A stretch of 64,000 nt of DNA from Balneola sp. (GTDB taxonomy: Bacteria; Bacteroidota; Rhodothermia; Balneolales; Balneolaceae): assembly GCA_002694685.1 (NCBI GenBank), contig NZMW01000013.1, positions 1 through 64,000 of the forward strand, read 5' to 3'. Both the position numbers and the translations under genes were made by a program. Below, one piece after another: positions 1-64,000 of the stretch. Each line of letters begins with the position of its first letter. The first letter of the stretch is position 1. Under the pieces are notes generated by a model. The model ran no database searches, was not told the DNA's origin, and worked only from the letters and a program-made list of their open reading frames with translations.

Positions 1-8
1 CCCCCCGG

Positions 9-161
9 TTGTCACCCAGAGCGTTTATCAAATATAATAAGGGTTACATTGTATTTCGCGAAGGGTCTCAAAGTTCGAAATACTCAATTGTATTATACAT
101 TGAGATCCTTCGCGTTAAACAATTGTGTTTAGTATGGCTCTTTATGCGCTCTGGATGACAA
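9..161. repeat. Nested inverted-repeat element
   Basis: Two inverted repeats lie one inside the other. The outer arms at 9-23 and 147-161 are 15 bases long and complementary with one mismatch; the inner arms at 57-70 and 101-114 are 14 bases long, again with one mismatch. The whole stretch could fold as one long hairpin. The arm texts resemble short palindromic intergenic repeats of the GTCATCC and CGAAGGATCTC type seen in many bacterial genomes. Only one copy is visible here, so membership of a dispersed family is inference. No gene is seen between it and the window edge. Confidence 0.6.
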
Positions 162-257
162 TTTCAGATACCTTATTTCGTGCTCACATTTTTAGGAACG
201 AAAAACCCCGATTTCCACTTTTCTTGTGTGACTATTTATCAAGAAAGAAATCATATT

Positions 258-977
258 ATGGATAATAAAATTGTATTAATTGTTGGCGGTTCAGGTGGAA
301 TTGGAAGTGCAACGGCTAAAAAATTTGGTGATGCAGGGGCTAAGGTGGTTCTTGCTTCAAGAAATAAAACAAACGTTGAAAGCGTAGCTAAAGAAATTAA
401 TGATGCCGGCGGAGAAGCTTACGCGATTGAGGTCGATGCCAAAGACCAAGCTTCAGTAGAGAAAATGGCAGAAGAGATTAGCAGTCAGCTTGGTAAAATT
501 GATATACTCATCAATGCATTTGGTCAGGGTATCATCCAGCCCTTCTTGGATATTGATCCAAAAGATGCCAAAGAAATCATCGATACCAATGTGTACGGTA
601 CTTTTCTAGTTACCCAAACCGTGATGAAAAATATGAACGAGGATGAGACTACTTCGGTGGTTATGTTTCCCGGTACTATGGGTAAATATGTAATGAAGAA
701 TGCATCTGTTTACGCGGCATCAAAATTTGCCATCCAAGGGTTTACCAAAGCACTGGTTGAGGAACAGCGTCGCGGTAAAACAAAATTCTCCCTGCTCTAT
801 TTAGGCGGAGTTGACACTGCTTTTTGGGATGATGACAGAGTAAACATGCGGGTCAAGAAAGACATGATGCTAACCCCTGATGAAGTTGCTGATGCCGTAT
901 TTTACGCAGTAAATCAGCCTTCAGGTTCTGTAATGAATGAAGTGGTTATTCAGCCTGAAAGTCATCAGTTGGTTTGA
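258..977 (+). CDS. SDR family NAD(P)-dependent oxidoreductase
   Basis: This is a 239-residue classical short-chain dehydrogenase/reductase, probably cytosolic, reducing or oxidising an unknown carbonyl or alcohol. The Rossmann motif GGSGGIG is at residues 10-16, Arg35 after the second strand suggests NADP(H), NAFG (86-89) stands for the usual NAG motif, Asn111 is present, and the catalytic pair is Tyr152-Lys156 in YAASK. The catalytic Ser is not where expected: Gly139 sits 13 residues before the Tyr, with Thr140 next to it. The frame opens upstream at a GTG (180), but ATG 258 gives the normal SDR N terminus. The 3' end lies 2 bases from a decayed SRPBCC gene on the other strand. Substrate cannot be told from sequence. 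Confidence 0.88.
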   Translation: MDNKIVLIVGGSGGIGSATAKKFGDAGAKVVLASRNKTNVESVAKEINDAGGEAYAIEVDAKDQASVEKMAEEISSQLGKIDILINAFGQGIIQPFLDIDPKDAKEIIDTNVYGTFLVTQTVMKNMNEDETTSVVMFPGTMGKYVMKNASVYAASKFAIQGFTKALVEEQRRGKTKFSLLYLGGVDTAFWDDDRVNMRVKKDMMLTPDEVADAVFYAVNQPSGSVMNEVVIQPESHQLV

Positions 978-979
978 TC

Positions 980-1434
980 TTAGTCTTCCACGTAATTTTT
1001 AAGCCCTGAGGTATATCTTGCTGATGTGTTTCTGAATTGGGGACGCACCAGCAGTTTATCCATGAGCATCCCAAAAGCACCAAACTTTTGTTTATAGCTA
1101 AAGGTCAATGATACTTCTGTCTGATCTTTAGACAGTGGTTTTAAATTCAGAATCCCTCTCATAAATGAATAAGGCGGAAGCATCTTTCCGCCTATTACTT
1201 CGGTCTAAATTAATTCACCACCTATCAATTCAGAGATTAATTCTTCCATGGTTCCCATGGGTTTTAATTGGCAGTATCTTTTTGACCCCTTCCTGATTGT
1301 TTATCACTAGTCATGTAGGGTTCTTTTATAAGCGGATGATAACGCTTGATATCACGGGGGAACTTTACAGCATCCCAAACAGCATGGATTGCCCTATTAA
1401 TAATAACAGTAGATCTTAAAACGGTGTAGTTCAT
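980..1434 (-). pseudogene. SRPBCC family protein, broken by frameshift and stop
   Basis: Read on the minus strand from an ATG at 1434, the frame begins like an SRPBCC/polyketide-cyclase-like protein (MNYTVLRSTVIINRAIHAVW, then an HPLIKE segment). Near the G run of the minus strand (1286-1289) the similarity moves into another frame, which continues with GSKRYCQLKPMGTMEE. A TAG at 1205-1207 then interrupts this second frame, which resumes and ends at 980 with the family's typical C terminus (KPLSKDQTEV, YKQKFGAFGMLMDKL, GLKNYVE). The rebuilt length of about 150 residues equals that of an intact family member, so the gene is complete but disabled by one frameshift and one nonsense codon. A single error could be a sequencing artefact; two lesions favour a real pseudogene. 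Confidence 0.8.
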
Positions 1435-1593
1435 CGTGTTTGCTTTAGTTGATCAGGGGCAAGAAGATTCGCACACACAAAATAAAGTGCCCCGAAATTT
1501 GAATGAATCGGCACTTTAAAACACTGACTCTGATCTTTTGTAGGAATGGTATGGCTACTATTGAATACAGAACTCCAACTACTTAAGAGCCCG

Positions 1594-2748
1594 ATGAAAA
1601 CGATACTACCATTATTAATATTCATATCAAGCATATTTCCTGAAGCTGCTTTTGGGCAAGCGTTAGATTATAAAGGGGATAACTTTGAGCTAAGCTCCCA
1701 AATATTAGGTGAGCAGCGAACAGGAAGCATTTTTTTACCTGATTCAGTTAAAGATCCATTACCTGTTTTATATGTATTAGATGGGGAATGGAATCACGAA
1801 CTAGCATCAGGAATCGTTGGGCATTTTATACGATGGGGCCGTATTCCTGACATGGCAGTTGTGAGCTTAAATAATATCAATCGAACTAAAGATTTCACCC
1901 CAACTGAACATGATCAGCGATATCCGGGCAGTGGAGGAGCCAAGCAGTTTCTTGAATTTATAGAGGAAGAACTCATTCCCCACATGGAAAAAGAATACAA
2001 CCTTTCAAATCAGAGAATCTTATTCGGACATAGCTTTGGTGGATTGTTTTCACTTTATACTCTAAAGTCAAAACCAACACTTTTTGATGGATATATAGCC
2101 GTCAGCCCAAGCGTTTGGTGGAAAGATGAATATATGTATGGTTCTTACTCATTTAATGATTTGGACAGTAAGCCGTTTGTATATACAACCGCAGGAACTA
2201 ACGACCGAACCAACATGCAGGCCATAGAGCAGTACATCAATTTCCTAAATGAAAGTGGACATGCAGAGCAACTTGAGCTCTATTCTGATATCCATGAGGG
2301 AGAAAATCATTTTACCAACGTCTCCATCACGCTTCATGAAGGATTGAAAAAACTATTCCCTGTAGAGCAGTTTGAAAGAGCACTTATCTCAGCTTGGACA
2401 AAAGGAGGTAAGGATGAGATTCATTCTGTTTATGAACAGAATGCTCAGGAGTATGGATTTCGGTTTCGGTTACCTGAAGAAGCTATTCGTACTTATGCAT
2501 ATGGCCTCCATGCCCGGGATGGAAAAACACAAGAAGCCATAGATATGCTGAGTTGGCTTGGTTCTGTTTATGATGAAAGTTATCAAGTATTCTATTTTCT
2601 GGGCGCTATTGCCAAAGAAGACGGGAGAAAAGAACTGTCCATATTCAATTATAGAAAAGCACTGGAAGTCGGAAATATGCCTCCCAGAATGCGAACCGTT
2701 ATTGAAAGAAATTTAAATGAAGTTTCGGAAAGCCAGTCAGAGTTATGA
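1594..2748 (+). CDS. Exported alpha/beta-hydrolase, putative esterase (PF00756-like)
   Basis: A 384-residue protein with a signal peptide (about 1-22, ending AFGQA). The body resembles the esterase D / enterochelin-esterase family: an YVLDGEWN strand near residue 68, the nucleophile elbow GHSFGG with Ser147, SPSVWW shortly after, and a likely catalytic His in GENHF. The last 120 or so residues look helical and TPR-like, an extension beyond the hydrolase fold. ATG 1594 is chosen over a longer frame from 1546 because it begins directly with the signal peptide. It overlaps the next gene by four bases (ATGA), so the two are probably translationally coupled. The substrate is unknown; secreted acyl- or siderophore-ester cleavage are family precedents. 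Confidence 0.8.
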   Translation: MKTILPLLIFISSIFPEAAFGQALDYKGDNFELSSQILGEQRTGSIFLPDSVKDPLPVLYVLDGEWNHELASGIVGHFIRWGRIPDMAVVSLNNINRTKDFTPTEHDQRYPGSGGAKQFLEFIEEELIPHMEKEYNLSNQRILFGHSFGGLFSLYTLKSKPTLFDGYIAVSPSVWWKDEYMYGSYSFNDLDSKPFVYTTAGTNDRTNMQAIEQYINFLNESGHAEQLELYSDIHEGENHFTNVSITLHEGLKKLFPVEQFERALISAWTKGGKDEIHSVYEQNAQEYGFRFRLPEEAIRTYAYGLHARDGKTQEAIDMLSWLGSVYDESYQVFYFLGAIAKEDGRKELSIFNYRKALEVGNMPPRMRTVIERNLNEVSESQSEL

Positions 2749-3620
2749 TGATATTTAAAGTGATACTTCTGCAATCAGTCCTCACTCTTTTTGGTGAGGG
2801 TACACTATCAACAGAAAAAGTTGATTACGGAATTGCATTTACTCCTGATGAAAACGTAGCCTATGTGGTTCGGCATGATGGGGAGTGGGGAAGCAGAGTA
2901 AATCCACCCTCAAAAATTCACAGGTACGTCAAAAAAGATGAAAAATGGATTAATACCGGATATGCAGATTTTAGCGACAAGGACTCCCCCTGGTCTGATT
3001 CAGGCATATTTATTAGCCCTAATGGTGAACTAGCCTTTTTTGTGAGCAACCGACCTTATCAAGGGAAGTCAGGTGAATCGGATCCGGATATATTCATGAT
3101 GACTAAAAATGGAGATAAATGGAGCAAACCTTCAGCTGTCGAGGCGCTAAACTCTCCCGGGTACGAGGCAAGTCCTGTAACTGATAAGGAAGGGAATATC
3201 TACTTCAGCTCTATAAGGCAAGAGGGCTTAGGACTCGGCGATATCTATATGTCCAGAGTTATTGGGACAGGAGAGTATTCAAAACCCGAGCTTTTGGAGG
3301 GTTCTATAAATTCACCCTCTGGCGAATGGAACCTAATTATATCTCCGGATGCTGAGTGGATTATTTTTGAATCCTCTGGTAGAGCAGATGGGAGTTCGCC
3401 TTATGGAGACTTATATCTCAGTAGAAAGAATACCACCGGTGATTGGTCAGAGCCAACGAACTTGAAAGCCTTGAATACCACCGGCTCAGACTTGAACCCA
3501 AGAATTCTATATAAATCGAATAAGCTGGTATGGGCAAGCAGTCAAAAACTTGAACATACTGGCACCGATTTCTTCAGCCTTTCTTTGAAAGAAATAGAAG
3601 TAAACATTAAAGATAATTAA
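2745..3620 (+). CDS. Exported PD40/TolB-like beta-propeller protein
   Basis: A 291-residue protein with a short hydrophobic N terminus (about 1-20) likely to be a signal peptide, followed by repeated PD40-type blades: FISPNGELAFFVSNR, DPDIFMM, EGNIYFSSIR, ISPDAEWIIFESS and GDLYLSRK. Such SPDG...LYF patterns are typical of WD40-like propellers in the TolB and OmpA-linked PD40 families, which usually bind ligands or partner proteins rather than catalyse. It starts inside the stop codon of the preceding esterase gene and is followed 10 bases later by an FG-GAP protein, so it belongs to one transcription unit. Function is unknown beyond a probable periplasmic or surface binding role. Confidence 0.75.
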   Translation: MMIFKVILLQSVLTLFGEGTLSTEKVDYGIAFTPDENVAYVVRHDGEWGSRVNPPSKIHRYVKKDEKWINTGYADFSDKDSPWSDSGIFISPNGELAFFVSNRPYQGKSGESDPDIFMMTKNGDKWSKPSAVEALNSPGYEASPVTDKEGNIYFSSIRQEGLGLGDIYMSRVIGTGEYSKPELLEGSINSPSGEWNLIISPDAEWIIFESSGRADGSSPYGDLYLSRKNTTGDWSEPTNLKALNTTGSDLNPRILYKSNKLVWASSQKLEHTGTDFFSLSLKEIEVNIKDN

Positions 3621-3630
3621 AGGCTTAAGA

Positions 3631-5160
3631 ATGAAGATGAAAATCTGCTTGGGGGTTTTAGTAGCTGCCATACCTATAGCTTTACTAGCATGGTCAATTA
3701 CTTCAATAGGAAAAGAGGTCTATAACCCTTTAGATCAAAGCTCAATTAAATTCGATTACCTACAACACTCTCCACTTAATGGAAAAGAAAGCACCGGTGG
3801 TATCAGCTTAATTGATGTTGACCACGATAATGACTTGGATGTCTATGTCAGCAATGGGTATGATGTTAGTTCATCTCCCCCAGTTCCTCAAAAAAATCGC
3901 TTATATCTTAATGATGGAAAGGGGGTATTTGCCCTGAATGAAGAAAGTATCTTATCTAATGATGTGTTCTTTTCATCAGGAAGCACTTGGGGTGATTTCA
4001 ACAACGACGGACTAATAGATGTATTTATTGCTAATCAACAGTCCCAGAATAACGCTCTATTTGTAAACAAGGGAGAAGGCGAGTTCAAGATGGTAGCCCA
4101 TTCAATAGTCAGCAATGATGCGGGCTATTCCTATTCAGCCAATTGGTCAGATATTGATAATGATGGTGATTTAGACCTGTATGTAGCAAATGGTGGGATC
4201 AGTAATCAGGAACCTGATTTTTTGTACAGGAATGACGGAAACGAAAAATTTTCAAAGGTAGCAAACACGCCAATAACAAAAGATACCGCTTCTACAATTG
4301 GGGGATTGTGGAGGGATTTTAATGGAGACAATCTCCCGGACCTATATGCTTCCTACCGGCTTCAAAAAGATCGCATCTATTTTAATAAAGGTGAATGGGA
4401 ATTTGATGTGTATATGCTTGAAACGCCACAGGCTGAGCGTTTTTCATTTCCTAAAAGTACCGGTACCGTTGGTGATATTGACAATGATGGTGATCTGGAT
4501 ATTTATCAAACATCACTTATGGGAGGGGCTAATTTCCTTTATGTAAATAATGGAAATGGAAATTTTGAGTTTGTTGAAAAAGATGGCCTCACCTCTGTTG
4601 GAGGCCATACTTACGGCACTTTGATGGATGATTTTGATAACGATGGAGATCAGGATATAGCGATTGCTAATTGGGGAAGTGGGGTACAACTTTTCAAGAA
4701 TAAGGGGGCTGAGTTCGAGCTGCTTGTAAATACAGCCTTTCATAATCGGATTTTCTTCGCATCTACTATCACCAGTGGAGATTTCAATAATGATGGTAAG
4801 CCGGATATCATAATCCCACAATGGCCGAATTCGAGAGGTGATTTTGAAAAAAATGAAGTCTATATAAATACATACGAAAAACCGGGGAATTGGATAAAAA
4901 TAAAATTAGAGGGTAGGGAGTCAAACCGTTCTGCTATAGGTGCAAAAATCAGTGCAAAATGCACCGAAAACGGACAGTTGAAAACCAATTCAAAAGGGGT
5001 TTACTCCCAAATCACATGGCGATCACAAGCTGATTTGGTACAGATTATTGGTTTAGGAAATTGTTCTCAAGTTGATGAGATAACTGTTAATTGGCCTTCA
5101 GGAAAAGTCACAATTATGCAAGACATAACTATAAACGAATTTTTGGAGATTAAAGAATGA
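3631..5160 (+). CDS. FG-GAP/VCBS repeat protein with ASPIC/UnbV domain
   Basis: A 509-residue exported protein (signal or anchor helix about 5-24). It carries at least seven calcium-binding VCBS/FG-GAP repeats, each with a D-x-D/N-x-D-G core: DVDHDNDLD, DFNNDGLID, DIDNDGDLD, DFNGDNLPD, DIDNDGDLD, DFDNDGDQD and DFNNDGKPD. These build an integrin-like propeller. The last 90 residues match the ASPIC/UnbV domain (RSAIGAKI, then VDEITVNWPSGKV). The architecture is that of CRTAC1-like proteins common in Bacteroidota; their function is largely unknown, though adhesion or surface binding is presumed. It overlaps the following gene by ATGA, implying coupled translation. A second possible start lies two codons downstream. 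Confidence 0.88.
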   Translation: MKMKICLGVLVAAIPIALLAWSITSIGKEVYNPLDQSSIKFDYLQHSPLNGKESTGGISLIDVDHDNDLDVYVSNGYDVSSSPPVPQKNRLYLNDGKGVFALNEESILSNDVFFSSGSTWGDFNNDGLIDVFIANQQSQNNALFVNKGEGEFKMVAHSIVSNDAGYSYSANWSDIDNDGDLDLYVANGGISNQEPDFLYRNDGNEKFSKVANTPITKDTASTIGGLWRDFNGDNLPDLYASYRLQKDRIYFNKGEWEFDVYMLETPQAERFSFPKSTGTVGDIDNDGDLDIYQTSLMGGANFLYVNNGNGNFEFVEKDGLTSVGGHTYGTLMDDFDNDGDQDIAIANWGSGVQLFKNKGAEFELLVNTAFHNRIFFASTITSGDFNNDGKPDIIIPQWPNSRGDFEKNEVYINTYEKPGNWIKIKLEGRESNRSAIGAKISAKCTENGQLKTNSKGVYSQITWRSQADLVQIIGLGNCSQVDEITVNWPSGKVTIMQDITINEFLEIKE

Positions 5161-6002
5161 ATCCAAGGATAGGGTTAGTATGTATTTTATTGGCAGGATT
5201 CTTGTATTCGTGTCAGAAAAAGGAAGACAGGCCTGAACTAAAAGTATTCACCATTCAGCCTGTTTCAAAGGTGATGATTGTCGGTTCGTATCATTTCGCC
5301 CAGGAATCAGAAACCGATGAATTATCGGAAGAGAATCAGCTTGAGATTGATAAGATTTTAGATGCTCTGGAAAAGTTTTGTCCAACTAAAGTTGTGATAG
5401 AAAAAGAAGCTCAATTCAAGGATCACTTTAACGAAATTTATACAGATTATAGAGCTGGTTCATTTTCTATTGATACTTTGGCAAATGAGACGTACCAGCT
5501 TGGGTTTAAGATGGCACACAGGATGAATCATGGCTCCATTTATCTGTTCGATAATAAACCTGAGTTCATTGGATCATTGGAAGGGTTCACATTTTCGAAA
5601 TTCAACGAATATGCAGCTAAGAACGACTCAGCATTCGCCAGAAAACACATTGATCAGATTATTTCAGCCTTTTCATATAACGATAGTCTGAAAAAAACAC
5701 TTCCTCTATACAAACGAATTAAGCTTCTGAATTCACCAGAGGCCCAGCAGCAGAATACCTACCGGATGCATATGTACGAACTAAGGGCAGGCATTGGTGA
5801 TAACTGGATGGGGCCAGACTGGCTTGGACGTTGGTACCAGCGTAACATACGTATGATGGGAAACTTGTTGAAAATAAGTGAAACTGGCGACCGGCTTTTG
5901 GTGATTGTAGGCGATAATCATAAATGGATCCTCGAAGACTTGATAGACAATACCCCTGAATTAAAAACAGTGAGTACATACAAGTATTTAATGGACGAAT
6001 AG
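5157..6002 (+). CDS. DUF5694-like lipoprotein
   Basis: A 281-residue lipoprotein: the hydrophobic start ends in a lipobox (LYSC, Cys near residue 19). The body resembles the DUF5694 family: VMIVGSYHFA near residue 40, a long helical middle (YRMHMYELRAG, WYQRNIRMMGN) and a closing VIVGDNHKW element. The paired His segments (SYHF near the start, GDNH near the end) recall the TraB/PrgY-like fold, in which such positions may bind metal, but activity has not been shown and I do not assign one. It begins within the stop codon of the FG-GAP gene and closes the four-gene run that starts with the esterase. Confidence 0.7.
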   Translation: MNPRIGLVCILLAGFLYSCQKKEDRPELKVFTIQPVSKVMIVGSYHFAQESETDELSEENQLEIDKILDALEKFCPTKVVIEKEAQFKDHFNEIYTDYRAGSFSIDTLANETYQLGFKMAHRMNHGSIYLFDNKPEFIGSLEGFTFSKFNEYAAKNDSAFARKHIDQIISAFSYNDSLKKTLPLYKRIKLLNSPEAQQQNTYRMHMYELRAGIGDNWMGPDWLGRWYQRNIRMMGNLLKISETGDRLLVIVGDNHKWILEDLIDNTPELKTVSTYKYLMDE

Positions 6003-6089
6003 AAATCGAGTATTCTCTTAATCAAGCCTTTATCACTTGATGTTTATAAATGGAAAATATCCAGTTTACCAAAATGGAATATTAGAATA

Positions 6090-6773
6090 ATGAAGCTGAG
6101 TTTAGTACTCAAATATCTATTGCTTTTGGGATGGTTAGTTTTTGCTATAAATGAACAGTTATATGCACAGACCCCGAAATTAACAAAGGATGAAAAAGCT
6201 ATCTCAAAACACTTTAGTGAGATAAAGAAACGAATGGGCGTAGCAGGATTAAGCCTGACCATCCATTCCATTGCAGAATGCAAAGGTCCTGATGGGGCTT
6301 ATGTCACCAAAGTTGAAAGCAGTGAAGGTCATTTAACCTTTAAACAACAATTCTCTTATCGTGATGAACCAGTTGAATTAAAAATAAATGGTGATGAAGG
6401 AGTTGATGCAGAAGGTGAGAGCATAAGTGAGTTCATGATTTTCTTTGGCAGAATGCATGACTACGTACGAATTGCATTACAGCCAGAATATTTATTTCAA
6501 GAGATCGATTCAGTGATTCAAAAAAAAGACGAGATTAAGTTTTTCGGGAGTGCTGGTTCTGGATACTCAACTGAGTACATAACAAATGCTGATCACAAAC
6601 CTTTGAAATACAGTTTGAATTCAGAAGATAACCAAACGATAACCACGATTTTTGATTCCTGGACATCAACGAAAGAGGGGATAAGAGTACCAGAATTGAT
6701 CCGGATTATTGACGGGGAAAAAGTTTTCACATTTAAATACTCAGAAATAACCGTTCAGATAGAAGAAAGATAA
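6090..6773 (+). CDS. Hypothetical exported protein
   Basis: A 227-residue protein that I do not recognise. A clear signal peptide covers about residues 1-27 (ending YAQT). The mature part is soluble and mixed in charge, with alternating strands, a single Cys in HSIAECKGP, and no obvious catalytic motif. The C-terminal half (IIDGEKVFTFKYSEI) looks like an outer-membrane lipoprotein-sorting or DUF-type beta sheet, but this is only an impression. It follows the DUF5694 gene after 87 bases and precedes a small lipoprotein gene by 11 bases, so it may be cotranscribed with the latter. Confidence 0.6.
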   Translation: MKLSLVLKYLLLLGWLVFAINEQLYAQTPKLTKDEKAISKHFSEIKKRMGVAGLSLTIHSIAECKGPDGAYVTKVESSEGHLTFKQQFSYRDEPVELKINGDEGVDAEGESISEFMIFFGRMHDYVRIALQPEYLFQEIDSVIQKKDEIKFFGSAGSGYSTEYITNADHKPLKYSLNSEDNQTITTIFDSWTSTKEGIRVPELIRIIDGEKVFTFKYSEITVQIEER

Positions 6774-6784
6774 AATCGATTTCT

Positions 6785-7273
6785 ATGATTAAATATATAT
6801 TACTTAGCCTGATCCTTACTTCATGTGTAGACCAGAAATTAAGCAGAATGGTTCATGAAAAAGAGATCATGAAGATGCATGAAGCACAGCGAGAGTATCA
6901 CTTTCAAAAAATGTCAGAAGAGTTTGCAGGTCAGCTTACAGATGACTTTATATCTGTAAACCGAGGAGAGCTATCACAGCAGAGCTTCGAGGAACATAAG
7001 GCCAGGTATGACCGATATTTTGCTTCCGTAGAGTTTGAAAAGTGGGATGATACAGAAAAGCCCATTATTCGTTTTTCCGATGATCATTCCCTTGCATATA
7101 CTATCGTTCAGAAAGACGTTATTGTTAGGTATCCAGACGACAATGGAACAATACTTAGAGATAGCGTCCACTTTGCTTGGCTTGCGGTATACAGAATACA
7201 GAAAGATGGAAACTGGAAGATAGAATCGGTTGCATCAACAAACTCTGAACCGGTTGTCAATAAGTTAGATTAA
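6785..7273 (+). CDS. Small lipoprotein with NTF2/SnoaL-like fold
   Basis: A 162-residue lipoprotein with a very short signal (MIKYILLSLILTSC, lipidated Cys near residue 14). The mature part shows the pattern of NTF2-like/SnoaL or DUF4440 proteins: an N-terminal helix, FISVNRGELS, a central helix with FEKWDDTEKP, then long strands (LAYTIVQKDVIVRY, HFAWLAVYRIQKDGNWKIES). This last strand pair is the most typical piece of the fold. Such domains bind small ligands or have lost activity; the role here is unknown. The gene lies just after another exported unknown and converges on the lysine aminotransferase gene with an 11-base gap. Confidence 0.6.
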   Translation: MIKYILLSLILTSCVDQKLSRMVHEKEIMKMHEAQREYHFQKMSEEFAGQLTDDFISVNRGELSQQSFEEHKARYDRYFASVEFEKWDDTEKPIIRFSDDHSLAYTIVQKDVIVRYPDDNGTILRDSVHFAWLAVYRIQKDGNWKIESVASTNSEPVVNKLD

Positions 7274-7284
7274 CAGCTCTGAAA

Positions 7285-8634
7285 CTAATCAGCAACCGGG
7301 CATTTGTCTAGTGAAGTCTTATATGCTTTTTCCAGTATATCCAGTCCTTCATCAATTTGAGCCTGAGTAATAGTAAGTGGTGGTCTGAACCGAACAGTAT
7401 TAGGTCCGCAGGATAGGATCATTAGTCCATTATTCATGCATTCTTTTATGACTGCATTTCTGGAATGAGTATCCGGTAAATCAATGGCGCAAAAGAGGCC
7501 TTTACCTCTAGGATTGGAGAAATATTCGTGATTGTCAGCTAGCGCTTCCAAACGAGTCTGCAGGTAGTTGCCGACTTTGGCTGCATTATCAACCAGATTT
7601 TCCTCTTCAATGATGTCGAGTATTCGTCCAAACCGGACCATATCAACGAGATTACCACCCCAGGTTGAATTGATTCGGGATGAAACGTGAAAGCAGTTGG
7701 TTTCTACTTCATCAACACGTTTGCCAGCAAGGATGCCGCAGACCTGAGCTTTTTTCCCAAAAGCAAGAATATCCGGCTTCACAAAATGCTCATGCGCCCA
7801 GAATTTCCCAGTCATACCAACACCGGTTTGTACCTCATCATAAATAAGCAAAGCCTCATGTTTGTCGGCAAGATCTCTTAGCGCCTGATGAAATTCAGGA
7901 CGGAAATGTCGGTCTCCACCTTCACCCTGAATCGGCTCAATCAGAATGCAGGCAATATCATCTTTAAACTGCTCGAAATACCGTTCTGCCTGTGTAATAG
8001 CCAGGTCTTCCTGCTGCACGGTTTCCTGAATATTTTCTTTGGTTGCAGGGAAAGTCATGGCGGGACTGATAACCCTTGGCCAGTCAAACTTCGGAAAGTA
8101 TTTTACTTTATTGGGAACCGTATTGGTAACAGAGAGCGTGTATCCCGAGCGCCCATGAAATGCTTTTTCAAAATGAAGGACTTTATGGCCCTTTTCCTCA
8201 CGATAACCCTTTTGAAAGTTTTTCTGCACTTTCCAATCAAAGGCAACTTTCATGGCATTTTCAACGGCTAATGCTCCTCCAGAGATGAAAAAAGAGTAGG
8301 GCATGTAATCAGGAATTCCGACTCGGTCAAAAGATTCCATGAACTCAGCCATGTCTTTGGTGTAGATGTCAGAATTCGATGGCTTGTTAATGGCCACTCG
8401 CCCAAGCTTAGACATGAAGTCATCATCCCCGGCAATTTTGGGGTGATTCATTCCCAGTGGATTAGAAGCAAAAAAGGTGAAGAAATCGAGATACCGTTTT
8501 CCGGACTTGGAATCATACAGGTAGGCGCCTTCACTTTCTTCAAGATCAAGCACCATTTCATATCCATCTGTTAGCATATGCTTGCTTAAAACTGAACGCA
8601 CTTCGTTTGGACTAATCGTCATTGTATCCGCCAT
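7285..8634 (-). CDS. lat: L-lysine 6-transaminase
   Basis: A 449-residue class III aminotransferase. It matches L-lysine 6-transaminase, which moves the epsilon-amino group of lysine to 2-oxoglutarate, giving 2-aminoadipate semialdehyde (cyclising to piperideine-6-carboxylate) and glutamate. Visible pieces include FISGGALAVENAMK for cofactor phosphate binding, FEKAFHGRSGYTLS, IEPIQGEGGDRHF, YDEVQTGVGMTGKFW and the PLP lysine in AFGKKAQVCG, a segment characteristic of Lat rather than ornithine or acetylornithine enzymes. ATG 8634 is preceded by a purine-rich AAGAGA and is preferred to a longer TTG-initiated frame at 8673. No dehydrogenase for the semialdehyde is adjacent. It is divergent from the TonB receptor gene across 275 bases. 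Confidence 0.9.
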   Translation of the reverse strand: MADTMTISPNEVRSVLSKHMLTDGYEMVLDLEESEGAYLYDSKSGKRYLDFFTFFASNPLGMNHPKIAGDDDFMSKLGRVAINKPSNSDIYTKDMAEFMESFDRVGIPDYMPYSFFISGGALAVENAMKVAFDWKVQKNFQKGYREEKGHKVLHFEKAFHGRSGYTLSVTNTVPNKVKYFPKFDWPRVISPAMTFPATKENIQETVQQEDLAITQAERYFEQFKDDIACILIEPIQGEGGDRHFRPEFHQALRDLADKHEALLIYDEVQTGVGMTGKFWAHEHFVKPDILAFGKKAQVCGILAGKRVDEVETNCFHVSSRINSTWGGNLVDMVRFGRILDIIEEENLVDNAAKVGNYLQTRLEALADNHEYFSNPRGKGLFCAIDLPDTHSRNAVIKECMNNGLMILSCGPNTVRFRPPLTITQAQIDEGLDILEKAYKTSLDKCPVAD

Positions 8635-8909
8635 ATCATCTCTTCGTTTATTTTCTTTTAAAGAAGCTACCAAATACGGCCTAACGCCTCAATAGCGTTT
8701 AAATTCACTAAAGTTTGAAATGCCGATTTTGGAGTAGTAACTCGTGCGTATAATATGCCACACTATTGGTAAAAAGTTGACCATCGCATGGAAATGCTAT
8801 GAATAAGTTACGAGAACTGTATATGTTGATAGAGAGTTGTAAGGGATATTTTTTTATAATGAGCCTTCACGAAAAATCCATTAAGTATTTGTATCCACGA
8901 AATAGCAGT

Positions 8910-11147
8910 ATGAGATTTGTTTACCTTTTCATTGTTACACTTTTCACCACTACAACTTTGGCAGCCCAATCCAGCTCTATTCTGCGTTTCGTGGTATCTG
9001 AAGAAGGTGGACAGCCAATAGTAAGTGCTAATGTTCTGCTTTTTGAGGGGGATGAAGAAGAGTATACCGATTACGGCGTTACAACAAGAGATGGTTTTGT
9101 GGAATTCAGGGGACTTAGTGCCGGTACCTACCGGGTCAGGATTTCATTTATCGGTTTTGAAACCTTTGAAGAGTATTATGAAATACAACCAAGCGAAACC
9201 AAAGTATATCGCTTGACACTGGAGGAAGCGGTTGGCGAACTGCAGGAAGTTCAGGTTATTGGGGAAGGAAATAGCACAGGCGGAGTGGGTATCACCAGAG
9301 TTAGAGCAGAAGATTTAAGCAGGCTTCCCTCTGCCAGTCTTGAAGGCGATTTGATGGCCTACATACAAACCATGCCGGGTGTAATCAGCACGGGTGATCA
9401 AGGTGGGGATCTTTACATCAGGGGCGGAACACCGGCACAGAATCTGGTTTTGGTTGATAACATCCCATTGATAAAGCCCTTTCATATTTCAAACTTATTT
9501 TCAGCCTTTCCGGAAAAAGCAGTCAATGATGTTCAAATTATGGCCGGTGGATTTGACAACAGATACATGAGTTCCACTTCAGCAGTAATAGATGTAAACC
9601 TGAAGACAGGAAATTATAATCGATCAGGTGGGAGCGCTTCATTCAGTCCATATATGTCAACGGTATTTGTTGAAAGTCCGCTTGTACAAGGTAAATCATC
9701 GTTGGTGCTAAGTGGCCGAAAATCTACGATCAATGGGTTTTCGGGATATTTAGGTACTGAGAAACAGGAGATGGAATTTTATGATGTGATCGCCCGGTAC
9801 ACCCTGCAGGGAAGCCAATTTAACTGCAGCGCCAGTATGATCCTCACAGGAGATGAAGGGAAAATAAATGAAACCCGAAATCAAACCTTAAGCTGGTATA
9901 ATACCGGAGCGGGACTACGATGTTTTGGTTTTGATGAGACTTTCGACCACCCGTTTGAAGTTTCTATGGGCTTTTCAAATTTCAATAATTCAGAGGGAAG
10001 TGAACTTGTAACTGAACGAGATGCCGATGTAACTCAGGGTTATCTTCGGTTAGATATGCAGGAAGAATTGCTCAACCTCCGAATCGATTATGGCATCAAT
10101 ATTTTAATGCAGGGTTATAAGGCCCGGGCCGATGAACGGTTCACAAGCATAGATGATGGCGTTGATATCATTGATGGGGTAGTGCAGCTCTATACCAAAA
10201 CCAAGTGGCAGCCCAGCCGATGGCTTGCAATAGAACCTGGAATTGGAACTCAATTTGCATCAGAAAGTGAAGCAACTTTAGAACCTCGGGTGCGAGTTCA
10301 ATACAATCCCTTAAAGAATAACAGAATGGAGCTGAGCTTTGCTACAGGGATATATGCTCAGACCATGGAGGGGATAACGGATCAGAGGGATGCAGGATCA
10401 ACGTTTACTATCTATCGATCAACGAGAAGAGGGGAGCCATTACCATCAGCTTTTCATGCTATTGTGAGTGCGCAGAATAAGATCGGAAGATACTGGACCA
10501 CAAATGTTGAAGCCTATTACAAAGATCATCAAAACACACCCGTACCACTTTGGACTCAGGAGACCGGAGTAGAAACGGAAATTATTTTAGCAGATGGCGA
10601 AACCTATGGGATGGATTTTAGATTGGAATTCAATAACGGACCTCTGTTCTGGTATGCCGGCTATGGGCTTGGGAAAGTGGAATATAGTGCAGTAGGTAGC
10701 AATCTGGGCGAGTGGCTGGGTAACGAAGTGGTAAGCTATACGCCGGCACACGACCAGCGACATAAATTCAACACGTACATAAACTATAATGTTAAAGGCA
10801 CCACCTTAAGTGCCGGATGGGAATTTGGAAGTGGTTTACCATACACCCAGATATACGCCACCGATCTGCGCTTAAATATCCCCGATCAAGATCCCATCAG
10901 AGATCCGGGTATAACTGATGCCTACTATGATGAACCTTATACCGAGCGCTTACCCGTCTATCACCGGTTAGATATTTCAGCAAAACGGTTTTTTGAAATT
11001 AACCCAAGGTTCGAGATCGGCGCTGAACTTGGAGCCATCAATGTCTATGACCGAACCAATGTTTTTTACCTGGATGTAGTAGAATTTGAAGTGGTCAATC
11101 AGTCTCGGTTTTTACCATACGCATCTGTAAGTCTGAACTTAGACTGA
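8910..11147 (+). CDS. TonB-dependent receptor with carboxypeptidase-like regulatory domain
   Basis: A 745-residue outer-membrane receptor. A signal peptide (about 1-20, ending TLAAQ) is followed by a carboxypeptidase-D regulatory-like beta sandwich (about 22-105; SAGTYRVRISFIGFETFEEY), a TonB plug (about 125-215; GDLYIRGGTPAQNLVLVDNI) and a barrel ending in aromatic strands (RFLPYASVSLNL). Such receptors import substrates using TonB energy. The start at ATG 8910 fits the signal peptide; the frame is open upstream to 8799 but those residues look non-coding. Two paralogous lipoproteins follow directly, a usual arrangement for a receptor with surface substrate-binding partners. The substrate is unknown. 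The protein is shorter than SusC-type receptors and lacks their long barrel. Confidence 0.9.
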   Translation: MRFVYLFIVTLFTTTTLAAQSSSILRFVVSEEGGQPIVSANVLLFEGDEEEYTDYGVTTRDGFVEFRGLSAGTYRVRISFIGFETFEEYYEIQPSETKVYRLTLEEAVGELQEVQVIGEGNSTGGVGITRVRAEDLSRLPSASLEGDLMAYIQTMPGVISTGDQGGDLYIRGGTPAQNLVLVDNIPLIKPFHISNLFSAFPEKAVNDVQIMAGGFDNRYMSSTSAVIDVNLKTGNYNRSGGSASFSPYMSTVFVESPLVQGKSSLVLSGRKSTINGFSGYLGTEKQEMEFYDVIARYTLQGSQFNCSASMILTGDEGKINETRNQTLSWYNTGAGLRCFGFDETFDHPFEVSMGFSNFNNSEGSELVTERDADVTQGYLRLDMQEELLNLRIDYGINILMQGYKARADERFTSIDDGVDIIDGVVQLYTKTKWQPSRWLAIEPGIGTQFASESEATLEPRVRVQYNPLKNNRMELSFATGIYAQTMEGITDQRDAGSTFTIYRSTRRGEPLPSAFHAIVSAQNKIGRYWTTNVEAYYKDHQNTPVPLWTQETGVETEIILADGETYGMDFRLEFNNGPLFWYAGYGLGKVEYSAVGSNLGEWLGNEVVSYTPAHDQRHKFNTYINYNVKGTTLSAGWEFGSGLPYTQIYATDLRLNIPDQDPIRDPGITDAYYDEPYTERLPVYHRLDISAKRFFEINPRFEIGAELGAINVYDRTNVFYLDVVEFEVVNQSRFLPYASVSLNLD

Positions 11148-11162
11148 TAAAGTCACAAGAGG

Positions 11163-11999
11163 ATGAGAAAACGTAAAGAAACATCGTTGTACGTAGTATT
11201 GACAATGTTACTGCTGGTAATACTATCAGCCTGTGATACCAGCATCCAGCCCATAGTTGATAAAGGCAAGGCTTACTCTATTTACGGGCCTTTGGATATT
11301 CAGAAAACACCAAACTACATAAGAGTACACGATACCAATGACCTGTTAAACCCTGATCTGACAAAGGATTTAGGGGTTCAGGTTACTATGACAAATTTAA
11401 ACACCGGCGCTTCCCAATTGTTGAAAGATGAAGTCAAAGTTTTTGACAGCTTATATACCCACAATTTTGAGATTCCGGATTCACTTGAATACGACACCCG
11501 CTATAAATTTTCGTTAGAAGATGAGGATGGATATCGGGATAGTGTAATTTCTGTTACAACAAAAGAAACGGAACTGACTGTTATTCAGGATTCTGTGTCA
11601 TGTGGGGAGCTTTTTATGCTCAGGTTTACAAATGTCGATCTTAATGCAGGAGAACGTATCGAAACCGAGGTTGGGATTAAAGTTGGAGTTGCTTGGATGT
11701 ACACAAAACGTCCGGCTAATTTCCGACAATACAACAGCGCAACGAATACCTTAACAATGGGCTGGAGTCCAAACTATGTGTCTGAACTCATCTTTGGTCC
11801 TTTTGATTGGGTAACGTGCAGTACGTTTTCGAGTGATAAAATAAAGTTTAGCTTTACTCATGTTGGCTACATGGAAGAGGTCCAACCTAATGCCCCAAAT
11901 GAACTAGAATTCGATCAGCTTTATACGCCTAACCAGGTAGTACTTAGCAAATATAAGGGAAGCACAGAAGTCACCATAGATTCAACTGTTTTTAATTAG
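11163..11999 (+). CDS. Lipoprotein of unknown family, receptor-linked paralogue 1
   Basis: A 278-residue lipoprotein: a signal segment ends in ILSAC with Cys near residue 24. I do not recognise the family with certainty; position after a TonB receptor recalls DUF4249-type lipoproteins, but the typical text of that family is not evident. The strongest feature is its close similarity to the next gene, including KGKAYSIYGPL, TPNYIRVHDTNDLLN and TNLNTGASQLL. The mature part appears to be two beta-sandwich units, the first about residues 30-140. It begins 15 bases after the receptor gene, so the two are almost surely in one operon, and it is probably a surface partner of that receptor. Confidence 0.75.
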   Translation: MRKRKETSLYVVLTMLLLVILSACDTSIQPIVDKGKAYSIYGPLDIQKTPNYIRVHDTNDLLNPDLTKDLGVQVTMTNLNTGASQLLKDEVKVFDSLYTHNFEIPDSLEYDTRYKFSLEDEDGYRDSVISVTTKETELTVIQDSVSCGELFMLRFTNVDLNAGERIETEVGIKVGVAWMYTKRPANFRQYNSATNTLTMGWSPNYVSELIFGPFDWVTCSTFSSDKIKFSFTHVGYMEEVQPNAPNELEFDQLYTPNQVVLSKYKGSTEVTIDSTVFN

Positions 12000-12131
12000 A
12001 AACTACCTTAGCTAAATTCTTAACTCTGAAAATAGTTTTACTCTCCTTAAATAGTTTATGATTTCCTTTTTTTACATTTTTGTCCTTCAAGGCTACATTG
12101 AGTCAGAAAAGAAAAAGGACTAAAAAAGAAC

Positions 12132-12995
12132 ATGAAGGCTGCTGTTTACGGGATGATATTGTGGGTGGCTCTGCTGGGTATTTCAGGCTGTGACAGCCCT
12201 ATTGAACCTATAGCTGATAAAGGGAAAGCTTACTCCATTTATGGCCCTTTAAATATGTTGGATACTCCAAATTACATTCGTGTACACGACACGAATGATT
12301 TGTTAAATACCATCGCCACCAAAGATTTAGGAGCTGACATTACCCTCACTAATTTAAATACGGGAGCCTCACAACTACTTGAGGACGAGTTCAGGGTTTT
12401 TGATAGCCTCTACACCCATAACTTCAGAATCCAAGACTCCATAAACTATGATACACGCTATAAAATTTCGTTAGAAGATGAGGATGGTTTCAGGGATAGC
12501 TTGATCACGGTGACCCCAAAAAAGAGCAGCGTTTCACTCTCAAAAGACCTTGTGCATTGTGACGAAGTCTTCCAAGTCAGGTTCACCAACATTGATCTTG
12601 AGGCTGGAGAAGAATTGGAAATTGAAGTAGGCATGCAACTGGGAACTCAGTGGTTTTGGACTCAAAGAAACAGCAATATTGAATACGATCCTGAAACAGA
12701 GGTATTGGAAGCGAGGTGGACACCAATTGGAGTTTCAGCTACCCTTTTCGGTGAATTACAGGGTGGGATTTTAGCGTACCCTCAATGTGTGGAATTTGAT
12801 AATCCTAAAATTAGAGTTCGATATACCCATCTTGGGTTCATAGAAGATATTGGGGATTCAATAGCTCAAGACATTCAGGATCAGGAAGGGCAAACGTATT
12901 TCCGGAAGATTGTTTTAAGCTACTACAGTGGAGAAAAAGAGTTGTTCTTCAAAGACACCGCTAAATCACCTGATCCTCCCATTTCCAATCAATAA
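12132..12995 (+). CDS. Lipoprotein of unknown family, receptor-linked paralogue 2
   Basis: A 287-residue lipoprotein (lipobox ISGC near residue 20) and a clear tandem duplicate of the preceding gene. The shared blocks include DKGKAYSIYGPL, TPNYIRVHDTNDLLN, LTNLNTGASQLL and FDSLYTHNF; similarity is strongest over the N-terminal half and weaker after about residue 140, with a longer C-terminal tail here. That pattern suggests a conserved contact surface and a diverging ligand-facing half. A 132-base gap separates the copies, so this one may have its own promoter. The function is unknown; a partner of the upstream TonB receptor is inferred. Confidence 0.75.
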   Translation: MKAAVYGMILWVALLGISGCDSPIEPIADKGKAYSIYGPLNMLDTPNYIRVHDTNDLLNTIATKDLGADITLTNLNTGASQLLEDEFRVFDSLYTHNFRIQDSINYDTRYKISLEDEDGFRDSLITVTPKKSSVSLSKDLVHCDEVFQVRFTNIDLEAGEELEIEVGMQLGTQWFWTQRNSNIEYDPETEVLEARWTPIGVSATLFGELQGGILAYPQCVEFDNPKIRVRYTHLGFIEDIGDSIAQDIQDQEGQTYFRKIVLSYYSGEKELFFKDTAKSPDPPISNQ

Positions 12996-13007
12996 TAAGC
13001 TCCTGTT

Positions 13008-14132
13008 TTAAGGGCAGAATCCTTTGGGGATACTGACAGTATCAGAAAAAGACTCATATTCCACCAATACTTCAGCTTCCATGTCAGGATTATTTCTAAA
13101 ACTACCTTCAATACCAAGCTGAACTTCCCCCGACTGAAGTGTATATGACGCAGTTTGAGCAAGTGAATACTTGACACCGTTAGAAAGTGTAATGATTGGG
13201 TTCATTCGTCTAAAGAAAAGTCCTGCTGTACTCTGGCTGGGGATACATTCCAGCACAACATCCATGCTTTCTTGTTCCGGCTCTTGAGTCCCAAAAAATA
13301 AGGTCAGCGGAAAGGGTATGCGTTCCAGCCAATCTACCTGTTGGTGACTACCACCCGGAACTTCGTAGTATAAGTTTCTAATTCCAGGCTCAACTCCGGC
13401 ATCTTCAAGTTCGGCATAAAGCGGTACATAGTAGTTCCATTCTCTGGTGCCTATATCAAACCAAAATTTTTGACCATTGCTGTAATCACCATCAACATCA
13501 TCAAAAATCGCATAATCAGCAACCCAGAATGATCCGGAAAGACTGGCTGAGTATTTGATTTTATCAGGGTATTTAAGACCCATCCACGTTGAAACTAATC
13601 CGCCGAGGGAATACCCTAAAATACCGACTTCATTTTCATCAATATTATATTCCATTTGCAGAGAAGGTATGACCTGTTCAAAAATCTGTTCGGCATAAAG
13701 GTCAGCTTGTGGTTCATAGGCGCCCCAGTTATTGGTAACCCATTCATCCTCATAAGGGATATACCAGTTATTTCTTTGGCTTCCGCTATATATAGCTACT
13801 GCCAAGAAAGGCTCGGTTATACCTTCATCAATCAACGTATTAAAAATAACAGCCATACTGCTTGGGTTTGGCGGGAACACGGTCTCGCCATCATTGAGAA
13901 TCAGCAGCGGGTAAGCTTTTGATTCGTCATAATCGCTTGGGGTATACACCGTAACCTGCATTCCATTATTCAGTTGGTAATCCTGAAGGCTTCCCCTGCA
14001 AGACTCATTATTGCAGATGTCGGAAACGGGGGAGTCAGGGCATCCCGAAATAAAGACCGCTAAAAAGCATAAACCAAGCAGGTTTTTTAAAGCCGAATTT
14101 TTAGAGTAAATAGAATTCAAGAATAGTTTCAT
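13008..14132 (-). CDS. Esterase-like lipoprotein (PF00756-like alpha/beta hydrolase)
   Basis: A 374-residue lipoprotein (lipobox ISGC near residue 31). After a short linker with CNNESC, the body follows the enterochelin-esterase/esterase D pattern: VTVYTPSDYDE, YPLLILNDGETVF, a VAIYSG strand, the nucleophile elbow GYSLGG, SLSGSFW, and a late His in GGSHQQVDW. The C-terminal 85 residues form a separate beta domain. ATG 14132 is chosen; a TTG three codons upstream (14141) is possible. It converges on the second receptor-linked lipoprotein gene with a 12-base gap. It is the second PF00756-like hydrolase in 15 kb; family members cleave siderophore, feruloyl and other esters, and the substrate here is unknown. 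Confidence 0.8.
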   Translation of the reverse strand: MKLFLNSIYSKNSALKNLLGLCFLAVFISGCPDSPVSDICNNESCRGSLQDYQLNNGMQVTVYTPSDYDESKAYPLLILNDGETVFPPNPSSMAVIFNTLIDEGITEPFLAVAIYSGSQRNNWYIPYEDEWVTNNWGAYEPQADLYAEQIFEQVIPSLQMEYNIDENEVGILGYSLGGLVSTWMGLKYPDKIKYSASLSGSFWVADYAIFDDVDGDYSNGQKFWFDIGTREWNYYVPLYAELEDAGVEPGIRNLYYEVPGGSHQQVDWLERIPFPLTLFFGTQEPEQESMDVVLECIPSQSTAGLFFRRMNPIITLSNGVKYSLAQTASYTLQSGEVQLGIEGSFRNNPDMEAEVLVEYESFSDTVSIPKGFCP

Positions 14133-14433
14133 GATGCTCAATTATTAATGATTGAGACTAATATTCTGTATAAACCAGACCTCTGCTCGGCTAAGAGTTT
14201 CTAATGGTTATTTGTACTGTTGAAGGTGCATTTTTTGAGGATGAGGAAATTAATGCTTAGACCTGCATTTGTATCTTTTGGAGGTTGATTTGAGATCGAA
14301 CCAAATCAGATTATTTATTCAGCCCCCTCATTTATGAGTTTATTCAACAAAGGTGCCATTTGGTCTGATAAGAAAGGTAAACCTTAGTCTTTATAGCTAC
14401 CATTAACATGAACAGATCACCTATATAATTATA
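14133..14433. other. Divergent intergenic region
   Basis: About 300 bases between divergent genes (esterase-like lipoprotein and TPR/propeller protein). It is AT-rich, carries no convincing open frame, RNA gene or strong inverted repeat, and presumably holds the promoters of both transcription units. I cannot place a convincing TTTG/TAnnTTTG pair in it. Confidence 0.4.
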
Positions 14434-15708
14434 ATGAAAGGTATTTTTTTAGCGCTCATTCTTACACTTGTTTCATCTGCGGTTTTAAAGGCACAAGATT
14501 ACGTTGAGTATCACAGGCAGGGTATGGCTGCTCTGGAGGCTAAGAACTATCCGTCCTATTTAGAGAATGCAAGAAAGGCGGATTCGCTTCGGCCTAACCA
14601 CCCGTCATTAATGTATAGTTTGGCTAAAAGTTATGCGTTAAACAATCAGGACAAGGAGGCTGCAAAAACACTTGAGGTACTAACGCATTTTTATGCTTCG
14701 GTAAATGTTCTCGATACCACCGACTTCAATAGTCTTTTTCATTCTCAGGACTGGTATGTTCTGGAAGAAATGGTGAAGTCATATCAAACTACAAAGGCGA
14801 CAAGCGATTTGGCTTTTGAAATAGAAAAAGCTGGCTTTCATCCTGAGGGAATAGCCTACCATGCTAAACAAGATGTCTTTTATATATCAGATATCAGAGA
14901 GGGACATATATATAGAGTAAACCAATCAGGAACCGAAATTGAATTGCTGGCAAGCTTAAAAGAACTTGGGTATTGGTCAGCAATGGGAGTGGCTGTAGAT
15001 CCCACAGATGATGAAATACTCTGGGTTACAACATCTGCAGTTTCATTATTCTCAGGATATAAGGATGCTTTAGCAGGAAAATCGGCTGTCTTAAAATTAC
15101 ATGCCCAGACCGGTGAGCTTCTGAAGGCCTACAAACCTAATAGTGAAGGTCAGTTACTCGGAGACTTGATTCTTTCATCTCAAGGCAAGCTTTATACCAC
15201 CGACAGTAACAATCCAATAATATATACCATTGACGAAAGTGGTGATTCCCTAACCCAAGCTTTTAAAAATAACGATTGGTGGAACTTACAGGGCTTGGCT
15301 TTTTCGGATGACGAACAAGCGTTATATGTTTCTGACTACATTCAAGGCATATATAAAATAGAAGTGGCAACCGGAGCCATCACACCTTTCATCAATGAGA
15401 ATGAAAGGCTGCGAGGAGGAGATGGCATTTACCTGAAAAATGATAAGCTCTACATTCTCCAAAATGGTTCAACACCGAAACGCATTGCGCACATCAAACT
15501 TGACTCAGAGGGGTATGGAATTGCGGAAAGTTTATCATTTCCTGATCAGGCCCGTGGGGACATGGAAGAGCCTACACTGGGTACTTGGGTAAATTCGGAA
15601 TTATTCTATATTGCGAACAGCCCCTGGGGGTATTATGATGATGAAAATCAGCCAAAAACTAACGAATGGCCGGCGCTAAAAATATTTCGCCTTAAGACAG
15701 AAAAATGA
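14434..15708 (+). CDS. Exported protein with TPR-like N terminus and SMP-30-like propeller
   Basis: A 424-residue exported protein (signal peptide about 1-20, ending LKAQD). Residues about 22-90 form a TPR-like helical pair (QGMAALEAKNYPSYLENARK, LMYSLAKSYALNNQ). From about 125 onward it resembles the SMP-30/gluconolactonase-like six-bladed propeller: GFHPEGIAYHAKQDVFYISD, GVAVDPTDDEILWVTT, LQGLAFSDDEQALYVSD and LRGGDGIYLKNDKLYI. Comparable proteins bind or hydrolyse small lactones, but catalysis is not shown here. Its stop codon overlaps the start of a LytS-type kinase gene (ATGA), so the three genes 14434-17485 form one coupled unit. The propeller may sense an envelope signal for that kinase, which is inference. 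Confidence 0.75.
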   Translation: MKGIFLALILTLVSSAVLKAQDYVEYHRQGMAALEAKNYPSYLENARKADSLRPNHPSLMYSLAKSYALNNQDKEAAKTLEVLTHFYASVNVLDTTDFNSLFHSQDWYVLEEMVKSYQTTKATSDLAFEIEKAGFHPEGIAYHAKQDVFYISDIREGHIYRVNQSGTEIELLASLKELGYWSAMGVAVDPTDDEILWVTTSAVSLFSGYKDALAGKSAVLKLHAQTGELLKAYKPNSEGQLLGDLILSSQGKLYTTDSNNPIIYTIDESGDSLTQAFKNNDWWNLQGLAFSDDEQALYVSDYIQGIYKIEVATGAITPFINENERLRGGDGIYLKNDKLYILQNGSTPKRIAHIKLDSEGYGIAESLSFPDQARGDMEEPTLGTWVNSELFYIANSPWGYYDDENQPKTNEWPALKIFRLKTEK

Positions 15709-16739
15709 GATTTAATACTCTTAAAAATCGAGCAATAATAGCTGCAGTACTAGCAACTCCTTCTTATACCTTTCTATATCTCATCAGAGGGTACGATTTT
15801 GCGGACATGACGGCATATGCCCATATCGAGTATTCATGTGCAGTCTTTTTGATTCTCATCTGTCTTTTTGAACTTCATACTCTCAAAAGTCGCTGGCTAG
15901 AAGGTAAAATCCCCTGGAAATTTAACGTAAAAAAACGCCTTTGGGCTGAAATTGCTTTAACTGCAGTCCTGACCCCGGCAATAGTTAATCCGGTTATGGT
16001 GCTGTTATATCAGACCATCTGGGATATGGGGGTTTGGTTTCCGGGTTTGATTGAGTACAACCTTTTCGCACTGAGTTTTTCAGTTTCCATCGCTGCCTTT
16101 GTGAATGCGGATGTCATCATAAAAGAGTGGAAAAAATCGCTTTTGGACTATGAAATTTTAGAGAAGGAAAATGCCAAAGCTAAGCTGAGTGTTTTGCAAG
16201 CACAGATAAGTCCACATTTCTTGTTCAACAACTTCAACGTGCTCAGTGCTTTAATTGATGAGGATCCAAAGCTGGCTCAGAAATATTTGGATGTTCTGAG
16301 TGATATCTACCGGTACGTGCTCAATCAGAAGAACGAAGAATTGGTTTATTTAAAAGATGAAATTGAATTCATAGAAAAATATCTGTTCTTGCTTCGAATT
16401 CGGTTCAACGAAAAACTAAACTGTGAAATTAACCTTAATGGTCATGGTAATTATAAAGTACCGTCCGCTACATTACAGATATTGGTGGAAAATGCGGTTA
16501 AGCACAACGAGATATCATCCAGAAATCCTATGAATATTGCTATCAAAGTAATAGAAGACGAATGGCTGGAAATCAGGAATAACCTTCAGCCCAAACGAAG
16601 TTCAATTAAGAGTACAGAAGTGGGTTTAAAGAATATTTCTGATCGTTTCAAATACTTTACAGAAAAAGAGGTCTATGTCAATAAGACCAAAGATGAGTTC
16701 ATCGTACAAATTCCAATTTTAAGTATGGAGGCCCCATGA
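15705..16739 (+). CDS. LytS-type sensor histidine kinase
   Basis: A 344-residue inner-membrane kinase of the His_kinase (PF06580) family. Four hydrophobic segments lie at about 8-27, 36-56, 76-106 and 115-140, with no evident extracellular sensor domain. A short coiled linker leads to the phospho-acceptor region AQISPHFLFNNFN with His171, followed by the ATP-binding domain with LVENAVKHN (N box) and GLKNISDRF (G-type box). It should phosphorylate the response regulator gene that overlaps its 3' end by four bases. The 5' end overlaps the propeller gene in the same manner. Ligand unknown; the membrane domain itself or the upstream propeller protein could provide the signal. Confidence 0.88.
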   Translation: MRFNTLKNRAIIAAVLATPSYTFLYLIRGYDFADMTAYAHIEYSCAVFLILICLFELHTLKSRWLEGKIPWKFNVKKRLWAEIALTAVLTPAIVNPVMVLLYQTIWDMGVWFPGLIEYNLFALSFSVSIAAFVNADVIIKEWKKSLLDYEILEKENAKAKLSVLQAQISPHFLFNNFNVLSALIDEDPKLAQKYLDVLSDIYRYVLNQKNEELVYLKDEIEFIEKYLFLLRIRFNEKLNCEINLNGHGNYKVPSATLQILVENAVKHNEISSRNPMNIAIKVIEDEWLEIRNNLQPKRSSIKSTEVGLKNISDRFKYFTEKEVYVNKTKDEFIVQIPILSMEAP

Positions 16740-17485
16740 ATGTGCTAATTTGTGAAGACGAAGCACCAGCAAGGAAGCAGATTTCAAAAAATATCAAAGA
16801 AGTGTATCCTGATGTTCATATCGTTGCAGCGGTAGAGACCGGGGAAGAGGCATTATCCGTAATTCAGAATGTAGATTTAGATCTGATCTTTATGGATGTC
16901 GAGCTCGCTGACGGACCTTGTTTTGAAACCCTCGATAAAGTTGAAATCCACACCCCTGTTATATTCACCACGGCTTATGATGAATATGCACTTAAAGCCT
17001 TTAAGCTGAACAGCATCGACTATTTGGTAAAGCCTATTTCCCGGCAGGATATTGAGAGTGGCTTCGAGAAATACAAGAAAATGAAGCAGAGCTTTGAAGA
17101 GGTGCCTTCTTTTAAGTTTAAGAGAGAGATTTTTCAGGAAAAAAATTATAAAGAACGCTTTTTGGTGAAATTGGGAAGGAAGTTATTCCCTTTAAACACC
17201 AACGAGATAGCCTATTTTATGGCAAGTGATAAGCTGGTATGGCTCGTGACTAACGAAAAGAAGCGATACATCGTGAACTTCACGCTTTCGGAATTGGAAG
17301 AAATACTTGATCCTGAAATCTTCTTTCGGCTAAACAGGCAGTTTATTACCAATGTAAATGCTGTCAAAGATCTGGAACCTTACTTTAAAGGGCAGGTCAC
17401 CGTAAACCTTTTGCCGCCGGTTGAGGAAGAGATTATAATCAGCAGAAATAAAACCCCCGAACTCAAAGATTGGCTCGGGGTTTAG
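16736..17485 (+). CDS. LytTR-family response regulator
   Basis: A 249-residue two-domain regulator. The receiver (about 1-120) has the acidic pair in CEDEAPARKQ, the phospho-acceptor Asp54 in IFMDVELADG, the switch Thr in VIFTTAYDEY and Lys in YLVKPIS. A linker joins it to a LytTR DNA-binding domain (about 140-245; FLVKLGRKLFPL, FFRLNRQFITNVNAV). It acts with the overlapping LytS-type kinase gene. The target genes are unknown; autoregulation of this operon is likely in the family. The last codons double as part of a transcription terminator serving the opposite-strand ornithine aminotransferase gene. Confidence 0.9.
   Translation: MNVLICEDEAPARKQISKNIKEVYPDVHIVAAVETGEEALSVIQNVDLDLIFMDVELADGPCFETLDKVEIHTPVIFTTAYDEYALKAFKLNSIDYLVKPISRQDIESGFEKYKKMKQSFEEVPSFKFKREIFQEKNYKERFLVKLGRKLFPLNTNEIAYFMASDKLVWLVTNEKKRYIVNFTLSELEEILDPEIFFRLNRQFITNVNAVKDLEPYFKGQVTVNLLPPVEEEIIISRNKTPELKDWLGV
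17445..17483 (-). terminator. Rho-independent terminator of rocD
   Basis: Read on the minus strand, arms at 17475-17483 and 17451-17460 form a GC-rich stem (AAACCCCGA against TCGGGGGTTT, one bulge) with a loop of 14 bases, followed by TTTTATTT-like text. It lies 13 bases past the ornithine aminotransferase stop and inside the last codons of the convergent response-regulator gene. Confidence 0.6.
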
Positions 17486-17495
17486 TAAGAAATCT

Positions 17496-18752
17496 CTAAA
17501 ATTCTTCAATCGTTTTTCGGATTATTCCCACGCACTCCATGAGCTGGTCTTCAGTCATTACAAGGGGAGGGGCAAAGCGAATGATGTTACCATGAGTAGG
17601 TTTTGCGAGTAATCCATTCTCCTTTAAAGCTACACAGAATTTCCATGCGGTATCACTTTCGGGGCTGTCATTAATAATAACAGCGTTGAGTAACCCTTTT
17701 CCTCGCACTTTCACGAATAGAGAAAACTCATCAACCAGTTTCTGCATCTCACTTCTGAAAAGCTTCCCAAGAGTGCGCGCATTTTGTGCCAGGTTTTCTT
17801 TTTTAACTACTTCCAACGCCGCCATCGCAACCTTACATGCTAACGGATTGCCTCCATAGGTGGAGCCATGCTGACCGGGTTTAATGACTTCCATAATATG
17901 ATCATCAGCTAAAACAGCTGAAACCGGATAAGCTCCGCCGGAAAGAGCTTTGCCTAAAATAAGAATATCGGGCTTGGTGTAGGTTTCCTGTCGCTCACAA
18001 TGGTTTTGGCAAGAACAATCTCCACAAACAGCCAGCAAGCTTCCCGTTCTGGCGATACCCGTTTGGATTTCATCTGCCATAAAAAGTACGTTTTGCTCAT
18101 TACAAAGGGCGGCTGCTTTAGAAATATATCCTTCATCGGGAACTACAACACCGGCCTCGCCTTGAATAGGTTCAGCTAAAAGCCCGGCTACATTTGGGTT
18201 TTGAAGTGCTTCTTGAAGTGCATCAATATCATTATATGGTATTTTGATAAATCCGGGAGTGTATGGCCCGAAATTCTTGCGAGCGTCAGGATCATTCGAA
18301 AAAGAAATAACGGTGGTAGTACGGCCATGGAAATTATTTTCCAAGACAATGATTTGTGCTTCTTGCTCTGGGATGCCTTTCTTTTCATAAGCCCATTTAC
18401 GGCAAATCTTAATAGCGGTCTCAACCCCTTCGGCCCCGGTATTCATGGGGAGAATTTTCTCAAACCCGAAATACTCGGTTACATATTTTTCATATTCGCC
18501 CAGTACATTATTGTAAAATGCTCTGGAAGTGAGGCTTAATGTATTGGCTTGGTCCGTAAGCGCTTTAATAATCTCAGGATGACTGTGCCCTTGATTTACG
18601 GCAGAATAGGCCGAAAGGAAGTCGTAATACTTGTTACCCTCCGGATCCCACACATAAACACCTTTCCCTTTAGAAAGGACTACCGGTAGAGGATGATAAT
18701 TATGGGCGCCAAATTTGTTTTCCAGCTCAATCGCTTGCTTACTTTCAGTCAT
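17496..18752 (-). CDS. rocD: Ornithine--oxo-acid transaminase
   Basis: A 418-residue class III aminotransferase converting ornithine and 2-oxoglutarate to glutamate 5-semialdehyde and glutamate. Diagnostic segments are [19 protein letters not shown] at the start, [60 protein letters not shown] and the PLP lysine in ILGKALSGG. Between DEIQTG and the PLP lysine lies an insert with a Cys cluster ([10 protein letters not shown]), not present in most ornithine aminotransferases I know; it could bind a metal. The start is ATG 18752. The gene stands alone, with its terminator in the neighbouring gene's end and an initiator tRNA upstream on the other strand. Confidence 0.92.
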
Positions 18753-18829
18753 ATAGAATGGTTTATAATGTTTTCTTTGAAACTACTAAATCATTAGCTG
18801 AAAGATTAATGAGAAATCGAAAAAATAGC

Positions 18830-18861
18830 TTGATATCGGTATGATATTAGTTGTATATTTG
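18830..18861 (+). promoter_or_regulatory. Promoter of tRNA-fMet, Bacteroidota type
   Basis: TTGA at 18830-18833 and TATATTTG at 18854-18861 are 20 bases apart, matching the Bacteroidota primary-sigma pattern of TTTG/TTG near -33 and TAnnTTTG near -7. The second box matches all six fixed positions. Transcription would start some 7 bases downstream, just before the tRNA 5' end at 18873. Confidence 0.6.
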
Positions 18862-18872
18862 TGTCTCCACAT

Positions 18873-18945
<73 letters not shown>

Positions 18946-18950
18946 CTTTA

Positions 18951-18985
18951 AAAGCCTTCTGATTAACTTCAGAAGGCTTTTTTTA
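18951..18985 (+). terminator. Terminator after tRNA-fMet
   Basis: Perfect 11-base arms AAAGCCTTCTG (18951-18961) and CAGAAGGCTTT (18970-18980) enclose an 8-base loop and are followed by a run of T. It starts five bases after the tRNA. Confidence 0.9.
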
Positions 18986-19358
18986 TTTCTTACCCTATCC
19001 ACTCAAAGATCCCGCTCCTGCCAAATTTTTCAAATTACAAGAAATTCTATGCTCAAAAAAAGTTATCAGGGCAGGTTTGAGGGGGGAAGTGTTTGTTTGA
19101 AGGTGATATTGTGAATGTTCAGCCACAAAAAAATGGTTCTTTATAGAACTTGAGTAACTTAAGAAAAGCTCCGAAATACACTTCCTATATTCAGCTTAAG
19201 GACTTCTTTTTTACAATTATGCAGGTATTATGATGCCTAATAACAAAGAAAGAAATTCAAAAAGTGAATTTAATATTCTTTGAAATGGATAGAAGTTGAT
19301 TATTTTAAATAGTGGTTTTGGACAGTAAACATGATTTTAGAAGCAAAGCACTGATTCC
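18986..19358. other. Intergenic region ahead of the GWxTD gene
   Basis: About 370 bases with no gene that I can support. The longest frames are some 20 codons without convincing ribosome sites. The second half is very AT-rich and probably carries the promoter of the GWxTD protein gene. No strong repeat or RNA fold is seen. Confidence 0.4.
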
Positions 19359-21524
19359 ATGCTAAAAAATACATTCATCATATCATTACTCCTTCTTTTA
19401 AACCCGTTTTTAGCTCAAGGTTTGAACGAAAAAGTAAATCTGGAAAGCTTATCTGTAAATTTTCAGTCTTCTCTTTCAGATCAAAATAGCATGTTGGCGT
19501 CTAATGATGGCCCTGAAAGCACAAAGCTAAACCAATCTGCTGTTGATTCTGCCAAACAATTGATCAGCAAAATAGAATTGTGGCAAGAACCCGATTTTAC
19601 TTTAAGCCAGCAGCTTATTGAAATAGTAACCAGAAACAAGCTAAAGGATTACTATGAGGAGGCCAGTAAGAGCTATTTTTCGGGTCTTTCCGGCAACTTT
19701 TTTGATACAGAAATAAAAGAAAGCCTTTACAAAGAGCTGGCTTACCTTGAACCCATCATTGGGGCAAAAGAAAGGAAAAAATTAGATGAGCTAGTAAGCA
19801 ATTCAGATCCGGAGATATTTAGGTATCTAACTCAATTTTGGGAAAATAAAAGCCTGTCCCCCTCTGATGACTATAATGAACGTCTTTTGGAACATTGGGA
19901 GAGGGTTAACTATGTGTCAGAGAATTTCAACACAAACCAAAGAGAAAAATTTGATGACAGAGGGGAGATTTATCTTCGTTTCGGTGACCCAGTAAAGAAA
20001 AGAAACGGTTATCTAATGTATAACCCTGCCTTTGCTTCATTCATATTATCAACCAGGATGCAGGATGGGAGAGGGGGTGAATCTAGCCCGGTTGAAAGTT
20101 CCAACAATACCACTTCCTACCTTAATACTTTATATAGAGTAAGAGAGTATCACCAATATCCGGCATATGAAATTTGGTTGTACGAAGATTTGTCTACCAG
20201 CGAAGATCGGGTCATTTATTTGTTTGGGAATAATTTTGGCGGACAAGAAATGGAGTTGAAAAGGTCAGTAGATGACTTTATTCCTTCAGCAGCCTACAGC
20301 ATGACTAATAGAAATATTGCAGGAAATATGTCCATTGGTCAATCGATATCGGGAGGGGCAGGCGGCTCCGATGATAATTCGAATTCTGAAGAAAGTAGAG
20401 AAAGAGAACGTACATCGTTGGCTTTTGAGTCGAATCAGGATGTAGGGCAGTCTGAGGTAGTTTCGCCGGCCGTTGTGCTTCAACTTATGTATTACCGCCA
20501 ACTTGCAAGTTTAGATATCTTTTTTAGTAGTCAATACGATCAGATGATGAATCGGTATATGGATGTTTCAACTCCGATGTCAAGATCTTTAGCACGCCAG
20601 TTTCAGCAGACAAACACTGCTAAATTATTAACAATACAAGCGAAAGCTCCTGAAGAAAACTCCAGCAACAGCAATTTCATATATGATCTGGCACCGGATG
20701 CGTATAGCTATCAGTTCTACGATTCGGATAATAACCCATATTATAGGGTCTATTTTACTGGGAAGTCAGAAGAGGCCATTACATTTGATGGTCTTAAAAA
20801 GGGTAGTGGGCTTGGCAGTATCAGCCCCTCCAATTATGAGCTCATCCATACGGTACGATCAATGACTGGTGAAATTGATATAAGCCACAGTGTTACTAAA
20901 GAATCGGAGATAGCAGAACTTCAATCCGAAAATACATTCTCCAATTATATTGATGTACCCACTACTTTAGCTGATAATACTATTAAGGTCTATTCGGAAC
21001 TTCACAGGAAATTGGGTGAGGAAGAAACGAATATAGATCAAAACTCTACACTCAAAACGTCCTTGGTTGGGGCGGGTTCTTCAAAAGTGGACATTGAGCC
21101 TACTGAGGCAAAGGAAGATTTATTTTCATCTGACATTATTGTGGGCTATCATAGGGGTGGAGATGAATCATTTACTGATTTCCTTGTAAGCCACGATAGA
21201 ATTATCCCCAGAGGAAAAAATTTGATAATTTATTATGAAGCTTATAACATACCACTCGATACCGATGGCTACTATCGGTATAACTTAACAAGCAAAATAA
21301 GTAAGGACAGAAATTTTCTAGGAAAATTATTCCAATTCAGGAAGGATAACGAAAATTCAATCACAATAAACAATGCCAGTGAAAGCTCAAGATTTACACA
21401 ATTGCTTGAAATTCAATCTGCGGAATTTGTTGAAGGTGAATATATTCTGGAAATAGAGTTATCCAATCCGAACTCTGAAGAAGTGTTACACAGAAAAGAA
21501 ATTAAACTGACAATTGAACAGTAA
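19359..21524 (+). CDS. GWxTD-domain-related exported protein
   Basis: A 721-residue exported protein (signal peptide about 1-20). Its conserved core, about residues 175-300, matches the GWxTD-domain family seen in Bacteroidota-like bacteria: ERVNYVSENFNTNQREKF then DDRGEIYLRFGDPVKK, and YPAYEIWLYED. The literal GWxTD motif itself has drifted (EKFDD), unlike the two GWxTD proteins further along. A Ser/Gly/Asn-rich low-complexity segment follows at about 325-350. The C-terminal third is beta-rich (IVGYHRGGDES, LIIYYEAYNIPLD). The family has no proven function; an envelope role is inferred from the signal peptide and from the SusC/SusD genes that start 219 bases downstream. Confidence 0.78.
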   Translation: MLKNTFIISLLLLLNPFLAQGLNEKVNLESLSVNFQSSLSDQNSMLASNDGPESTKLNQSAVDSAKQLISKIELWQEPDFTLSQQLIEIVTRNKLKDYYEEASKSYFSGLSGNFFDTEIKESLYKELAYLEPIIGAKERKKLDELVSNSDPEIFRYLTQFWENKSLSPSDDYNERLLEHWERVNYVSENFNTNQREKFDDRGEIYLRFGDPVKKRNGYLMYNPAFASFILSTRMQDGRGGESSPVESSNNTTSYLNTLYRVREYHQYPAYEIWLYEDLSTSEDRVIYLFGNNFGGQEMELKRSVDDFIPSAAYSMTNRNIAGNMSIGQSISGGAGGSDDNSNSEESRERERTSLAFESNQDVGQSEVVSPAVVLQLMYYRQLASLDIFFSSQYDQMMNRYMDVSTPMSRSLARQFQQTNTAKLLTIQAKAPEENSSNSNFIYDLAPDAYSYQFYDSDNNPYYRVYFTGKSEEAITFDGLKKGSGLGSISPSNYELIHTVRSMTGEIDISHSVTKESEIAELQSENTFSNYIDVPTTLADNTIKVYSELHRKLGEEETNIDQNSTLKTSLVGAGSSKVDIEPTEAKEDLFSSDIIVGYHRGGDESFTDFLVSHDRIIPRGKNLIIYYEAYNIPLDTDGYYRYNLTSKISKDRNFLGKLFQFRKDNENSITINNASESSRFTQLLEIQSAEFVEGEYILEIELSNPNSEEVLHRKEIKLTIEQ

Positions 21525-21743
21525 TTAGGTTGGCTGCAAAAAAAATCTTTATCGTTGGAAAGGCTTTTAAATTAAGTATTACAACACTAACTCTTAAGTG
21601 TTATAGAATTATTAATTGACTGTTTTATTTGTGACAATTTTTTCATTATTTGATGACTTCAATATGTGAAGACATTTTTGAGGCTTAAATAGTGTTAAAT
21701 CAAAATACCAATAACAAAACCATAAACTAATCTGAGGTTACGT

Positions 21744-24700
21744 ATGTATAAAAAGTTACTAACCGTATTAAGTATGGTCCTCTTGACATCATCATTAGCA
21801 TTTGCTCAGACAGGTGCTCTTGAAGGACAAGTAACGGACGCCGAAACCGGCGAAACGTTAGTTGGGGCCAATGTAATTATAACTGAACTGACACGAGGTA
21901 CTCCGAGTGACGTTAACGGAAACTATCGTATCACTAACATACCTGAAGGAACATATACTGTTACTGTAACATATGTGGGATTCCAGGATTTCGAAGAAAC
22001 TGTAGAAATCAATGCCGGACAAACAACCGTGCTTGATATCGCTCTTGCAGCAGGTGCAGTTGGCTTGGACGAATTGGTTGTATCGGGTTATGCCGTACAA
22101 ACAAAGCGTGAGCTAACAGGGTCTATTTCAAGTATCAGTGCTTCTGAGCTTGAAGATGTATCTCTTCAAAGTACAGAAGGACTTCTGCAGGGTCGTGCTG
22201 CTGGTGTAAACGTAACCACTACATCTGGTAACCCGGGTGGAGCTTTCCGCGTAAATATTCGTGGTAATGGTTCTGTTAACGCCGCTACTCAGCCTCTTTA
22301 CATCATTGATGGTGTACAGATTTCATTCTCACAGCAATCTTCTCAAGCTAGTACTTCTGCATTGAATGCATTGAATCCTAGCGATATTGAGTCTATTGAA
22401 GTACTTAAAGATGCGGCTTCTGCTGCTATCTATGGTGCTCAGGCTGCTGCCGGTGTAGTAATTATTACTACAAAAGGTGGACGTCGTGGTGCTACTAGCG
22501 TTACAGCACGTGCTGAGACGGGTGTTCGTACGCTTGCAAGAAACGTAGACTACATTACTTCGGATCAATACGTGCGTTACCTTGCTGAAGGTGGTGCCCT
22601 TAATGACCGAACAAATGGAATTGATCAGGTTGTAGACAGTGATATCTCTGCTTACGAAACAGCTGAGAAAAACTTCCTTCTTGGTTTCTTTGGTGAAGAT
22701 CCAGACCGTCCAGGTGAGCTTGCTAATACTGACTGGCAGGATTTCATCTTTGCTGATGGTGTAACTCAAAAATATTCTGTTTCCGCTTCTGGTGGTGACG
22801 AAGCAACAACATTCTACCTTTCTGGTGGATACGAAGACACTGAAGGTACTGCCTTCAATAGTGACTTTACTCGTTTGAACCTGAGAACAAACATTGATCA
22901 CTCTATTACTGATCGATTCAGAACTTCTTTAAGAGCGAACTTATCTCGTTCTACTCAAACTGGTGTATGTCAGGATGGTAACTTTATTAACTGTCCTCCA
23001 TCACAGGCTATGTTTGAAGCTCCAATGAGTTTCCCATATTTAGCTAACGGTGATTACAACCCACAAACTCGTTTTGGACTTGCTAATAACCCGGCTGTTC
23101 AAAAGAACGAAGTAGATCGTGTTAACGAAGTAATCCAGATCATTACAAACTTGAACTTAACCTACCGTGCTAACGACTGGTTAACATTCAATGGTTTAGT
23201 TGGTGTTGATTACCGAAATACACAGGATGAGCAATACCGATCAGCTATCGCATCTGCTGCTACTGGTGGTTTTGTATTCTTTGCGAACAGAAACGTGAAA
23301 AACTTCAACACCAACGTGGTTGCAAACATGCGCCAAACGTTTGATGGTGTTCATAACCTTTCTGGTCTTGTTGGTACTGAGTATCGACGTGACTACTCTG
23401 AAAGTTATCTAGTTCAAGGTGATGGCCTTCCGGGACCGTTCTTTAACACCCTTGGTGTTACAGCAACTCCTACTACTGCAACCGGTGCTTCCACCGAATG
23501 GAGACTAGGTAGTTACTTTGCCAATGCGAAGTACAACTATGATGAGAAATACTACCTTGCTGTAGTAGCCCGATATGACGGTCACTCTCGTTTTGGTAAT
23601 GAAACCCGCTGGGGATTCTTCCCATCTGTTTCTGGTGCATGGCGTATTTCTGAGGAAGACTTCCTCGATATTGATGCGTTAGACGAATTAAAACTTCGTG
23701 CCGGATACGGAACAACAGGTAACTCTGCGATTGGTAACTTTGCCGCTCGTGGTCTATTCAGTGCTGCTGGTTCTTACCAGGGTGCTACTGGTCTTCGTCC
23801 AGCTCAGCTAGCGAATGCTAACTTAGGTTGGGAAGAAGCACGTGAAATTAATGTTGGACTTGACTACGAACTCTTCGAAGGTCGTATCTCTGGTTCTATT
23901 GACGCGTACCAAAAAGATAACTCTGAACTGCTTTTCAATCGCCCATTACCTGGTGATAGTGGATACGGAAGTATTACTGAAAACATCGGTAAAGTGAGAA
24001 ATACTGGTCTTGAGTTTGAAATCAACACTGTAAACGTTTCAAGCGGAGACTTCATCTGGAGTTCAAGATTTAACGTTGCCTTTACTGACAACGAAATCCT
24101 TGAGTTACCTAATGGAGACCCAATTGGTGAAGATAACTCATTGACAAGCTTGATTGAAGGCCAGCCAATTGGTCAGATCAAAGCGATTCGTTGGGCTGGT
24201 GTAAACCCTGCTGACGGACGTCCTATGTGGTATGACGGTGATGGTGAATTAACATTCACTCCTACTTTTGCTGATGACGCTGTGAATTATAAAGATGGTG
24301 TTGCTAATACCGTTGGTGGTTTTGGAAACACAATCAGCTTCAAAGGATTAACTCTTGACGCGTTCTTCCAGTACAGCTTTGGCCAGTGGGCATTCTCTCA
24401 AACGGATTATTACTTCACAAGAAGTCCTGATTTCCTAATGCAGTTGAATGAAGAAGTACTTGACCGATGGAAGCAACCAGGTGATGTTACTTATTACCCG
24501 CGTGCTATGAACATTGGTGGACAGGATTATGCTGGTACCAGTAACTACCGTACTACTTTCAGTACACAAGGTATTTACAACACAGGCTATATTCGCTTAA
24601 AGAACGTTTCTTTGAGCTACAACCTGCCTGACAGAGTAACTCAGCAGCTTGGATTAGCAAATGTTCGTTTATTTGCTTCCGGTGTGAACTTACTTACATG

Positions 24701-24824
24701 GACCGCATGGCCATGGTACGATCCTGAAGTAGCTGGAAATATCAATGATATTTACAACAACTCTACTGCTGCTTCTTACCCAACAGAGCGACAAGTTAAC
24801 GCTGGTATAGAAATCCAGTTTTAA
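21744..24824 (+). CDS. SusC/RagA-family TonB-linked outer membrane protein
   Basis: A 1026-residue outer-membrane receptor of the SusC type. In order: signal peptide (1-21, ending AFAQ), carboxypeptidase-like beta sandwich (about 24-98; VTYVGFQDFEETVEI), a short segment resembling a TonB box (VVSGYAVQTKRELTG), a plug with the family marks RGAAGVNV-like LQGRAAGVNVTTTSGNPGG, QPLYIIDGV and SIEVLKDAASAAIYG, and a 22-strand barrel ending EIQF. SusC proteins import oligosaccharides or peptides through a SusD lid. The SusD gene follows after 24 bases. A GAGG ribosome site precedes the ATG. Codon use is strikingly biased to GGT, GCT and CGT compared with neighbours, suggesting very high expression. 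The substrate is not evident because no hydrolase lies nearby. Confidence 0.96.
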   Translation: MYKKLLTVLSMVLLTSSLAFAQTGALEGQVTDAETGETLVGANVIITELTRGTPSDVNGNYRITNIPEGTYTVTVTYVGFQDFEETVEINAGQTTVLDIALAAGAVGLDELVVSGYAVQTKRELTGSISSISASELEDVSLQSTEGLLQGRAAGVNVTTTSGNPGGAFRVNIRGNGSVNAATQPLYIIDGVQISFSQQSSQASTSALNALNPSDIESIEVLKDAASAAIYGAQAAAGVVIITTKGGRRGATSVTARAETGVRTLARNVDYITSDQYVRYLAEGGALNDRTNGIDQVVDSDISAYETAEKNFLLGFFGEDPDRPGELANTDWQDFIFADGVTQKYSVSASGGDEATTFYLSGGYEDTEGTAFNSDFTRLNLRTNIDHSITDRFRTSLRANLSRSTQTGVCQDGNFINCPPSQAMFEAPMSFPYLANGDYNPQTRFGLANNPAVQKNEVDRVNEVIQIITNLNLTYRANDWLTFNGLVGVDYRNTQDEQYRSAIASAATGGFVFFANRNVKNFNTNVVANMRQTFDGVHNLSGLVGTEYRRDYSESYLVQGDGLPGPFFNTLGVTATPTTATGASTEWRLGSYFANAKYNYDEKYYLAVVARYDGHSRFGNETRWGFFPSVSGAWRISEEDFLDIDALDELKLRAGYGTTGNSAIGNFAARGLFSAAGSYQGATGLRPAQLANANLGWEEAREINVGLDYELFEGRISGSIDAYQKDNSELLFNRPLPGDSGYGSITENIGKVRNTGLEFEINTVNVSSGDFIWSSRFNVAFTDNEILELPNGDPIGEDNSLTSLIEGQPIGQIKAIRWAGVNPADGRPMWYDGDGELTFTPTFADDAVNYKDGVANTVGGFGNTISFKGLTLDAFFQYSFGQWAFSQTDYYFTRSPDFLMQLNEEVLDRWKQPGDVTYYPRAMNIGGQDYAGTSNYRTTFSTQGIYNTGYIRLKNVSLSYNLPDRVTQQLGLANVRLFASGVNLLTWTAWPWYDPEVAGNINDIYNNSTAASYPTERQVNAGIEIQF

Positions 24825-24848
24825 TCCAAAACGAAATTAGATAACACA

Positions 24849-26354
24849 ATGAAAAAACTTAAACTTTCGAAATACGTTATTGTCGCCACGCTTTTTGTAG
24901 CAATGCTGGGCTGCGACAGTATATTAGAGAACGTGGAGCCGTCTAATGCGGTATCCGGAGAAGTTGTTTTGACAACGGAGAACGGAGTTAACGCATTACG
25001 CGCTTCCATGTACGCAAAAGTCTATCAAAGCTTCTCATTTACTACAGATTACTTTGTAGGACCGAGCGCTTTTAGTGACGAAACACGCAACAGACCTGGT
25101 TCATCCAGGTACCAAGCATATAACAATGCTGAAGGTACTTTCGGAACTACCCATATGGGTAACTGGGGTGCTGGATATGACCTGATTCAAGATGCTAACC
25201 TTATTATAGGCGCTGTTGAAGATGGTGTATTACCTGCTGCTACTCTTGCACAGTACAGAGCAGAAGCTCTGGCACTGCGCGCCTTTGCTTACCACAACAT
25301 GGTACGCGTATATGGCTACGAGCCAGGTAACTTCGGTCAAGGACCAGAAGCAAACTGGAATGCAGGTGTAATCATCCGTAACGAACCAGTGATTGATGTA
25401 AGTGATGCTGATTTCCGACCACGTAGTACGGTTGGCGATGTGTATACAGCGATTCTTGCTGACCTGAATGAGGCGGAAACCTTATTCACTGCTAATGGAG
25501 ACGGTGGTAGCAATACCTACGTTACTCTCGCATTCGTACATGGAATGCAAGCACGAGCTAACCTTTATGCCGGTAACTGGCAAGCTGCAGCAGATGCTGC
25601 ACAGGATGCTATTGATGAATTTGGTGGTACGCTATCAAATACTCAGGATGCTGTAACAGGAATGTTTAATGAAACTTCTACAGGTGGAAACCACCCGGAA
25701 GCATTATTCAAACTGGTTATTAATCCTAATACAGAAGGTATCGCTGGTGGTTCCGGTAATAACGGTCCTGCTACCTATACTTCTGATGGATTCATGGCTC
25801 AGCTTCCAACACAATTCGTGATTGACCAGTATCGTGCTGGTGATTTCCGTCTAGGTTGGTACCAGCCATGTGCAGACGTTCAAAAGAACCCGCTAACACA
25901 GCCAACAAACTGTGACGCTGTGAACACAGCTGGTTTATCCAGTGTGAAGTGGTCTGGTGATAAACTGCAATCTGTTGATGACTTACCAATGATGAGGCTT
26001 GCAGAAATGTACCTTATCCGTGCTGAAGGCCTTGCTAAGGCAAGCAACAATGCAGCTGCAGGATCTCCTGCACTTCAGGCACTGCTTGACGCCCGTAACG
26101 GTGGAACTGTTCCGGCTGCAGCCCTCACAAGTGTTGATGCATTTGAAGACGAAATCTTGATTGAGCGGATTAGAGAACTGGCTATTGAAGGCCACCGATT
26201 CTATGATCTCAAGCGATTGGGACGTGCGATCACAAATCCTGACGGATCTACGAAGATGCGTGCTGATTCTTACCGAATCCTTGCACCTCTGGGTTCCGGA
26301 CTCCTTAACGTAAATGAATTACTCGTTGAGAATCCTGAGTACGAAGATAACTAG
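24849..26354 (+). CDS. SusD/RagB-family surface lipoprotein
   Basis: A 501-residue lipoprotein (lipobox AMLGC, Cys22) with the helical SusD fold: an N-terminal helix pair, ALRAFAYHNMVRVYG at about 140-155, the TPR-like repeats typical of the family, and the C-terminal signature MRLAEMYLIRAEGLAK followed by IRELAIEGHRFYDLKRLG, which is strongly conserved in SusD/RagB proteins. It should sit as a lid on the SusC barrel and capture substrate. It lies 24 bases downstream of susC and shares its high-expression codon bias. The substrate is unknown. Confidence 0.95.
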   Translation: MKKLKLSKYVIVATLFVAMLGCDSILENVEPSNAVSGEVVLTTENGVNALRASMYAKVYQSFSFTTDYFVGPSAFSDETRNRPGSSRYQAYNNAEGTFGTTHMGNWGAGYDLIQDANLIIGAVEDGVLPAATLAQYRAEALALRAFAYHNMVRVYGYEPGNFGQGPEANWNAGVIIRNEPVIDVSDADFRPRSTVGDVYTAILADLNEAETLFTANGDGGSNTYVTLAFVHGMQARANLYAGNWQAAADAAQDAIDEFGGTLSNTQDAVTGMFNETSTGGNHPEALFKLVINPNTEGIAGGSGNNGPATYTSDGFMAQLPTQFVIDQYRAGDFRLGWYQPCADVQKNPLTQPTNCDAVNTAGLSSVKWSGDKLQSVDDLPMMRLAEMYLIRAEGLAKASNNAAAGSPALQALLDARNGGTVPAAALTSVDAFEDEILIERIRELAIEGHRFYDLKRLGRAITNPDGSTKMRADSYRILAPLGSGLLNVNELLVENPEYEDN

Positions 26355-26394
26355 GATATACAGGAATCAATCTCTAATCTAAAAATATCATACA

Positions 26395-26826
26395 ATGAAG
26401 ATTAAACTTTTAATAGCAATTATGATTCCACTTTTGTTTGTAGGATGCGACAGCATCTTCGACAAAGGTGATGCCGAGAAAACCTTTAATGGTGCTCAAA
26501 TTGGATTCTTCCTAACAGGTGCTGAAGTGAATCAAGCTTCTGGTACTTACAATGTTGAAGTTCAATTAATTGGCGAGCAACGTAACTCTGATGTAACGGT
26601 TGCCTTCTCTACAGGTGGCAGCGCAGTATCAGGAACACATTACACAATTAGTGGTAGTTCAGTAACTATACCTGCAGGCTCAAGTACTGCGGATATAACA
26701 GTTAACTTGATTGACGGTGGCCTGGCTGCCGGCGGTGAAGTTGATCTGGTACTTACTATTACCGATGGTAGTGGCGTTAAGGTTGCTCCAAACCTCGATG
26801 AATTCCAAATATTTATTCAAGGTTAA
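26395..26826 (+). CDS. Calx-beta-like lipoprotein
   Basis: A 143-residue lipoprotein (lipobox FVGC, Cys18). The mature part is one beta sandwich resembling Calx-beta or DUF4843-like domains: YNVEVQLIGEQRNSDVTVAF, AVSGTHYTI, SVTIPAGSSTADITVNLI and LVLTITDGSG. The order of a GTHYT-type strand followed by IPAG is typical of such domains in SusCD loci. It is the third gene of the SusC-SusD operon (40 bases after susD), ends at a strong terminator, and is probably an accessory surface protein of the transporter. Confidence 0.82.
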   Translation: MKIKLLIAIMIPLLFVGCDSIFDKGDAEKTFNGAQIGFFLTGAEVNQASGTYNVEVQLIGEQRNSDVTVAFSTGGSAVSGTHYTISGSSVTIPAGSSTADITVNLIDGGLAAGGEVDLVLTITDGSGVKVAPNLDEFQIFIQG

Positions 26827-26846
26827 TTAAAACCTTGCTTATATTT

Positions 26847-26880
26847 AAGGCCGTATCCCGAAAGGGATATGGCCTTTTTT
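26847..26880 (+). terminator. Terminator of the SusC-SusD operon
   Basis: A 13-base stem (26847-26859 with 26864-26876, one G-T pair) closed by a GAAA tetraloop and followed by T6. It lies 20 bases after the Calx-beta lipoprotein stop and upstream of the ATG of the next lipoprotein gene, so that gene may be read by read-through or have its own start. Confidence 0.9.
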
Positions 26881-26901
26881 AATATCATTAAATACCTAAA
26901 T

Positions 26902-27588
26902 ATGTCAGCAATAAAACCATTTTCTATTTTCATCATTTTCGCCTCTTTATTCATATCAGGTTGCCTGACTACCTCTGCCAGTGATGATGAAAAACGAGTA
27001 TCATTATTTTTTGAAGTAAATGGACTTGACCGTAATGTAGAATCCACTAATAACAGTGATAGTGTTTCTGTTAGCGAATTCAAATTCGCGTTGAACCAGT
27101 TCAACCTATATGCTGCCGATGGATTAATACTAGAAAGCTCTGATAACATCAATGCCTTTATATTCGGAATAAAAAGTACGAGCAGAGAACAGGTATTAGT
27201 TATAGATGTAGGACTTGGATTTTCAGATGTAACAGACTTTAACGGATATGAAATGTTCCTAGCACCTATAGAAGAAAGAGAGGGTATACTTGATAACGAT
27301 TTTTTTGGAGATGAAACCAATTATTCTATTGTAATTACAGGACTATATAATGGTCAGGACTTTATATTTAAGTCTTCTGCCAACTTTAACAGAAGATTTG
27401 AAACCGAAGTACAGCTAACGAAAACAGCCGAGACACTCGTTATTATCAAATCAGTGGATGTTGAGGACGTTTTTAGAGGAGATGATGGCAATCTATTAGA
27501 TCCCAGAGATCAAGAAAACAGTGCAGCTATCGTGGAAAATATAAGAGAAAATCTTTACATCCAGGGCTACGCATCAAATCAGCTCTAA
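26902..27588 (+). CDS. Lipoprotein of unknown function next to SusCD
   Basis: A 228-residue lipoprotein (lipobox ISGC near residue 19). I do not recognise it firmly. The mature part is beta-rich with an initial VSLFFEVNGLDRNV strand, VSEFKFALNQFNLY, a central LVIDVGLGFSDVTDF and later YSIVITGLYNGQDFIFKSS; the spacing suggests a fimbrillin- or DUF4382-like beta sandwich. ATG 26902 is used; the frame is open further upstream but would run through the terminator hairpin. It follows the SusC-SusD operon and precedes its own terminator, and may be another accessory surface protein. Confidence 0.7.
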   Translation: MSAIKPFSIFIIFASLFISGCLTTSASDDEKRVSLFFEVNGLDRNVESTNNSDSVSVSEFKFALNQFNLYAADGLILESSDNINAFIFGIKSTSREQVLVIDVGLGFSDVTDFNGYEMFLAPIEEREGILDNDFFGDETNYSIVITGLYNGQDFIFKSSANFNRRFETEVQLTKTAETLVIIKSVDVEDVFRGDDGNLLDPRDQENSAAIVENIRENLYIQGYASNQL

Positions 27589-27665
27589 TAGAGGGCTTAT
27601 TGGCTGATCTGATCTTTTATTGCCCAGATTCTAGAAGGAGAAAGCTAAAGTAATAAAGTAGGAGC

Positions 27666-27695
27666 ATTACAGGAGAAAAATCTCCTGTAATTTTT
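27666..27695 (+). terminator. Terminator after the SusCD-linked lipoprotein
   Basis: Perfect 11-base arms ATTACAGGAGA (27666-27676) and TCTCCTGTAAT (27681-27691) with a four-A loop, followed by T4. It ends the plus-strand run that starts at 26902. Confidence 0.9.
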
Positions 27696-27697
27696 AA

Positions 27698-28369
27698 TTA
27701 TGTATTCCTTGATGGGAAAGGGCTCTTACGAATTATCTTATTAATGGCTTTATCAATAAGCGATGAATATATCGGGCCGGGGTTTTGAGCATCAAAGATA
27801 TCGTCTGAATCAACGCTTCCCCAGGCAATCGCATCTTTTATTTCATTATCCCAGATGATGTACTTGGTTTCGAAGTTCAGTTTGGTCTCTACTTTAGTTT
27901 CATGGCCAGCATATCCGCCTCCACCGCTTTCAATTTGAGTAAACTCAAAATTGAATTGGTCAAAAATAACAACGAAACGAGTTTCAAGATCTTCACCTTG
28001 AACAAGTGCACCTTTACTTGGGGCAACCATCTCTAACTGCGTAGATTTATTCAACTCAAATACTCTTTGCTCCATTGGGAGTTGTTGTACAAGGGACTTA
28101 TCCAATGTTCCAGCAATAGATGCATTAGTATTTTTTGCTAAAAGACGTTCGAGAGATTGGTCGAAGATTTTTCTTTCATCCGGTCTTAAAGCCCCAAAAA
28201 TATAGTCGGGAAACTCGTCGTACAGATAATTGAGTTCAATAGTTAAAACCGATATACGGCCTTCTAAGCTTTTGTTGTTGTAGTCTGAGACTAGATACTG
28301 AGTATTATTAGTAGAACAAGAAATTGAAAATAATAATAGAACAAGTAACGCGATGAGGTTCTTTAACAT
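27698..28369 (-). CDS. Hypothetical lipoprotein
   Basis: A 223-residue lipoprotein (lipobox SISC, Cys near residue 18). I do not recognise the family. The mature part begins with a helical stretch (SLEGRISVLTIELNYLYDEF, ERKIFDQSLERLLAK), continues with strands around LETRFVVIFDQFNFEF, has a Gly-rich turn (GGGGYAG) and ends with KLNFETKYIIWDNEIKDAIAWG, which resembles the periplasmic face of secretion-pilotin or sugar-transport lipoproteins in feel only. It is the most downstream gene on the minus strand of the GWxTD locus and converges on the SusCD-linked genes. Confidence 0.62.
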   Translation of the reverse strand: MLKNLIALLVLLLFSISCSTNNTQYLVSDYNNKSLEGRISVLTIELNYLYDEFPDYIFGALRPDERKIFDQSLERLLAKNTNASIAGTLDKSLVQQLPMEQRVFELNKSTQLEMVAPSKGALVQGEDLETRFVVIFDQFNFEFTQIESGGGGYAGHETKVETKLNFETKYIIWDNEIKDAIAWGSVDSDDIFDAQNPGPIYSSLIDKAINKIIRKSPFPSRNT

Positions 28370-28494
28370 TGATAAATAGTTTTGGTCAGCCTTTCAAGAC
28401 TGGTATAAATTAAAATGAGTATTTAACGCTTGAATCTACATTGGTTTAGCGTTAAATACTCATCTCTTTACAACGTTTTAAAAAAGAAATACTA

Positions 28495-29199
28495 TTAAGA
28501 GTTTTGTTGATTATAATAATTGATAAGTGCAGCAACATGATCAACATTGTTCATGTCTAAATTTTTCTGGTTGATATAACTTTTTAGAGCTTTAGAGTTA
28601 TCAAGTTCTCGCAGAATGAATCTCTCTTTTAGTCGTCTTAGTTTAGAAGTTTCTCCATCGTTGTAGATGTAATAGACCTCGTCATCAATATACTCTTCTG
28701 TTTCAGTTGCCGTTCCGTAAGATGGCATATTCTCCTGGAGGCTAACTTCGTGTTTAATAAGTAAAGAAGCTTTTCCTGTTCCATATACTTCAACAAACTC
28801 ATCTGAATCAAGTCCTTTAGCAGAATATCCTTTTTTAAAGATTCTTATTTTATCCATGTCATAAAATTCAAAAGAAGTAACTCTTCCGGATTCTATTGCC
28901 ATTATTCTGTCATTGTCCTGATACTCTAATCGGTCTTCATAAACATTTAAATTCATGTATAAGACATCAGTCTTGGAGCCATTAGTAAGAGTTATCGTAC
29001 CCTGTATGTATCGATCAAAGATATAAGGATTGCCAATCGTTTCAGTATTGGTTTTTTTCGGAACCACACTGCTGGTGGCTAGGTCGTTTAGGGAATTACG
29101 ATCAATTTCGCCTTCGCCGCTTTGTGCAACTGAGAAATTTGTCAGGAAAAGCGTCAATATAAATATCAGTGGTATGGTGGTAACTTTTTGGATAGACAT
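28495..29199 (-). CDS. Hypothetical exported protein
   Basis: A 234-residue exported protein (signal peptide about 1-25, ending SVAQ). I do not recognise it. The mature domain is beta-rich (GTITLTNGSKTDVLYMNLNV, VYEDRLEYQDNDRIMAIESG) with several acidic turns and a helical tail (RFILRELDNSKALKSYIN) ending in a NNVDHVAALINYYN segment. The arrangement recalls small secreted DUF4468- or YodB-like beta proteins, which I do not assert. It lies 98 bases downstream of the GWxTD lipoprotein pair and is probably in the same minus-strand transcription unit. Confidence 0.62.
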   Translation of the reverse strand: MSIQKVTTIPLIFILTLFLTNFSVAQSGEGEIDRNSLNDLATSSVVPKKTNTETIGNPYIFDRYIQGTITLTNGSKTDVLYMNLNVYEDRLEYQDNDRIMAIESGRVTSFEFYDMDKIRIFKKGYSAKGLDSDEFVEVYGTGKASLLIKHEVSLQENMPSYGTATETEEYIDDEVYYIYNDGETSKLRRLKERFILRELDNSKALKSYINQKNLDMNNVDHVAALINYYNQQNS

Positions 29200-29297
29200 A
29201 AAATTAAATTTTAATGTTTTGGAAGAGTTCGATAAGTAGTTAACTCATCCATTAAGGTATTATTATTAATTATTTTTTCCGCAATTTTATTTAGAGA

Positions 29298-30725
29298 TCA
29301 ATTTTGTCTGGTTAAAATGCTTCCAGATAACCATCTTTCTTTCTGTTTGTATTCAAGAGAATTTAAATAGATCGATCGGTCTAGAATAAAATTGTAAAAA
29401 GGATAGAATTTGTTTTTCATTTTTGGCTGCCTGAAAACAAAGTTTTTTTCAGGATCATCTAAGTTATAAGAATACGACCAAACCATCCTATCATTATATC
29501 TTACGAAATCCCAGGGTGGTCCAAAAAGAATATATACCATACCGGGATCCGTTTTCCAACCTTCCTCAAAATTGGAGAATTGTTTATTAGCTTCTTCAAC
29601 TCTTTCATAAAACATAGAAATTACACTCTTCGCCGTACTTGAATTCCCGATGTTTGATAACCAGAATCGATCAATAGCACTCTTCAAAGAGTCTGGGTCA
29701 CTAATCGAAGTTAGTTCCTCGAATTCTTTATCATTCATTAGATATTGTAGTGGAGCTGCTAAATCTTTAGGCTTTTTTAGAGAAGGATAGAACGCACTTT
29801 TAATTCCAAAATCTCTGGCTCTGATAATCTCCTCATTTCTATCAGATTTCGCTATTACTTCAAGTCTGTAATTACCTTCCTGTAAACCCTTAAAGTTGTT
29901 TTCAATAAGTATATTTCCCCTCACCTGCAGATTTCTTAAAGACGATTGAATCACCTCAAAATCATCGTACTCAATTCCCTGATATTGGATACTAGAGTTG
30001 GGATAGTTTTGATAACTCATTGGCCATGCTGCTGTTGAATCAGAATTAAATTTGATGAGACGGGATTCAACTTCCATGGGCCTTGAAGTTGGTTTCAATA
30101 CTTGAAATACAAATTGTAACGAATCAAGTTGAGAAGGAATGTCATAGGTCGTTACCTGACTAAATTGACTGCCTTCCTCCGTAGAGCTTTTTGCTAATGT
30201 TCTAATCTGGGTGATTTCAGCTGTGTTATCCTCGACTTCAGGAATTTCGACTGTAGTTTCTCTGGTTGTATTGGCGCCTGATGCCAAATCAGTGATTGAA
30301 ACCGTGACCTTGTATTCCTGAGGCTCAACATCAAACTGCCTCTCAAATCTAAAAACATTTTGATCGAACACAGCTCCCCGGTCATTTCTAATCAGTGTTT
30401 CGGTGAATTGTTGATTGGAAACAACAGTCTTTTTCCCGGACTCCGAATTTCTTTCAACCAAAACCTCAATATTAATAACTGCGGATATATCTTCATCCCT
30501 TTTTTTATAGATGAGGCTAGCATACACCACATCGCCGGTAACGAGTATCTGTGGAGTGTTCTGTTCATTGATAAAGCCCGAGGCAGCTAATCGTAGCTCT
30601 GGTTTTCCTGGCTCAAACTGAAACCCGGAACCCCTGTCAATATTTTCATAATAATTATTTGAACAGGCACCCGTCAGAAGCACAGCAAAAGTAAGAGTCA
30701 GTATGTGTGTAAAAGTGTTGTTCAT
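29298..30725 (-). CDS. GWxTD-domain lipoprotein 2
   Basis: A 475-residue lipoprotein (lipobox TGAC, Cys near residue 21). It has two parts: an N-terminal beta-sandwich region of about 300 residues (PELRLAASGFINEQNTPQIL, then paired strands resembling a signalling-adaptor or Ig-like fold), and a C-terminal GWxTD domain with FWLSNIGNSS, RVEEANKQFSNFEEGWKTD and MVYILFGPP. The motif GWKTD is intact here. It is highly similar along its length to the next upstream gene, so the two arose by tandem duplication. Biochemical role unknown; the family occurs in cell-envelope loci of Bacteroidota-like phyla. Confidence 0.85.
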   Translation of the reverse strand: MNNTFTHILTLTFAVLLTGACSNNYYENIDRGSGFQFEPGKPELRLAASGFINEQNTPQILVTGDVVYASLIYKKRDEDISAVINIEVLVERNSESGKKTVVSNQQFTETLIRNDRGAVFDQNVFRFERQFDVEPQEYKVTVSITDLASGANTTRETTVEIPEVEDNTAEITQIRTLAKSSTEEGSQFSQVTTYDIPSQLDSLQFVFQVLKPTSRPMEVESRLIKFNSDSTAAWPMSYQNYPNSSIQYQGIEYDDFEVIQSSLRNLQVRGNILIENNFKGLQEGNYRLEVIAKSDRNEEIIRARDFGIKSAFYPSLKKPKDLAAPLQYLMNDKEFEELTSISDPDSLKSAIDRFWLSNIGNSSTAKSVISMFYERVEEANKQFSNFEEGWKTDPGMVYILFGPPWDFVRYNDRMVWSYSYNLDDPEKNFVFRQPKMKNKFYPFYNFILDRSIYLNSLEYKQKERWLSGSILTRQN

Positions 30726-30774
30726 GGTAAAGAATAAATCAACAAAGCACGGGTAATAGCTTTAGTGCTTTCAT

Positions 30775-32217
30775 CTATAAATTATATGTAAGAATGCTTC
30801 CTGTACGCCAGCGCTGCTTTTGCTGATATTGAATATTATAGTAAAAAGAATTTCTACGAAGTAAATAATGATTAAAGGGGTAAAACTTTGACTTCATTTT
30901 TGGTTCTGTAAACGCGAAGTTTTTTTCAGGATCTTCTTGATTATAAGAATACGACCAATACAATTGATCAGAAAAGCGATCACTGTACCAAGGCGGTCCG
31001 AAAAGTATATAAATCATTCCGAGGTCGGTTTTCCAGCCTTCCTTGAAGTTAGAAAACTGTTTGTTTGCCTCCTCCACACGCTGATAGTAAAGTGAAATAA
31101 CGTTCTTAGCAATATTTGAGTTTTGAACATTGGTAAGCCAAAACCGATCTATGGCCGCCTTCATTTTTTTAGGGTCCTTAATGTCCATCAGCTTGTCGTA
31201 TTCTTTTTCATCCATTAAGTAAGCAAGTGGACGGGCTAATTCTTCAGCTGTTTTAAGTGAAGGGTAGTTTGGGCTTTTGATACTAAAGTCCCTTGCCCGA
31301 TACAGCTCATCATCTTCCTCCATATTTGAAGTGACTTCAAGTCGGTAATTGCCTCTTTCCAAATCTGTAAAAACAAACTCTATAACAACACTTCCCGGTT
31401 GATTTAGACTTCTTGTGGAGCTCTGAATAACTTCAAATTTGCTATAGTCTATACCAAGGTAGGCAATGCTTGAAGGAGAATAGTCGTTGAAATGCATGGG
31501 ACGTGCAATGGATGTGTCAGACCTAAATTTTAATAACCTCGATTCCAACTCTATAGGCTCATCCGGATTATTATTGGTAACCTGAAACACAAACTTAAGA
31601 GAATCCAGGCTGGAGGGGACATCATAAGTTGTTGCCTGATTAAATTGCGACTGTTCTTGATCTGTATTTTTTCCGAGTATTCTGATCTCAGTGATATGAG
31701 AAACATTTTCTTCAGGATTCGGTATCTCAGTTTCTGATGTTTGAGTAGTGCTTTTACCGGAAACCTGATCGGTTACTACGGTTCTGATTTCATAGTTGCC
31801 AGGCGGGACTTCAAACACTTCTTCAAAACGAAGCACGTTCTGGCTATTGATTATTGCCTCATCATCCTCGAGTACCTTCCTTTCAAATTCTCTTCGTTTA
31901 ACTGTATTGTCCTCATCAGATGTATTTCTAATGATGATTTCTATTAACAGAGTAGCTTCTAAAACATCTTCATTTCGAGAATAAACCAGGCTGCCATAAA
32001 CGATATTACCCGAAACAATGATAGTAGGAATATTTGACTCGTTAATCTGACCGGTGGTTGCAAGCCTCAACTCAGGGAAGCCCGGCTGATAGTTATAGCC
32101 TGCTCCCCGATCTACTTCATCAATATATTTATTGGAGCAGCCAAAGAGGAAAAAGCCGGCTATAATTAGAAATGATAGCGGTGACGGATATAAAAATTTT
32201 AAAACAGGTTTAGACAT
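30775..32217 (-). CDS. GWxTD-domain lipoprotein 1
   Basis: A 480-residue lipoprotein (lipobox LFGC, Cys near residue 27) and the first gene of the minus-strand GWxTD set. Layout as in its paralogue: beta region with PELRLATTGQINESNIPTII, and a C-terminal GWxTD domain with RFWLTNVQNSN, RVEEANKQFSNFKEGWKTD and MIYILFGPPW. The conserved RFW and FGPP stretches are the best-kept pieces in both copies. ATG 32217 is taken; upstream TTG 32226 and ATG 32223 would add a few residues. It is divergent from pyruvate kinase across about 360 bases. Confidence 0.85.
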   Translation of the reverse strand: MSKPVLKFLYPSPLSFLIIAGFFLFGCSNKYIDEVDRGAGYNYQPGFPELRLATTGQINESNIPTIIVSGNIVYGSLVYSRNEDVLEATLLIEIIIRNTSDEDNTVKRREFERKVLEDDEAIINSQNVLRFEEVFEVPPGNYEIRTVVTDQVSGKSTTQTSETEIPNPEENVSHITEIRILGKNTDQEQSQFNQATTYDVPSSLDSLKFVFQVTNNNPDEPIELESRLLKFRSDTSIARPMHFNDYSPSSIAYLGIDYSKFEVIQSSTRSLNQPGSVVIEFVFTDLERGNYRLEVTSNMEEDDELYRARDFSIKSPNYPSLKTAEELARPLAYLMDEKEYDKLMDIKDPKKMKAAIDRFWLTNVQNSNIAKNVISLYYQRVEEANKQFSNFKEGWKTDLGMIYILFGPPWYSDRFSDQLYWSYSYNQEDPEKNFAFTEPKMKSKFYPFNHYLLRRNSFYYNIQYQQKQRWRTGSILTYNL

Positions 32218-32578
32218 ACACATCAAGAATTAAACCGAAATATGTGACTCTTTATAATGTAATTATACAGTGAGATAATAGTATAAATTGTAAATGATAT
32301 CTCTATGCTAACCTAATTAGCGGAAACTTATTATTTATTCGATTCTACAGGAATTAAATATCTATTAACACTGATATTCTATCTTCTCTTTTTAAAAGAT
32401 ATTTAACGAATTATTAGTTCACATTTCAAAAATTGAGACCTAGATTCAAATTTATGGTTCTTTAATTCCATAAACCGCCGATTTTCATGAAATCATTTCA
32501 CAATGATTGTAACATTTCACCTATCTTTGGCAACATATAAATAATATCTTACTCACTCATTTTAAATAATTACTCTAT
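32218..32578. promoter_or_regulatory. Divergent promoter region, GWxTD genes and pyruvate kinase
   Basis: An AT-rich gap between divergent genes. For the plus strand, TATCTTTG at 32522-32529 fits the Bacteroidota -7 box exactly, 50 bases ahead of the pyruvate kinase start, with a weak TTTC at 32496-32499 at -33 spacing. I see no clear box for the minus-strand GWxTD genes and no open frame or RNA gene. Confidence 0.4.
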
Positions 32579-34012
32579 ATGATATCTGCAAGGCGCCGAA
32601 CGAAAATAGTATGCACTATAGGCCCAAGTTGTAATACTCAGGAAAAGCTTGAAGAGCTATTACTTCACGGAATGAATGTTGCCAGGGTTAACTTTTCTCA
32701 CGGTTCGCATGAAGACCACGCGGAGGTTATCAAACATATCCGTACAGTCGCACATAAATATAAGTATAGCGTACCTGTTTTGATGGATTTGCAAGGTCCA
32801 AAAATTCGAGTTGGTAAGATGAAGGATGGCGGGCAGATGTTGGAAACGGGCTCAACCATCAAGATTACAGGTGATGATGTATTAGGAACCAGCGAATTGA
32901 TTCCTATTGATTATAAAAACCTTTTGCATGAAGCAGAGGTTGGTAATACCATTCTTTTAGATGATGGGTTACTGGAGTTTAAAGTAACAGCCAAATATCC
33001 GGATTCGCTTGATGCGAAAGTAGTTGTTGGTGGAATGATGAAATCCAGAAAGGGTGTGAATTTGCCCAATGTGCGAATTTCAATTCCTTCCATGACAAAG
33101 AAAGATTTGAAGGATCTTGAGTTTGGTATTGAACAAGATGTTGACTTAATCGCTTTATCTTTTGTTCGTACCGCAAAAGATGTTCGGGATCTTATTTCAA
33201 GAGTAAGGGCGGCCGGGAGTCAGGCTGCAATTATTGCAAAAATTGAAAAGCCAGAAGCGCTGGAAGTAATTGATGAGATTATTGAAGAGGCTGATGGCAT
33301 CATGGTAGCCAGAGGTGACTTAGGAATCGAAATTCCGACTGAACAAGTTCCTGTAGTCCAAAAAATGATTATTGAGAAATGCCGACTTGCTGGAAAGCCA
33401 GTAATTACGGCAACGCAGATGCTAGATTCCATGATTAACAATCCTCGCCCAACACGTGCAGAAAGTTCTGATGTTGCTAATGCCGTACTTGATGGTACAG
33501 ATGCTGTCATGCTTTCGGGTGAAACTGCAGCAGGTAAATACCCAATGGAAGCTGTTAATGTAATGGATAGAATATGCCGCTCCATCGAGGAAAAACGTCC
33601 TCAGCTTTATAACAGTCTCGGATACCGTAAACCTGAGTGGAAGGAAAAACAAGTGATAGAATCTTTAGCTTACTCTTGCGTTACCATCGCGGATAATGTA
33701 GAAGCTAAAGCGATTAGTACCATCACACATTCCGGAAATACAGCCCGCAGAATTGCAAAATTTAGACCTAAAGTTCCTATTGTAGCATTTACGGAAAGCC
33801 AGAAAGTACGCCGACAGCTAAACTTGGTTTGGGGTGTATATTCTGTAAGGCTTGACGAACTCTTTGACACAGATAAGAGTGTTAAAATGATGGAAGATTA
33901 TCTGCTGGACAATGGAATGGTAAAGTCTGGAGATCGTGTAATTGTAGCAACGGGAATGCCAATGGCTAAACGCGGACGTACAAACATGATTAAAGTTAGT
34001 ACGATTGATTAA
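32579..34012 (+). CDS. pyk: Pyruvate kinase
   Basis: A 477-residue pyruvate kinase, transferring phosphate from phosphoenolpyruvate to ADP as the last step of glycolysis. Motifs in order: RRTKIVCTIGPSC, GMNVARVNFSHGSHEDH, MDLQGPKIRVG (K+ and phosphate site), ALSFVRTAKDV, AKIEKPEAL with the catalytic Lys, MVARGDLGIEIP, and ATQMLDSMINNPRPTRAE with the metal-binding region. The C-terminal regulatory domain (about 355-477) is complete. A candidate -7 box lies 50 bases upstream. The gene is followed 23 bases later by a large TPR lipoprotein gene, perhaps in one transcript although unrelated in role. Confidence 0.97.
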   Translation: MISARRRTKIVCTIGPSCNTQEKLEELLLHGMNVARVNFSHGSHEDHAEVIKHIRTVAHKYKYSVPVLMDLQGPKIRVGKMKDGGQMLETGSTIKITGDDVLGTSELIPIDYKNLLHEAEVGNTILLDDGLLEFKVTAKYPDSLDAKVVVGGMMKSRKGVNLPNVRISIPSMTKKDLKDLEFGIEQDVDLIALSFVRTAKDVRDLISRVRAAGSQAAIIAKIEKPEALEVIDEIIEEADGIMVARGDLGIEIPTEQVPVVQKMIIEKCRLAGKPVITATQMLDSMINNPRPTRAESSDVANAVLDGTDAVMLSGETAAGKYPMEAVNVMDRICRSIEEKRPQLYNSLGYRKPEWKEKQVIESLAYSCVTIADNVEAKAISTITHSGNTARRIAKFRPKVPIVAFTESQKVRRQLNLVWGVYSVRLDELFDTDKSVKMMEDYLLDNGMVKSGDRVIVATGMPMAKRGRTNMIKVSTID

Positions 34013-34035
34013 AGTATTGCCCTAAAGCAAACAGA

Positions 34036-36768
34036 ATGACAATACGCCGACTTATTTTAAGTATCACCGCTTTGATTTTAATGACAGGTTGTAAAACCTC
34101 ATTTCAATCAAACTGGAAAAATTTCAATGCTTATTATAACACGTATTACAACGCGAAGAAGAATTATAAGTCTGGTCTTCAAAAAAACCTGAACCAAAAT
34201 CGGGAGTATAATCCGCTTCAGCCCATTCGTATTCATCCAAAACCGGTAAATGCCGGAGCCGGAGATTTCGATAAAGCTATTCAGAAAGGGGCGGATGTTC
34301 TTCGTAGATATGAAGACACCAAGTGGGTGGATGATGCCATCGGATTAATTGGTAAATCCTACTATTACCGTCAAGAATACTTTTCTGCTGATCAAAAGTT
34401 TAAAGAACTATTTGTTACCACAGAGAGTAAAGAGCTACAGCAAAACTCAATTCTGTGGCAGGGAAGAGTGCTCCTGGATATGGAACTACATAATGAAGGG
34501 ATTGCTTTTCTATCCGAGCAGCTAACTCTGTTGGAAGGGGATTGGGTAAACAGATACAGAGCTGAAGTTTTGGCTCTGCTTGCCCAGCATCATGTAGAAA
34601 TGGAGAATTGGCAGGTAGCAGCGAATACTCTGTCGGAGGCACTGCCTGATCTTGCCAAAAAAGAATATAGAGAACGCGGTTACTTTTTATTAGGACAAAT
34701 ATATGAGCGACTGGATAATACAGAAGCTGCTTTTGCTGCTTATAATCAGGTGCAGAATCACTATGTGGAATACCGAATTCAATATCTTGCACAAAGAAAG
34801 AGGGCTGAAGTAGCCAGAAACCTTGGCCGCAATGATGTAGCTTTCAATATTTTCAATAACATGGTTCGCGATGATAAGAACCTGGAATACAAAGCTGAAT
34901 TAGACTTTGAGCTGGCACGAACAGAACACGAACGGGGCAACTATAAGCGGGCCGAGAAGCTTTACAATAATGTTCTTCACGATAACTTAAGGCAACCGGC
35001 TGCCGAAGTAGCTGCTCGTTCTTATAATGGTTTAGCAGAAATTTATCGCTTCCAGTATGATAATTTTGAAAAAGCAGCGGCTTATTATGACTCTGCTGCT
35101 CAAAAAAATGTACCGGCCGAAAAGCTGCCGGAAGATTTTGAAGCTAAAACTTTGGCTGAGTCATTCGGGAATTATGCCAGAATTAAATCGCAGATTGCTT
35201 TACAGGATAGCCTGATTAAGCTCGGTAAGTTATCACCGGAAGCTTTTGATTCTGTACTAACGGAATTGCGGGCTAAGAAATTAGCCGAGCTCGAGAAGAT
35301 GAGAGAAGAGCAGCAACAGCAGCAAAACCAGCTGGTAAATGTAGACAGAAGTCAGAGTGAAGGGGATGCCACAACCAATTTGAGTAACGGGTTCCTGAAT
35401 TCAAATAATCCGGTAGTCCAGCAAAATGTAAAGCAGCAGTTCTTTGCAATTTGGGGTGATCGTCCCCTTGTTGACAACTGGCGGGTGAGAACTATGATTG
35501 ATTATTCAGCTGCTAATAATAATGCTGAGCAGTCAGAAAATGTTGCATCAGGCTCACAAAGAACACCACTCGAAAGTATTCAAATTGATTTATCCGGCAT
35601 TCCATTTACTGAGGTTGAACAAGATTCAGTTCAGAAATTGATAGCTTCCTACGAGTATCAGTTGGGTAATTTATTTTTCTTGTCGCTTAATCTGCCGGAT
35701 AGCGCAACGTACTACTTTAAGAAAGCGATCGTAAATCCCTCTGCAGAAAACGTAAATACAGTTTCTCTTTATTCACTTTCTGAACTCTATTCTATTCAGG
35801 AAAATGATGAAGAAGCTCGATTATACGCTCAACGGCTGATTAATGAGTACCCAAGGACTGAATACGCCAGAAGAGTTGCTGAAAAATATGACATGGACCT
35901 TCAAACAGATGATGCAGCTGATGAAGTAGATCCATTAAAAGTTTACAACAGGATTTCACAAACAGACTCTATAAGTACTGCTGAAAAAGCTAGACGCCTA
36001 AGCAGTTTTGCGATGAGTAATACAGAAGAGAAAATAGCACCTAAAGCTCAATATGAAGCTATACAGGCATACATGTCTGCCGGGAAGGAAGAACCGCTTT
36101 ATCAAGAGATGATTGCTGAGTGGGTAGATGTGAACGAGAATTGGGACGAGAGGCTCAGCACCTTCCAGGCTAAACAAGATTCAGCTTTGGAAGCACTGGA
36201 TGATTCTACCATCACGGAAGAACAACGAGAGGGCTTTCAGACACTCATAGATTCGACAATGGAAAAGCCCGATTTCAAGGACGTATTTCCTTATAAAGGT
36301 GGAATGTGGGATAGTGCCCGTGTAGCTGTTGATACGTTTTTGGTAGTGTTTAACAACTCTAATTTTCTTTCAAAAGTGAATAGAATCAAAAGAGAAATTG
36401 CATTGCCGAAAGAAGAAAAAGTTATGACTCCTGTTGAACAGCCTGAGATAGTGGCGGAAGAAGGTCCTAAGGAAGGATACATAAGCTGTGAAGAAATGCG
36501 CACAGAACTAACTATCAGGGGAGGTATGCAAGCTTTTCTTGGTCAAATAGGAGTCAACGAAGAGATTACGATAGATGAAATAAGATACCTCTTCAGAGTG
36601 AATCAGAGAGGAATTATAGATGAATATGAACTTCTGACAGAAGATGTTTCCAGTGGACTAGAAGATGCTTTCAATCAGGCTATAGAAACGAACCTGAATT
36701 TTGAGCCTATTCTGAATGATGGCCAAGCTGTGAAAGTTGAATGTGAACTAGTATTTCCGTTACAGTAA
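34036..36768 (+). CDS. Large TPR lipoprotein, possibly SprE/PorW-like
   Basis: A 910-residue lipoprotein (lipobox MTGC, Cys near residue 19). The mature part is almost all helical TPR units (for example VDDAIGLIGKSYYYRQEYF, YLLGQIYERLDNTEAAF-type repeats, LYSLSELYSIQENDEEARLY), with a Glu/Gln-rich coiled segment near residue 420 and a short C-terminal beta domain (YISCEEMRTELTIRG, VKVECELVFPL). The opening SNWKNFNAYYNTYYNAKKNY resembles the start of SprE/PorW-type periplasmic lipoproteins of the type IX secretion and gliding machinery. I see no other type IX gene in the window, so that identity is a lead only. Its stop is one base from the convergent pyrD stop. Confidence 0.7.
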   Translation: MTIRRLILSITALILMTGCKTSFQSNWKNFNAYYNTYYNAKKNYKSGLQKNLNQNREYNPLQPIRIHPKPVNAGAGDFDKAIQKGADVLRRYEDTKWVDDAIGLIGKSYYYRQEYFSADQKFKELFVTTESKELQQNSILWQGRVLLDMELHNEGIAFLSEQLTLLEGDWVNRYRAEVLALLAQHHVEMENWQVAANTLSEALPDLAKKEYRERGYFLLGQIYERLDNTEAAFAAYNQVQNHYVEYRIQYLAQRKRAEVARNLGRNDVAFNIFNNMVRDDKNLEYKAELDFELARTEHERGNYKRAEKLYNNVLHDNLRQPAAEVAARSYNGLAEIYRFQYDNFEKAAAYYDSAAQKNVPAEKLPEDFEAKTLAESFGNYARIKSQIALQDSLIKLGKLSPEAFDSVLTELRAKKLAELEKMREEQQQQQNQLVNVDRSQSEGDATTNLSNGFLNSNNPVVQQNVKQQFFAIWGDRPLVDNWRVRTMIDYSAANNNAEQSENVASGSQRTPLESIQIDLSGIPFTEVEQDSVQKLIASYEYQLGNLFFLSLNLPDSATYYFKKAIVNPSAENVNTVSLYSLSELYSIQENDEEARLYAQRLINEYPRTEYARRVAEKYDMDLQTDDAADEVDPLKVYNRISQTDSISTAEKARRLSSFAMSNTEEKIAPKAQYEAIQAYMSAGKEEPLYQEMIAEWVDVNENWDERLSTFQAKQDSALEALDDSTITEEQREGFQTLIDSTMEKPDFKDVFPYKGGMWDSARVAVDTFLVVFNNSNFLSKVNRIKREIALPKEEKVMTPVEQPEIVAEEGPKEGYISCEEMRTELTIRGGMQAFLGQIGVNEEITIDEIRYLFRVNQRGIIDEYELLTEDVSSGLEDAFNQAIETNLNFEPILNDGQAVKVECELVFPLQ

Positions 36769-36769
36769 C

Positions 36770-37801
36770 TTAAGCCCGATCCTTCAAAGCTTTTTTGATT
36801 CGACCTACAAGTCCTGGCCCTTCATAAACTAATCCGGTATAAATTTGAATTAGGTTTGCTCCGGCTTCCAGCTTATCAAATGCTGCCTGAGGGGAATCAA
36901 TACCTCCAACACCAATAAGAGGCTTTTTGCCTTCTGTGATTTCACTTAGCCATTTAACTACCTGAGTACTTCTGTTTTGAATAGCTCGTCCGCTAAGCCC
37001 TCCATTTCCAATTTTATTTAATACCTCAGTCCCAGTTTTTAAATCATCTCTTATCGATGAAGTATTTGTAGCAACATATCCGGCTATCCCATAATCTTCA
37101 CAGATATGCACCAATCTTTCAAGAGCTTCTTTGTCGATATCTACGGTGAATTTTACGAGTGAAGGAACCTTAACATTTTTTGGCTTGAGAGTAGCTAATA
37201 AATCTTCCAGAGCCTGAGGGTCTTCAAAAGTTTTGCCTTCTCCGGTATTTGGGCAAGAGATGTTGATAGTAATATAATCAGCAACGTCTTGGGCTTTTTC
37301 GTAGCTATGGAGGTAGTCTTGTAGTGCGTCGTTTCCATGAATAGAAGTATCGTTTGTTTTGGCGATATTAACACCAAGCGGGATATCGAGCGATAAATCA
37401 GAAAGGCGTTGGGTAATAGCATCAGCACCTTCGTTATTCAGTCCCATCCGGTTGATCAAAGAATGATCGTCAGGCAAACGAAAGGCACGGGGTTTAGGAT
37501 TACCTTTGGAAGCTTTTGCAGTAATGCTTCCTATCTCAACAAATCCGAAACCAAGAGATTGCATGGCTTTAGGAGTAGTACCGTTTTTATCGAATCCGGC
37601 TGCTAAACCGATGGGGTTTGGAAACGTTAAACCCATTAATTCTTGCTCTAAACCTTCATCACTTTCTCCATAAATTGAAGAGGAAAGTTCCTGAAGCAGC
37701 TTAGAATTATTTGTTTTTGAAGCCATTGAAAGTGCCCATTCATGAGCGGTTTCGGCATCAGTTTTAAACAAAAACGGTCTGAGAAGATTTTGATAATTCA
37801 T
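36770..37801 (-). CDS. pyrD: Quinone-dependent dihydroorotate dehydrogenase
   Basis: A 343-residue class 2 enzyme oxidising dihydroorotate to orotate in pyrimidine synthesis, passing electrons to the quinone pool at the inner face of the membrane. Class 2 marks: an N-terminal amphipathic extension before ELMGLTFPNPIGLAAGFDKN, FVEIGSITAKASKGNPKPR, NRMGLNNEG, the substrate-binding NISCPNTGE, FTVDID, and the FMN phosphate loop GVGGIDSPQ with IYTGLVYEGPG. The length fits the family. It converges tail-to-tail with the TPR lipoprotein gene and is divergent from pabB over 68 bases. Confidence 0.96.
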   Translation of the reverse strand: MNYQNLLRPFLFKTDAETAHEWALSMASKTNNSKLLQELSSSIYGESDEGLEQELMGLTFPNPIGLAAGFDKNGTTPKAMQSLGFGFVEIGSITAKASKGNPKPRAFRLPDDHSLINRMGLNNEGADAITQRLSDLSLDIPLGVNIAKTNDTSIHGNDALQDYLHSYEKAQDVADYITINISCPNTGEGKTFEDPQALEDLLATLKPKNVKVPSLVKFTVDIDKEALERLVHICEDYGIAGYVATNTSSIRDDLKTGTEVLNKIGNGGLSGRAIQNRSTQVVKWLSEITEGKKPLIGVGGIDSPQAAFDKLEAGANLIQIYTGLVYEGPGLVGRIKKALKDRA

Positions 37802-37869
37802 GGTGCCAATGATACGAAAAAACGTTCAAAAAGAGTGAAAGAACCCGTATACTCATTTCTCAAATTCCT

Positions 37870-39126
37870 ATGAAAAAACAGACTGCAAATATATCGGGTT
37901 TAGTACGCACTCTTCGAAAAGAAGGAGATATAGTTCTGCTTGAATCGCAGATGAAGGGGCACCCATCAAGCAAAAAAAGCTATTTAGCGGCGCACCCTAA
38001 AGCATGGATTAAAGCCTCAGGAGACAGTATTGAAATATGGAATGAGGGGATGCATGAGATGAAAAAGGGAAATCCCTGGGATGCATTATCAGCATTCAGA
38101 AAAGAACATCAGGATTGGCTATTCGGGTACTTTGGCTACGATTTAAAGAATCATATTGAAGATCTTAAGTCTGAGAATAATATGCTTAATAGCGCACCGG
38201 ATCTCTATTTCATAGTTCCGGAACTTGTTATTGAAATAGATGCTGATGAGCAACTCCGGGCTATAAAGGGAGAACTTCCAGAAAACCTGGACTCAGATAC
38301 TTTAAGAAAAGATGTTTTTGTGAAACTGAAGAATCGGATATCAAAAACAAACTATATAGAGCTGGTAAATAAGGCCAAGTCTGATATTTATGAAGGAGAG
38401 TATTACGAGATAAATTTATCTCACCCTCTGCAATTTGATATAGAAGGAGATAGCTGGGACTTGTATCAAGCAATGAAAAAAGTTGGTCCGGTTCCGTTTG
38501 GCGGTTATGCCAACATCAGTGATATTGCTATTTGCTGCTCATCTCCGGAACGATTTTTAGCAAGGGAAGGGGATAGAATATGGTCTCAACCCATAAAAGG
38601 TACTGCATCGAGGAAAGGGGAAGCAGATTCATCTAAGGATATAGAGAAGCTTAAAGGTTCCGAGAAAGAGCGGGCTGAAAACCTGATGATTGTAGATTTA
38701 GTAAGAAACGATTTAGGGAGAGTTGCGCAAAGAAATAGCGTTCGTGTATCGAATTTATTTGAGGTGCAGAGTTTTGAGACGGTACATCAGATGGTCTCAA
38801 CGGTTGAGGCTAAGATTGAAGAAAAGGTTGAAAGCATAGATATTATAAAGAACTGTTTTCCTATGGGTTCGATGACGGGAGCACCAAAGATTGCCGCAAT
38901 GAAGTCCATTGAAAACTATGAAAATTACCGCCGTGGAATTTACTCCGGTGCTTTGGGATATATAAAACCAAACGGCGATTTTGACTTTAACGTGATTATC
39001 AGGACCGCAATTATTGAAGGGGATAAACTGATTTATCCGGTTGGAGGAGCTATAACAAGCGATTCTAACCCGGAAGATGAATGGGAAGAAACTCTGATCA
39101 AAGCGAAAGCAATCACAAATATTTAA
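37870..39126 (+). CDS. pabB: Aminodeoxychorismate synthase component I
   Basis: A 418-residue chorismate-using enzyme of the anthranilate synthase / PabB family. The active-site segment reads PIKGTASRK; PIKGT is the PabB form, whereas TrpE usually has PIAGT, so the product is 4-amino-4-deoxychorismate for folate rather than anthranilate. Other family blocks are YEGEYYEINLSHPL, ICCSSPERFLA, NLMIVDLVRNDLGR, VHQMVSTVEA, FPMGSMTGAPKIAAM, and the closing GGAITSDSNPEDEW. It is shorter than TrpE. No amidotransferase (PabA) or lyase (PabC) gene is adjacent; they may be elsewhere. A TPR-free N terminus and full chorismate-binding domain suggest it is intact. Confidence 0.9.
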   Translation: MKKQTANISGLVRTLRKEGDIVLLESQMKGHPSSKKSYLAAHPKAWIKASGDSIEIWNEGMHEMKKGNPWDALSAFRKEHQDWLFGYFGYDLKNHIEDLKSENNMLNSAPDLYFIVPELVIEIDADEQLRAIKGELPENLDSDTLRKDVFVKLKNRISKTNYIELVNKAKSDIYEGEYYEINLSHPLQFDIEGDSWDLYQAMKKVGPVPFGGYANISDIAICCSSPERFLAREGDRIWSQPIKGTASRKGEADSSKDIEKLKGSEKERAENLMIVDLVRNDLGRVAQRNSVRVSNLFEVQSFETVHQMVSTVEAKIEEKVESIDIIKNCFPMGSMTGAPKIAAMKSIENYENYRRGIYSGALGYIKPNGDFDFNVIIRTAIIEGDKLIYPVGGAITSDSNPEDEWEETLIKAKAITNI

Positions 39127-39211
39127 TGGAATTTCAAAAAGCCTGAATGAAGACTTTGTATTGAGGGTTATAGAAATGAATAGAAAAAACACATCACATC
39201 GAAGGAAAAGA

Positions 39212-40699
39212 ATGAAGGCAAGTACACTTGGAGAGCTTAAAGAGAGTGGTTGGGAATCAATATCAGTAAAAGAGGAAATACGGAAGAACTTAATCCAAAA
39301 AATGCGGAGTGGAGAAGAACTCTTTCCCGGAATTCTTGGATACGATAAAACGGTACTTCCGCAAATTCAGCACGCATTACTCTCCCGGCACGATATGATT
39401 CTTCTTGGGCTGCGTGGTCAGGCAAAGACACGAATCCTCCGAATGCTTGTCAACTTTATGGATGAGTATATCCCTATTGTAAAAGGTTCTGAAATAAATG
39501 ATGACCCATTCAATCCACTATCAAAGTTCGCGAAAGACCTGGTAGAAGAAAAAGGAGATGAAACTCCGGTGGAATGGCTTCATCGTTCGTTCAGATACGG
39601 GGAGAAATTAGCTACGCCCGACACAACTGTGGCCGACTTGATAGGTGATATTGATCCCATTAAGGCCGCAACGAAGAAATTGACACTTGCTGATCAAAAT
39701 GTGATCAACTTTGGGCTTATTCCCCGCACAAACCGCGGAATATTTGTAATTAACGAATTGCCAGATCTTCAACCTAGAATTCAGGTTGCCCTGTTGAATA
39801 TCATGCAGGAGCGTGATATTCAGATCCGCGGGTTCAATGTTCGAATTCCGCTTGATATCTCAATGGCATTTTCTGCTAATCCTGAAGATTATACAAACAG
39901 AGGGAACATTATCACACCTCTTAAGGATAGAATTGATTCACAGATTATCACTCATTATCCAAAAGAACTGGAGACCGGAGTAAATATAACCAGGCAGGAA
40001 GCGTGGCAAGAGCGGGAGACTGGAATTAAAATCAACATCCCTGAGCTTTACAGAGAAGTGATAGAAAAAGCAGCTTTCGAGGCCAGAGATTCTGAATATG
40101 TAGATCAAAAAAGTGGTGTTTCTACGCGAATGACGATTACTGCCCTGGAGCAAGTAGTTTCTTCAGCTGAGCGAAGAGCTATTCTCAATGATGAGAAGGA
40201 AACAAATATCAGAGTAGCTGATCTTTATCATATGGTACCCGCACTAACCGGGAAAATTGAGTTAGTTTATGAAGGAGAACAGGAAGGGGCAATTAGTGTT
40301 GCCAAACATATTTTAGGTAAAGCGATAAGCAAAATCTTTAAAGCACATTTTCCTGACCCACAGGCAAAATCAGAAGACCAGAAATCAAGCTATAAAGAAA
40401 TTATGGATTGGTTTGCTGATGGCAATGAGATTAACATTTCTGATACTTTGCCTAACAAAGAATACGAGAAAGCTCTTAAAGGCGTAGATGGGTTAGCTAA
40501 GCTGGTTAAAGATCATGCTAAAGGTGTGGATAAATCTGAGCAGTTCATTTGGATGGACCTTGTTTTAGAAGCCTTACACCAAAATTCAATGTTAAGTAAA
40601 CAGGATTTAGACGATCAGACATTGTACTCTGATATGCTCGGTTCTATGTTCTCTTCACTGGGAGAAATCGATGATGAAGGCTACGATGAATTTGAGTAA
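39212..40699 (+). CDS. MoxR/magnesium-chelatase-like AAA+ ATPase
   Basis: A 495-residue AAA+ protein related to magnesium chelatase subunit I and MoxR-type ATPases. The P loop is variant: LLGLRGQAKTRI stands for GxxGxGK, as in close homologues of this subfamily. Walker B-like INELPDL, sensor-like SANPEDYTNRG and an arginine region ITPLKDRIDSQI follow; the C-terminal 200 residues are helical lid and unassigned. Such ATPases usually act with a von Willebrand factor A partner, often coded next door, but none is adjacent here. ATG 39212 has GAAGGA about 6 bases ahead and begins at the family-typical TLGELKESG; ATG 39176 and TTG 39161 are alternatives. Confidence 0.82.
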   Translation: MKASTLGELKESGWESISVKEEIRKNLIQKMRSGEELFPGILGYDKTVLPQIQHALLSRHDMILLGLRGQAKTRILRMLVNFMDEYIPIVKGSEINDDPFNPLSKFAKDLVEEKGDETPVEWLHRSFRYGEKLATPDTTVADLIGDIDPIKAATKKLTLADQNVINFGLIPRTNRGIFVINELPDLQPRIQVALLNIMQERDIQIRGFNVRIPLDISMAFSANPEDYTNRGNIITPLKDRIDSQIITHYPKELETGVNITRQEAWQERETGIKINIPELYREVIEKAAFEARDSEYVDQKSGVSTRMTITALEQVVSSAERRAILNDEKETNIRVADLYHMVPALTGKIELVYEGEQEGAISVAKHILGKAISKIFKAHFPDPQAKSEDQKSSYKEIMDWFADGNEINISDTLPNKEYEKALKGVDGLAKLVKDHAKGVDKSEQFIWMDLVLEALHQNSMLSKQDLDDQTLYSDMLGSMFSSLGEIDDEGYDEFE

Positions 40700-40771
40700 T
40701 AAATACATTGAATTCAGTTTTTGTTAGCCTTATATTTAAAGCCTTTGCAAATTTCAAGCAAGTACTAGACT

Positions 40772-40990
40772 ATGAAAAACGGAATTCATCCAGATTATAA
40801 AGAAATTACAGTAGTGATGAGTGATGGTACGGAAGTTAAAACCCGCAGCACCATGGATACCAAAGATGGTGTTTATCGTAGCGAGGTTGACTCAAAAAAC
40901 CACCCATTCTACACCAAGAGTAACACATTTACTTCAACAGCCGGCCGTGTTGATCGCTTTAAGCGACGATATGGAAATGCTGACGATTAG
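40772..40990 (+). CDS. rpmE: Ribosomal protein L31, cysteine-free form
   Basis: A 72-residue 50S subunit protein. It has the L31 text MKNGIHPDYKEITVVMSDG, KTRSTM, NHPFYTKS and GRVDRFKRRYG. The zinc-binding Cys pairs of classical type A L31 are absent: the protein has no Cys at all, so it is a zinc-independent version, although its length and C terminus follow type A rather than the longer type B. Free-standing; a terminator follows after 25 bases. Confidence 0.93.
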   Translation: MKNGIHPDYKEITVVMSDGTEVKTRSTMDTKDGVYRSEVDSKNHPFYTKSNTFTSTAGRVDRFKRRYGNADD

Positions 40991-41014
40991 TAATTGTAGC
41001 AATCATTTTTTACT

Positions 41015-41047
41015 AAAGGATGTATCTATTCAGGTGCATCCTTTTTT
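41015..41047 (+). terminator. Terminator of rpmE
   Basis: Arms AAAGGATG (41015-41022) and CATCCTTT (41037-41044) with a 14-base loop, followed by a T run, between rpmE and the metallo-beta-lactamase-fold gene. Confidence 0.8.
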
Positions 41048-41057
41048 AATTTAGCCT

Positions 41058-41687
41058 ATGGACGTTCAAGTATTTGAAGTTGGCCCTTTTTTAGAAAACA
41101 CTTATCTGCTCTCAAAAAATGAAGAGCATTTACTTATTGATCCCGGTTTCTCGACTGAGCCCGAGTATCAGCAAGTAAAAACTGCAATATCGGGTGAACT
41201 GAAAGCAGTAGTGTTAACTCATGCTCATGTTGATCATGTTATGGGGCTAAATCGCATAAAAAGCGATTTTGATGTACCTGTTTACCTCAGTAATGAAGAT
41301 CGTTATTTGTGGGAAAACTTCGGTAATCAGGCGCAAATGTTTGGGATCAATCAGGGTGGATTTAGTTTTGTGCCAGACGAACTTCCAAGCCAAGGAAGTT
41401 TTAGAATTGGTGCCTTCGAATTTGAATGCCTCTATACACCCGGCCACTCTCCTGATCATGTTTCATTATACTTTGAAGAACAAAAGTTAGTGATAGCAGG
41501 TGATGCACTATTCAAAGAAAGCATCGGTAGAACTGATCTGTACAAAGGGAACTTTGAAGTGCTTGAAAAGAGTATTCAAGAAAAACTATATACGTTGCCA
41601 GAGCCGACTGTTGTATATCCAGGGCATGGACCCACAACAACTATTGGATACGAAAAGAACAACAATTCCTTCGTTAAAGCAGGATAA
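41058..41687 (+). CDS. MBL-fold metallo-hydrolase, glyoxalase II-like
   Basis: A 209-residue metallo-beta-lactamase-fold hydrolase. The metal ligands are visible in order: THAHVDH (HxHxDH motif, near residue 54), the His in TPGHSPDHVSLYF, the bridging Asp in VIAGDALFKESIGRTDL and the last His in YPGHGPTTTIGYEKNNN. The text fits the small GloB-like hydrolases that split thioesters such as S-lactoylglutathione, but these proteins are often of other specificity in Bacteroidota, so I keep the general name. The ATG at 41058 follows the rpmE terminator by about 10 bases. Its end is four bases from the convergent TPR gene. Confidence 0.88.
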   Translation: MDVQVFEVGPFLENTYLLSKNEEHLLIDPGFSTEPEYQQVKTAISGELKAVVLTHAHVDHVMGLNRIKSDFDVPVYLSNEDRYLWENFGNQAQMFGINQGGFSFVPDELPSQGSFRIGAFEFECLYTPGHSPDHVSLYFEEQKLVIAGDALFKESIGRTDLYKGNFEVLEKSIQEKLYTLPEPTVVYPGHGPTTTIGYEKNNNSFVKAG

Positions 41688-41691
41688 TAAC

Positions 41692-42312
41692 CTATTTCTT
41701 AGGTTCTTGCTTTAGCTTATTGATCTGCTCTTTATAATGATCAGCTTTACTCTCGTCCTTTTCAATAAGTCGCTCATACATTTTAATGGCTTCCTTATTA
41801 CGGCCTTGCAGGGAGTGAATTTTTGCCAGCGTCTCTGAAACTAAATCATCCACATCTTCGGCCTCTTTGCTCAAGTCGGTATCATCATGAGGCTCTCCTT
41901 CAGCAGGAATTTGAATACGTTGTGACTCTACAGCTTCAAGCATCTCGATTAAACGATCTAAATCCAAAACAGGAGATGTTCTGGATGCCTGCTGCAATTT
42001 AACTGCCGATGAGGTGTACGAGTGTGCGGGAATAGCCGCTTCAAATTTTTCCGGATGGACAAGGAAGTAGTGCAAGTGTTCCATTAACGGACTTCCAGGA
42101 GCATAAGTTTTGGCCTTTAGTGCCTCTTTAACGGCCTCGCTTTTTTTATCCTGAATATGATAAAACCATGAAAGCAAAAAGTGTCCCACGGCATCAGGTC
42201 CTCGTTTTTTTAAATGCTTCTTAAGTTTTTGAGTAACCTTTTTAGGATCCTCATCAAACTTTTCCACATAAGAGGAAAGTGACTTTGGTATGTTGAATGG
42301 AAGTTCTTGCAT
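41692..42312 (-). CDS. TPR-containing hypothetical protein
   Basis: A 206-residue cytosolic protein without signal peptide. A TPR-like region at about 170-200 (ETLAKIHSLQGRNKEAIKMYERLIEKDESKADHY-type helix pair) ends the protein; the N-terminal half is basic and helical (DPKKVTQKLKKHLKKRG, FLLSWFYHIQDKKSEAVKEALKAK). The middle is acidic and probably disordered. It lies 55 bases downstream of lptE in the same direction, in the position where a hypothetical TPR gene frequently follows lptE in Bacteroidota. Function unknown. Confidence 0.7.
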   Translation of the reverse strand: MQELPFNIPKSLSSYVEKFDEDPKKVTQKLKKHLKKRGPDAVGHFLLSWFYHIQDKKSEAVKEALKAKTYAPGSPLMEHLHYFLVHPEKFEAAIPAHSYTSSAVKLQQASRTSPVLDLDRLIEMLEAVESQRIQIPAEGEPHDDTDLSKEAEDVDDLVSETLAKIHSLQGRNKEAIKMYERLIEKDESKADHYKEQINKLKQEPKK

Positions 42313-42367
42313 AAATTCTGTTAAGACTCAACAATGATAAGTGAAGTGCGGTTACAATCAAAGCTAA

Positions 42368-42883
42368 TTACCAATTACTTACTGCGTCATTAAACATATT
42401 GTTGGCGATTTGCTCAAGGGCTCCGTTTGCAGCTTCATTCTCACCGTCAATTGGATTTTCGGCAGGGTCGTAGGTAAACTTTCCGGTGAATGGTTTTGAC
42501 CATTCTTCCTCATCTTCAGAAGCGTACTTAAATGTTCCACGAACCGTAATAGTCACTTCATTTTGATTGGATTGCTCATTGCCCCCGATACTAAATGGTC
42601 TATTTGAATAAGCGGTAATTACACCATCGAGTACCGCATCAGCATCTGATTCATTATTAGCAAGCTGCAGCTTGCTTTGATTTACAAATCTATTGATTAA
42701 AGTCTGATTAAGTCTGTCACTTAGATCCCCCAAACCGCTATTGGATTGATCAGGAAAAAATGGAATAAAAATGGTATTAACTCCAGGGGGTATCGAGGCC
42801 CCTGTGAAGCTGTAGCGCAGACATCCTCCAAACAATAGAGAAGCAGAAATCGTAACGAGTAAAAGAAATCTATTCCAAGCCAT
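42368..42883 (-). CDS. lptE: LptE-family LPS-assembly lipoprotein
   Basis: A 171-residue outer-membrane lipoprotein (lipobox FGGC, Cys20). Its start of the mature part, CLRYSFTGASIPPGVNTIFI, followed by FPDQSN and LSDRLNQTLINRFVNQSKL, is the pattern of Bacteroidota LptE, which plugs the LptD barrel and helps place lipopolysaccharide in the outer leaflet. Later strands (DAVLDGVITAYSNRPF, VTITVRGTFKYASEDEEEW) complete the fold. ATG 42883 lies inside the upstream sigma-54 activator gene, a 14-base overlap, so translation is likely coupled. The order activator-lptE-hypothetical is common in the phylum. Confidence 0.85.
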   Translation of the reverse strand: MAWNRFLLLVTISASLLFGGCLRYSFTGASIPPGVNTIFIPFFPDQSNSGLGDLSDRLNQTLINRFVNQSKLQLANNESDADAVLDGVITAYSNRPFSIGGNEQSNQNEVTITVRGTFKYASEDEEEWSKPFTGKFTYDPAENPIDGENEAANGALEQIANNMFNDAVSNW

Positions 42884-44162
42884 ACTGATCCAGTTTTCGG
42901 TAAAGTGTTCTCTCACTTACACCAAGGGTTTCAGAAGCCTTTCTTCGGTTTCCATCGAATCGTTTAAGAGCTTGTTCAATAAGAAATTTTTCAGCTTCCT
43001 CGATGGAAGGAATTTCATCATTCTCAAGAAAAGAGCTTAGCTCAGACTCATCTGGCTCTTCCACATCTTTATTATCCGGCATGGATTGCATTCCCAAAGT
43101 TGCGTGATCACCTAAATCGACATTCACGCCAGAGACTTCAGTTTTATCAACCTCATCCCTAACGGAAGCAGGAAGTGCCTTTATATTTTTCGTTGAAAAG
43201 GTAGAGTAAAGGAAGTTCGCGAACATTTTCTTCACGTCAGCGATGTCATTTCGCAGTTCAACTAATGCGCGGTAGACTAATTCACGGTCTTTACGGTCAA
43301 AACCTTCTGTATCGTCGGTCTTTTGCTTTCTGTAGCTGTCTTCGGCAACCATTGGCAGGTTATCAGCGCTTCCCTCGTGCTGACGTCCCTTGAGGTATTT
43401 TTGAAGTTTTTCTTTATCTATGAATTGAGACTTTTCGAGTACAACCAGTTGTTCAGCAACATTTCTCAGTTCCCTGATATTACCCGGCCAGCGGTAAGAA
43501 ATAAGTAATTCACGAGCTTCATCGGAGAAACCCTTAAAAACAGAATCATAACGGGCAGAATATTCTTCAACAAACTTTCTAAAAATCGGGATGATATCTT
43601 CAGAGCGTTCACGCAGAGGAGGTAGTTTTATTTGGACAGTATCAAGACGGTAGTACAAATCTTCCCGGAATGAACCATCCTGCACCATCTGCCACAGGTT
43701 TTGATTAGTAGCAGCAATAACGCGAACGTCGGTGGTTTGGATCTTGCTGGAGCCAACCCGAAAAAACTCTCCATTTTCAAGTACACGAAGAAGTTTGACC
43801 TGCACATTTTTTGGAGTATCTCCAATCTCATCAAGAAAAATAGTCCCGTTATTAGCTTTCTCGAAATAGCCTTCACGGGATGTTTCAGCTCCGGTAAAAG
43901 CACCTTTTTCATGTCCAAAAAGCTCACTTTCAATAATACCTTCCGGAATAGCACCACAGTTCACAATCACTAAATTGTTTCGGCTGCGTTCACTCATGGC
44001 ATGAATAGCCCTTGCCGTAACATCTTTACCAACTCCACTCTCGCCCTGAAGCGTAACGGTAATGTCCGTTTTAGCGACTTGCATAATCTTATCGATTACC
44101 TGGCGCATAGCTTCAGAGCTGCCGAGTAACCCATATTGTTCTTGAAAAACTTCGCGATCCAT
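42870..44162 (-). CDS. Sigma-54-dependent activator, Fis-type, no receiver domain
   Basis: A 430-residue enhancer-binding protein. After a very short N terminus it goes straight into the AAA+ domain: Walker A GESGVGKDVTA (the usual GESGTGKE position), GAFTGA for contact with sigma 54 (ESELFGHEKGAFTGAETS), Walker B GTIFLDEIGD, and the R-finger region REDLYYRL. A long acidic linker (about 270-390) precedes the C-terminal helix-turn-helix of Fis type (NRRKASETLGVSERTLYRKL). With no receiver or sensor domain, control must come from partners or level. ATG 44162 is chosen over a GTG at 44189. It overlaps lptE by 14 bases and may regulate envelope genes. Confidence 0.92.
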   Translation of the reverse strand: MDREVFQEQYGLLGSSEAMRQVIDKIMQVAKTDITVTLQGESGVGKDVTARAIHAMSERSRNNLVIVNCGAIPEGIIESELFGHEKGAFTGAETSREGYFEKANNGTIFLDEIGDTPKNVQVKLLRVLENGEFFRVGSSKIQTTDVRVIAATNQNLWQMVQDGSFREDLYYRLDTVQIKLPPLRERSEDIIPIFRKFVEEYSARYDSVFKGFSDEARELLISYRWPGNIRELRNVAEQLVVLEKSQFIDKEKLQKYLKGRQHEGSADNLPMVAEDSYRKQKTDDTEGFDRKDRELVYRALVELRNDIADVKKMFANFLYSTFSTKNIKALPASVRDEVDKTEVSGVNVDLGDHATLGMQSMPDNKDVEEPDESELSSFLENDEIPSIEEAEKFLIEQALKRFDGNRRKASETLGVSERTLYRKLDQYGLE

Positions 44163-44309
44163 AAATAGTATAGTTAAAGCGTTGGGCACGCTGTTTGTGT
44201 ACAGCTTGTATCAACTAATGCCCTTAGAAATTCTTACTGTCAGAATGACGTAAGTTAACGATTCCTACTTTAGTAAGTAAATGAAAAGTAGCCCTAAATA
44301 GTAAGTAAA

Positions 44310-44792
44310 CTACTGCTTGATAAGCTCTACAGCATGTTCCACTGGGATTGACCGGGTTTCTTTAAAACTTGACAAAACCAGATTTGAGCGGGTTTTGCTA
44401 ACTCCTTTCCAAGCTTGAATTCTGGATAGCAGGCTTTCAAAAGATCCGGTATTTTTTGTTCTGACTTTAAGGAAATGAGAACCGTCGCCGGTAATAGAAT
44501 GACATTCCAGTACTTCTCTTTCTTCCGAAGCACTTTCGACAAATGATTTGTAGTGTTCAGAACCATCAACCTGTACGAAGATGAAAGCTGTTATATCAAA
44601 GTGAAATTTTTTGCTGTTAAGAATTGCTTTATATCCTTCAATTAGGCCACGTTCTTCCAGCTTTTTCATACGCTCAGAAACAGAAGGGACAGAGAGGTTT
44701 ACTAAGTCTGCAATAGTGTTTCGCTGAGCACGTCCATCTTTCTGCAGATGATTGAGAATAGCTAGATCTGTGTCGTCTAATAAATGACTCAT
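44310..44792 (-). CDS. Lrp/AsnC-family transcriptional regulator
   Basis: A 160-residue regulator with the family's two parts: an N-terminal helix-turn-helix (about 8-55; DLAILNHLQKDGRAQRNTIA, LSVPSVSERMKKLEERGLI) and a C-terminal RAM domain (about 68-145; FVQVDGSEHYKSFVES, ECHSITGDGSHFLKVR). Such proteins sense amino acids as octamers. The family opening EGYKAILN is present. The target genes are not evident; serS is divergent on the other strand 186 bases away, and the two lysine/ornithine aminotransferase genes lie elsewhere. Confidence 0.92.
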   Translation of the reverse strand: MSHLLDDTDLAILNHLQKDGRAQRNTIADLVNLSVPSVSERMKKLEERGLIEGYKAILNSKKFHFDITAFIFVQVDGSEHYKSFVESASEEREVLECHSITGDGSHFLKVRTKNTGSFESLLSRIQAWKGVSKTRSNLVLSSFKETRSIPVEHAVELIKQ

Positions 44793-44938
44793 ATAATATC
44801 CTAAATTCCTAAAAATTCTTTGAATGGTGAATGATAACCTTAATAATTTAGGTAGTCAACTATAAAAGCGCTTCCAAAGAGAGGTTGATTTAAATTTATT
44901 TAGGCCAAAAAAGCTGTAACAAAAAGTTGAATACCTCT

Positions 44939-44946
44939 TATCTTTG
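44939..44946 (+). promoter_or_regulatory. Candidate -7 box for serS
   Basis: TATCTTTG at 44939-44946 matches TAnnTTTG exactly, 33 bases ahead of the serS start. No convincing TTTG is seen at the -33 spacing, so the call rests on one box. Confidence 0.35.
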
Positions 44947-44978
44947 AGCTTCAAATCAAAAAAGACTATCCAAGAAAT

Positions 44979-46247
44979 ATGCTTGACATCAACTACATCA
45001 AAGAAAACCGTGAACGGGTTGAAAATGCTATAACTAATAAGGGAGAGAAAGATACTTCAGTTGTAGAAAAGGTTTTGTCTGTTGATGAAGAGTGGAGGTC
45101 CAAAGTCCATGAGGGAGATCTGCTTCGCAGCGAAAGTAATACAAAGGCGAAGGAAATTGGAAAACTGATGGGGCAGGGTAAAAAAGAAGAAGCTCAGGCA
45201 ATCATCAAAGAAACATCCGAGATGAAGGAGCAGATTAAAGCTCTTGAGGAAGATGTTAAAAAGCTTCGTGAAGACAGAGACAACCTGTTGCTTCGTATTC
45301 CTAACGTTCCACACCCAAGTGTACCGGTAGGAGCCACGGAAGATGATAACGAGACTTATAAAACCTGGGGTGAGCCTAATAAGGATGAATGGCGAAAACC
45401 ACACTGGGAACTCACAGAACGGCACGGTTGGGTAGATTTTGAACGAGGTGTGAAAGTAACCGGAGCAGGGTTTCCATTCTATATTGGCGGCGTTGCTCAA
45501 CTTCAGCGTGCATTGATAAACTATTTTATCAATGAGGCAGGAAATGCAGGTTATACCGAGCTCCAGGCGCCGTATTTTGTGAATGAAGAATCCGCTCGTG
45601 GAACAGGCCAAATTCCTGACAAAGAGGATATGATGTATGAAATTACCCGAGATGGTTTTTTCAATATACCTACCGCGGAAGTTCCCGTGACTAACTTTCA
45701 CCGGGATGAGATTATCGAGCTTAAAGAGCTGCCTATTAAATATGTTTGCCACACACCGTGCTGGCGAAGAGAAGCCGGTTCTTATGGAAAAGATGTCCGT
45801 GGCCTAAACCGACTTCATCAGTTTGATAAAGTAGAACTGGTGAAAATTGTGAAGCCCGAAGATTCTTATGATGAGTTGGAAAGTCTTCGTGAACATGCAG
45901 AAGGGCTGCTTGAGGCTCTCGAACTTCCATATAGAACTCTGCTAATGTGTACCGGAGATATGGGCTTTACACAAAGTAAAAAATATGATCTGGAGGTATG
46001 GAGTCCGGGGCAGCAGCGTTGGCTTGAAGTGAGTTCTTGTTCCAATTTTGAAGGCTTTCAGGCTCGAAGAATGCAGCTTCGCTATCGTAAAGATGAAAAA
46101 GAAATAGAAATTCTTCACACAATTAATGGTTCAGGGTTAGCAATACCGAGAGTGGTGTCAGCAATTTTGGAAGCGTATCAGGAAGAGAATGGAAAAGTAA
46201 GGGTTCCTGAAGTGCTCAAACCATTTATAGGGAGAGATTACCTTTAG
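44979..46247 (+). CDS. serS: Serine--tRNA ligase
   Basis: A 422-residue class II aminoacyl-tRNA synthetase that charges tRNA-Ser and tRNA-Sec. The N-terminal long coiled-coil arm (about 30-105; EWRSKVHEGDLLRSESNTKA) grips the tRNA extra arm. The catalytic core has motif 1 around FINEAGNAGYTELQAPYFVN, motif 2 TPCWRREAGSYGKDVRGLNR and motif 3 NGSGLAIPRVVSAILE. The length is normal for bacterial SerRS. A candidate promoter box lies just upstream and the 3' end is four bases from a convergent small membrane-protein gene. Confidence 0.98.
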   Translation: MLDINYIKENRERVENAITNKGEKDTSVVEKVLSVDEEWRSKVHEGDLLRSESNTKAKEIGKLMGQGKKEEAQAIIKETSEMKEQIKALEEDVKKLREDRDNLLLRIPNVPHPSVPVGATEDDNETYKTWGEPNKDEWRKPHWELTERHGWVDFERGVKVTGAGFPFYIGGVAQLQRALINYFINEAGNAGYTELQAPYFVNEESARGTGQIPDKEDMMYEITRDGFFNIPTAEVPVTNFHRDEIIELKELPIKYVCHTPCWRREAGSYGKDVRGLNRLHQFDKVELVKIVKPEDSYDELESLREHAEGLLEALELPYRTLLMCTGDMGFTQSKKYDLEVWSPGQQRWLEVSSCSNFEGFQARRMQLRYRKDEKEIEILHTINGSGLAIPRVVSAILEAYQEENGKVRVPEVLKPFIGRDYL

Positions 46248-46250
46248 TAA

Positions 46251-46457
46251 TTATTTATCATTCTTTTTAGCCAACCAGATGACTCCCCAAATAATGCCAA
46301 CCAAAGCTAAAGCGATTCCGAATCCGCCTAAAAAAGCGTACAGTAAATAAGGAAGAATAATACTTACAACGATACCCGTGACGGCTTTAAGAGGGGAGGC
46401 TGCAAATGCAGAAGCAGTCAGGAAAGATCGGAGTACTCGGACTAAACGTGCTAACAT
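46251..46457 (-). CDS. Small membrane protein of unknown function
   Basis: A 68-residue protein with a basic N terminus (MLARLVRVLRSF) and two hydrophobic helices (about 24-44, ASPLKAVTGIVVSIILPYLL, and 47-63, IALALVGIIWGVIWLA) ending in KKNDK. It could be a two-helix inner-membrane protein, resembling DUF-type phage-shock or YtxH-like companions only in general form. It converges on serS with a gap of three bases and follows dusB after 64 bases on the same strand, so it may be read with dusB. Confidence 0.6.
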   Translation of the reverse strand: MLARLVRVLRSFLTASAFAASPLKAVTGIVVSIILPYLLYAFLGGFGIALALVGIIWGVIWLAKKNDK

Positions 46458-46521
46458 TGGATTCTTAGTTGGTTATCAGGTGCTTAGAAAGTACGGTCAG
46501 TTCCTGCAAAAGATTCAAGTA

Positions 46522-47511
46522 CTAAGCCACAGCGTGAATTTCAGTCTCATCAAAGTTATAAAGAAGCTCCAGGATAGGATCCATTTCATCGTGTTTCATT
46601 AGTTCCATCCGAAGATTCTTCCCATTGCGAATACCCTTGAGGTACTGGCCGTAGTGTTTCTTCATGATGATAACTCCATACCTTTCTCCCTGATGTTCAA
46701 CAGACAAGCGGAGTTGTTCTGCACATAATTCAATTCGTTCTTCAACGGTCGGTTCAGGGAGAATTTCGCCGGTTTCCAGATAGTGTCTTGTACGTTCAAA
46801 AATCCAGGGATTTCCAATCGCTCCACGGCCAATCATCACCCCATCAACTCCAGTTTCCTCGAACATTTTTTTAGCAAGTTCAGGAGAGGTAACATCTCCA
46901 TTTCCAATAATTGGGATCTCAAGTCCGGGTGTATTTTTCAGCTTTTTGAGCCACTCCCATCGGGCATCCCCTTTATATTTCTGAGCACGGGTTCGTGCGT
47001 GAACTGTGAGTGCTTTTACACCAAGACTTTGAAGCATCAATGCTACTTCCTGGATTTTAATAGTGCTGTCATCCCAGCCGAGGCGTGTTTTCACAGTAAC
47101 CGGTTTACTCTCTACAGCATCAACAACTGTTCCAGCCATTCGCTCCATCATAGAAAGGTCTTTTAAACATCCGGCACCGGCGCCTTTCTTAACTACTTTA
47201 TAGACTGGACATCCAAAATTGATATCAACCAAATCGGGATTGTTATTCTCAGCAACTTTAGCAGCGCCTTCCATGGCTTCTTCACGGCCACCAAAAATCT
47301 GAACACCAAATGGACGCTCCATTTCACTGAAGTCCATTTTGTGCATCGCGATATCTGAATCACGAATCAGGGCTTCTGAGCTAATGAATTCAGTAAATAC
47401 GATGTCAGCACCTTTCTTTCGGCAAATTTGGCGAAAGGGAGAGTCTGTAACATCCTCCATTGGAGCTAGAAAAAGAGGCTGGTCTTGCAGTTCGATGGGA
47501 CCGATTTTCAT
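46522..47511 (-). CDS. dusB: tRNA-dihydrouridine synthase
   Basis: A 329-residue flavin enzyme reducing uridine to dihydrouridine in the tRNA D loop. It has the FMN-binding FLAPMEDVTDSPFR, the catalytic Cys in GAGAGCLKDL (preceded by NFGCPVYKVV), the phosphate-binding NGDVTSPELA and IGRGAIGNPWIF, and a C-terminal helical recognition domain. The order and text fit DusB, the Bacteroidota form being GCP...G-CL type. It is divergent from fructose-bisphosphate aldolase over about 300 bases. Confidence 0.93.
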   Translation of the reverse strand: MKIGPIELQDQPLFLAPMEDVTDSPFRQICRKKGADIVFTEFISSEALIRDSDIAMHKMDFSEMERPFGVQIFGGREEAMEGAAKVAENNNPDLVDINFGCPVYKVVKKGAGAGCLKDLSMMERMAGTVVDAVESKPVTVKTRLGWDDSTIKIQEVALMLQSLGVKALTVHARTRAQKYKGDARWEWLKKLKNTPGLEIPIIGNGDVTSPELAKKMFEETGVDGVMIGRGAIGNPWIFERTRHYLETGEILPEPTVEERIELCAEQLRLSVEHQGERYGVIIMKKHYGQYLKGIRNGKNLRMELMKHDEMDPILELLYNFDETEIHAVA

Positions 47512-47817
47512 CAGTAATATTTATTAAATGATAATTTAGACTATCAAAAATAAAGCTTTTTTTGGAGGATTAATATGAGGAAAAGAAAAGTATATATGCT
47601 CACAGGTTTACTTGCCTAAATTCATTACGAAGATCTTTAAAGTTCAAGCTGTAAGCACTCAAATGCGATCTTAGTTGAAAACACATAACTCTAGGTTGAT
47701 CGGTAATTTAGGTCATATAAATTCCTTAAAGTCGCTTTAGCCATTTCCCTCTTTTACACTTATATTTTAGGCCCACTTACTCACTCATAAGATAAATTTT
47801 AATAAGAGAAATTATAT
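47512..47817. other. Divergent intergenic region with a 14-codon open frame
   Basis: About 300 bases between dusB and the aldolase gene. A GGAGG precedes a 14-codon frame at 47575-47619 (plus strand, MRKRKVYMLTGLLA), which has a better ribosome site than most real genes here but no known product. TATATTTT at 47761-47768 could be a weak -7 box for the aldolase gene. No RNA gene is supported. Confidence 0.35.
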
Positions 47818-48894
47818 ATGTCACTTGGAATTAACAGTATTGAAGAACTTCTTGGAGATGAAGCTTCTGATCTTCTTAATCACAAATGTCAGACAATCAG
47901 CACCGACCGTCTGATAAAACCAACTGCTAACTATGTTGATGATGTTTGGTATCACTCTGACAGAAACAATCGAGTACTTCAAAACCTCCAAAGGCTTTTG
48001 AATAACGGTCGTTTAGGCGGAACTGGATTTTTGTCAATTCTGCCCGTAGATCAGGGAATTGAGCACTCAGCAGGAGCTTCTTTTGCTAAAAATCCAGATT
48101 ATTTCGATCCTGCAAATATTGTAGAATTGGCCATGGAAGCCGGTTGTAATGCCGTAGCTTCTACGTTTGGAGCACTTGCATCTGTATCTAGAAAATATGC
48201 TCACAAAATTCCTTTCGTTGTTAAAATAAACCACAACGAGCTGTTGACTTATCCTAACAACTACGACCAGATCATGTTTGGTACTATTGACCAAGCTTAT
48301 GATATGGGAGCAGCTGCTGTTGGAGCAACTATTTATTTTGGATCCGAAGAGTCTAACCGACAAATTCAAGAAGTGGCACAAGCATTTGCATATGCTCACG
48401 AATTGGGAATGGCGACTATTCTTTGGTGTTATACCAGAAATGAAGCTTTTAAGGTAGATGGTGTTGATTACCATGGTTCTGCTGATTTAACCGGGCAGGC
48501 TAATCATATCGGAACAACCTTGGGCGCTGATATTATCAAGCAAAAGCAACCAAATAATAATGGTGGTTATAAAGCCCTTAACACAGGCGATTCCAGCTAT
48601 GGTAAACTTGACGAACGCATTTATACAGAACTAGCTTCTGATCACCCAATCGATCTTACCCGTTACCAGGTAGCAAATTGCTTTATGGGTCGTGCAGGAT
48701 TGATTAACTCAGGTGGAGCTTCCGGCTCAAATGATTTTGCTGATGCTGTTAAGACTGCCATCATCAACAAACGTGCTGGTGGAATGGGTCTTATTAGTGG
48801 CCGTAAAGCATTCCAACGCCCAATTGGTGAAGGAGTTAAACTTCTGAATATGATTCAGGATGTTTACCTAAACGACGAAATCACACTCGCATAA
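47818..48894 (+). CDS. fbaB: Class I fructose-bisphosphate aldolase
   Basis: A 358-residue Schiff-base aldolase of the DhnA/FbaB type, cleaving fructose 1,6-bisphosphate in glycolysis and running in reverse for gluconeogenesis. Recognisable parts are [13 protein letters not shown] near residue 80, [39 protein letters not shown] with the likely Schiff-base Lys, [14 protein letters not shown] and [12 protein letters not shown]. The start is ATG 47818 in AT-rich text. A strong terminator follows after 17 bases, so the gene is probably read alone. Confidence 0.93.
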
Positions 48895-48911
48895 TTGCGG
48901 ATACTATTTAT

Positions 48912-48946
48912 AGCCTTGCAGGGTTTATCCTGTAAGGCTTTTTTTA
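48912..48946 (+). terminator. Terminator of fbaB
   Basis: Arms AGCCTTGCAGG (48912-48922) and CCTGTAAGGCT (48929-48939), a stem of 11 with one G-T-type mismatch and a 6-base loop, followed by T6. Confidence 0.9.
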
Positions 48947-48974
48947 TTGACGCCTCTCTTTTAAAAATTTTTAT

Positions 48975-50018
48975 TTGAGCTCCGAAACAACAAATACCAA
49001 ATACTCCCAGTCCTTTTTTTCAAGGAAATATCTGATTATTTCCATCTTGTTAAGCGTTGCTACTATGGCGGGCGTTATTTACTGGACCTATACCCCTGGT
49101 GTTTTGGAATATCTTTCGCCAAGCCGCTTGCCGGGTTTAGTGATTGCCCTGGTCGTTTCTTTACTAAGGGTTTGGTTTTCGGCAGCTAAAATCCGGTTTC
49201 TTTCAGAAAAACAATTGAGTTGGTACGCATCTATGCGCGTAGTTTTAGCTTGGGATTTTACCTCAGCTGTTACCCCATCCACGATAGGTGGTGCGCCCAT
49301 GGCGACATACGCGATGACCAAAGAAGGCCTTAAGCTAGGCGATTCAGGTGCCATTGTTTTATACGGTGTTTTACTAGACCAAATCTGGTTTGCGATCGCG
49401 ATTCCTATTCTTTTGGTAGCAGGAATCTTTTATGAAGTTGTTCCGCCAGAAATCGGTCTTGCCGGTGATGTTTCGATGGGGATACTTTATGTATGTTTGT
49501 TGAGCTATGCCGGATTATTGGCATACGGAGTTTTGGTTAACCCAACCGCAATTAAAAAAGTGGTTAAGTTTGTTTTCAAGCTTCCAATTTTACGCCGAAT
49601 GGGTGATAAGGTAGAGGAAGAGGCTGAGAACCTTGAAGAATATGCTCAGCAGCTGGGACAGAAACCACTTAGCTTTTTGTTGAAGGCTTTCTTTTTATCA
49701 ACCATGTCGTGGTTAGCTAGAATTGCCTTACCGACGATTGTAGTTTTGAGTTTACTTCCGGCACCCGAAGTTTTATCGGTATTAAGAAGTCTTGCTATGA
49801 ACCTTGCCTTCCTTGTTGTACCAACCCCGGGTGGAAGTGGAGGTGTTGAAGGTTTGTTTGTGCTCTTCCAGGGACCACTCATCTCAAGAGAAGGATTTAT
49901 TGGGTTGGCAGTATTCGTGTGGAGGATCATCAGCTACTATATAAGTATAGGTTTGGGGATGATGGCTACGACATGGTACGTGAATCAGAAAGTTGTTGAA
50001 ATAAAGACTCAGGATTGA
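48975..50018 (+). CDS. Multi-spanning membrane protein, lysylphosphatidylglycerol-synthase TM-region (UPF0104) family
   Basis: A 347-residue inner-membrane protein of the PF03706 family, related to the membrane half of MprF and to AglD-like flippases, with seven to eight hydrophobic spans. Family segments are SLLRVWFSAAKIRFL, the hydrophilic DFTSAVTPSTIGGAPMATY loop and the late LVVPTPGGSGGVEGLF. No synthase domain is present, so it is not an MprF; moving a lipid-linked molecule is a possibility. The start is a TTG at 48975; no in-frame ATG gives the full first helix and no clear ribosome site is seen, so the 5' end is uncertain. It lies three bases ahead of radA and is probably cotranscribed. 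Confidence 0.82.
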   Translation: MSSETTNTKYSQSFFSRKYLIISILLSVATMAGVIYWTYTPGVLEYLSPSRLPGLVIALVVSLLRVWFSAAKIRFLSEKQLSWYASMRVVLAWDFTSAVTPSTIGGAPMATYAMTKEGLKLGDSGAIVLYGVLLDQIWFAIAIPILLVAGIFYEVVPPEIGLAGDVSMGILYVCLLSYAGLLAYGVLVNPTAIKKVVKFVFKLPILRRMGDKVEEEAENLEEYAQQLGQKPLSFLLKAFFLSTMSWLARIALPTIVVLSLLPAPEVLSVLRSLAMNLAFLVVPTPGGSGGVEGLFVLFQGPLISREGFIGLAVFVWRIISYYISIGLGMMATTWYVNQKVVEIKTQD

Positions 50019-50021
50019 TCT

Positions 50022-51362
50022 ATGGCTAAGGTGAAGACGCAATATGAATGTTCAAACTGCGGATACATTTCACCTAAATGGAACGGAAGCTGTGCCTCTT
50101 GTGGCGAGTGGAATACTTTTGTGGAAAAAACAATCAGTAAGAATAAATCCGCGTCCAAGCATAAAGCTAACGTAGAAGGATTAGAGTCTGCAGCAGCTCC
50201 ACTAAAACTCCAAGACGTAGAGACTTCTGAAAAGAGCAGGTTCAAAAGTAATATATCGGAACTTGACCGTGTATTGGGAGGAGGTTTCCTGCCCGGATCT
50301 TATGTGCTAATTGGGGGAGAGCCTGGTGTCGGAAAAAGTACTTTGACTTTGCAGATAGCCAAAGCCAATCCAGATTTGACGATTCTATATTGTGCGGGTG
50401 AAGAATCTGCAGGGCAAATAAAACAGCGTGCGGCTCGTCTTGGTGTTGAATCAGAAAAACTTTTGATTTACAACGAAACTCAGGTCGACAACATCATTGC
50501 TGAAGCGCAGAAGATGAAACCGGACCTGCTGATCGTTGATTCTATTCAAACTGTTTACCGAACTGAGCTATCGAGCATGCCGGGAAGTATTCAACAGGTG
50601 AAAGAATGTGCAGCCCTATTCCAACAGCTGGCCAAGAAAAAGAATATTACGACATTGGTGATAGGTCACGTAACGAAAGAAGGGGACATTGCAGGGCCAC
50701 GAGTCTTAGAGCATATGGTCGATACCGTGCTTCAATTTGAAGGAGATAAGCAATATACCTACCGCTTGTTGCGAAGCTTAAAGAATCGATTTGGTGCAGC
50801 GCAGGAGGTAGGGGTCTTTGAGATGAAATCGGATGGACTTATAGAAGTCTCAAATCCTTCAGAGTTATTTATTTCGGACAAGACCTCAGGAGTGAGTGGA
50901 AACGCAGTTGTATGTACGATGGAGGGAACTCGTCCTTTGCTGATTGAAGTTCAGGCCTTAGTAACGCCATCTTCCTACGGTTCACCCCAAAGAACGGCAA
51001 ACGGGTTTGACCGTAATCGTTTAGCTCTATTATTAGCTGTTTTAGAAAAGCGGGTGGGTAAAAACTTTTCCAATCACGATGTGTATTTAAATATTGCGGG
51101 GGGCTTCAAGCTCAGTGATCCTGCAGGTGACTTAGGCGTTTGTTGTGCTCTGGTTTCCAGCCTAATGGATGAAGCGGTTTCCCAAAACATGGCTTTTATT
51201 GGTGAGGTAGGGTTAGGTGGAGAGGTAAGAACAGTGCCTCACCTTGAGCAGAGACAGAAAGAAGCCAATAAGTTAGGTTTTAAACAGGTGCTATTGCCGG
51301 CTTCAAAGGAGAGAGATGGTATCAGGTACGTACATCAAGCCATAAAAAAAGCCCTCGGGTAA
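50022..51362 (+). CDS. radA: DNA repair protein RadA
   Basis: A 446-residue RecA-like protein that helps branch migration during recombination repair. It has the N-terminal zinc finger (CSNCGYISPKW, then CASCGEWNTF), the Walker A GGEPGVGKSTL, LLIVDSIQTVY, the RadA-specific KNRFG motif (LKNRFGAAQEVG) and a C-terminal Lon-like domain (about 280-446; NAVVCTMEGTRPLLIEVQAL). All parts are present and the length is normal. The last codons contain the terminator stem of the opposite-strand rpsU gene. It starts four bases after the upstream membrane-protein gene. Confidence 0.97.
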   Translation: MAKVKTQYECSNCGYISPKWNGSCASCGEWNTFVEKTISKNKSASKHKANVEGLESAAAPLKLQDVETSEKSRFKSNISELDRVLGGGFLPGSYVLIGGEPGVGKSTLTLQIAKANPDLTILYCAGEESAGQIKQRAARLGVESEKLLIYNETQVDNIIAEAQKMKPDLLIVDSIQTVYRTELSSMPGSIQQVKECAALFQQLAKKKNITTLVIGHVTKEGDIAGPRVLEHMVDTVLQFEGDKQYTYRLLRSLKNRFGAAQEVGVFEMKSDGLIEVSNPSELFISDKTSGVSGNAVVCTMEGTRPLLIEVQALVTPSSYGSPQRTANGFDRNRLALLLAVLEKRVGKNFSNHDVYLNIAGGFKLSDPAGDLGVCCALVSSLMDEAVSQNMAFIGEVGLGGEVRTVPHLEQRQKEANKLGFKQVLLPASKERDGIRYVHQAIKKALG

Positions 51363-51374
51363 AACCAGAGGGCT
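51343..51374 (-). terminator. Terminator of rpsU inside the radA end
   Basis: Read on the minus strand, arms at 51368-51374 and 51350-51356 (AGCCCTC with GAGGGCT) with an 11-base loop are followed by a T7 run (A7 at 51344-51350 on the plus strand). It lies 20 bases after the rpsU stop, and its run of A codes for lysines near the C terminus of RadA. Confidence 0.85.
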
Positions 51375-51393
51375 CAAATGAGTTGAACTTCGT

Positions 51394-51588
51394 TTAGAAG
51401 TTGTCGCGATTGCGACGTCGTTGTTCGCGTTTGGCTTTTTTCAAAGCTTCACGACGCTCAAATGACGGCTTCGTATACTGTTGTCGATCTTTGTATTCGT
51501 TGAGAACACGAGATCTTGAAATCAGTTTCTTAAAGCGGTTAATTGCGCGGTCAACACTTTCGTTGTCTTTAACTTCGACTCCTAACAT
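51394..51588 (-). CDS. rpsU: Ribosomal protein S21
   Basis: A 64-residue basic protein of the 30S subunit with the family opening MLGVEVKDNESVDRAINRFK and a strongly basic tail (KKAKREQRRRNRDNF). It is normal in length. The Bacteroidota S21 is tied to recognition of the anti-Shine-Dalgarno region, which is sequestered in this phylum. It has its own terminator in the end of radA and, with 125 bases to the next gene, its own promoter. Confidence 0.96.
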   Translation of the reverse strand: MLGVEVKDNESVDRAINRFKKLISRSRVLNEYKDRQQYTKPSFERREALKKAKREQRRRNRDNF

Positions 51589-51713
51589 AGAAGTATCACA
51601 TCCTTTCTTTTAATTTTTTCCCCTTAATTGGGACTGAAAAGATAAGAAAAAAGTAGGTTAATCTTATACTCAATTTTGAATTCAATTCAGGCGTTAAACT
51701 TTTAGAATCAGCT

Positions 51714-52562
51714 TTATGAAGTTTTAGCATTGATCACATACTCATTCGGGATTTCCGATCCTAGAACGCCTATACCAAATAGGGCAAAATCATATTTCGC
51801 AGGATCTTCGGGATCCAAAAATTTTAATCTGGCATCAAGTTCGAGCACTGATTTCCAGTCGTTTTGCTTTCTGGAAAGAAGCCCCAGTTTCCTCGCTTGT
51901 CGGGCAACATGTACATCTAATGGGATTTTTAGTTCCGAGGGATCCATAAAACTCATAGTACCAGGATCAACCGGACTATCTTTTCTTATGCACCATCTCA
52001 GGTACATATAAAGCCGTTTTGCGGAACTATTTTTTTCCGTATTAGAAACATGTTTTCTCGTCCGTAGAGGCATTTCGGGATGAAAAGAAAAGAATTGGTC
52101 ATGAAATACGGCAATTAGCTCACGATTCTGGTGCTTAGCTGAGTCATAACAGTGTTTCCAAAAATGTTCAAAGTCGCCGAATTTCAGGAGGATAGTTTGC
52201 AGTATGATGGTTAACCAATGCATGTCGATGGGTTTAAACGTTCGGTGCTTAAACCCATCAAAAACTGAGAAGTCGCTCTCCGAATAGTTCTTAATAAATT
52301 CTGCAGGCTTATTATCCATTCGCTGAAGTAAGTCTTCAACTTTAGCATTTACAATATCGCGGCGACCCCATGCCATGGTAGCCGCAAAAAAGCCGGCAAG
52401 CTCTTGGTCTGCTTTATCCTCAAAGGCATGCATGAACTGCACAGGGTCATCATTAATATAGTCGGGTTGCTCAATCTTTGATACTAAATCATCCAAGAAA
52501 GGCTTGAGCTGTTGAAGCTTCTTGCGCGTTATGGTCTTAAACTTTTTTCGTTTTCTTGGCAA
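51714..52562 (-). CDS. TIGR02757 family (DUF2400) protein
   Basis: A 282-residue cytosolic protein of the TIGR02757/DUF2400 family, widespread in Bacteroidota and spirochaetes and of unknown function. Family blocks are YINDDPVQFMHAFEDKADQELA, ATMAWGRRDIVNAK, SSAKRLYMYLRWCIRKDSPVDPG, the late LDVHVARQARKLGLLSRKQNDW and PEDPAKYDFALFGIG, and it is complete in length. Residues DVHVAR and YDFALFGIG recall the helix-hairpin DNA-glycosylase-like fold that has been suggested for the family. The start at 52562 is a TTG with AGGG about 8 bases upstream; no in-frame ATG would keep the N-terminal conserved block. Confidence 0.9.
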   Translation of the reverse strand: MPRKRKKFKTITRKKLQQLKPFLDDLVSKIEQPDYINDDPVQFMHAFEDKADQELAGFFAATMAWGRRDIVNAKVEDLLQRMDNKPAEFIKNYSESDFSVFDGFKHRTFKPIDMHWLTIILQTILLKFGDFEHFWKHCYDSAKHQNRELIAVFHDQFFSFHPEMPLRTRKHVSNTEKNSSAKRLYMYLRWCIRKDSPVDPGTMSFMDPSELKIPLDVHVARQARKLGLLSRKQNDWKSVLELDARLKFLDPEDPAKYDFALFGIGVLGSEIPNEYVINAKTS

Positions 52563-52673
52563 TAGATTACCCTGATTTATTTATTATAAAGTATTAAAAG
52601 CTAAAGCCGATAAGTAGTGTAATTACACTTTGAGGATTACGGGGCTTTTACATAACAACAAAACACAGCCAAA

Positions 52674-53285
52674 TTGATTCACATTATAAATTCTTGGTTT
52701 TTTGCAATGGTAGATGCCTATATGCATTTACAATATGGCGACAGAAAAAAAGTTCTTTTTGAAAATCACCCGGATGTTATTGTAGAAATTGGTGCAGGTT
52801 ATGGAGCCAATTTCAGATATCTGAGAAAAGGCACGAAAGTGAAAATTATTGAGCCGAATAAGGGCTTTTTTGATATGCTGAAATATCGTGCAGAAAAGTT
52901 TGGGATCAGTGTAGAAATCTATGAGGCAACAGCTGAAGATATCCCGCTTTCTGAAAACACTTCAGAAATGGTAATAAGTAGTTTGGTTTTATGTTCCGTT
53001 ACTAATCCACCCAAAACATTGTCGGAAATCAAGCGGATATTAAAGAAAGGGGGCGTTTTTGTATATATCGAGCATGTTAGAGCCCATAAACATAGCTGGA
53101 TTTATAAAGTCCAGAAAAGTCTCAAAACATCTTGGAAATGGTTTTTTGATGGCTGTAATTTAACCCGGGAAACCGGACGCATTATTCAGCATGCAGGGTT
53201 TAGTAAAGTGAAGCAAACAGAGTTTTCAAACAAAACTATATTTCTCCCGATCATCCCACACATAGCGGGTGTAGCTACTAAATGA
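52674..53285 (+). CDS. SAM-dependent methyltransferase, METTL7-like
   Basis: A 203-residue class I methyltransferase. The SAM-binding motif is VEIGAGYGANFRYL, then the acidic end of strand 2 (KIIEPNKGFF), EATAEDIPL, and SLVLCSVTNPPKTLSEIKRI and GVFVYIEHV. The later FDGCNLTRETGRIIQHAGF is the segment kept between bacterial relatives and eukaryotic METTL7-like thiol methyltransferases. The frame begins with a TTG at 52674; ATG 52707 is an alternative but loses part of an N-terminal helix (WFFAMVDAYMH) that seems family-like. Its stop directly abuts the mutY stop on the other strand. Substrate unknown. Confidence 0.85.
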   Translation: MIHIINSWFFAMVDAYMHLQYGDRKKVLFENHPDVIVEIGAGYGANFRYLRKGTKVKIIEPNKGFFDMLKYRAEKFGISVEIYEATAEDIPLSENTSEMVISSLVLCSVTNPPKTLSEIKRILKKGGVFVYIEHVRAHKHSWIYKVQKSLKTSWKWFFDGCNLTRETGRIIQHAGFSKVKQTEFSNKTIFLPIIPHIAGVATK

Positions 53286-54374
53286 TTAAATACCTAACTC
53301 GGCCAGCCCTTTACCGCTGAGTCGTTCAGTAAGTACTTTGTTAGCTTTCGGGAAAGGATATTTTTCCAATTCTTCTCTTTCTACCCATCTAATTTCCTGG
53401 CTTGACTTGGGTTGAGGCGTTCCAGAAACGAGTTTACACATCCAGGCATGTAAGGTGATTGAGAAGTGAGAGTAGGTATGTTTTAAACTCATTAGTTCCT
53501 TAAAGGCCTTTACTTCAACCCCGAGCTCTTCTTTAAGTTCACGTTCAACGGTTTTATGTATTTCTTCGCCCTCTTCTTGCTTACCTCCGGGAAATTCCCA
53601 AAGTCCGCCTAACATTGCATTTTCAGGGCGCAGAGCTATCAATAGTTTCCCATCTTCACCTTCAATAATGCCCACTCCAATGGTATGGTGTGGCTTTTTC
53701 TTAGCGGGAGATTTATAGGGTATGGTATCAGTTTTGGCCATTTTGGTAGCTACACAACCGGACTGTACAGGACATTCCATGCAATCAGGATTAGAAGGCT
53801 TACAGACTATAGAACCTAATTCCATCATCCCCTGATTAAAAGAGGCAGGGTTTTCTTTATCAATAAGTTCATCTGCAAAATCCTGAACTCTATTTTTTGT
53901 CTTAGAACTCCGGACATCATCTTCAATTCCAAAATAGCGTGTCAAAACCCGAATCACATTCCCATCTACAACAGCGTTGGGTTTGTTGAAGGCAATACTA
54001 GTCACAGCTGCTGCTGTGTAGGGACCAATGCCTTTGAGTTTTATGATTTCATCATAAGTCTCAGGGAGCTTGCCGTTATATTCCTCAACTACGGTTTTTG
54101 CGGCTGAGTGAAGATTACGTGCCCGGCTGTAGTAACCTAATCCTTCCCAGGCTTTTAAAACCTTTTGCTGTTCTGCTTCAGCCAGATCAAAAACGGTAGG
54201 GAAAAGGGAAATAAAGTTTTTAAAGTAGGGAGTGGCTTGCTCAACCCGGGTTTGCTGTAGCATGATTTCGGAAACCCAGATTTTATAAGGGTCGGCTTCA
54301 CCCCGCCATGGCATTTGTCGTTTATGATCTTCGTACCAATTTAGCAGGTGATGGGAAAAATCTTGGTTCTGCAA
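53286..54374 (-). CDS. mutY: Adenine DNA glycosylase MutY
   Basis: A 362-residue glycosylase removing A mispaired with 8-oxoG. Visible parts are WVSEIMLQQTRVEQA (catalytic Glu), helix-hairpin-helix LKGIGPYTAAAV, the catalytic Asp in NAVVDGNVIRVL, the 4Fe-4S cluster with Cys spacing 6-2-5 (CKPSNPDCMECPVQSGC), and the C-terminal NUDIX-like 8-oxoG recognition domain (about 232-355; GGLWEFPGGKQEEGE). The start at 54374 is a TTG in line with the family N terminus, with no better ATG. It is 24 bases downstream of the exported propeller gene and shares its strand; stops abut with the methyltransferase gene. Confidence 0.95.
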   Translation of the reverse strand: MQNQDFSHHLLNWYEDHKRQMPWRGEADPYKIWVSEIMLQQTRVEQATPYFKNFISLFPTVFDLAEAEQQKVLKAWEGLGYYSRARNLHSAAKTVVEEYNGKLPETYDEIIKLKGIGPYTAAAVTSIAFNKPNAVVDGNVIRVLTRYFGIEDDVRSSKTKNRVQDFADELIDKENPASFNQGMMELGSIVCKPSNPDCMECPVQSGCVATKMAKTDTIPYKSPAKKKPHHTIGVGIIEGEDGKLLIALRPENAMLGGLWEFPGGKQEEGEEIHKTVERELKEELGVEVKAFKELMSLKHTYSHFSITLHAWMCKLVSGTPQPKSSQEIRWVEREELEKYPFPKANKVLTERLSGKGLAELGI

Positions 54375-54398
54375 GGATATTGAATTCTTTCTGATTAA

Positions 54399-55940
54399 CT
54401 ATTCATCGCCACTATCACGGGAGATATCTAACACGTTCAGCGTTACATCAATGGAAGATGCCGCGCCGAGTCGGTCAGTAGCGATCACTTTAAACGTTGT
54501 TTCTCCAACTTGTCGTTCAGTCGGTGTCCATTTGAATTCACCTGTTTTCTCGTTAATTGAAGCCCCATCTGGCATGTCTACTCCAATATATCGAATGATG
54601 GGGTTTTGCGGATTTTCAGGGTCACTGGCATTGAACTGGAGCACATATTCCTCGTTCATAGCTATAGAAGTTGTGCGGATTGGGCTGAAGCGGGGAGGAG
54701 CATTAAAAGAACGCACATCCACAACAAATCGAGTACTGTCAGACTGCCCTTCAGAATTTGTTGCCACAATATTAAACCAGTAGTTCCCCATTTGATTTAC
54801 CGTTGGTTGCCAGAAAAAACCTTGTTTCCGGATTTTGGCATTATTGGCATTTGATCGATAGGAGAACTCAACTTGCCCCGCAGGATAGTTGCCTTCAAGT
54901 TCAAGCGGTAAAATAAGAGGGTTAGGGTAGGTTACAATTTTATTGGGAATGGCTTTTAGCAGGAAACTGCCGGATGCTGATGTTGGAGCAGATGACACTT
55001 CAGACCTGAGTTCAACTTTAGAAATATTGTCATTTTCTGAGATCCAGAGCTGACCGGTGTTATTGGCAATAAAGTTGCCGGCATTACCATCATTTTTCCA
55101 AAGTTCAAGAAGTCCTGTTTGATCTGTTGCCCAAACTTTACCGGACTCAGTTCGAACAAAAATACGATTATTCCAACTTGATACATGAGCGACAGGCTCG
55201 TTGGTTACCCCAATTCGATTGCCAATGCCAGCAGAACGGATTTCAAAAATCTCGCCATTTTGAGTACTGCCCCAAAGCTGTTCTTGATCGATAAATATGT
55301 TTTTGAGTGATCGGCGAAGGCTAATATTTTCTGAAACTTCAAGAGTAGAATCAACCTGATTAACTACTAAAAGGGAAGGGGCGTCAGTAAGTACAAAAAG
55401 CTGGTTGTTGATATTGGAGGAACGGGCATCGATAACAGAAGCTCCACCTAAGGCTTCTGAAAGCACCATTTTTGGATTTGTGTCAACCGACTCAGGAGAG
55501 GTTAACGAAACCATTCCAAGCCCTTCTTTTCCAAGTGCAATAAATAGACTGTTATTAAGTCGGGCAGCGGCTCGAGGCTGGGCAGGCAGGATAGTAGAAG
55601 AATAAACTCCTAACACAGAAGTAGGCTCGAGTACGGTGAGCCGTCGTGATTCACCAAATAAGTAAGCAAATCGGATGTCAGCCATAATTTTGTTGCCCCT
55701 GCGCTGCATTCCTGAAGAAGTGTATAACCACTGAAGCGTGTCAGGATAAGCGCGAAAGACAGCCATACCTTCCGTCTCAGATAAAACATATAAATGCGTT
55801 GGTGAACCTTCTAGAGCTGATATGTTTGGGATTTCCATAAGCTGGCTATAATCCTGAGCCAGACTTTGTTGTGCAAAAGCAGAAACTCCTGCGGTAAACA
55901 GAAAGAGAGCGGAGATAATTAAAGTCGAAATAAATTTCAT
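54399..55940 (-). CDS. Exported protein with propeller-like and cadherin-like domains
   Basis: A 513-residue exported protein (signal peptide about 1-23, ending SAFAQ). Residues about 40-300 hold short blade-like repeats (ISALEGSPTHLYVLSE, NNSLFIALGKEGLGM, NNQLFVLTDAPSLLVV, NRIFVRTESGKVWATDQTG), consistent with a beta propeller. From about 325 on there are two Ig/cadherin-like repeats: FFWQPTVNQMGNYWFNIVAT and FKWTPTERQVGETTFKVIA, the W-x-P-T...G pattern being typical of putative Ig (He_PIG or cadherin-type) domains. The protein ends in VLDISRDSGDE with no sorting domain. It lies in one run with the epimerase (4 bases upstream) and mutY. Function unknown. Confidence 0.72.
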   Translation of the reverse strand: MKFISTLIISALFLFTAGVSAFAQQSLAQDYSQLMEIPNISALEGSPTHLYVLSETEGMAVFRAYPDTLQWLYTSSGMQRRGNKIMADIRFAYLFGESRRLTVLEPTSVLGVYSSTILPAQPRAAARLNNSLFIALGKEGLGMVSLTSPESVDTNPKMVLSEALGGASVIDARSSNINNQLFVLTDAPSLLVVNQVDSTLEVSENISLRRSLKNIFIDQEQLWGSTQNGEIFEIRSAGIGNRIGVTNEPVAHVSSWNNRIFVRTESGKVWATDQTGLLELWKNDGNAGNFIANNTGQLWISENDNISKVELRSEVSSAPTSASGSFLLKAIPNKIVTYPNPLILPLELEGNYPAGQVEFSYRSNANNAKIRKQGFFWQPTVNQMGNYWFNIVATNSEGQSDSTRFVVDVRSFNAPPRFSPIRTTSIAMNEEYVLQFNASDPENPQNPIIRYIGVDMPDGASINEKTGEFKWTPTERQVGETTFKVIATDRLGAASSIDVTLNVLDISRDSGDE

Positions 55941-55944
55941 ATCA

Positions 55945-56919
55945 CTATAGCCAGTTGTGCATTTTATACCAATGAATGGTTCTTGAAATTCCTTCAGCTA
56001 AAGAAACTTCGGGAGTATAACCTAATTCTTTTTGAGCTTTTTCTGTGGAGCAAGTCCACTCTAAAATAAGCTCATTGGCTTTTTCCTTATTAACAACGGG
56101 ATACTTACCTAATAATGATGCAACGTTTTCTATCACAGCGGCGGCTTTTTTAACCAACTTAGGTTTAATCTTAATGGCCAGCGCTTTTTTGCCCATTACC
56201 TTTGAGGTAATACCACGAATCTCGTTCCAGGAATGGGTTCCTTCACCTGAAATAAAGTAGGTATGTACTCCTGAATCTGATTTCTGTGCTGCTTTCAGAA
56301 TTCCATTAACCAAATCACCTACATACACCATCGACAAGCGAGGATTGTTCCCGTCTCCCACAATAGGGCAGATACCTTTTGAGAAAGATTTGAAAAAAGA
56401 ATAGATCTGATCTTCCCGAGGTCCATAAACGGCCGGAGGGCGGACAATTTTTATACTATCGGTTTTTTGAGAGGCTTTATGGATTTTTACTTCCATTTCC
56501 TTTTTGGATTCTCCATACATACTCACCGGATTCATAGGTTCGGTTTCTGTTTTAGGTGAGCCATTGCTAGGTCCCGCTGCTGCCAGTGAAGATAGAATTA
56601 CCATATTCTTTACGCCTTTCTTTTGGGCAAGCCGCACGATGTTTTCTGTTGCATCAACATTTGCGTGCGTGAACTCCTTTTTCGTGGGAGCTTTGACGAT
56701 AGCCGCAATGTGAAAGACAACATCAGCACCTTCAAGCCCTTCGCTCAAAGCCTGAAGATCTTGAAGATCACCGCTAATTTTTTTGAAATCATATCCCGAG
56801 AGCCATTTCTCTTGAGAACGTACAAGACAGCGGACTTCTGAGTACTCTTTTGATTTAAGAAGAGCTTCCACTAAATGACTTCCAATAAAACCTGTTCCTC
56901 CGGTTACAAAGGCTTTCAT
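55945..56919 (-). CDS. NAD-dependent epimerase/dehydratase-like reductase
   Basis: A 324-residue extended SDR. Motifs: TGGTGFIG at residues about 7-14, GDLQDLQALSEGLEGADVVFHIAA with Asp at the adenine-binding loop, LSSLAAAGPS, and the catalytic YGESKKEMEV (YxxxK). The C-terminal half (YFISGEGTHSWNEI, YTPEVSLAEGI) matches the 3-beta-HSD-like subgroup to which proven or proposed bacterial 3-ketosphinganine reductases (Caulobacter CerR and Bacteroides BT_0972) belong, so reduction of a sphingoid keto group is plausible; a sugar epimerase is the alternative. ATG 56919 is used rather than an upstream start at 56997. It is divergent from two glycosyltransferase genes, 103 bases apart, next to a serine palmitoyltransferase-like gene. 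Confidence 0.85.
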   Translation of the reverse strand: MKAFVTGGTGFIGSHLVEALLKSKEYSEVRCLVRSQEKWLSGYDFKKISGDLQDLQALSEGLEGADVVFHIAAIVKAPTKKEFTHANVDATENIVRLAQKKGVKNMVILSSLAAAGPSNGSPKTETEPMNPVSMYGESKKEMEVKIHKASQKTDSIKIVRPPAVYGPREDQIYSFFKSFSKGICPIVGDGNNPRLSMVYVGDLVNGILKAAQKSDSGVHTYFISGEGTHSWNEIRGITSKVMGKKALAIKIKPKLVKKAAAVIENVASLLGKYPVVNKEKANELILEWTCSTEKAQKELGYTPEVSLAEGISRTIHWYKMHNWL

Positions 56920-57022
56920 TAATTTCCTTATATTTGAAGATTGTTTAGAATAAAAAAGAGAATTATTAAGCATCCCTGCAGAGTAAGTAAGATACAAATC
57001 TACCCTCTGCTTTTAAATTTTT

Positions 57023-58183
57023 ATGAAGGAATTAAGAGTCGCCCTTTTTACTGGTAACTACAACCACATCAGAGACGGTGTTTCATTAACGCTGAATCGG
57101 TTGGTGAAATTTTTAGAAAGTCAGGGAATTCCTGTATTGGTTTTTGCGCCAACAGTGGATAAGCCTGCTCTTGAGCATAATGGGCGCATGGTTTCGGTAC
57201 CATCTATCCGGATGCCGGTCTCGGGAAGGGGAGAGTATCGGGTTGCATCAGGATTTTCAGTAAAAGCTGAGAAAGAATTGAAAGATTTCAACCCGACCCT
57301 CATTCATATTGCTACTCCTGATGCGGCCGGCTACAAAGCACTGAAGTGGGCTAAGAAAAATCGTGTTCAGGTAGTTTCATCTTATCATACTCATTTCACC
57401 AGTTATTTTAAATATTATGGACTTACTCCCATCGAGTTTCTCGCCTGGCGCTATCTGAGCTGGTTTTATAATTCTACAACCCATGTATACGTGCCTTCTC
57501 AATCAATGATTGACGAATTGGTGACACATGGGTTTGAAAAGGGGATGAAGATTTGGGCTCGTGGAGTTAACACAAAATTATTTTCTCCCCAAAAACGAGA
57601 TATGGAGTGGAGAAGGAAAGCCGGGTTCAAGGATGACGATATCGTTGTGACTTTTGTGTCGCGTCTTGTGTGGGAAAAAGAATTAGATACCTACCGTCAT
57701 AGTGTGCAGCAAGTGGCTTCAAAGAACCCCAAGGTCAAAGCGCTGGTGGTAGGTGATGGTCCTGCTAAAAGTGAATTACAGGAACATATGCCCGAAGCGC
57801 ACTATACCGGTTTTTTAGAAGGCGAAGATTTAGCAAGAGCGTATGCAAGCAGCGATGTGTTCTTGTTTCCATCTCACACTGAAACTTTTGGGAATGTAAC
57901 TCTCGAAGCAATGAGCAGTGGGTTGCCTTGTCTGGTAGCTGATGCTACAGGGAGTAAGTCATTGGTGGATCATGATGAAAACGGTGGGCTTGCAGAACCT
58001 GAAAACAAAGCTGATTTTGCGAAAAAATTATCCATCATTGTTTCTGACAAAGAACTTCGAGACAAAATGAAAAAGGTGTCCCGGGAAAAGGCATTACTTT
58101 ATGATTGGGATGAAATTAATGGACAGTTGCTAGATAATTATAAGGAAGCGTTGGAACTTCCTATCCCAGAAGAAGACATTTAA
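57023..58183 (+). CDS. GT4-family glycosyltransferase 1
   Basis: A 386-residue GT-B fold glycosyltransferase of family 4. The N-terminal domain has the substrate-site NYNHIRDGVSLTLNRLVKFL; the C-terminal domain the nucleotide-sugar site FVSRLVWEKELDTY, VVGDGPAKSEL, and the E-x7-E motif ETFGNVTLE. The text resembles the MgtA/SqdX-like group that moves sugars (mannose, glucose, sulfoquinovose) onto lipid acceptors such as diacylglycerol. It is 14 bases ahead of a second GT4 gene and part of a run leading to the serine palmitoyltransferase-like gene. Acceptor and donor are not settled by sequence. Confidence 0.88.
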   Translation: MKELRVALFTGNYNHIRDGVSLTLNRLVKFLESQGIPVLVFAPTVDKPALEHNGRMVSVPSIRMPVSGRGEYRVASGFSVKAEKELKDFNPTLIHIATPDAAGYKALKWAKKNRVQVVSSYHTHFTSYFKYYGLTPIEFLAWRYLSWFYNSTTHVYVPSQSMIDELVTHGFEKGMKIWARGVNTKLFSPQKRDMEWRRKAGFKDDDIVVTFVSRLVWEKELDTYRHSVQQVASKNPKVKALVVGDGPAKSELQEHMPEAHYTGFLEGEDLARAYASSDVFLFPSHTETFGNVTLEAMSSGLPCLVADATGSKSLVDHDENGGLAEPENKADFAKKLSIIVSDKELRDKMKKVSREKALLYDWDEINGQLLDNYKEALELPIPEEDI

Positions 58184-58197
58184 AAATAACCGATTCC

Positions 58198-59370
58198 ATG
58201 AAGATCATTGATGTAGCGGAATTTTATACGGATCAGGGCGGCGGAGTAAAAACGTATATCAACCAGAAACTAAAAGCGGGTGAAAAGCACGGCCACGAAA
58301 TAGTGATAGTAGCACCCGGTGAAGACTGGGGAGAAGAAGAAAGATATGGCGGCAGGGTCATTTGGGTGAAAGGACCCCGCCTTCCGGTTGACTGGCGCTA
58401 CTACGTGTTATGGCGCGAAAAAGCCGTTCACGAAATTTTGGATCGGGAAAAACCTGATGTTGTAGAGGGTTCTTCTCCTTGGACCGGCGGCTGGTTTGCG
58501 GGGCGTTGGAAAGGTGATGCGGTTAAAACTTTTATTTTTCATCAAGATCCGGTGGCGGCATATCCGCATACTCTTTTAGGAAATATGCTGGGCTTCGATA
58601 AGGTGGACAAACTCTTTGGCTTTTACTGGAAGTATCTTCAACGCCTAAGTAATAATTTTGATGCTACTATTGTTAGTGGGGAATGGCTTGCGGAACGCAT
58701 AGATAGCTTTGGGGTTAACAATCCGGTTCCGGTGCCTTTCGGTATTGATAAAGATTTCTTTTCACCATCCCGGCGAGATTTACAGCTGAGAGCTAAGCTT
58801 TTAGCTCAATTTGATCTGCCAGAATCAGCAAACCTGATGATTGCAATCAGCCGACATCATCCCGAAAAAAGAATGGGAACACTGATTGATGGATTTCGAG
58901 CAGCTGCTGAGAAAAAGCCGATGGGGTTGATTGTTTTTGGGGATGGACCCATCCGGAAATATGTAGACTATAAAGCCAATAAATCGGATTATGTGAAGCT
59001 AATGGGGTTTACAGAAAACCGGGATGAGCTGGCCAATATTCTGGCGTCTTGTGATTATTTTGTTCACGGCTCTTCTGCAGAAACCTATGGAATTGTGGTT
59101 GCGGAGGCTGTTTGCAGCGGACTACCCGTTGTGGTGCCTGCTAGAGGAGGAGCCGCAGATATCGCCAATAAGGACATTGCCGAAACTTATCAGTCTGGAA
59201 ATGCGTCTGCCTTAAAAGGGGCATTGCTCAATATCATTCAAAAAGATAGAAATGAGATGGTAAAAGCTTGCCAAAAAACAGCTGAAGAAGGAATTGGAAC
59301 GATGGCAGACCATTTTGAGCTTCTATTTGAGAAGTACCAAGAGTTGGTTCAGCAGAAGAAGGATCAGTAA
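58198..59370 (+). CDS. GT4-family glycosyltransferase 2
   Basis: A 390-residue GT-B glycosyltransferase of family 4, distinct from its neighbour: N-terminal DQGGGVKTYINQKLKAG, then IAISRHHPEKRMGTLIDG, FGDGPIRKYVDYKA and the E-x7-E type motif ETYGIVVAEAVCSG. The Gly-rich acceptor loop and the ETYG segment recall alpha-glycosyltransferases that act on lipid or lipid-linked sugars. It starts 14 bases after GT 1, so both are cotranslated from one transcript, and it is 211 bases ahead of the serine palmitoyltransferase-like gene. A two-sugar headgroup on one lipid is a natural reading, as inference. Confidence 0.88.
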   Translation: MKIIDVAEFYTDQGGGVKTYINQKLKAGEKHGHEIVIVAPGEDWGEEERYGGRVIWVKGPRLPVDWRYYVLWREKAVHEILDREKPDVVEGSSPWTGGWFAGRWKGDAVKTFIFHQDPVAAYPHTLLGNMLGFDKVDKLFGFYWKYLQRLSNNFDATIVSGEWLAERIDSFGVNNPVPVPFGIDKDFFSPSRRDLQLRAKLLAQFDLPESANLMIAISRHHPEKRMGTLIDGFRAAAEKKPMGLIVFGDGPIRKYVDYKANKSDYVKLMGFTENRDELANILASCDYFVHGSSAETYGIVVAEAVCSGLPVVVPARGGAADIANKDIAETYQSGNASALKGALLNIIQKDRNEMVKACQKTAEEGIGTMADHFELLFEKYQELVQQKKDQ

Positions 59371-59581
59371 AGAGCCTAAGAATCAATTATCGAAATTTCG
59401 GTTTACTTAGTTAAATGAATATAGAATTCAGTAGCAGACCGATAATTTTCTTATCTTCAGCACGAAATTAAAACGACTTACAGCAGCCGGTACTTAATAG
59501 TGAGTTAGCAAAAATTTGATAGAAATTTAATACTGGCTATATTTCGCTGTTTATTTAGAATCTTTGTTAAGGAATTACCGA

Positions 59582-60817
59582 ATGGCCGATCAAAAACCCA
59601 GCGCCACCAATTCAGATATTTTTTCAAAAGCTTTCAATTTTAAGAAAGCCGATGAGGTTAAAGCAATGGGGCTGTACCCGTATTTTAAACCCCTTGAAGC
59701 AACCGATGGTACTATCGTCGAAATAGAGGGTAGAAAAGTGATTATGGCCGGATCCAATAATTACCTGGGTCTTACTAATGACCAACGCACTATAAAAGCC
59801 GCACAAGAAGCTCTCACTAAATATGGAACCGGATGCACCGGATCTCGATATTTAAACGGAACATTAGATAGTCATCTGGAACTTGAGGAGAAGCTTGCCG
59901 AATTCATGGGCAAAGAGTCCTGTGTTCTATTTAGTACCGGTTATCAAACCAATGAAGGGGCTATTCAGACCATTGCTGATCGAAACGACATTATTTTTTC
60001 TGATAAAGACAATCATGCTTGTATTGTAGTCGGTACGCTAGTTTCGAACGCAAAGACGATGCGTTATAAGCATAACGACATGGATCAGCTTAGAAAATTA
60101 TTAGAACGCGCAGATCCTGATGCTGGTAAGATTATTGTTACTGACGGAGTATTCTCCATGTCAGGAACCCTAGCTAATGTGCCGGATTTAGTTAAGCTGG
60201 CAAAAGAATTTGACGCGCGCCTTTATTTAGATGATGCACATGCCATTGGAGTAGTTGGAGATGGCGGACGAGGCTCAGCCTCTGTATTTGGTTTGACGGA
60301 TGAAGTTGATTTGATTAGTGGTACTTTTTCTAAATCATTTGCTTCACTTGGTGGCTTCCTGGTTGGTGACCGACCTGTTATAGAATATATAAGGCATAAA
60401 TCTCCTGCACATATTTTCAGTGCTTCTATGCCTCCTGCAAATGTCGCAACGGTACTTAAGGCTCTTGAAATACTTCAGGAAGAACCGTGGAGACTAGAAC
60501 GGCTTGAAGTGATTTCCAACTACATGCGCAAAGGTTTACGCGATCTCGGTTTCAATGTATGGAGTAGCCAAAGCCCAATTATTCCTGTTGTGATTGGTGA
60601 TATGATGAAATGCTTTGAGTTCTGGAAAGATCTTTTTGAGGCTGGGGTTTATACCAATGCCGTTATCCCTCCTGCGGTACCTCAAGGTCAGTCGCTTTTA
60701 CGAACAAGCTATATGGCCAGCCATACTGATGATCATTTAGACCAGATTCTGGAGGCATTCCGCAAAGTTGGATTAAAGCATGGAGTGATCGATCAGAACG
60801 GACATTCCGCCGAATAA
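59582..60817 (+). CDS. Serine palmitoyltransferase-like alpha-oxoamine synthase
   Basis: A 411-residue PLP enzyme of the alpha-oxoamine synthase family. Features: GSNNYLGLTND, YGTGCTGSRYLNGT, SGTFSKSFASLGGF with the PLP Lys251, and the PAHIFSASMPPANVAT segment. The text is closest to bacterial serine palmitoyltransferase, which joins serine and a fatty acyl thioester to give 3-ketosphinganine; 2-amino-3-ketobutyrate CoA ligase and BioF are related alternatives. The N-terminal extension and neighbours (glycosyltransferases, GNAT-fold protein, reductase-like gene) favour the sphingolipid role. ATG 59582 has AAGGAA upstream and is chosen over a TTG at 59564. Confidence 0.85.
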   Translation: MADQKPSATNSDIFSKAFNFKKADEVKAMGLYPYFKPLEATDGTIVEIEGRKVIMAGSNNYLGLTNDQRTIKAAQEALTKYGTGCTGSRYLNGTLDSHLELEEKLAEFMGKESCVLFSTGYQTNEGAIQTIADRNDIIFSDKDNHACIVVGTLVSNAKTMRYKHNDMDQLRKLLERADPDAGKIIVTDGVFSMSGTLANVPDLVKLAKEFDARLYLDDAHAIGVVGDGGRGSASVFGLTDEVDLISGTFSKSFASLGGFLVGDRPVIEYIRHKSPAHIFSASMPPANVATVLKALEILQEEPWRLERLEVISNYMRKGLRDLGFNVWSSQSPIIPVVIGDMMKCFEFWKDLFEAGVYTNAVIPPAVPQGQSLLRTSYMASHTDDHLDQILEAFRKVGLKHGVIDQNGHSAE

Positions 60818-60840
60818 TTTAATAATCTTACCAAGGCCGC

Positions 60841-61965
60841 ATGAAAAGTTCTGGGGTAACATTCGTTTCAACCAAAGAAGAGAAGAAACGATTTACGAAT
60901 TTCATATATCCGTTTTATGAGGGTCAGGAACACTGGGTTCCGCCACTTCGAATGGATCAGAAAAAGCTGATCGATACCGATAAAAACCCATTCTTCGAAA
61001 ATGCCGAAATGGCTCTTTTTATAGCTGAGAAAGATGGCAAAGACGTAGGCCGAATTGCAGCTATTATAGATCACCGGTTTAATAAATATCATGCTACAAA
61101 GACCGGTCACTTTGGTTTTTTTGAGTGTATTGATGATCAGCATACAGCCGACCTTTTATTTAGAGTGGCTTCCGACTGGCTTCGCGATAGAGGAATGAAC
61201 AAGGTCGTTGGTCCGGCCAGCCCGAGTATGATGGATACCATCGGTGTACTTATTGAAGGCTTTGACAAAGACCCGTATATCTTGATGCCATACAATTTTC
61301 CCTATTATGATGAGCTGATTAAAAATGCCGGCTTTTCTAAAGAGATGGATATGTATGCATATATCGTAGATACAGAAACAGTAGCGGTTGACCGTATGAG
61401 CCGGGCAATGGATATTGTTAAGAGAAGGCTTCCTGATATTGAAATCAGGCCTGTGAATCTGCGAAAAATGAATTCCGAAATTAAGATTATCAGGGAAATC
61501 TTTAATCAAGCCTGGAAAGAAAATTGGGGATTTATACCCCTTACAGAAGCTGAATTTCAGGCTGCCGGCAAAGATCTTAAAATGATTATTGATACCGATT
61601 ATGCCCATATTGCAGAGATCAAGGGCGAACCCGTGGCATTTTCTATTGGTCTCCCTAATATTAACGAGATCATTAAAGATATGAATGGAAAGCTCTTTCC
61701 ATTTGGAATTTTTAAACTACTCTGGAAGAAAAGAAAAGTTTCGGGACTGCGAACAGCGCTTATGGGAGTTTTACCGGAATGGCAGGGCAAAGGTATCGAT
61801 GCCTTACTTCACCAGCGCTCTATCCAAAATGGACTAGAAAGTGAAGGCAAGACTGTTTCTGAGCTAAGCTGGATTTTAGAATCCAACCCTGAAATGATTC
61901 GCGTAGCTGAGCGTATTGGCGGTGAGCTGGATAAATCTTATAGAATGTATTCTAAAGAGTTGTAA
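60841..61965 (+). CDS. Long GNAT-fold protein, possible ceramide-synthase-like acyltransferase
   Basis: A 374-residue protein of a GNAT-superfamily group that is longer than ordinary acetyltransferases. Segments seen are NPFFENAEMALFIAEKDGKDVGRIAAI (the GNAT fold strand-helix), FGFFECIDD, GPASPSMMDTIGVLIEGFD, MPYNFPYYDELIKNAGF and, in the second half, GVLPEWQGKGIDALLH with the acyl-CoA loop QGKG. The layout is that of two GNAT-like halves. Proteins of this group lie next to serine palmitoyltransferase genes in several Gram-negative groups, and the Caulobacter bacterial ceramide synthase is of GNAT type, so N-acylation of a sphingoid base is plausible but unproven here. It begins 24 bases after the palmitoyltransferase gene. 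Confidence 0.8.
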   Translation: MKSSGVTFVSTKEEKKRFTNFIYPFYEGQEHWVPPLRMDQKKLIDTDKNPFFENAEMALFIAEKDGKDVGRIAAIIDHRFNKYHATKTGHFGFFECIDDQHTADLLFRVASDWLRDRGMNKVVGPASPSMMDTIGVLIEGFDKDPYILMPYNFPYYDELIKNAGFSKEMDMYAYIVDTETVAVDRMSRAMDIVKRRLPDIEIRPVNLRKMNSEIKIIREIFNQAWKENWGFIPLTEAEFQAAGKDLKMIIDTDYAHIAEIKGEPVAFSIGLPNINEIIKDMNGKLFPFGIFKLLWKKRKVSGLRTALMGVLPEWQGKGIDALLHQRSIQNGLESEGKTVSELSWILESNPEMIRVAERIGGELDKSYRMYSKEL

Positions 61966-62188
61966 AAAACTGACAGGTTTATCCTTGTTCCGCCTGTGCT
62001 GCTACGGAACTTCTTTTTCAAAAATGGTGATACTCCCCAAAGTTTAACGCCCTCTTCATACTATCTACACTCAATTTTCCTTATCTTAATAGTGTAAAAG
62101 TAAAATTTTGTTTGTCCCGAACGCTCTGCGTTTTTCTGTCATTTAGGGACACGTAATTCTCAATTTTAAAAAAGATATTCGTAGAAGA

Positions 62189-63580
62189 ATGAGTGAATTT
62201 CGTACCGAAAAAGATTCCATGGGTGAAGTTAAGGTTCCTAAAGACGCTTTATATGGAGCACAGACCCAGCGTGCACACGATAATTTTCCAGTAAGTGGCA
62301 TTAAATTCAGCCGGGAGTTTATTGAAGCTCTGGGCTATGTAAAGAAATCAGCCGCTGCTGTAAATGCAGAATTGGGACTGATTGATGAAGGGGTAGCCAA
62401 AGCTATAAAGGCTGCAGCCCAGGAAGTCATCGATGGAATGCACGACAAAGAATTCGTGATCGATATCTTTCAAACCGGTTCCGGTACTTCTACCAACATG
62501 AATGCGAATGAGATGATCGCTCACCGGGCTAATGAGCTCAAAAAAAATCTGGATGTAAATATTCACCCCAACGATCACATCAACTACGGACAAAGCTCCA
62601 ATGATGTAATCCCAACTACTATCCGTGTAGCTGCTGTTAAAGCTGTAAATAATAACCTGATTCCGGCGCTTGAGCATCTTCACAAAACCTTTCTTGAAAA
62701 AGGAAAAGAATATGCTGATGTGGTTAAAACCGGCCGCACTCACCTCATGGATGCTATGCCGGTTACTATTGAACAAGAGTTTAGTGGTTATGCCCGCCAG
62801 ATTGAACTAGGTATAAAGAGGGTAGAATCTACGCTCGAACGAATTAGTGAACTTCCCCAGGGCGGAACAGCTGTTGGAACTGGAATCAATACACATAAAG
62901 ATTTTGGGAAGAAGTTTGCGGCTAAAATTTCTGAATTAACGAACGAGAAATTCACCGAAGCAGAAAATCACTTTGAAGCACAAGCAACGGTGGATGCGCC
63001 CGTTGAGCTCAGTGGTCAGCTAAAAACCATCGCAGTTGGGTTGATGAAAATCGGAAATGACTTACGCTGGATGAACTCAGGTCCCAATAGCGGACTTGGC
63101 GAAGTTGAGCTTGCTGCCTTGCAGCCCGGATCATCCATTATGCCGGGGAAAGTAAATCCGGTAATTGAAGAATCTATTACCATGGTTTGTGCGCAAGTAA
63201 TCGGAAACGATGCTACAGTTACCATTGCCGGGCAAGCCGGAAATTTTGAACTAAATGTGATGTTACCCGTAGTGGCTCATAACCTGTTAGAGTCTATAAA
63301 TATATTGGCTAATGCTGCCAGAAATCTGGCGGACCGATCTGTTTCAAGACTGAAAGTAAGGAAGGAGAATATTGCTTCAATGGTAGAAAAAAACCCAATT
63401 TTGGTTACTGCTTTAAATCCTATCATTGGATATGATAAAGCAGCTAAAATTGCCAAGAAAGCTTATGCTGAAGGCAGAGCCCTGAAAGATGTAGCAAAAG
63501 AGATGACAGATCTTTCCGATGAGGAACTTGAAAAAGCATTAGATCCTATAAAAATGACAAAAGGAGGCTTTACCGAGTAA
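62189..63580 (+). CDS. fumC: Fumarate hydratase class II
   Basis: A 463-residue class II fumarase interconverting fumarate and L-malate in the citric acid cycle. Family marks: RTEKDSMGEVKVP, the active-site TGSGTSTNMNANE, INYGQSSNDVIPT, VKTGRTHLMDAMPVT, and the signature loop GSSIMPGKVNPV. No iron-sulfur cysteines are expected and none is arranged for a cluster. The length is normal and the gene looks intact. ATG 62189 follows a GAAGA stretch. About 220 bases separate it from the upstream GNAT gene, with no clear terminator. Confidence 0.97.
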   Translation: MSEFRTEKDSMGEVKVPKDALYGAQTQRAHDNFPVSGIKFSREFIEALGYVKKSAAAVNAELGLIDEGVAKAIKAAAQEVIDGMHDKEFVIDIFQTGSGTSTNMNANEMIAHRANELKKNLDVNIHPNDHINYGQSSNDVIPTTIRVAAVKAVNNNLIPALEHLHKTFLEKGKEYADVVKTGRTHLMDAMPVTIEQEFSGYARQIELGIKRVESTLERISELPQGGTAVGTGINTHKDFGKKFAAKISELTNEKFTEAENHFEAQATVDAPVELSGQLKTIAVGLMKIGNDLRWMNSGPNSGLGEVELAALQPGSSIMPGKVNPVIEESITMVCAQVIGNDATVTIAGQAGNFELNVMLPVVAHNLLESINILANAARNLADRSVSRLKVRKENIASMVEKNPILVTALNPIIGYDKAAKIAKKAYAEGRALKDVAKEMTDLSDEELEKALDPIKMTKGGFTE

Positions 63581-63726
63581 TACTTTTGTTAGCGCAGGAT
63601 TAACTCAAATTTAATAGGAAAAGAACGATAGGGGCGCTGGAGACTGTTTCATAAAAAAGCGCTTTTCCGTATAATATCGCCCCGTTTGGATGGGCGCTTT
63701 CCTAAAAACAAGAACAAAATCACATA

Positions 63727-64000
63727 ATGGCTCAAGTAAAAGAAAAGACGACAAGAAGTAAGTTTACCGCTGCTCAGAAAAAAGAAATCCTTGCTGATTT
63801 CAAACTGGGTTGGGTAAGTCGGCATATGTCGTTGATCGGTAGAAAAGAAGTACTTACCGGAAAAGCCAAATTTGGGATTTTTGGAGATGGAAAGGAAGTC
63901 CCTCAGATCGCGATGGCTAAAGTTTTTAAGAATGGAGATTTCCGTTCGGGATACTATCGTGACCAAACCTTTATGATGGCGATTGGGCAAGTTACGCCTC
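63727..64000 (+). CDS. Thiamine-dependent 2-oxoacid dehydrogenase E1 component, partial
   Basis: The first 91 codons of a gene cut by the window end. From ATG 63727 the frame reads MAQVKEKTTRSKFTAAQKKE, then WVSRHMSLIGRKEVLTGKAK, FGDGKEVPQIAMAKVF and FRSGYYRDQTFMMAIG. This is the start of the Bacteroidota fused alpha/beta E1 of the 2-oxoacid dehydrogenase family (pyruvate or branched-chain type), whose thiamine diphosphate site begins around GYYRDQT. The substrate cannot be fixed from this portion. The 146-base gap ahead carries no other gene. Confidence 0.85.
   Translation, partial: MAQVKEKTTRSKFTAAQKKEILADFKLGWVSRHMSLIGRKEVLTGKAKFGIFGDGKEVPQIAMAKVFKNGDFRSGYYRDQTFMMAIGQVTP

Follow-up and report, generated by a model that had tools for sequence, protein, structure and literature searches.

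The window, by which we mean the whole 64,000-nucleotide stretch of DNA analyzed here, had been said in a preliminary description to carry genes for a short-chain reductase (SDR), two family-4 glycosyltransferases (GT4a and GT4b), a serine palmitoyltransferase-like protein (Spt) and a GNAT-fold protein between positions 55945 and 61965. We found all five open reading frames there, and the Pfam families of their products agree with these assignments (Table 1). The intergenic gaps, read from SDR through GT4a, GT4b, and Spt to GNAT, are 106, 14, 211, and 23 bp. The SDR start was taken to be an ATG, and the longest open reading frame for this protein begins further upstream at a TTG (56997). With the Spt start placed at the ATG, the PLP lysine is Lys251, as had been proposed. 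A candidate promoter-like string resembling the Bacteroidota consensus lies upstream of Spt. The preliminary description had also seen no gene for an acyl carrier protein (ACP) or an acyl-CoA synthetase, and this agrees with two limited scans of the window: a GxDSL-type motif search in all frames gave 5 matches, none ACP-like in its setting by eye, and a Pfam scan of 23 window proteins, out of approximately 60 open reading frames, gave no match to ACP or acyl-CoA synthetase families.

Table 1. Positions of the five genes and of a candidate promoter in the window
Feature	Position	Strand	Family or remark
Extended SDR, CerR-like; candidate 3-ketosphinganine or 3-ketoceramide reductase	55945..56916	-	PF01370
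GT4a, glycosyltransferase of family 4; may transfer the first sugar	57023..58183	+	PF00534/PF13439
GT4b, second family-4 glycosyltransferase	58198..59370	+	PF00534
Bacteroidota-like promoter-like string TTTG-N19-TATATTT, upstream of Spt	59515..59544	+	Candidate only
Spt, putative serine palmitoyltransferase; PLP Lys251, Ala281	59582 (ATG)..60817	+	PF00155
GNAT N-acyltransferase, CerS homologue	60841..61965	+	PF00583, just above cut-off

The order SDR-GT4a-GT4-Spt-GNAT is kept in 12 of 12 loci of 15 to 20 kb from the same taxonomic order, so the grouping of the five genes is not a matter of chance. Among these 12 loci, GT4b itself is found only in that of a genus-mate (L035), and the other 11 carry a different GT4 (GT4c) at this position. 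Elsewhere in the class, which by inference is GTDB Rhodothermia with the Balneolales included, the Spt-GNAT pair is present in 7 of 8 loci, the exception (L051) having no GNAT gene; no SDR homologue was found in any of the 8 fetched Spt loci, and in 4 of them another glycosyltransferase lies directly upstream of Spt, the two that were scanned belonging to PF13528. GT4a is located away from Spt in all 14 class genomes outside the order, where its neighbor is frequently an MMPL exporter or a further GT4. Of 20 Spt loci from Bacteroidota outside the class, 15 have an SDR homologue in the vicinity of Spt (as a divergent direct neighbor in 11 loci and following GNAT in 4), and 11 of the 20 have a GNAT gene nearby. 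These loci, such as a Sphingobacterium-like one (L068), share with ours the enzyme genes that surround Spt, arranged in two orders, but none of the 20 matched the glycosyltransferases used here as queries, and all 20 genomes have LpxC. Among the loci examined, GT4-Spt linkage is thus restricted to one order, where the Spt-GNAT and GT4a modules, separate in the rest of the class, are united together with the SDR.

We propose that the cluster probably makes a glycosylated (dihydro)ceramide. In this pathway, Spt would join serine and a fatty acyl thioester to give 3-ketosphinganine, which would undergo N-acylation by GNAT and reduction by the CerR-like SDR; the order of these two steps is left either way because it is debated in the Caulobacter literature. 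Sequential sugar additions, first by GT4a and next by GT4b, would then yield a diglycosyl ceramide. Earlier, ceramide synthesis and the addition of two sugars had been ascribed to this one locus. Its ceramide part (Spt, CerR-like SDR, and CerS-like GNAT) stands as a prediction that is strongly backed by homology and genomic context, while glycosylation of the ceramide with two sugars by the GT4 pair is what we infer from gene order and class-wide co-occurrence. Against the proposal stand the restriction of GT4-Spt linkage to one order and the failure to find an SDR homologue, and in L051 a GNAT gene, in Spt loci elsewhere in the class. In Caulobacter, a two-sugar ceramide is made by two sequential glycosyltransferases, according to the part of the report available (PMC6445935).

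It is also conceivable, though in our view unlikely, that Spt, SDR, and GNAT make ceramide and that the GT4 pair is a mere neighbor that glycosylates diacylglycerol to form glycoglycerolipids. For both GT4a and GT4b, the best NCBIfam name is glycosyl-phosphatidylglycerol synthase, followed for GT4a by glycosyl-diacylglycerol synthase, all with scores far below the cut-offs, and because of these names a glycerolipid acceptor is possible. The separation of GT4a from Spt in the 14 class genomes outside the order would fit such a role, as would the 211 bp between GT4a-GT4b and Spt-GNAT, which may represent two transcripts. Searches against solved structures yielded no informative relative of either protein: GT4a gave nothing at 1e-12, and GT4b gave glycogen synthase at approximately 1e-8. 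However, a GT4 pair is maintained between SDR and Spt in every one of the 12 loci of the order, and all 37 class genomes sampled contain both Spt and GT4a (at an identity of at least 47%). In addition, 2 of 4 Caulobacter genomes have a GT4a homologue (40% identity) 1 to 2 kb downstream of CerS. These observations argue for ceramide as the acceptor. Against it, the other 2 Caulobacter genomes have no GT4a homologue within approximately 18 kb downstream of CerS.

The SDR is of the extended type by its Pfam family, and its translation contains YGESK, a Tyr-X3-Lys motif. It groups with Spt-linked SDRs (support, 90/92) and with Caulobacter CerR, and not with three other SDRs from its own genome; the clustering with sugar epimerases that had been named as grounds for refutation did not show up in this comparison. 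Set against the 4 SDRs of this genome that a search with the window SDR had retrieved, the Caulobacter CerR-position SDRs matched the window SDR best in 4 of 4 cases. The preliminary description had drawn a parallel to BT_0972 as an epimerase-type reductase, which did not hold up: the available portion of PMC9278070 describes a protein of approximately 31 kDa with Tyr-X3-Lys and Gly-X3-Gly-X-Gly motifs that was detected via similarity to yeast Tsc10, features that make it a classical SDR, and the word "epimerase" is absent from that portion. If the window SDR were instead an HpnA-like sugar epimerase, it could form a saccharide or hopanoid locus with the GT4 genes beside an unrelated Spt-GNAT pair. 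Its best NCBIfam name is indeed HpnA (TIGR03466; 149 bits), and an MMPL protein scanned from one GT4a locus elsewhere in the class is HpnN-like (280 bits), but these scores are far under the respective cut-offs of 367.65 and 751.85. HpnA is likewise the best name for both Caulobacter CerR-position SDRs scanned (84 and 67 bits), and squalene-hopene cyclase had no match in the genome that contains the window, while of 60 class genomes, just 2 had one above the cut-off; on these two grounds, we ruled out a hopanoid locus. Since a homologous SDR also accompanies Spt in 15 of the 20 Bacteroidota loci, none of which was matched by the glycosyltransferase queries, we consider an epimerase function very unlikely.

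The window Spt holds up as a predicted serine palmitoyltransferase that would use serine and an acyl thioester. Among solved structures, its best match is the Sphingobacterium-type Spt (3a2b/8guh; 432 bits), followed by another Spt (2x8u; 296 bits), a dual BioF/KBL enzyme (8s1y; 294 bits), KBL (3tqx; 267 bits), SulA (7u7h; 243 bits), CFAT (28eh; 231 bits), and single-function BioF proteins (at most 197 bits). The dual-function enzyme scores almost the same as the second-best Spt. Lys251 lies in the sequence GTFSKS, where the alignment to 3a2b is ungapped. In a midpoint-rooted tree of 51 rows with long branches flagged, the window Spt falls in a clade with the Sphingobacterium-type and Caulobacter Spt proteins, apart from CFAT, with support of 88/91, slightly below the tool's star threshold, and the fork separating Spt from KBL, BioF, and HemA has support of 99/95. 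Thus, the protein does not cluster with KBL or BioF, the outcome that had been named as evidence against its assignment. Its best NCBIfam model is NF047600 (SerpalmtaseCFB), at 505 bits versus an equivalog cut-off of 640, which counts against the assignment. The protein is also below the cut-offs of the bioF model (387 versus 426 bits) and of the KBL models (385 versus 460 and 321 versus 493 bits). The subthreshold bioF and KBL scores and the tree ruled out a KBL or BioF identity, and the genome has a BioF that is above its model cut-off.

Spt and SulA/CFAT share an enzyme superfamily, and sulfonolipids are reported in Salinibacter in the accessible part of PMC1586193, so one could picture the Spt-like protein as a cysteate acyltransferase and the cluster as a sulfonolipid locus. 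This proposal is already contradicted and highly improbable. SulA is marked by Lys281, where Spt has Ala (PMC9304779); the window Spt has Ala in place of this diagnostic Lys, as do the proteins from 70 of 70 Spt loci in 54 genomes, its own genome counted, at the position 30 residues after the PLP lysine. The 432-bit match to Spt exceeds those to SulA and CFAT, and elsewhere in the same genome there is a distinct CFAT-like gene whose product has Lys at the diagnostic site and scores 467 bits to CFAT 28eh. A SulA/CFAT identity was therefore ruled out by the Ala/Lys site, the tree, and this separate gene.

The GNAT protein is 36 to 39% identical over its full length to the CerS-position GNAT of 4 of 4 Caulobacter genomes (E values, 3e-74 to 1e-78), CerS having been recognized there through gene order and not by accession. 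All 30 short loci examined and 19 of 20 longer class loci, from overlapping sets of genomes, have the GNAT gene next to Spt, and a structure search gave no informative relative (best E value, 0.017). The assignment as a CerS-like enzyme holds, with a putative role in N-acylation of sphinganine or 3-ketosphinganine. GNAT substrates are diverse, and this diversity and the weak Pfam score would allow acylation of a non-sphingoid substrate, such as an amino acid lipid, but the full-length similarity to CerS and the conserved position next to Spt make this hardly credible.

The ceramide locus of Caulobacter crescentus consists of aasR, cerR, acpR, spt, and cerS (CC_1165-1162 and CC_1154). Homologues of Spt (36 to 40% identity), CerR (27 to 30%), and CerS are present in 4 of 4 Caulobacter genomes. 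Unlike that locus, the window yielded no acpR or aasR in the GxDSL-type scan and the Pfam scan of 23 proteins, and here the two GT4 genes sit inside the cluster, whereas Caulobacter Sgt1 and Sgt2 (CCNA_00793/00792) are encoded elsewhere than the ceramide genes, judging from their locus numbers in the part of PMC6445935 available. A further difference is that LpxC is present in Caulobacter, which served as a control.

LpxC was absent from all class genomes searched (0 of 244) and present in 111 of 111 sampled Bacteroidota outside the class, and none of 60 class genomes had an LpxB above its cut-off; the absence of lipid A is judged on these two genes. LptD (PF04453) gave no match in 60 class genomes, and neither did a Bacteroides control, so we draw no inference from it. 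In Sphingomonas, glycosphingolipids replace LPS. The class, from a different phylum, resembles Sphingomonas in combining ceramide genes and glycosyltransferases with a lack of lpxC and lpxB, a likeness at the level of genes. By this analogy, the cluster may produce a glycosphingolipid in place of LPS. It is possible, and we suggest it tentatively, that the class lost lipid A and builds a glycosphingolipid outer leaflet via Spt, GNAT, GT4a, and a swapped second glycosyltransferase, perhaps with MMPL/RND export; this would parallel the replacement in Sphingomonas as an independent case that spans the whole class. So arranged, Spt and GT4a would be class-wide components, GNAT would usually be adjacent to Spt, and the second glycosyltransferase would be exchanged by lineage. 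O-antigen clusters described in Salinibacter ruber tell against LPS loss unless the polysaccharides are anchored otherwise (PMC6060240, in the part available). The available parts of PMC7203096 and PMC3087551 make no mention of LPS loss in this group. Among the titles listed in literature searches, with subscription papers outside their scope, none reports such loss in the Balneol-/Rhodotherm-/Salinibacter group, and no literature on Balneolaceae sphingolipids was found within the same scope. If the class is without LPS and uses glycosphingolipids, it would be a second and far broader natural experiment in LPS replacement and would reveal the glycosyltransferases and exporters that a glycosphingolipid membrane needs. 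Genetic modification has been reported for R. marinus, which we place in the class (PMC5822342). Fodinibius alkaliphilus is a relative that we take to belong to the Balneolales. Its unidentified glycolipid spots, GL1 and GL2, appear in the available part of PMC12260241, and spots of this type in relatives would, if the proposal is true, become predictions that can be checked by mass spectrometry.

The preliminary description placed five genes at this locus, for an extended SDR, two GT4 glycosyltransferases (GT4a and GT4b), a serine palmitoyltransferase (Spt) and a GNAT protein, and we confirmed all of them at those positions, with the PLP lysine of Spt at residue 251 when counted from the tabulated ATG. 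Pfam called the products an extended SDR, two GT4 proteins, an aminotransferase-I/II enzyme and, by a weak match, a GNAT. The SDR and GT4a genes are divergent and 106 bp apart, and gaps of 14 bp (GT4a/GT4b), 211 bp (GT4b/Spt) and 23 bp (Spt/GNAT) suggest two possible transcripts, GT4a-GT4b and Spt-GNAT.

Features of the window, its genome and the comparison loci
Feature	Location	Strand
Five-gene cluster	window 55945-61965	
SDR start (ATG)	window 56916	
Spt start (ATG)	window 59582	
Ig-like domain protein (He_PIG)	window 54399-55940	minus
Flippase-like LPG_synthase_TM protein	window 48975-50018	plus
Neighbouring gene 1	window 11163-11999	
Neighbouring gene 2	window 12132-12995	
Second Spt-superfamily member	window's genome, contig 10 (G000:C10), L002:1459-2685	minus
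HAD-like protein, class locus outside the order	L047:11870-12565	
GT4a-GT4c, MMPL and DUF3047 locus	L181:7387-14003	

Against solved structures, the window Spt scored 432 bits to the Sphingobacterium-type Spt (3a2b, 8guh). A second bacterial Spt (2x8u) gave 296 bits, the dual BioF/KBL enzyme 8s1y 294 and KBL (3tqx) 267, and single-function BioF reached no more than 197. Clustering with KBL or BioF had been named as the outcome that would count against an Spt, and a 51-row tree (midpoint root, long branches flagged) places the protein apart from these enzymes, with Spts of the class (Rhodothermia) and phylum and those of Sphingobacterium and Caulobacter (support 88/91, slightly below the tool's star). 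CFAT falls beyond this group, and KBL, BioF and HemA lie on the far side of a 99/95 fork, the Caulobacter HemA and BioF rows being named through the available part of PMC6445935 without an accession match. An identity as SulA or CFAT was rejected, with 243 bits to SulA (7u7h) and 231 to CFAT (28eh) against 432 to Spt, and with Ala at the position where, in the accessible text of PMC9304779, Lys281 of SulA is distinguished from Ala of Spt; Ala occupies this offset in all 70 Spt loci examined (54 genomes, the window's own included). The NCBIfam Spt model gave 505 bits, under its 640-bit cut-off, so the protein is not filed under that name. The window's genome has three strong members of the Spt/KBL/BioF/CFAT superfamily and one weak match (22.5 bits). 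The second has Lys at the diagnostic offset and scores 467 bits to CFAT versus 235 to Spt, and the third is over the BioF cut-off (435 versus 426 bits). This separate CFAT/SulA-like enzyme suggests that the genome may make sulfonolipids besides sphingolipids.

For the other two predicted ceramide genes, we used four Caulobacter genomes found by a PopZ scan and followed from 4 of 80 loci, in which CerS and CerR were recognised from gene order and neighbours, without an accession match. Each has an SDR directly upstream of Spt and, 6 to 8 kb downstream of it, a GNAT, as in the placement of C. crescentus cerS and cerR given in the part of PMC11324152 seen, and an acyl-CoA-synthetase-like ORF lies upstream of the SDR in both loci listed in detail. 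The window GNAT matched all four CerS-position proteins at 36 to 39% over 373 to 386 columns (E 3e-74 to 1e-78), and the window SDR matched all four CerR-position proteins at 27 to 30% (E 4e-24 to 2e-35). Among four SDRs of its own genome, itself included, the window SDR is the top match of all four CerRs, although these SDRs were drawn with it as the query, so any SDR missed there had no chance to compete. Clustering with sugar epimerases was the doubt attached to this gene; in a 36-row tree it groups with Spt-linked SDRs and CerRs (90/92), with three paralogues from its own genome and a further Caulobacter SDR falling elsewhere. Its top NCBIfam name, HpnA, is far under cut-off and is also the top name for both Caulobacter CerRs scanned, so it is no argument for a sugar epimerase. 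The sequence of acylation and reduction in Caulobacter is disputed, according to the same excerpt of PMC11324152. The other parallel drawn earlier, to an epimerase-annotated BT_0972, did not hold: the portion of PMC9278070 available describes an SDR of ~31 kDa that was chosen for its resemblance to yeast Tsc10 and whose gene does not lie in a cluster with Spt. Of the two reductase parallels, CerR alone stands, and the proposed ceramide set of Spt, CerR-like SDR and CerS-like GNAT, in itself ordinary, is well supported by sequence comparison.

Across 30 short loci, which are the 30 best matches and hence near relatives, GNAT always adjoins Spt (23 in the order Balneolales, own genome included, and 7 in the class outside it). 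Besides the window's own genome, the sample has 36 Spt-bearing class genomes, and longer stretches, up to 20 kb, came from 20 of them. All 12 from the order contain SDR, GT4a, a further GT4, Spt and GNAT; the further GT4 is GT4b in one locus, from the same genus, and the distinct protein GT4c in the remaining 11. The He_PIG gene adjoins the SDR gene in the window, an arrangement found in 12 of 12 order loci. Seven of the eight class loci outside the order retain Spt-GNAT (all except L051). In these eight, no SDR homologue was seen within the fetched stretches, another glycosyltransferase lies directly upstream of Spt in four (L047, L048, L050 and L053; PF13528 in both scanned), and a HAD-like hydrolase follows Spt-GNAT in six (L047, the one scanned, and five others). 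Outside the class, we hand-picked 20 Bacteroidota loci from 72 genomes with an Spt match. Fifteen of them have a window-type extended SDR near Spt (L066, L067 and 13 others; 11 adjacent and divergent, 4 after GNAT), and GNAT adjoins Spt in 11, one of these being incomplete at a contig end, whereas the available part of PMC11334938 states that the three ceramide genes are not close together in Bacteroidota producers. These SDRs raise the question of whether in Bacteroidota the usual 3-ketosphinganine reductase is a classical SDR of the BT_0972 type. Queries with GT4a, GT4b, GT4c and the PF13528 type had no match in any of the 20 loci, and with its GT4 pair the window locus is a variant unmatched among them.

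GT4a occurs at 47% identity or more in all 37 sampled class genomes; outside the class, a match at E ≤1e-40 was seen in 40 of 111 genomes, at 47% identity in one and ≤39% in the others. In the class outside the order, GT4a lies apart from Spt in all 14 genomes, and 11 loci fetched there have GT4c adjacent in seven, an MMPL/RND protein with DUF3047 in seven, both in five, and a GT4b-like protein (27%) in one. The single MMPL protein scanned is HpnN-like, under cut-off, and has a 48% orthologue on another contig of the window's genome. Five loci away from Spt (L181, L182, L184, L187 and L194) combine the GT4a-GT4c pair, MMPL exporter and DUF3047, four of them with a ~340-aa protein, and each could form a module that makes and exports a glycolipid. 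The main rival reading is that the GT4 pair glycosylates diacylglycerol. We infer instead that the modules came together in this order, with the pair therefore predicted to act on ceramide, as the preliminary description had proposed. A 40% GT4a homologue lies 1 to 2 kb downstream of CerS in two of the four Caulobacter genomes, and none was found within ~18 kb of CerS in the other two. C. crescentus uses Sgt1 and Sgt2 to make a ceramide that carries two sugars, as described in the section of PMC6445935 seen. The window's LPG_synthase_TM gene is 6 kb from the cluster, and this Pfam family was also found after the Caulobacter GT4a homologue in one locus (L177).

The window's genome, 99.7% complete, gave no match to LpxC (PF03331). 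In the phylum sample it occurs in 111 of 148 genomes, all outside the class, and is missing from the 37 class members, of which 20 were listed directly and 17 inferred from class membership. Spt is present in 37 of 37 class genomes versus 72 of the 111 others, but the 37 form one clade and count effectively as one event. A wider search covered 244 class genomes (162 high quality) and found LpxC in none; for LpxB, none of 60 passed the cut-off and one gave a sub-threshold match. As controls, LpxC was over cut-off in E. coli, Caulobacter, Synechococcus and Bacteroides, and LpxB matched in those four and, at some score, in B. subtilis and Lactococcus, over cut-off in 4 of 6. The LptD model (PF04453) matched none of 60 class genomes, but it also missed the Bacteroides control and so does not inform on the class. 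Judged from LpxC (244 genomes) and LpxB (60), the class as a whole seems to lack lipid A genes. The window encodes two TonB-receptor plug domain proteins and a SusD-like protein, from which an outer membrane is likely retained. The LpxC and LpxB results sharpen the earlier proposal into the question of whether glycosphingolipids take the place of LPS in these bacteria. Sphingomonas replaces LPS by a glycosphingolipid (PMC1586193, available part). O-antigen clusters mentioned for the Salinibacter ruber genome in the excerpt of PMC6060240 count against LPS loss. Thin-layer chromatography of Fodinibius alkaliphilus gave two unidentified glycolipids and two aminolipids, according to the part of PMC12260241 seen. 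Elsewhere in the window, the two neighbouring genes in the table are a tandem duplication: their products share 49% identity across 277 residues, and neither matched a Pfam family.
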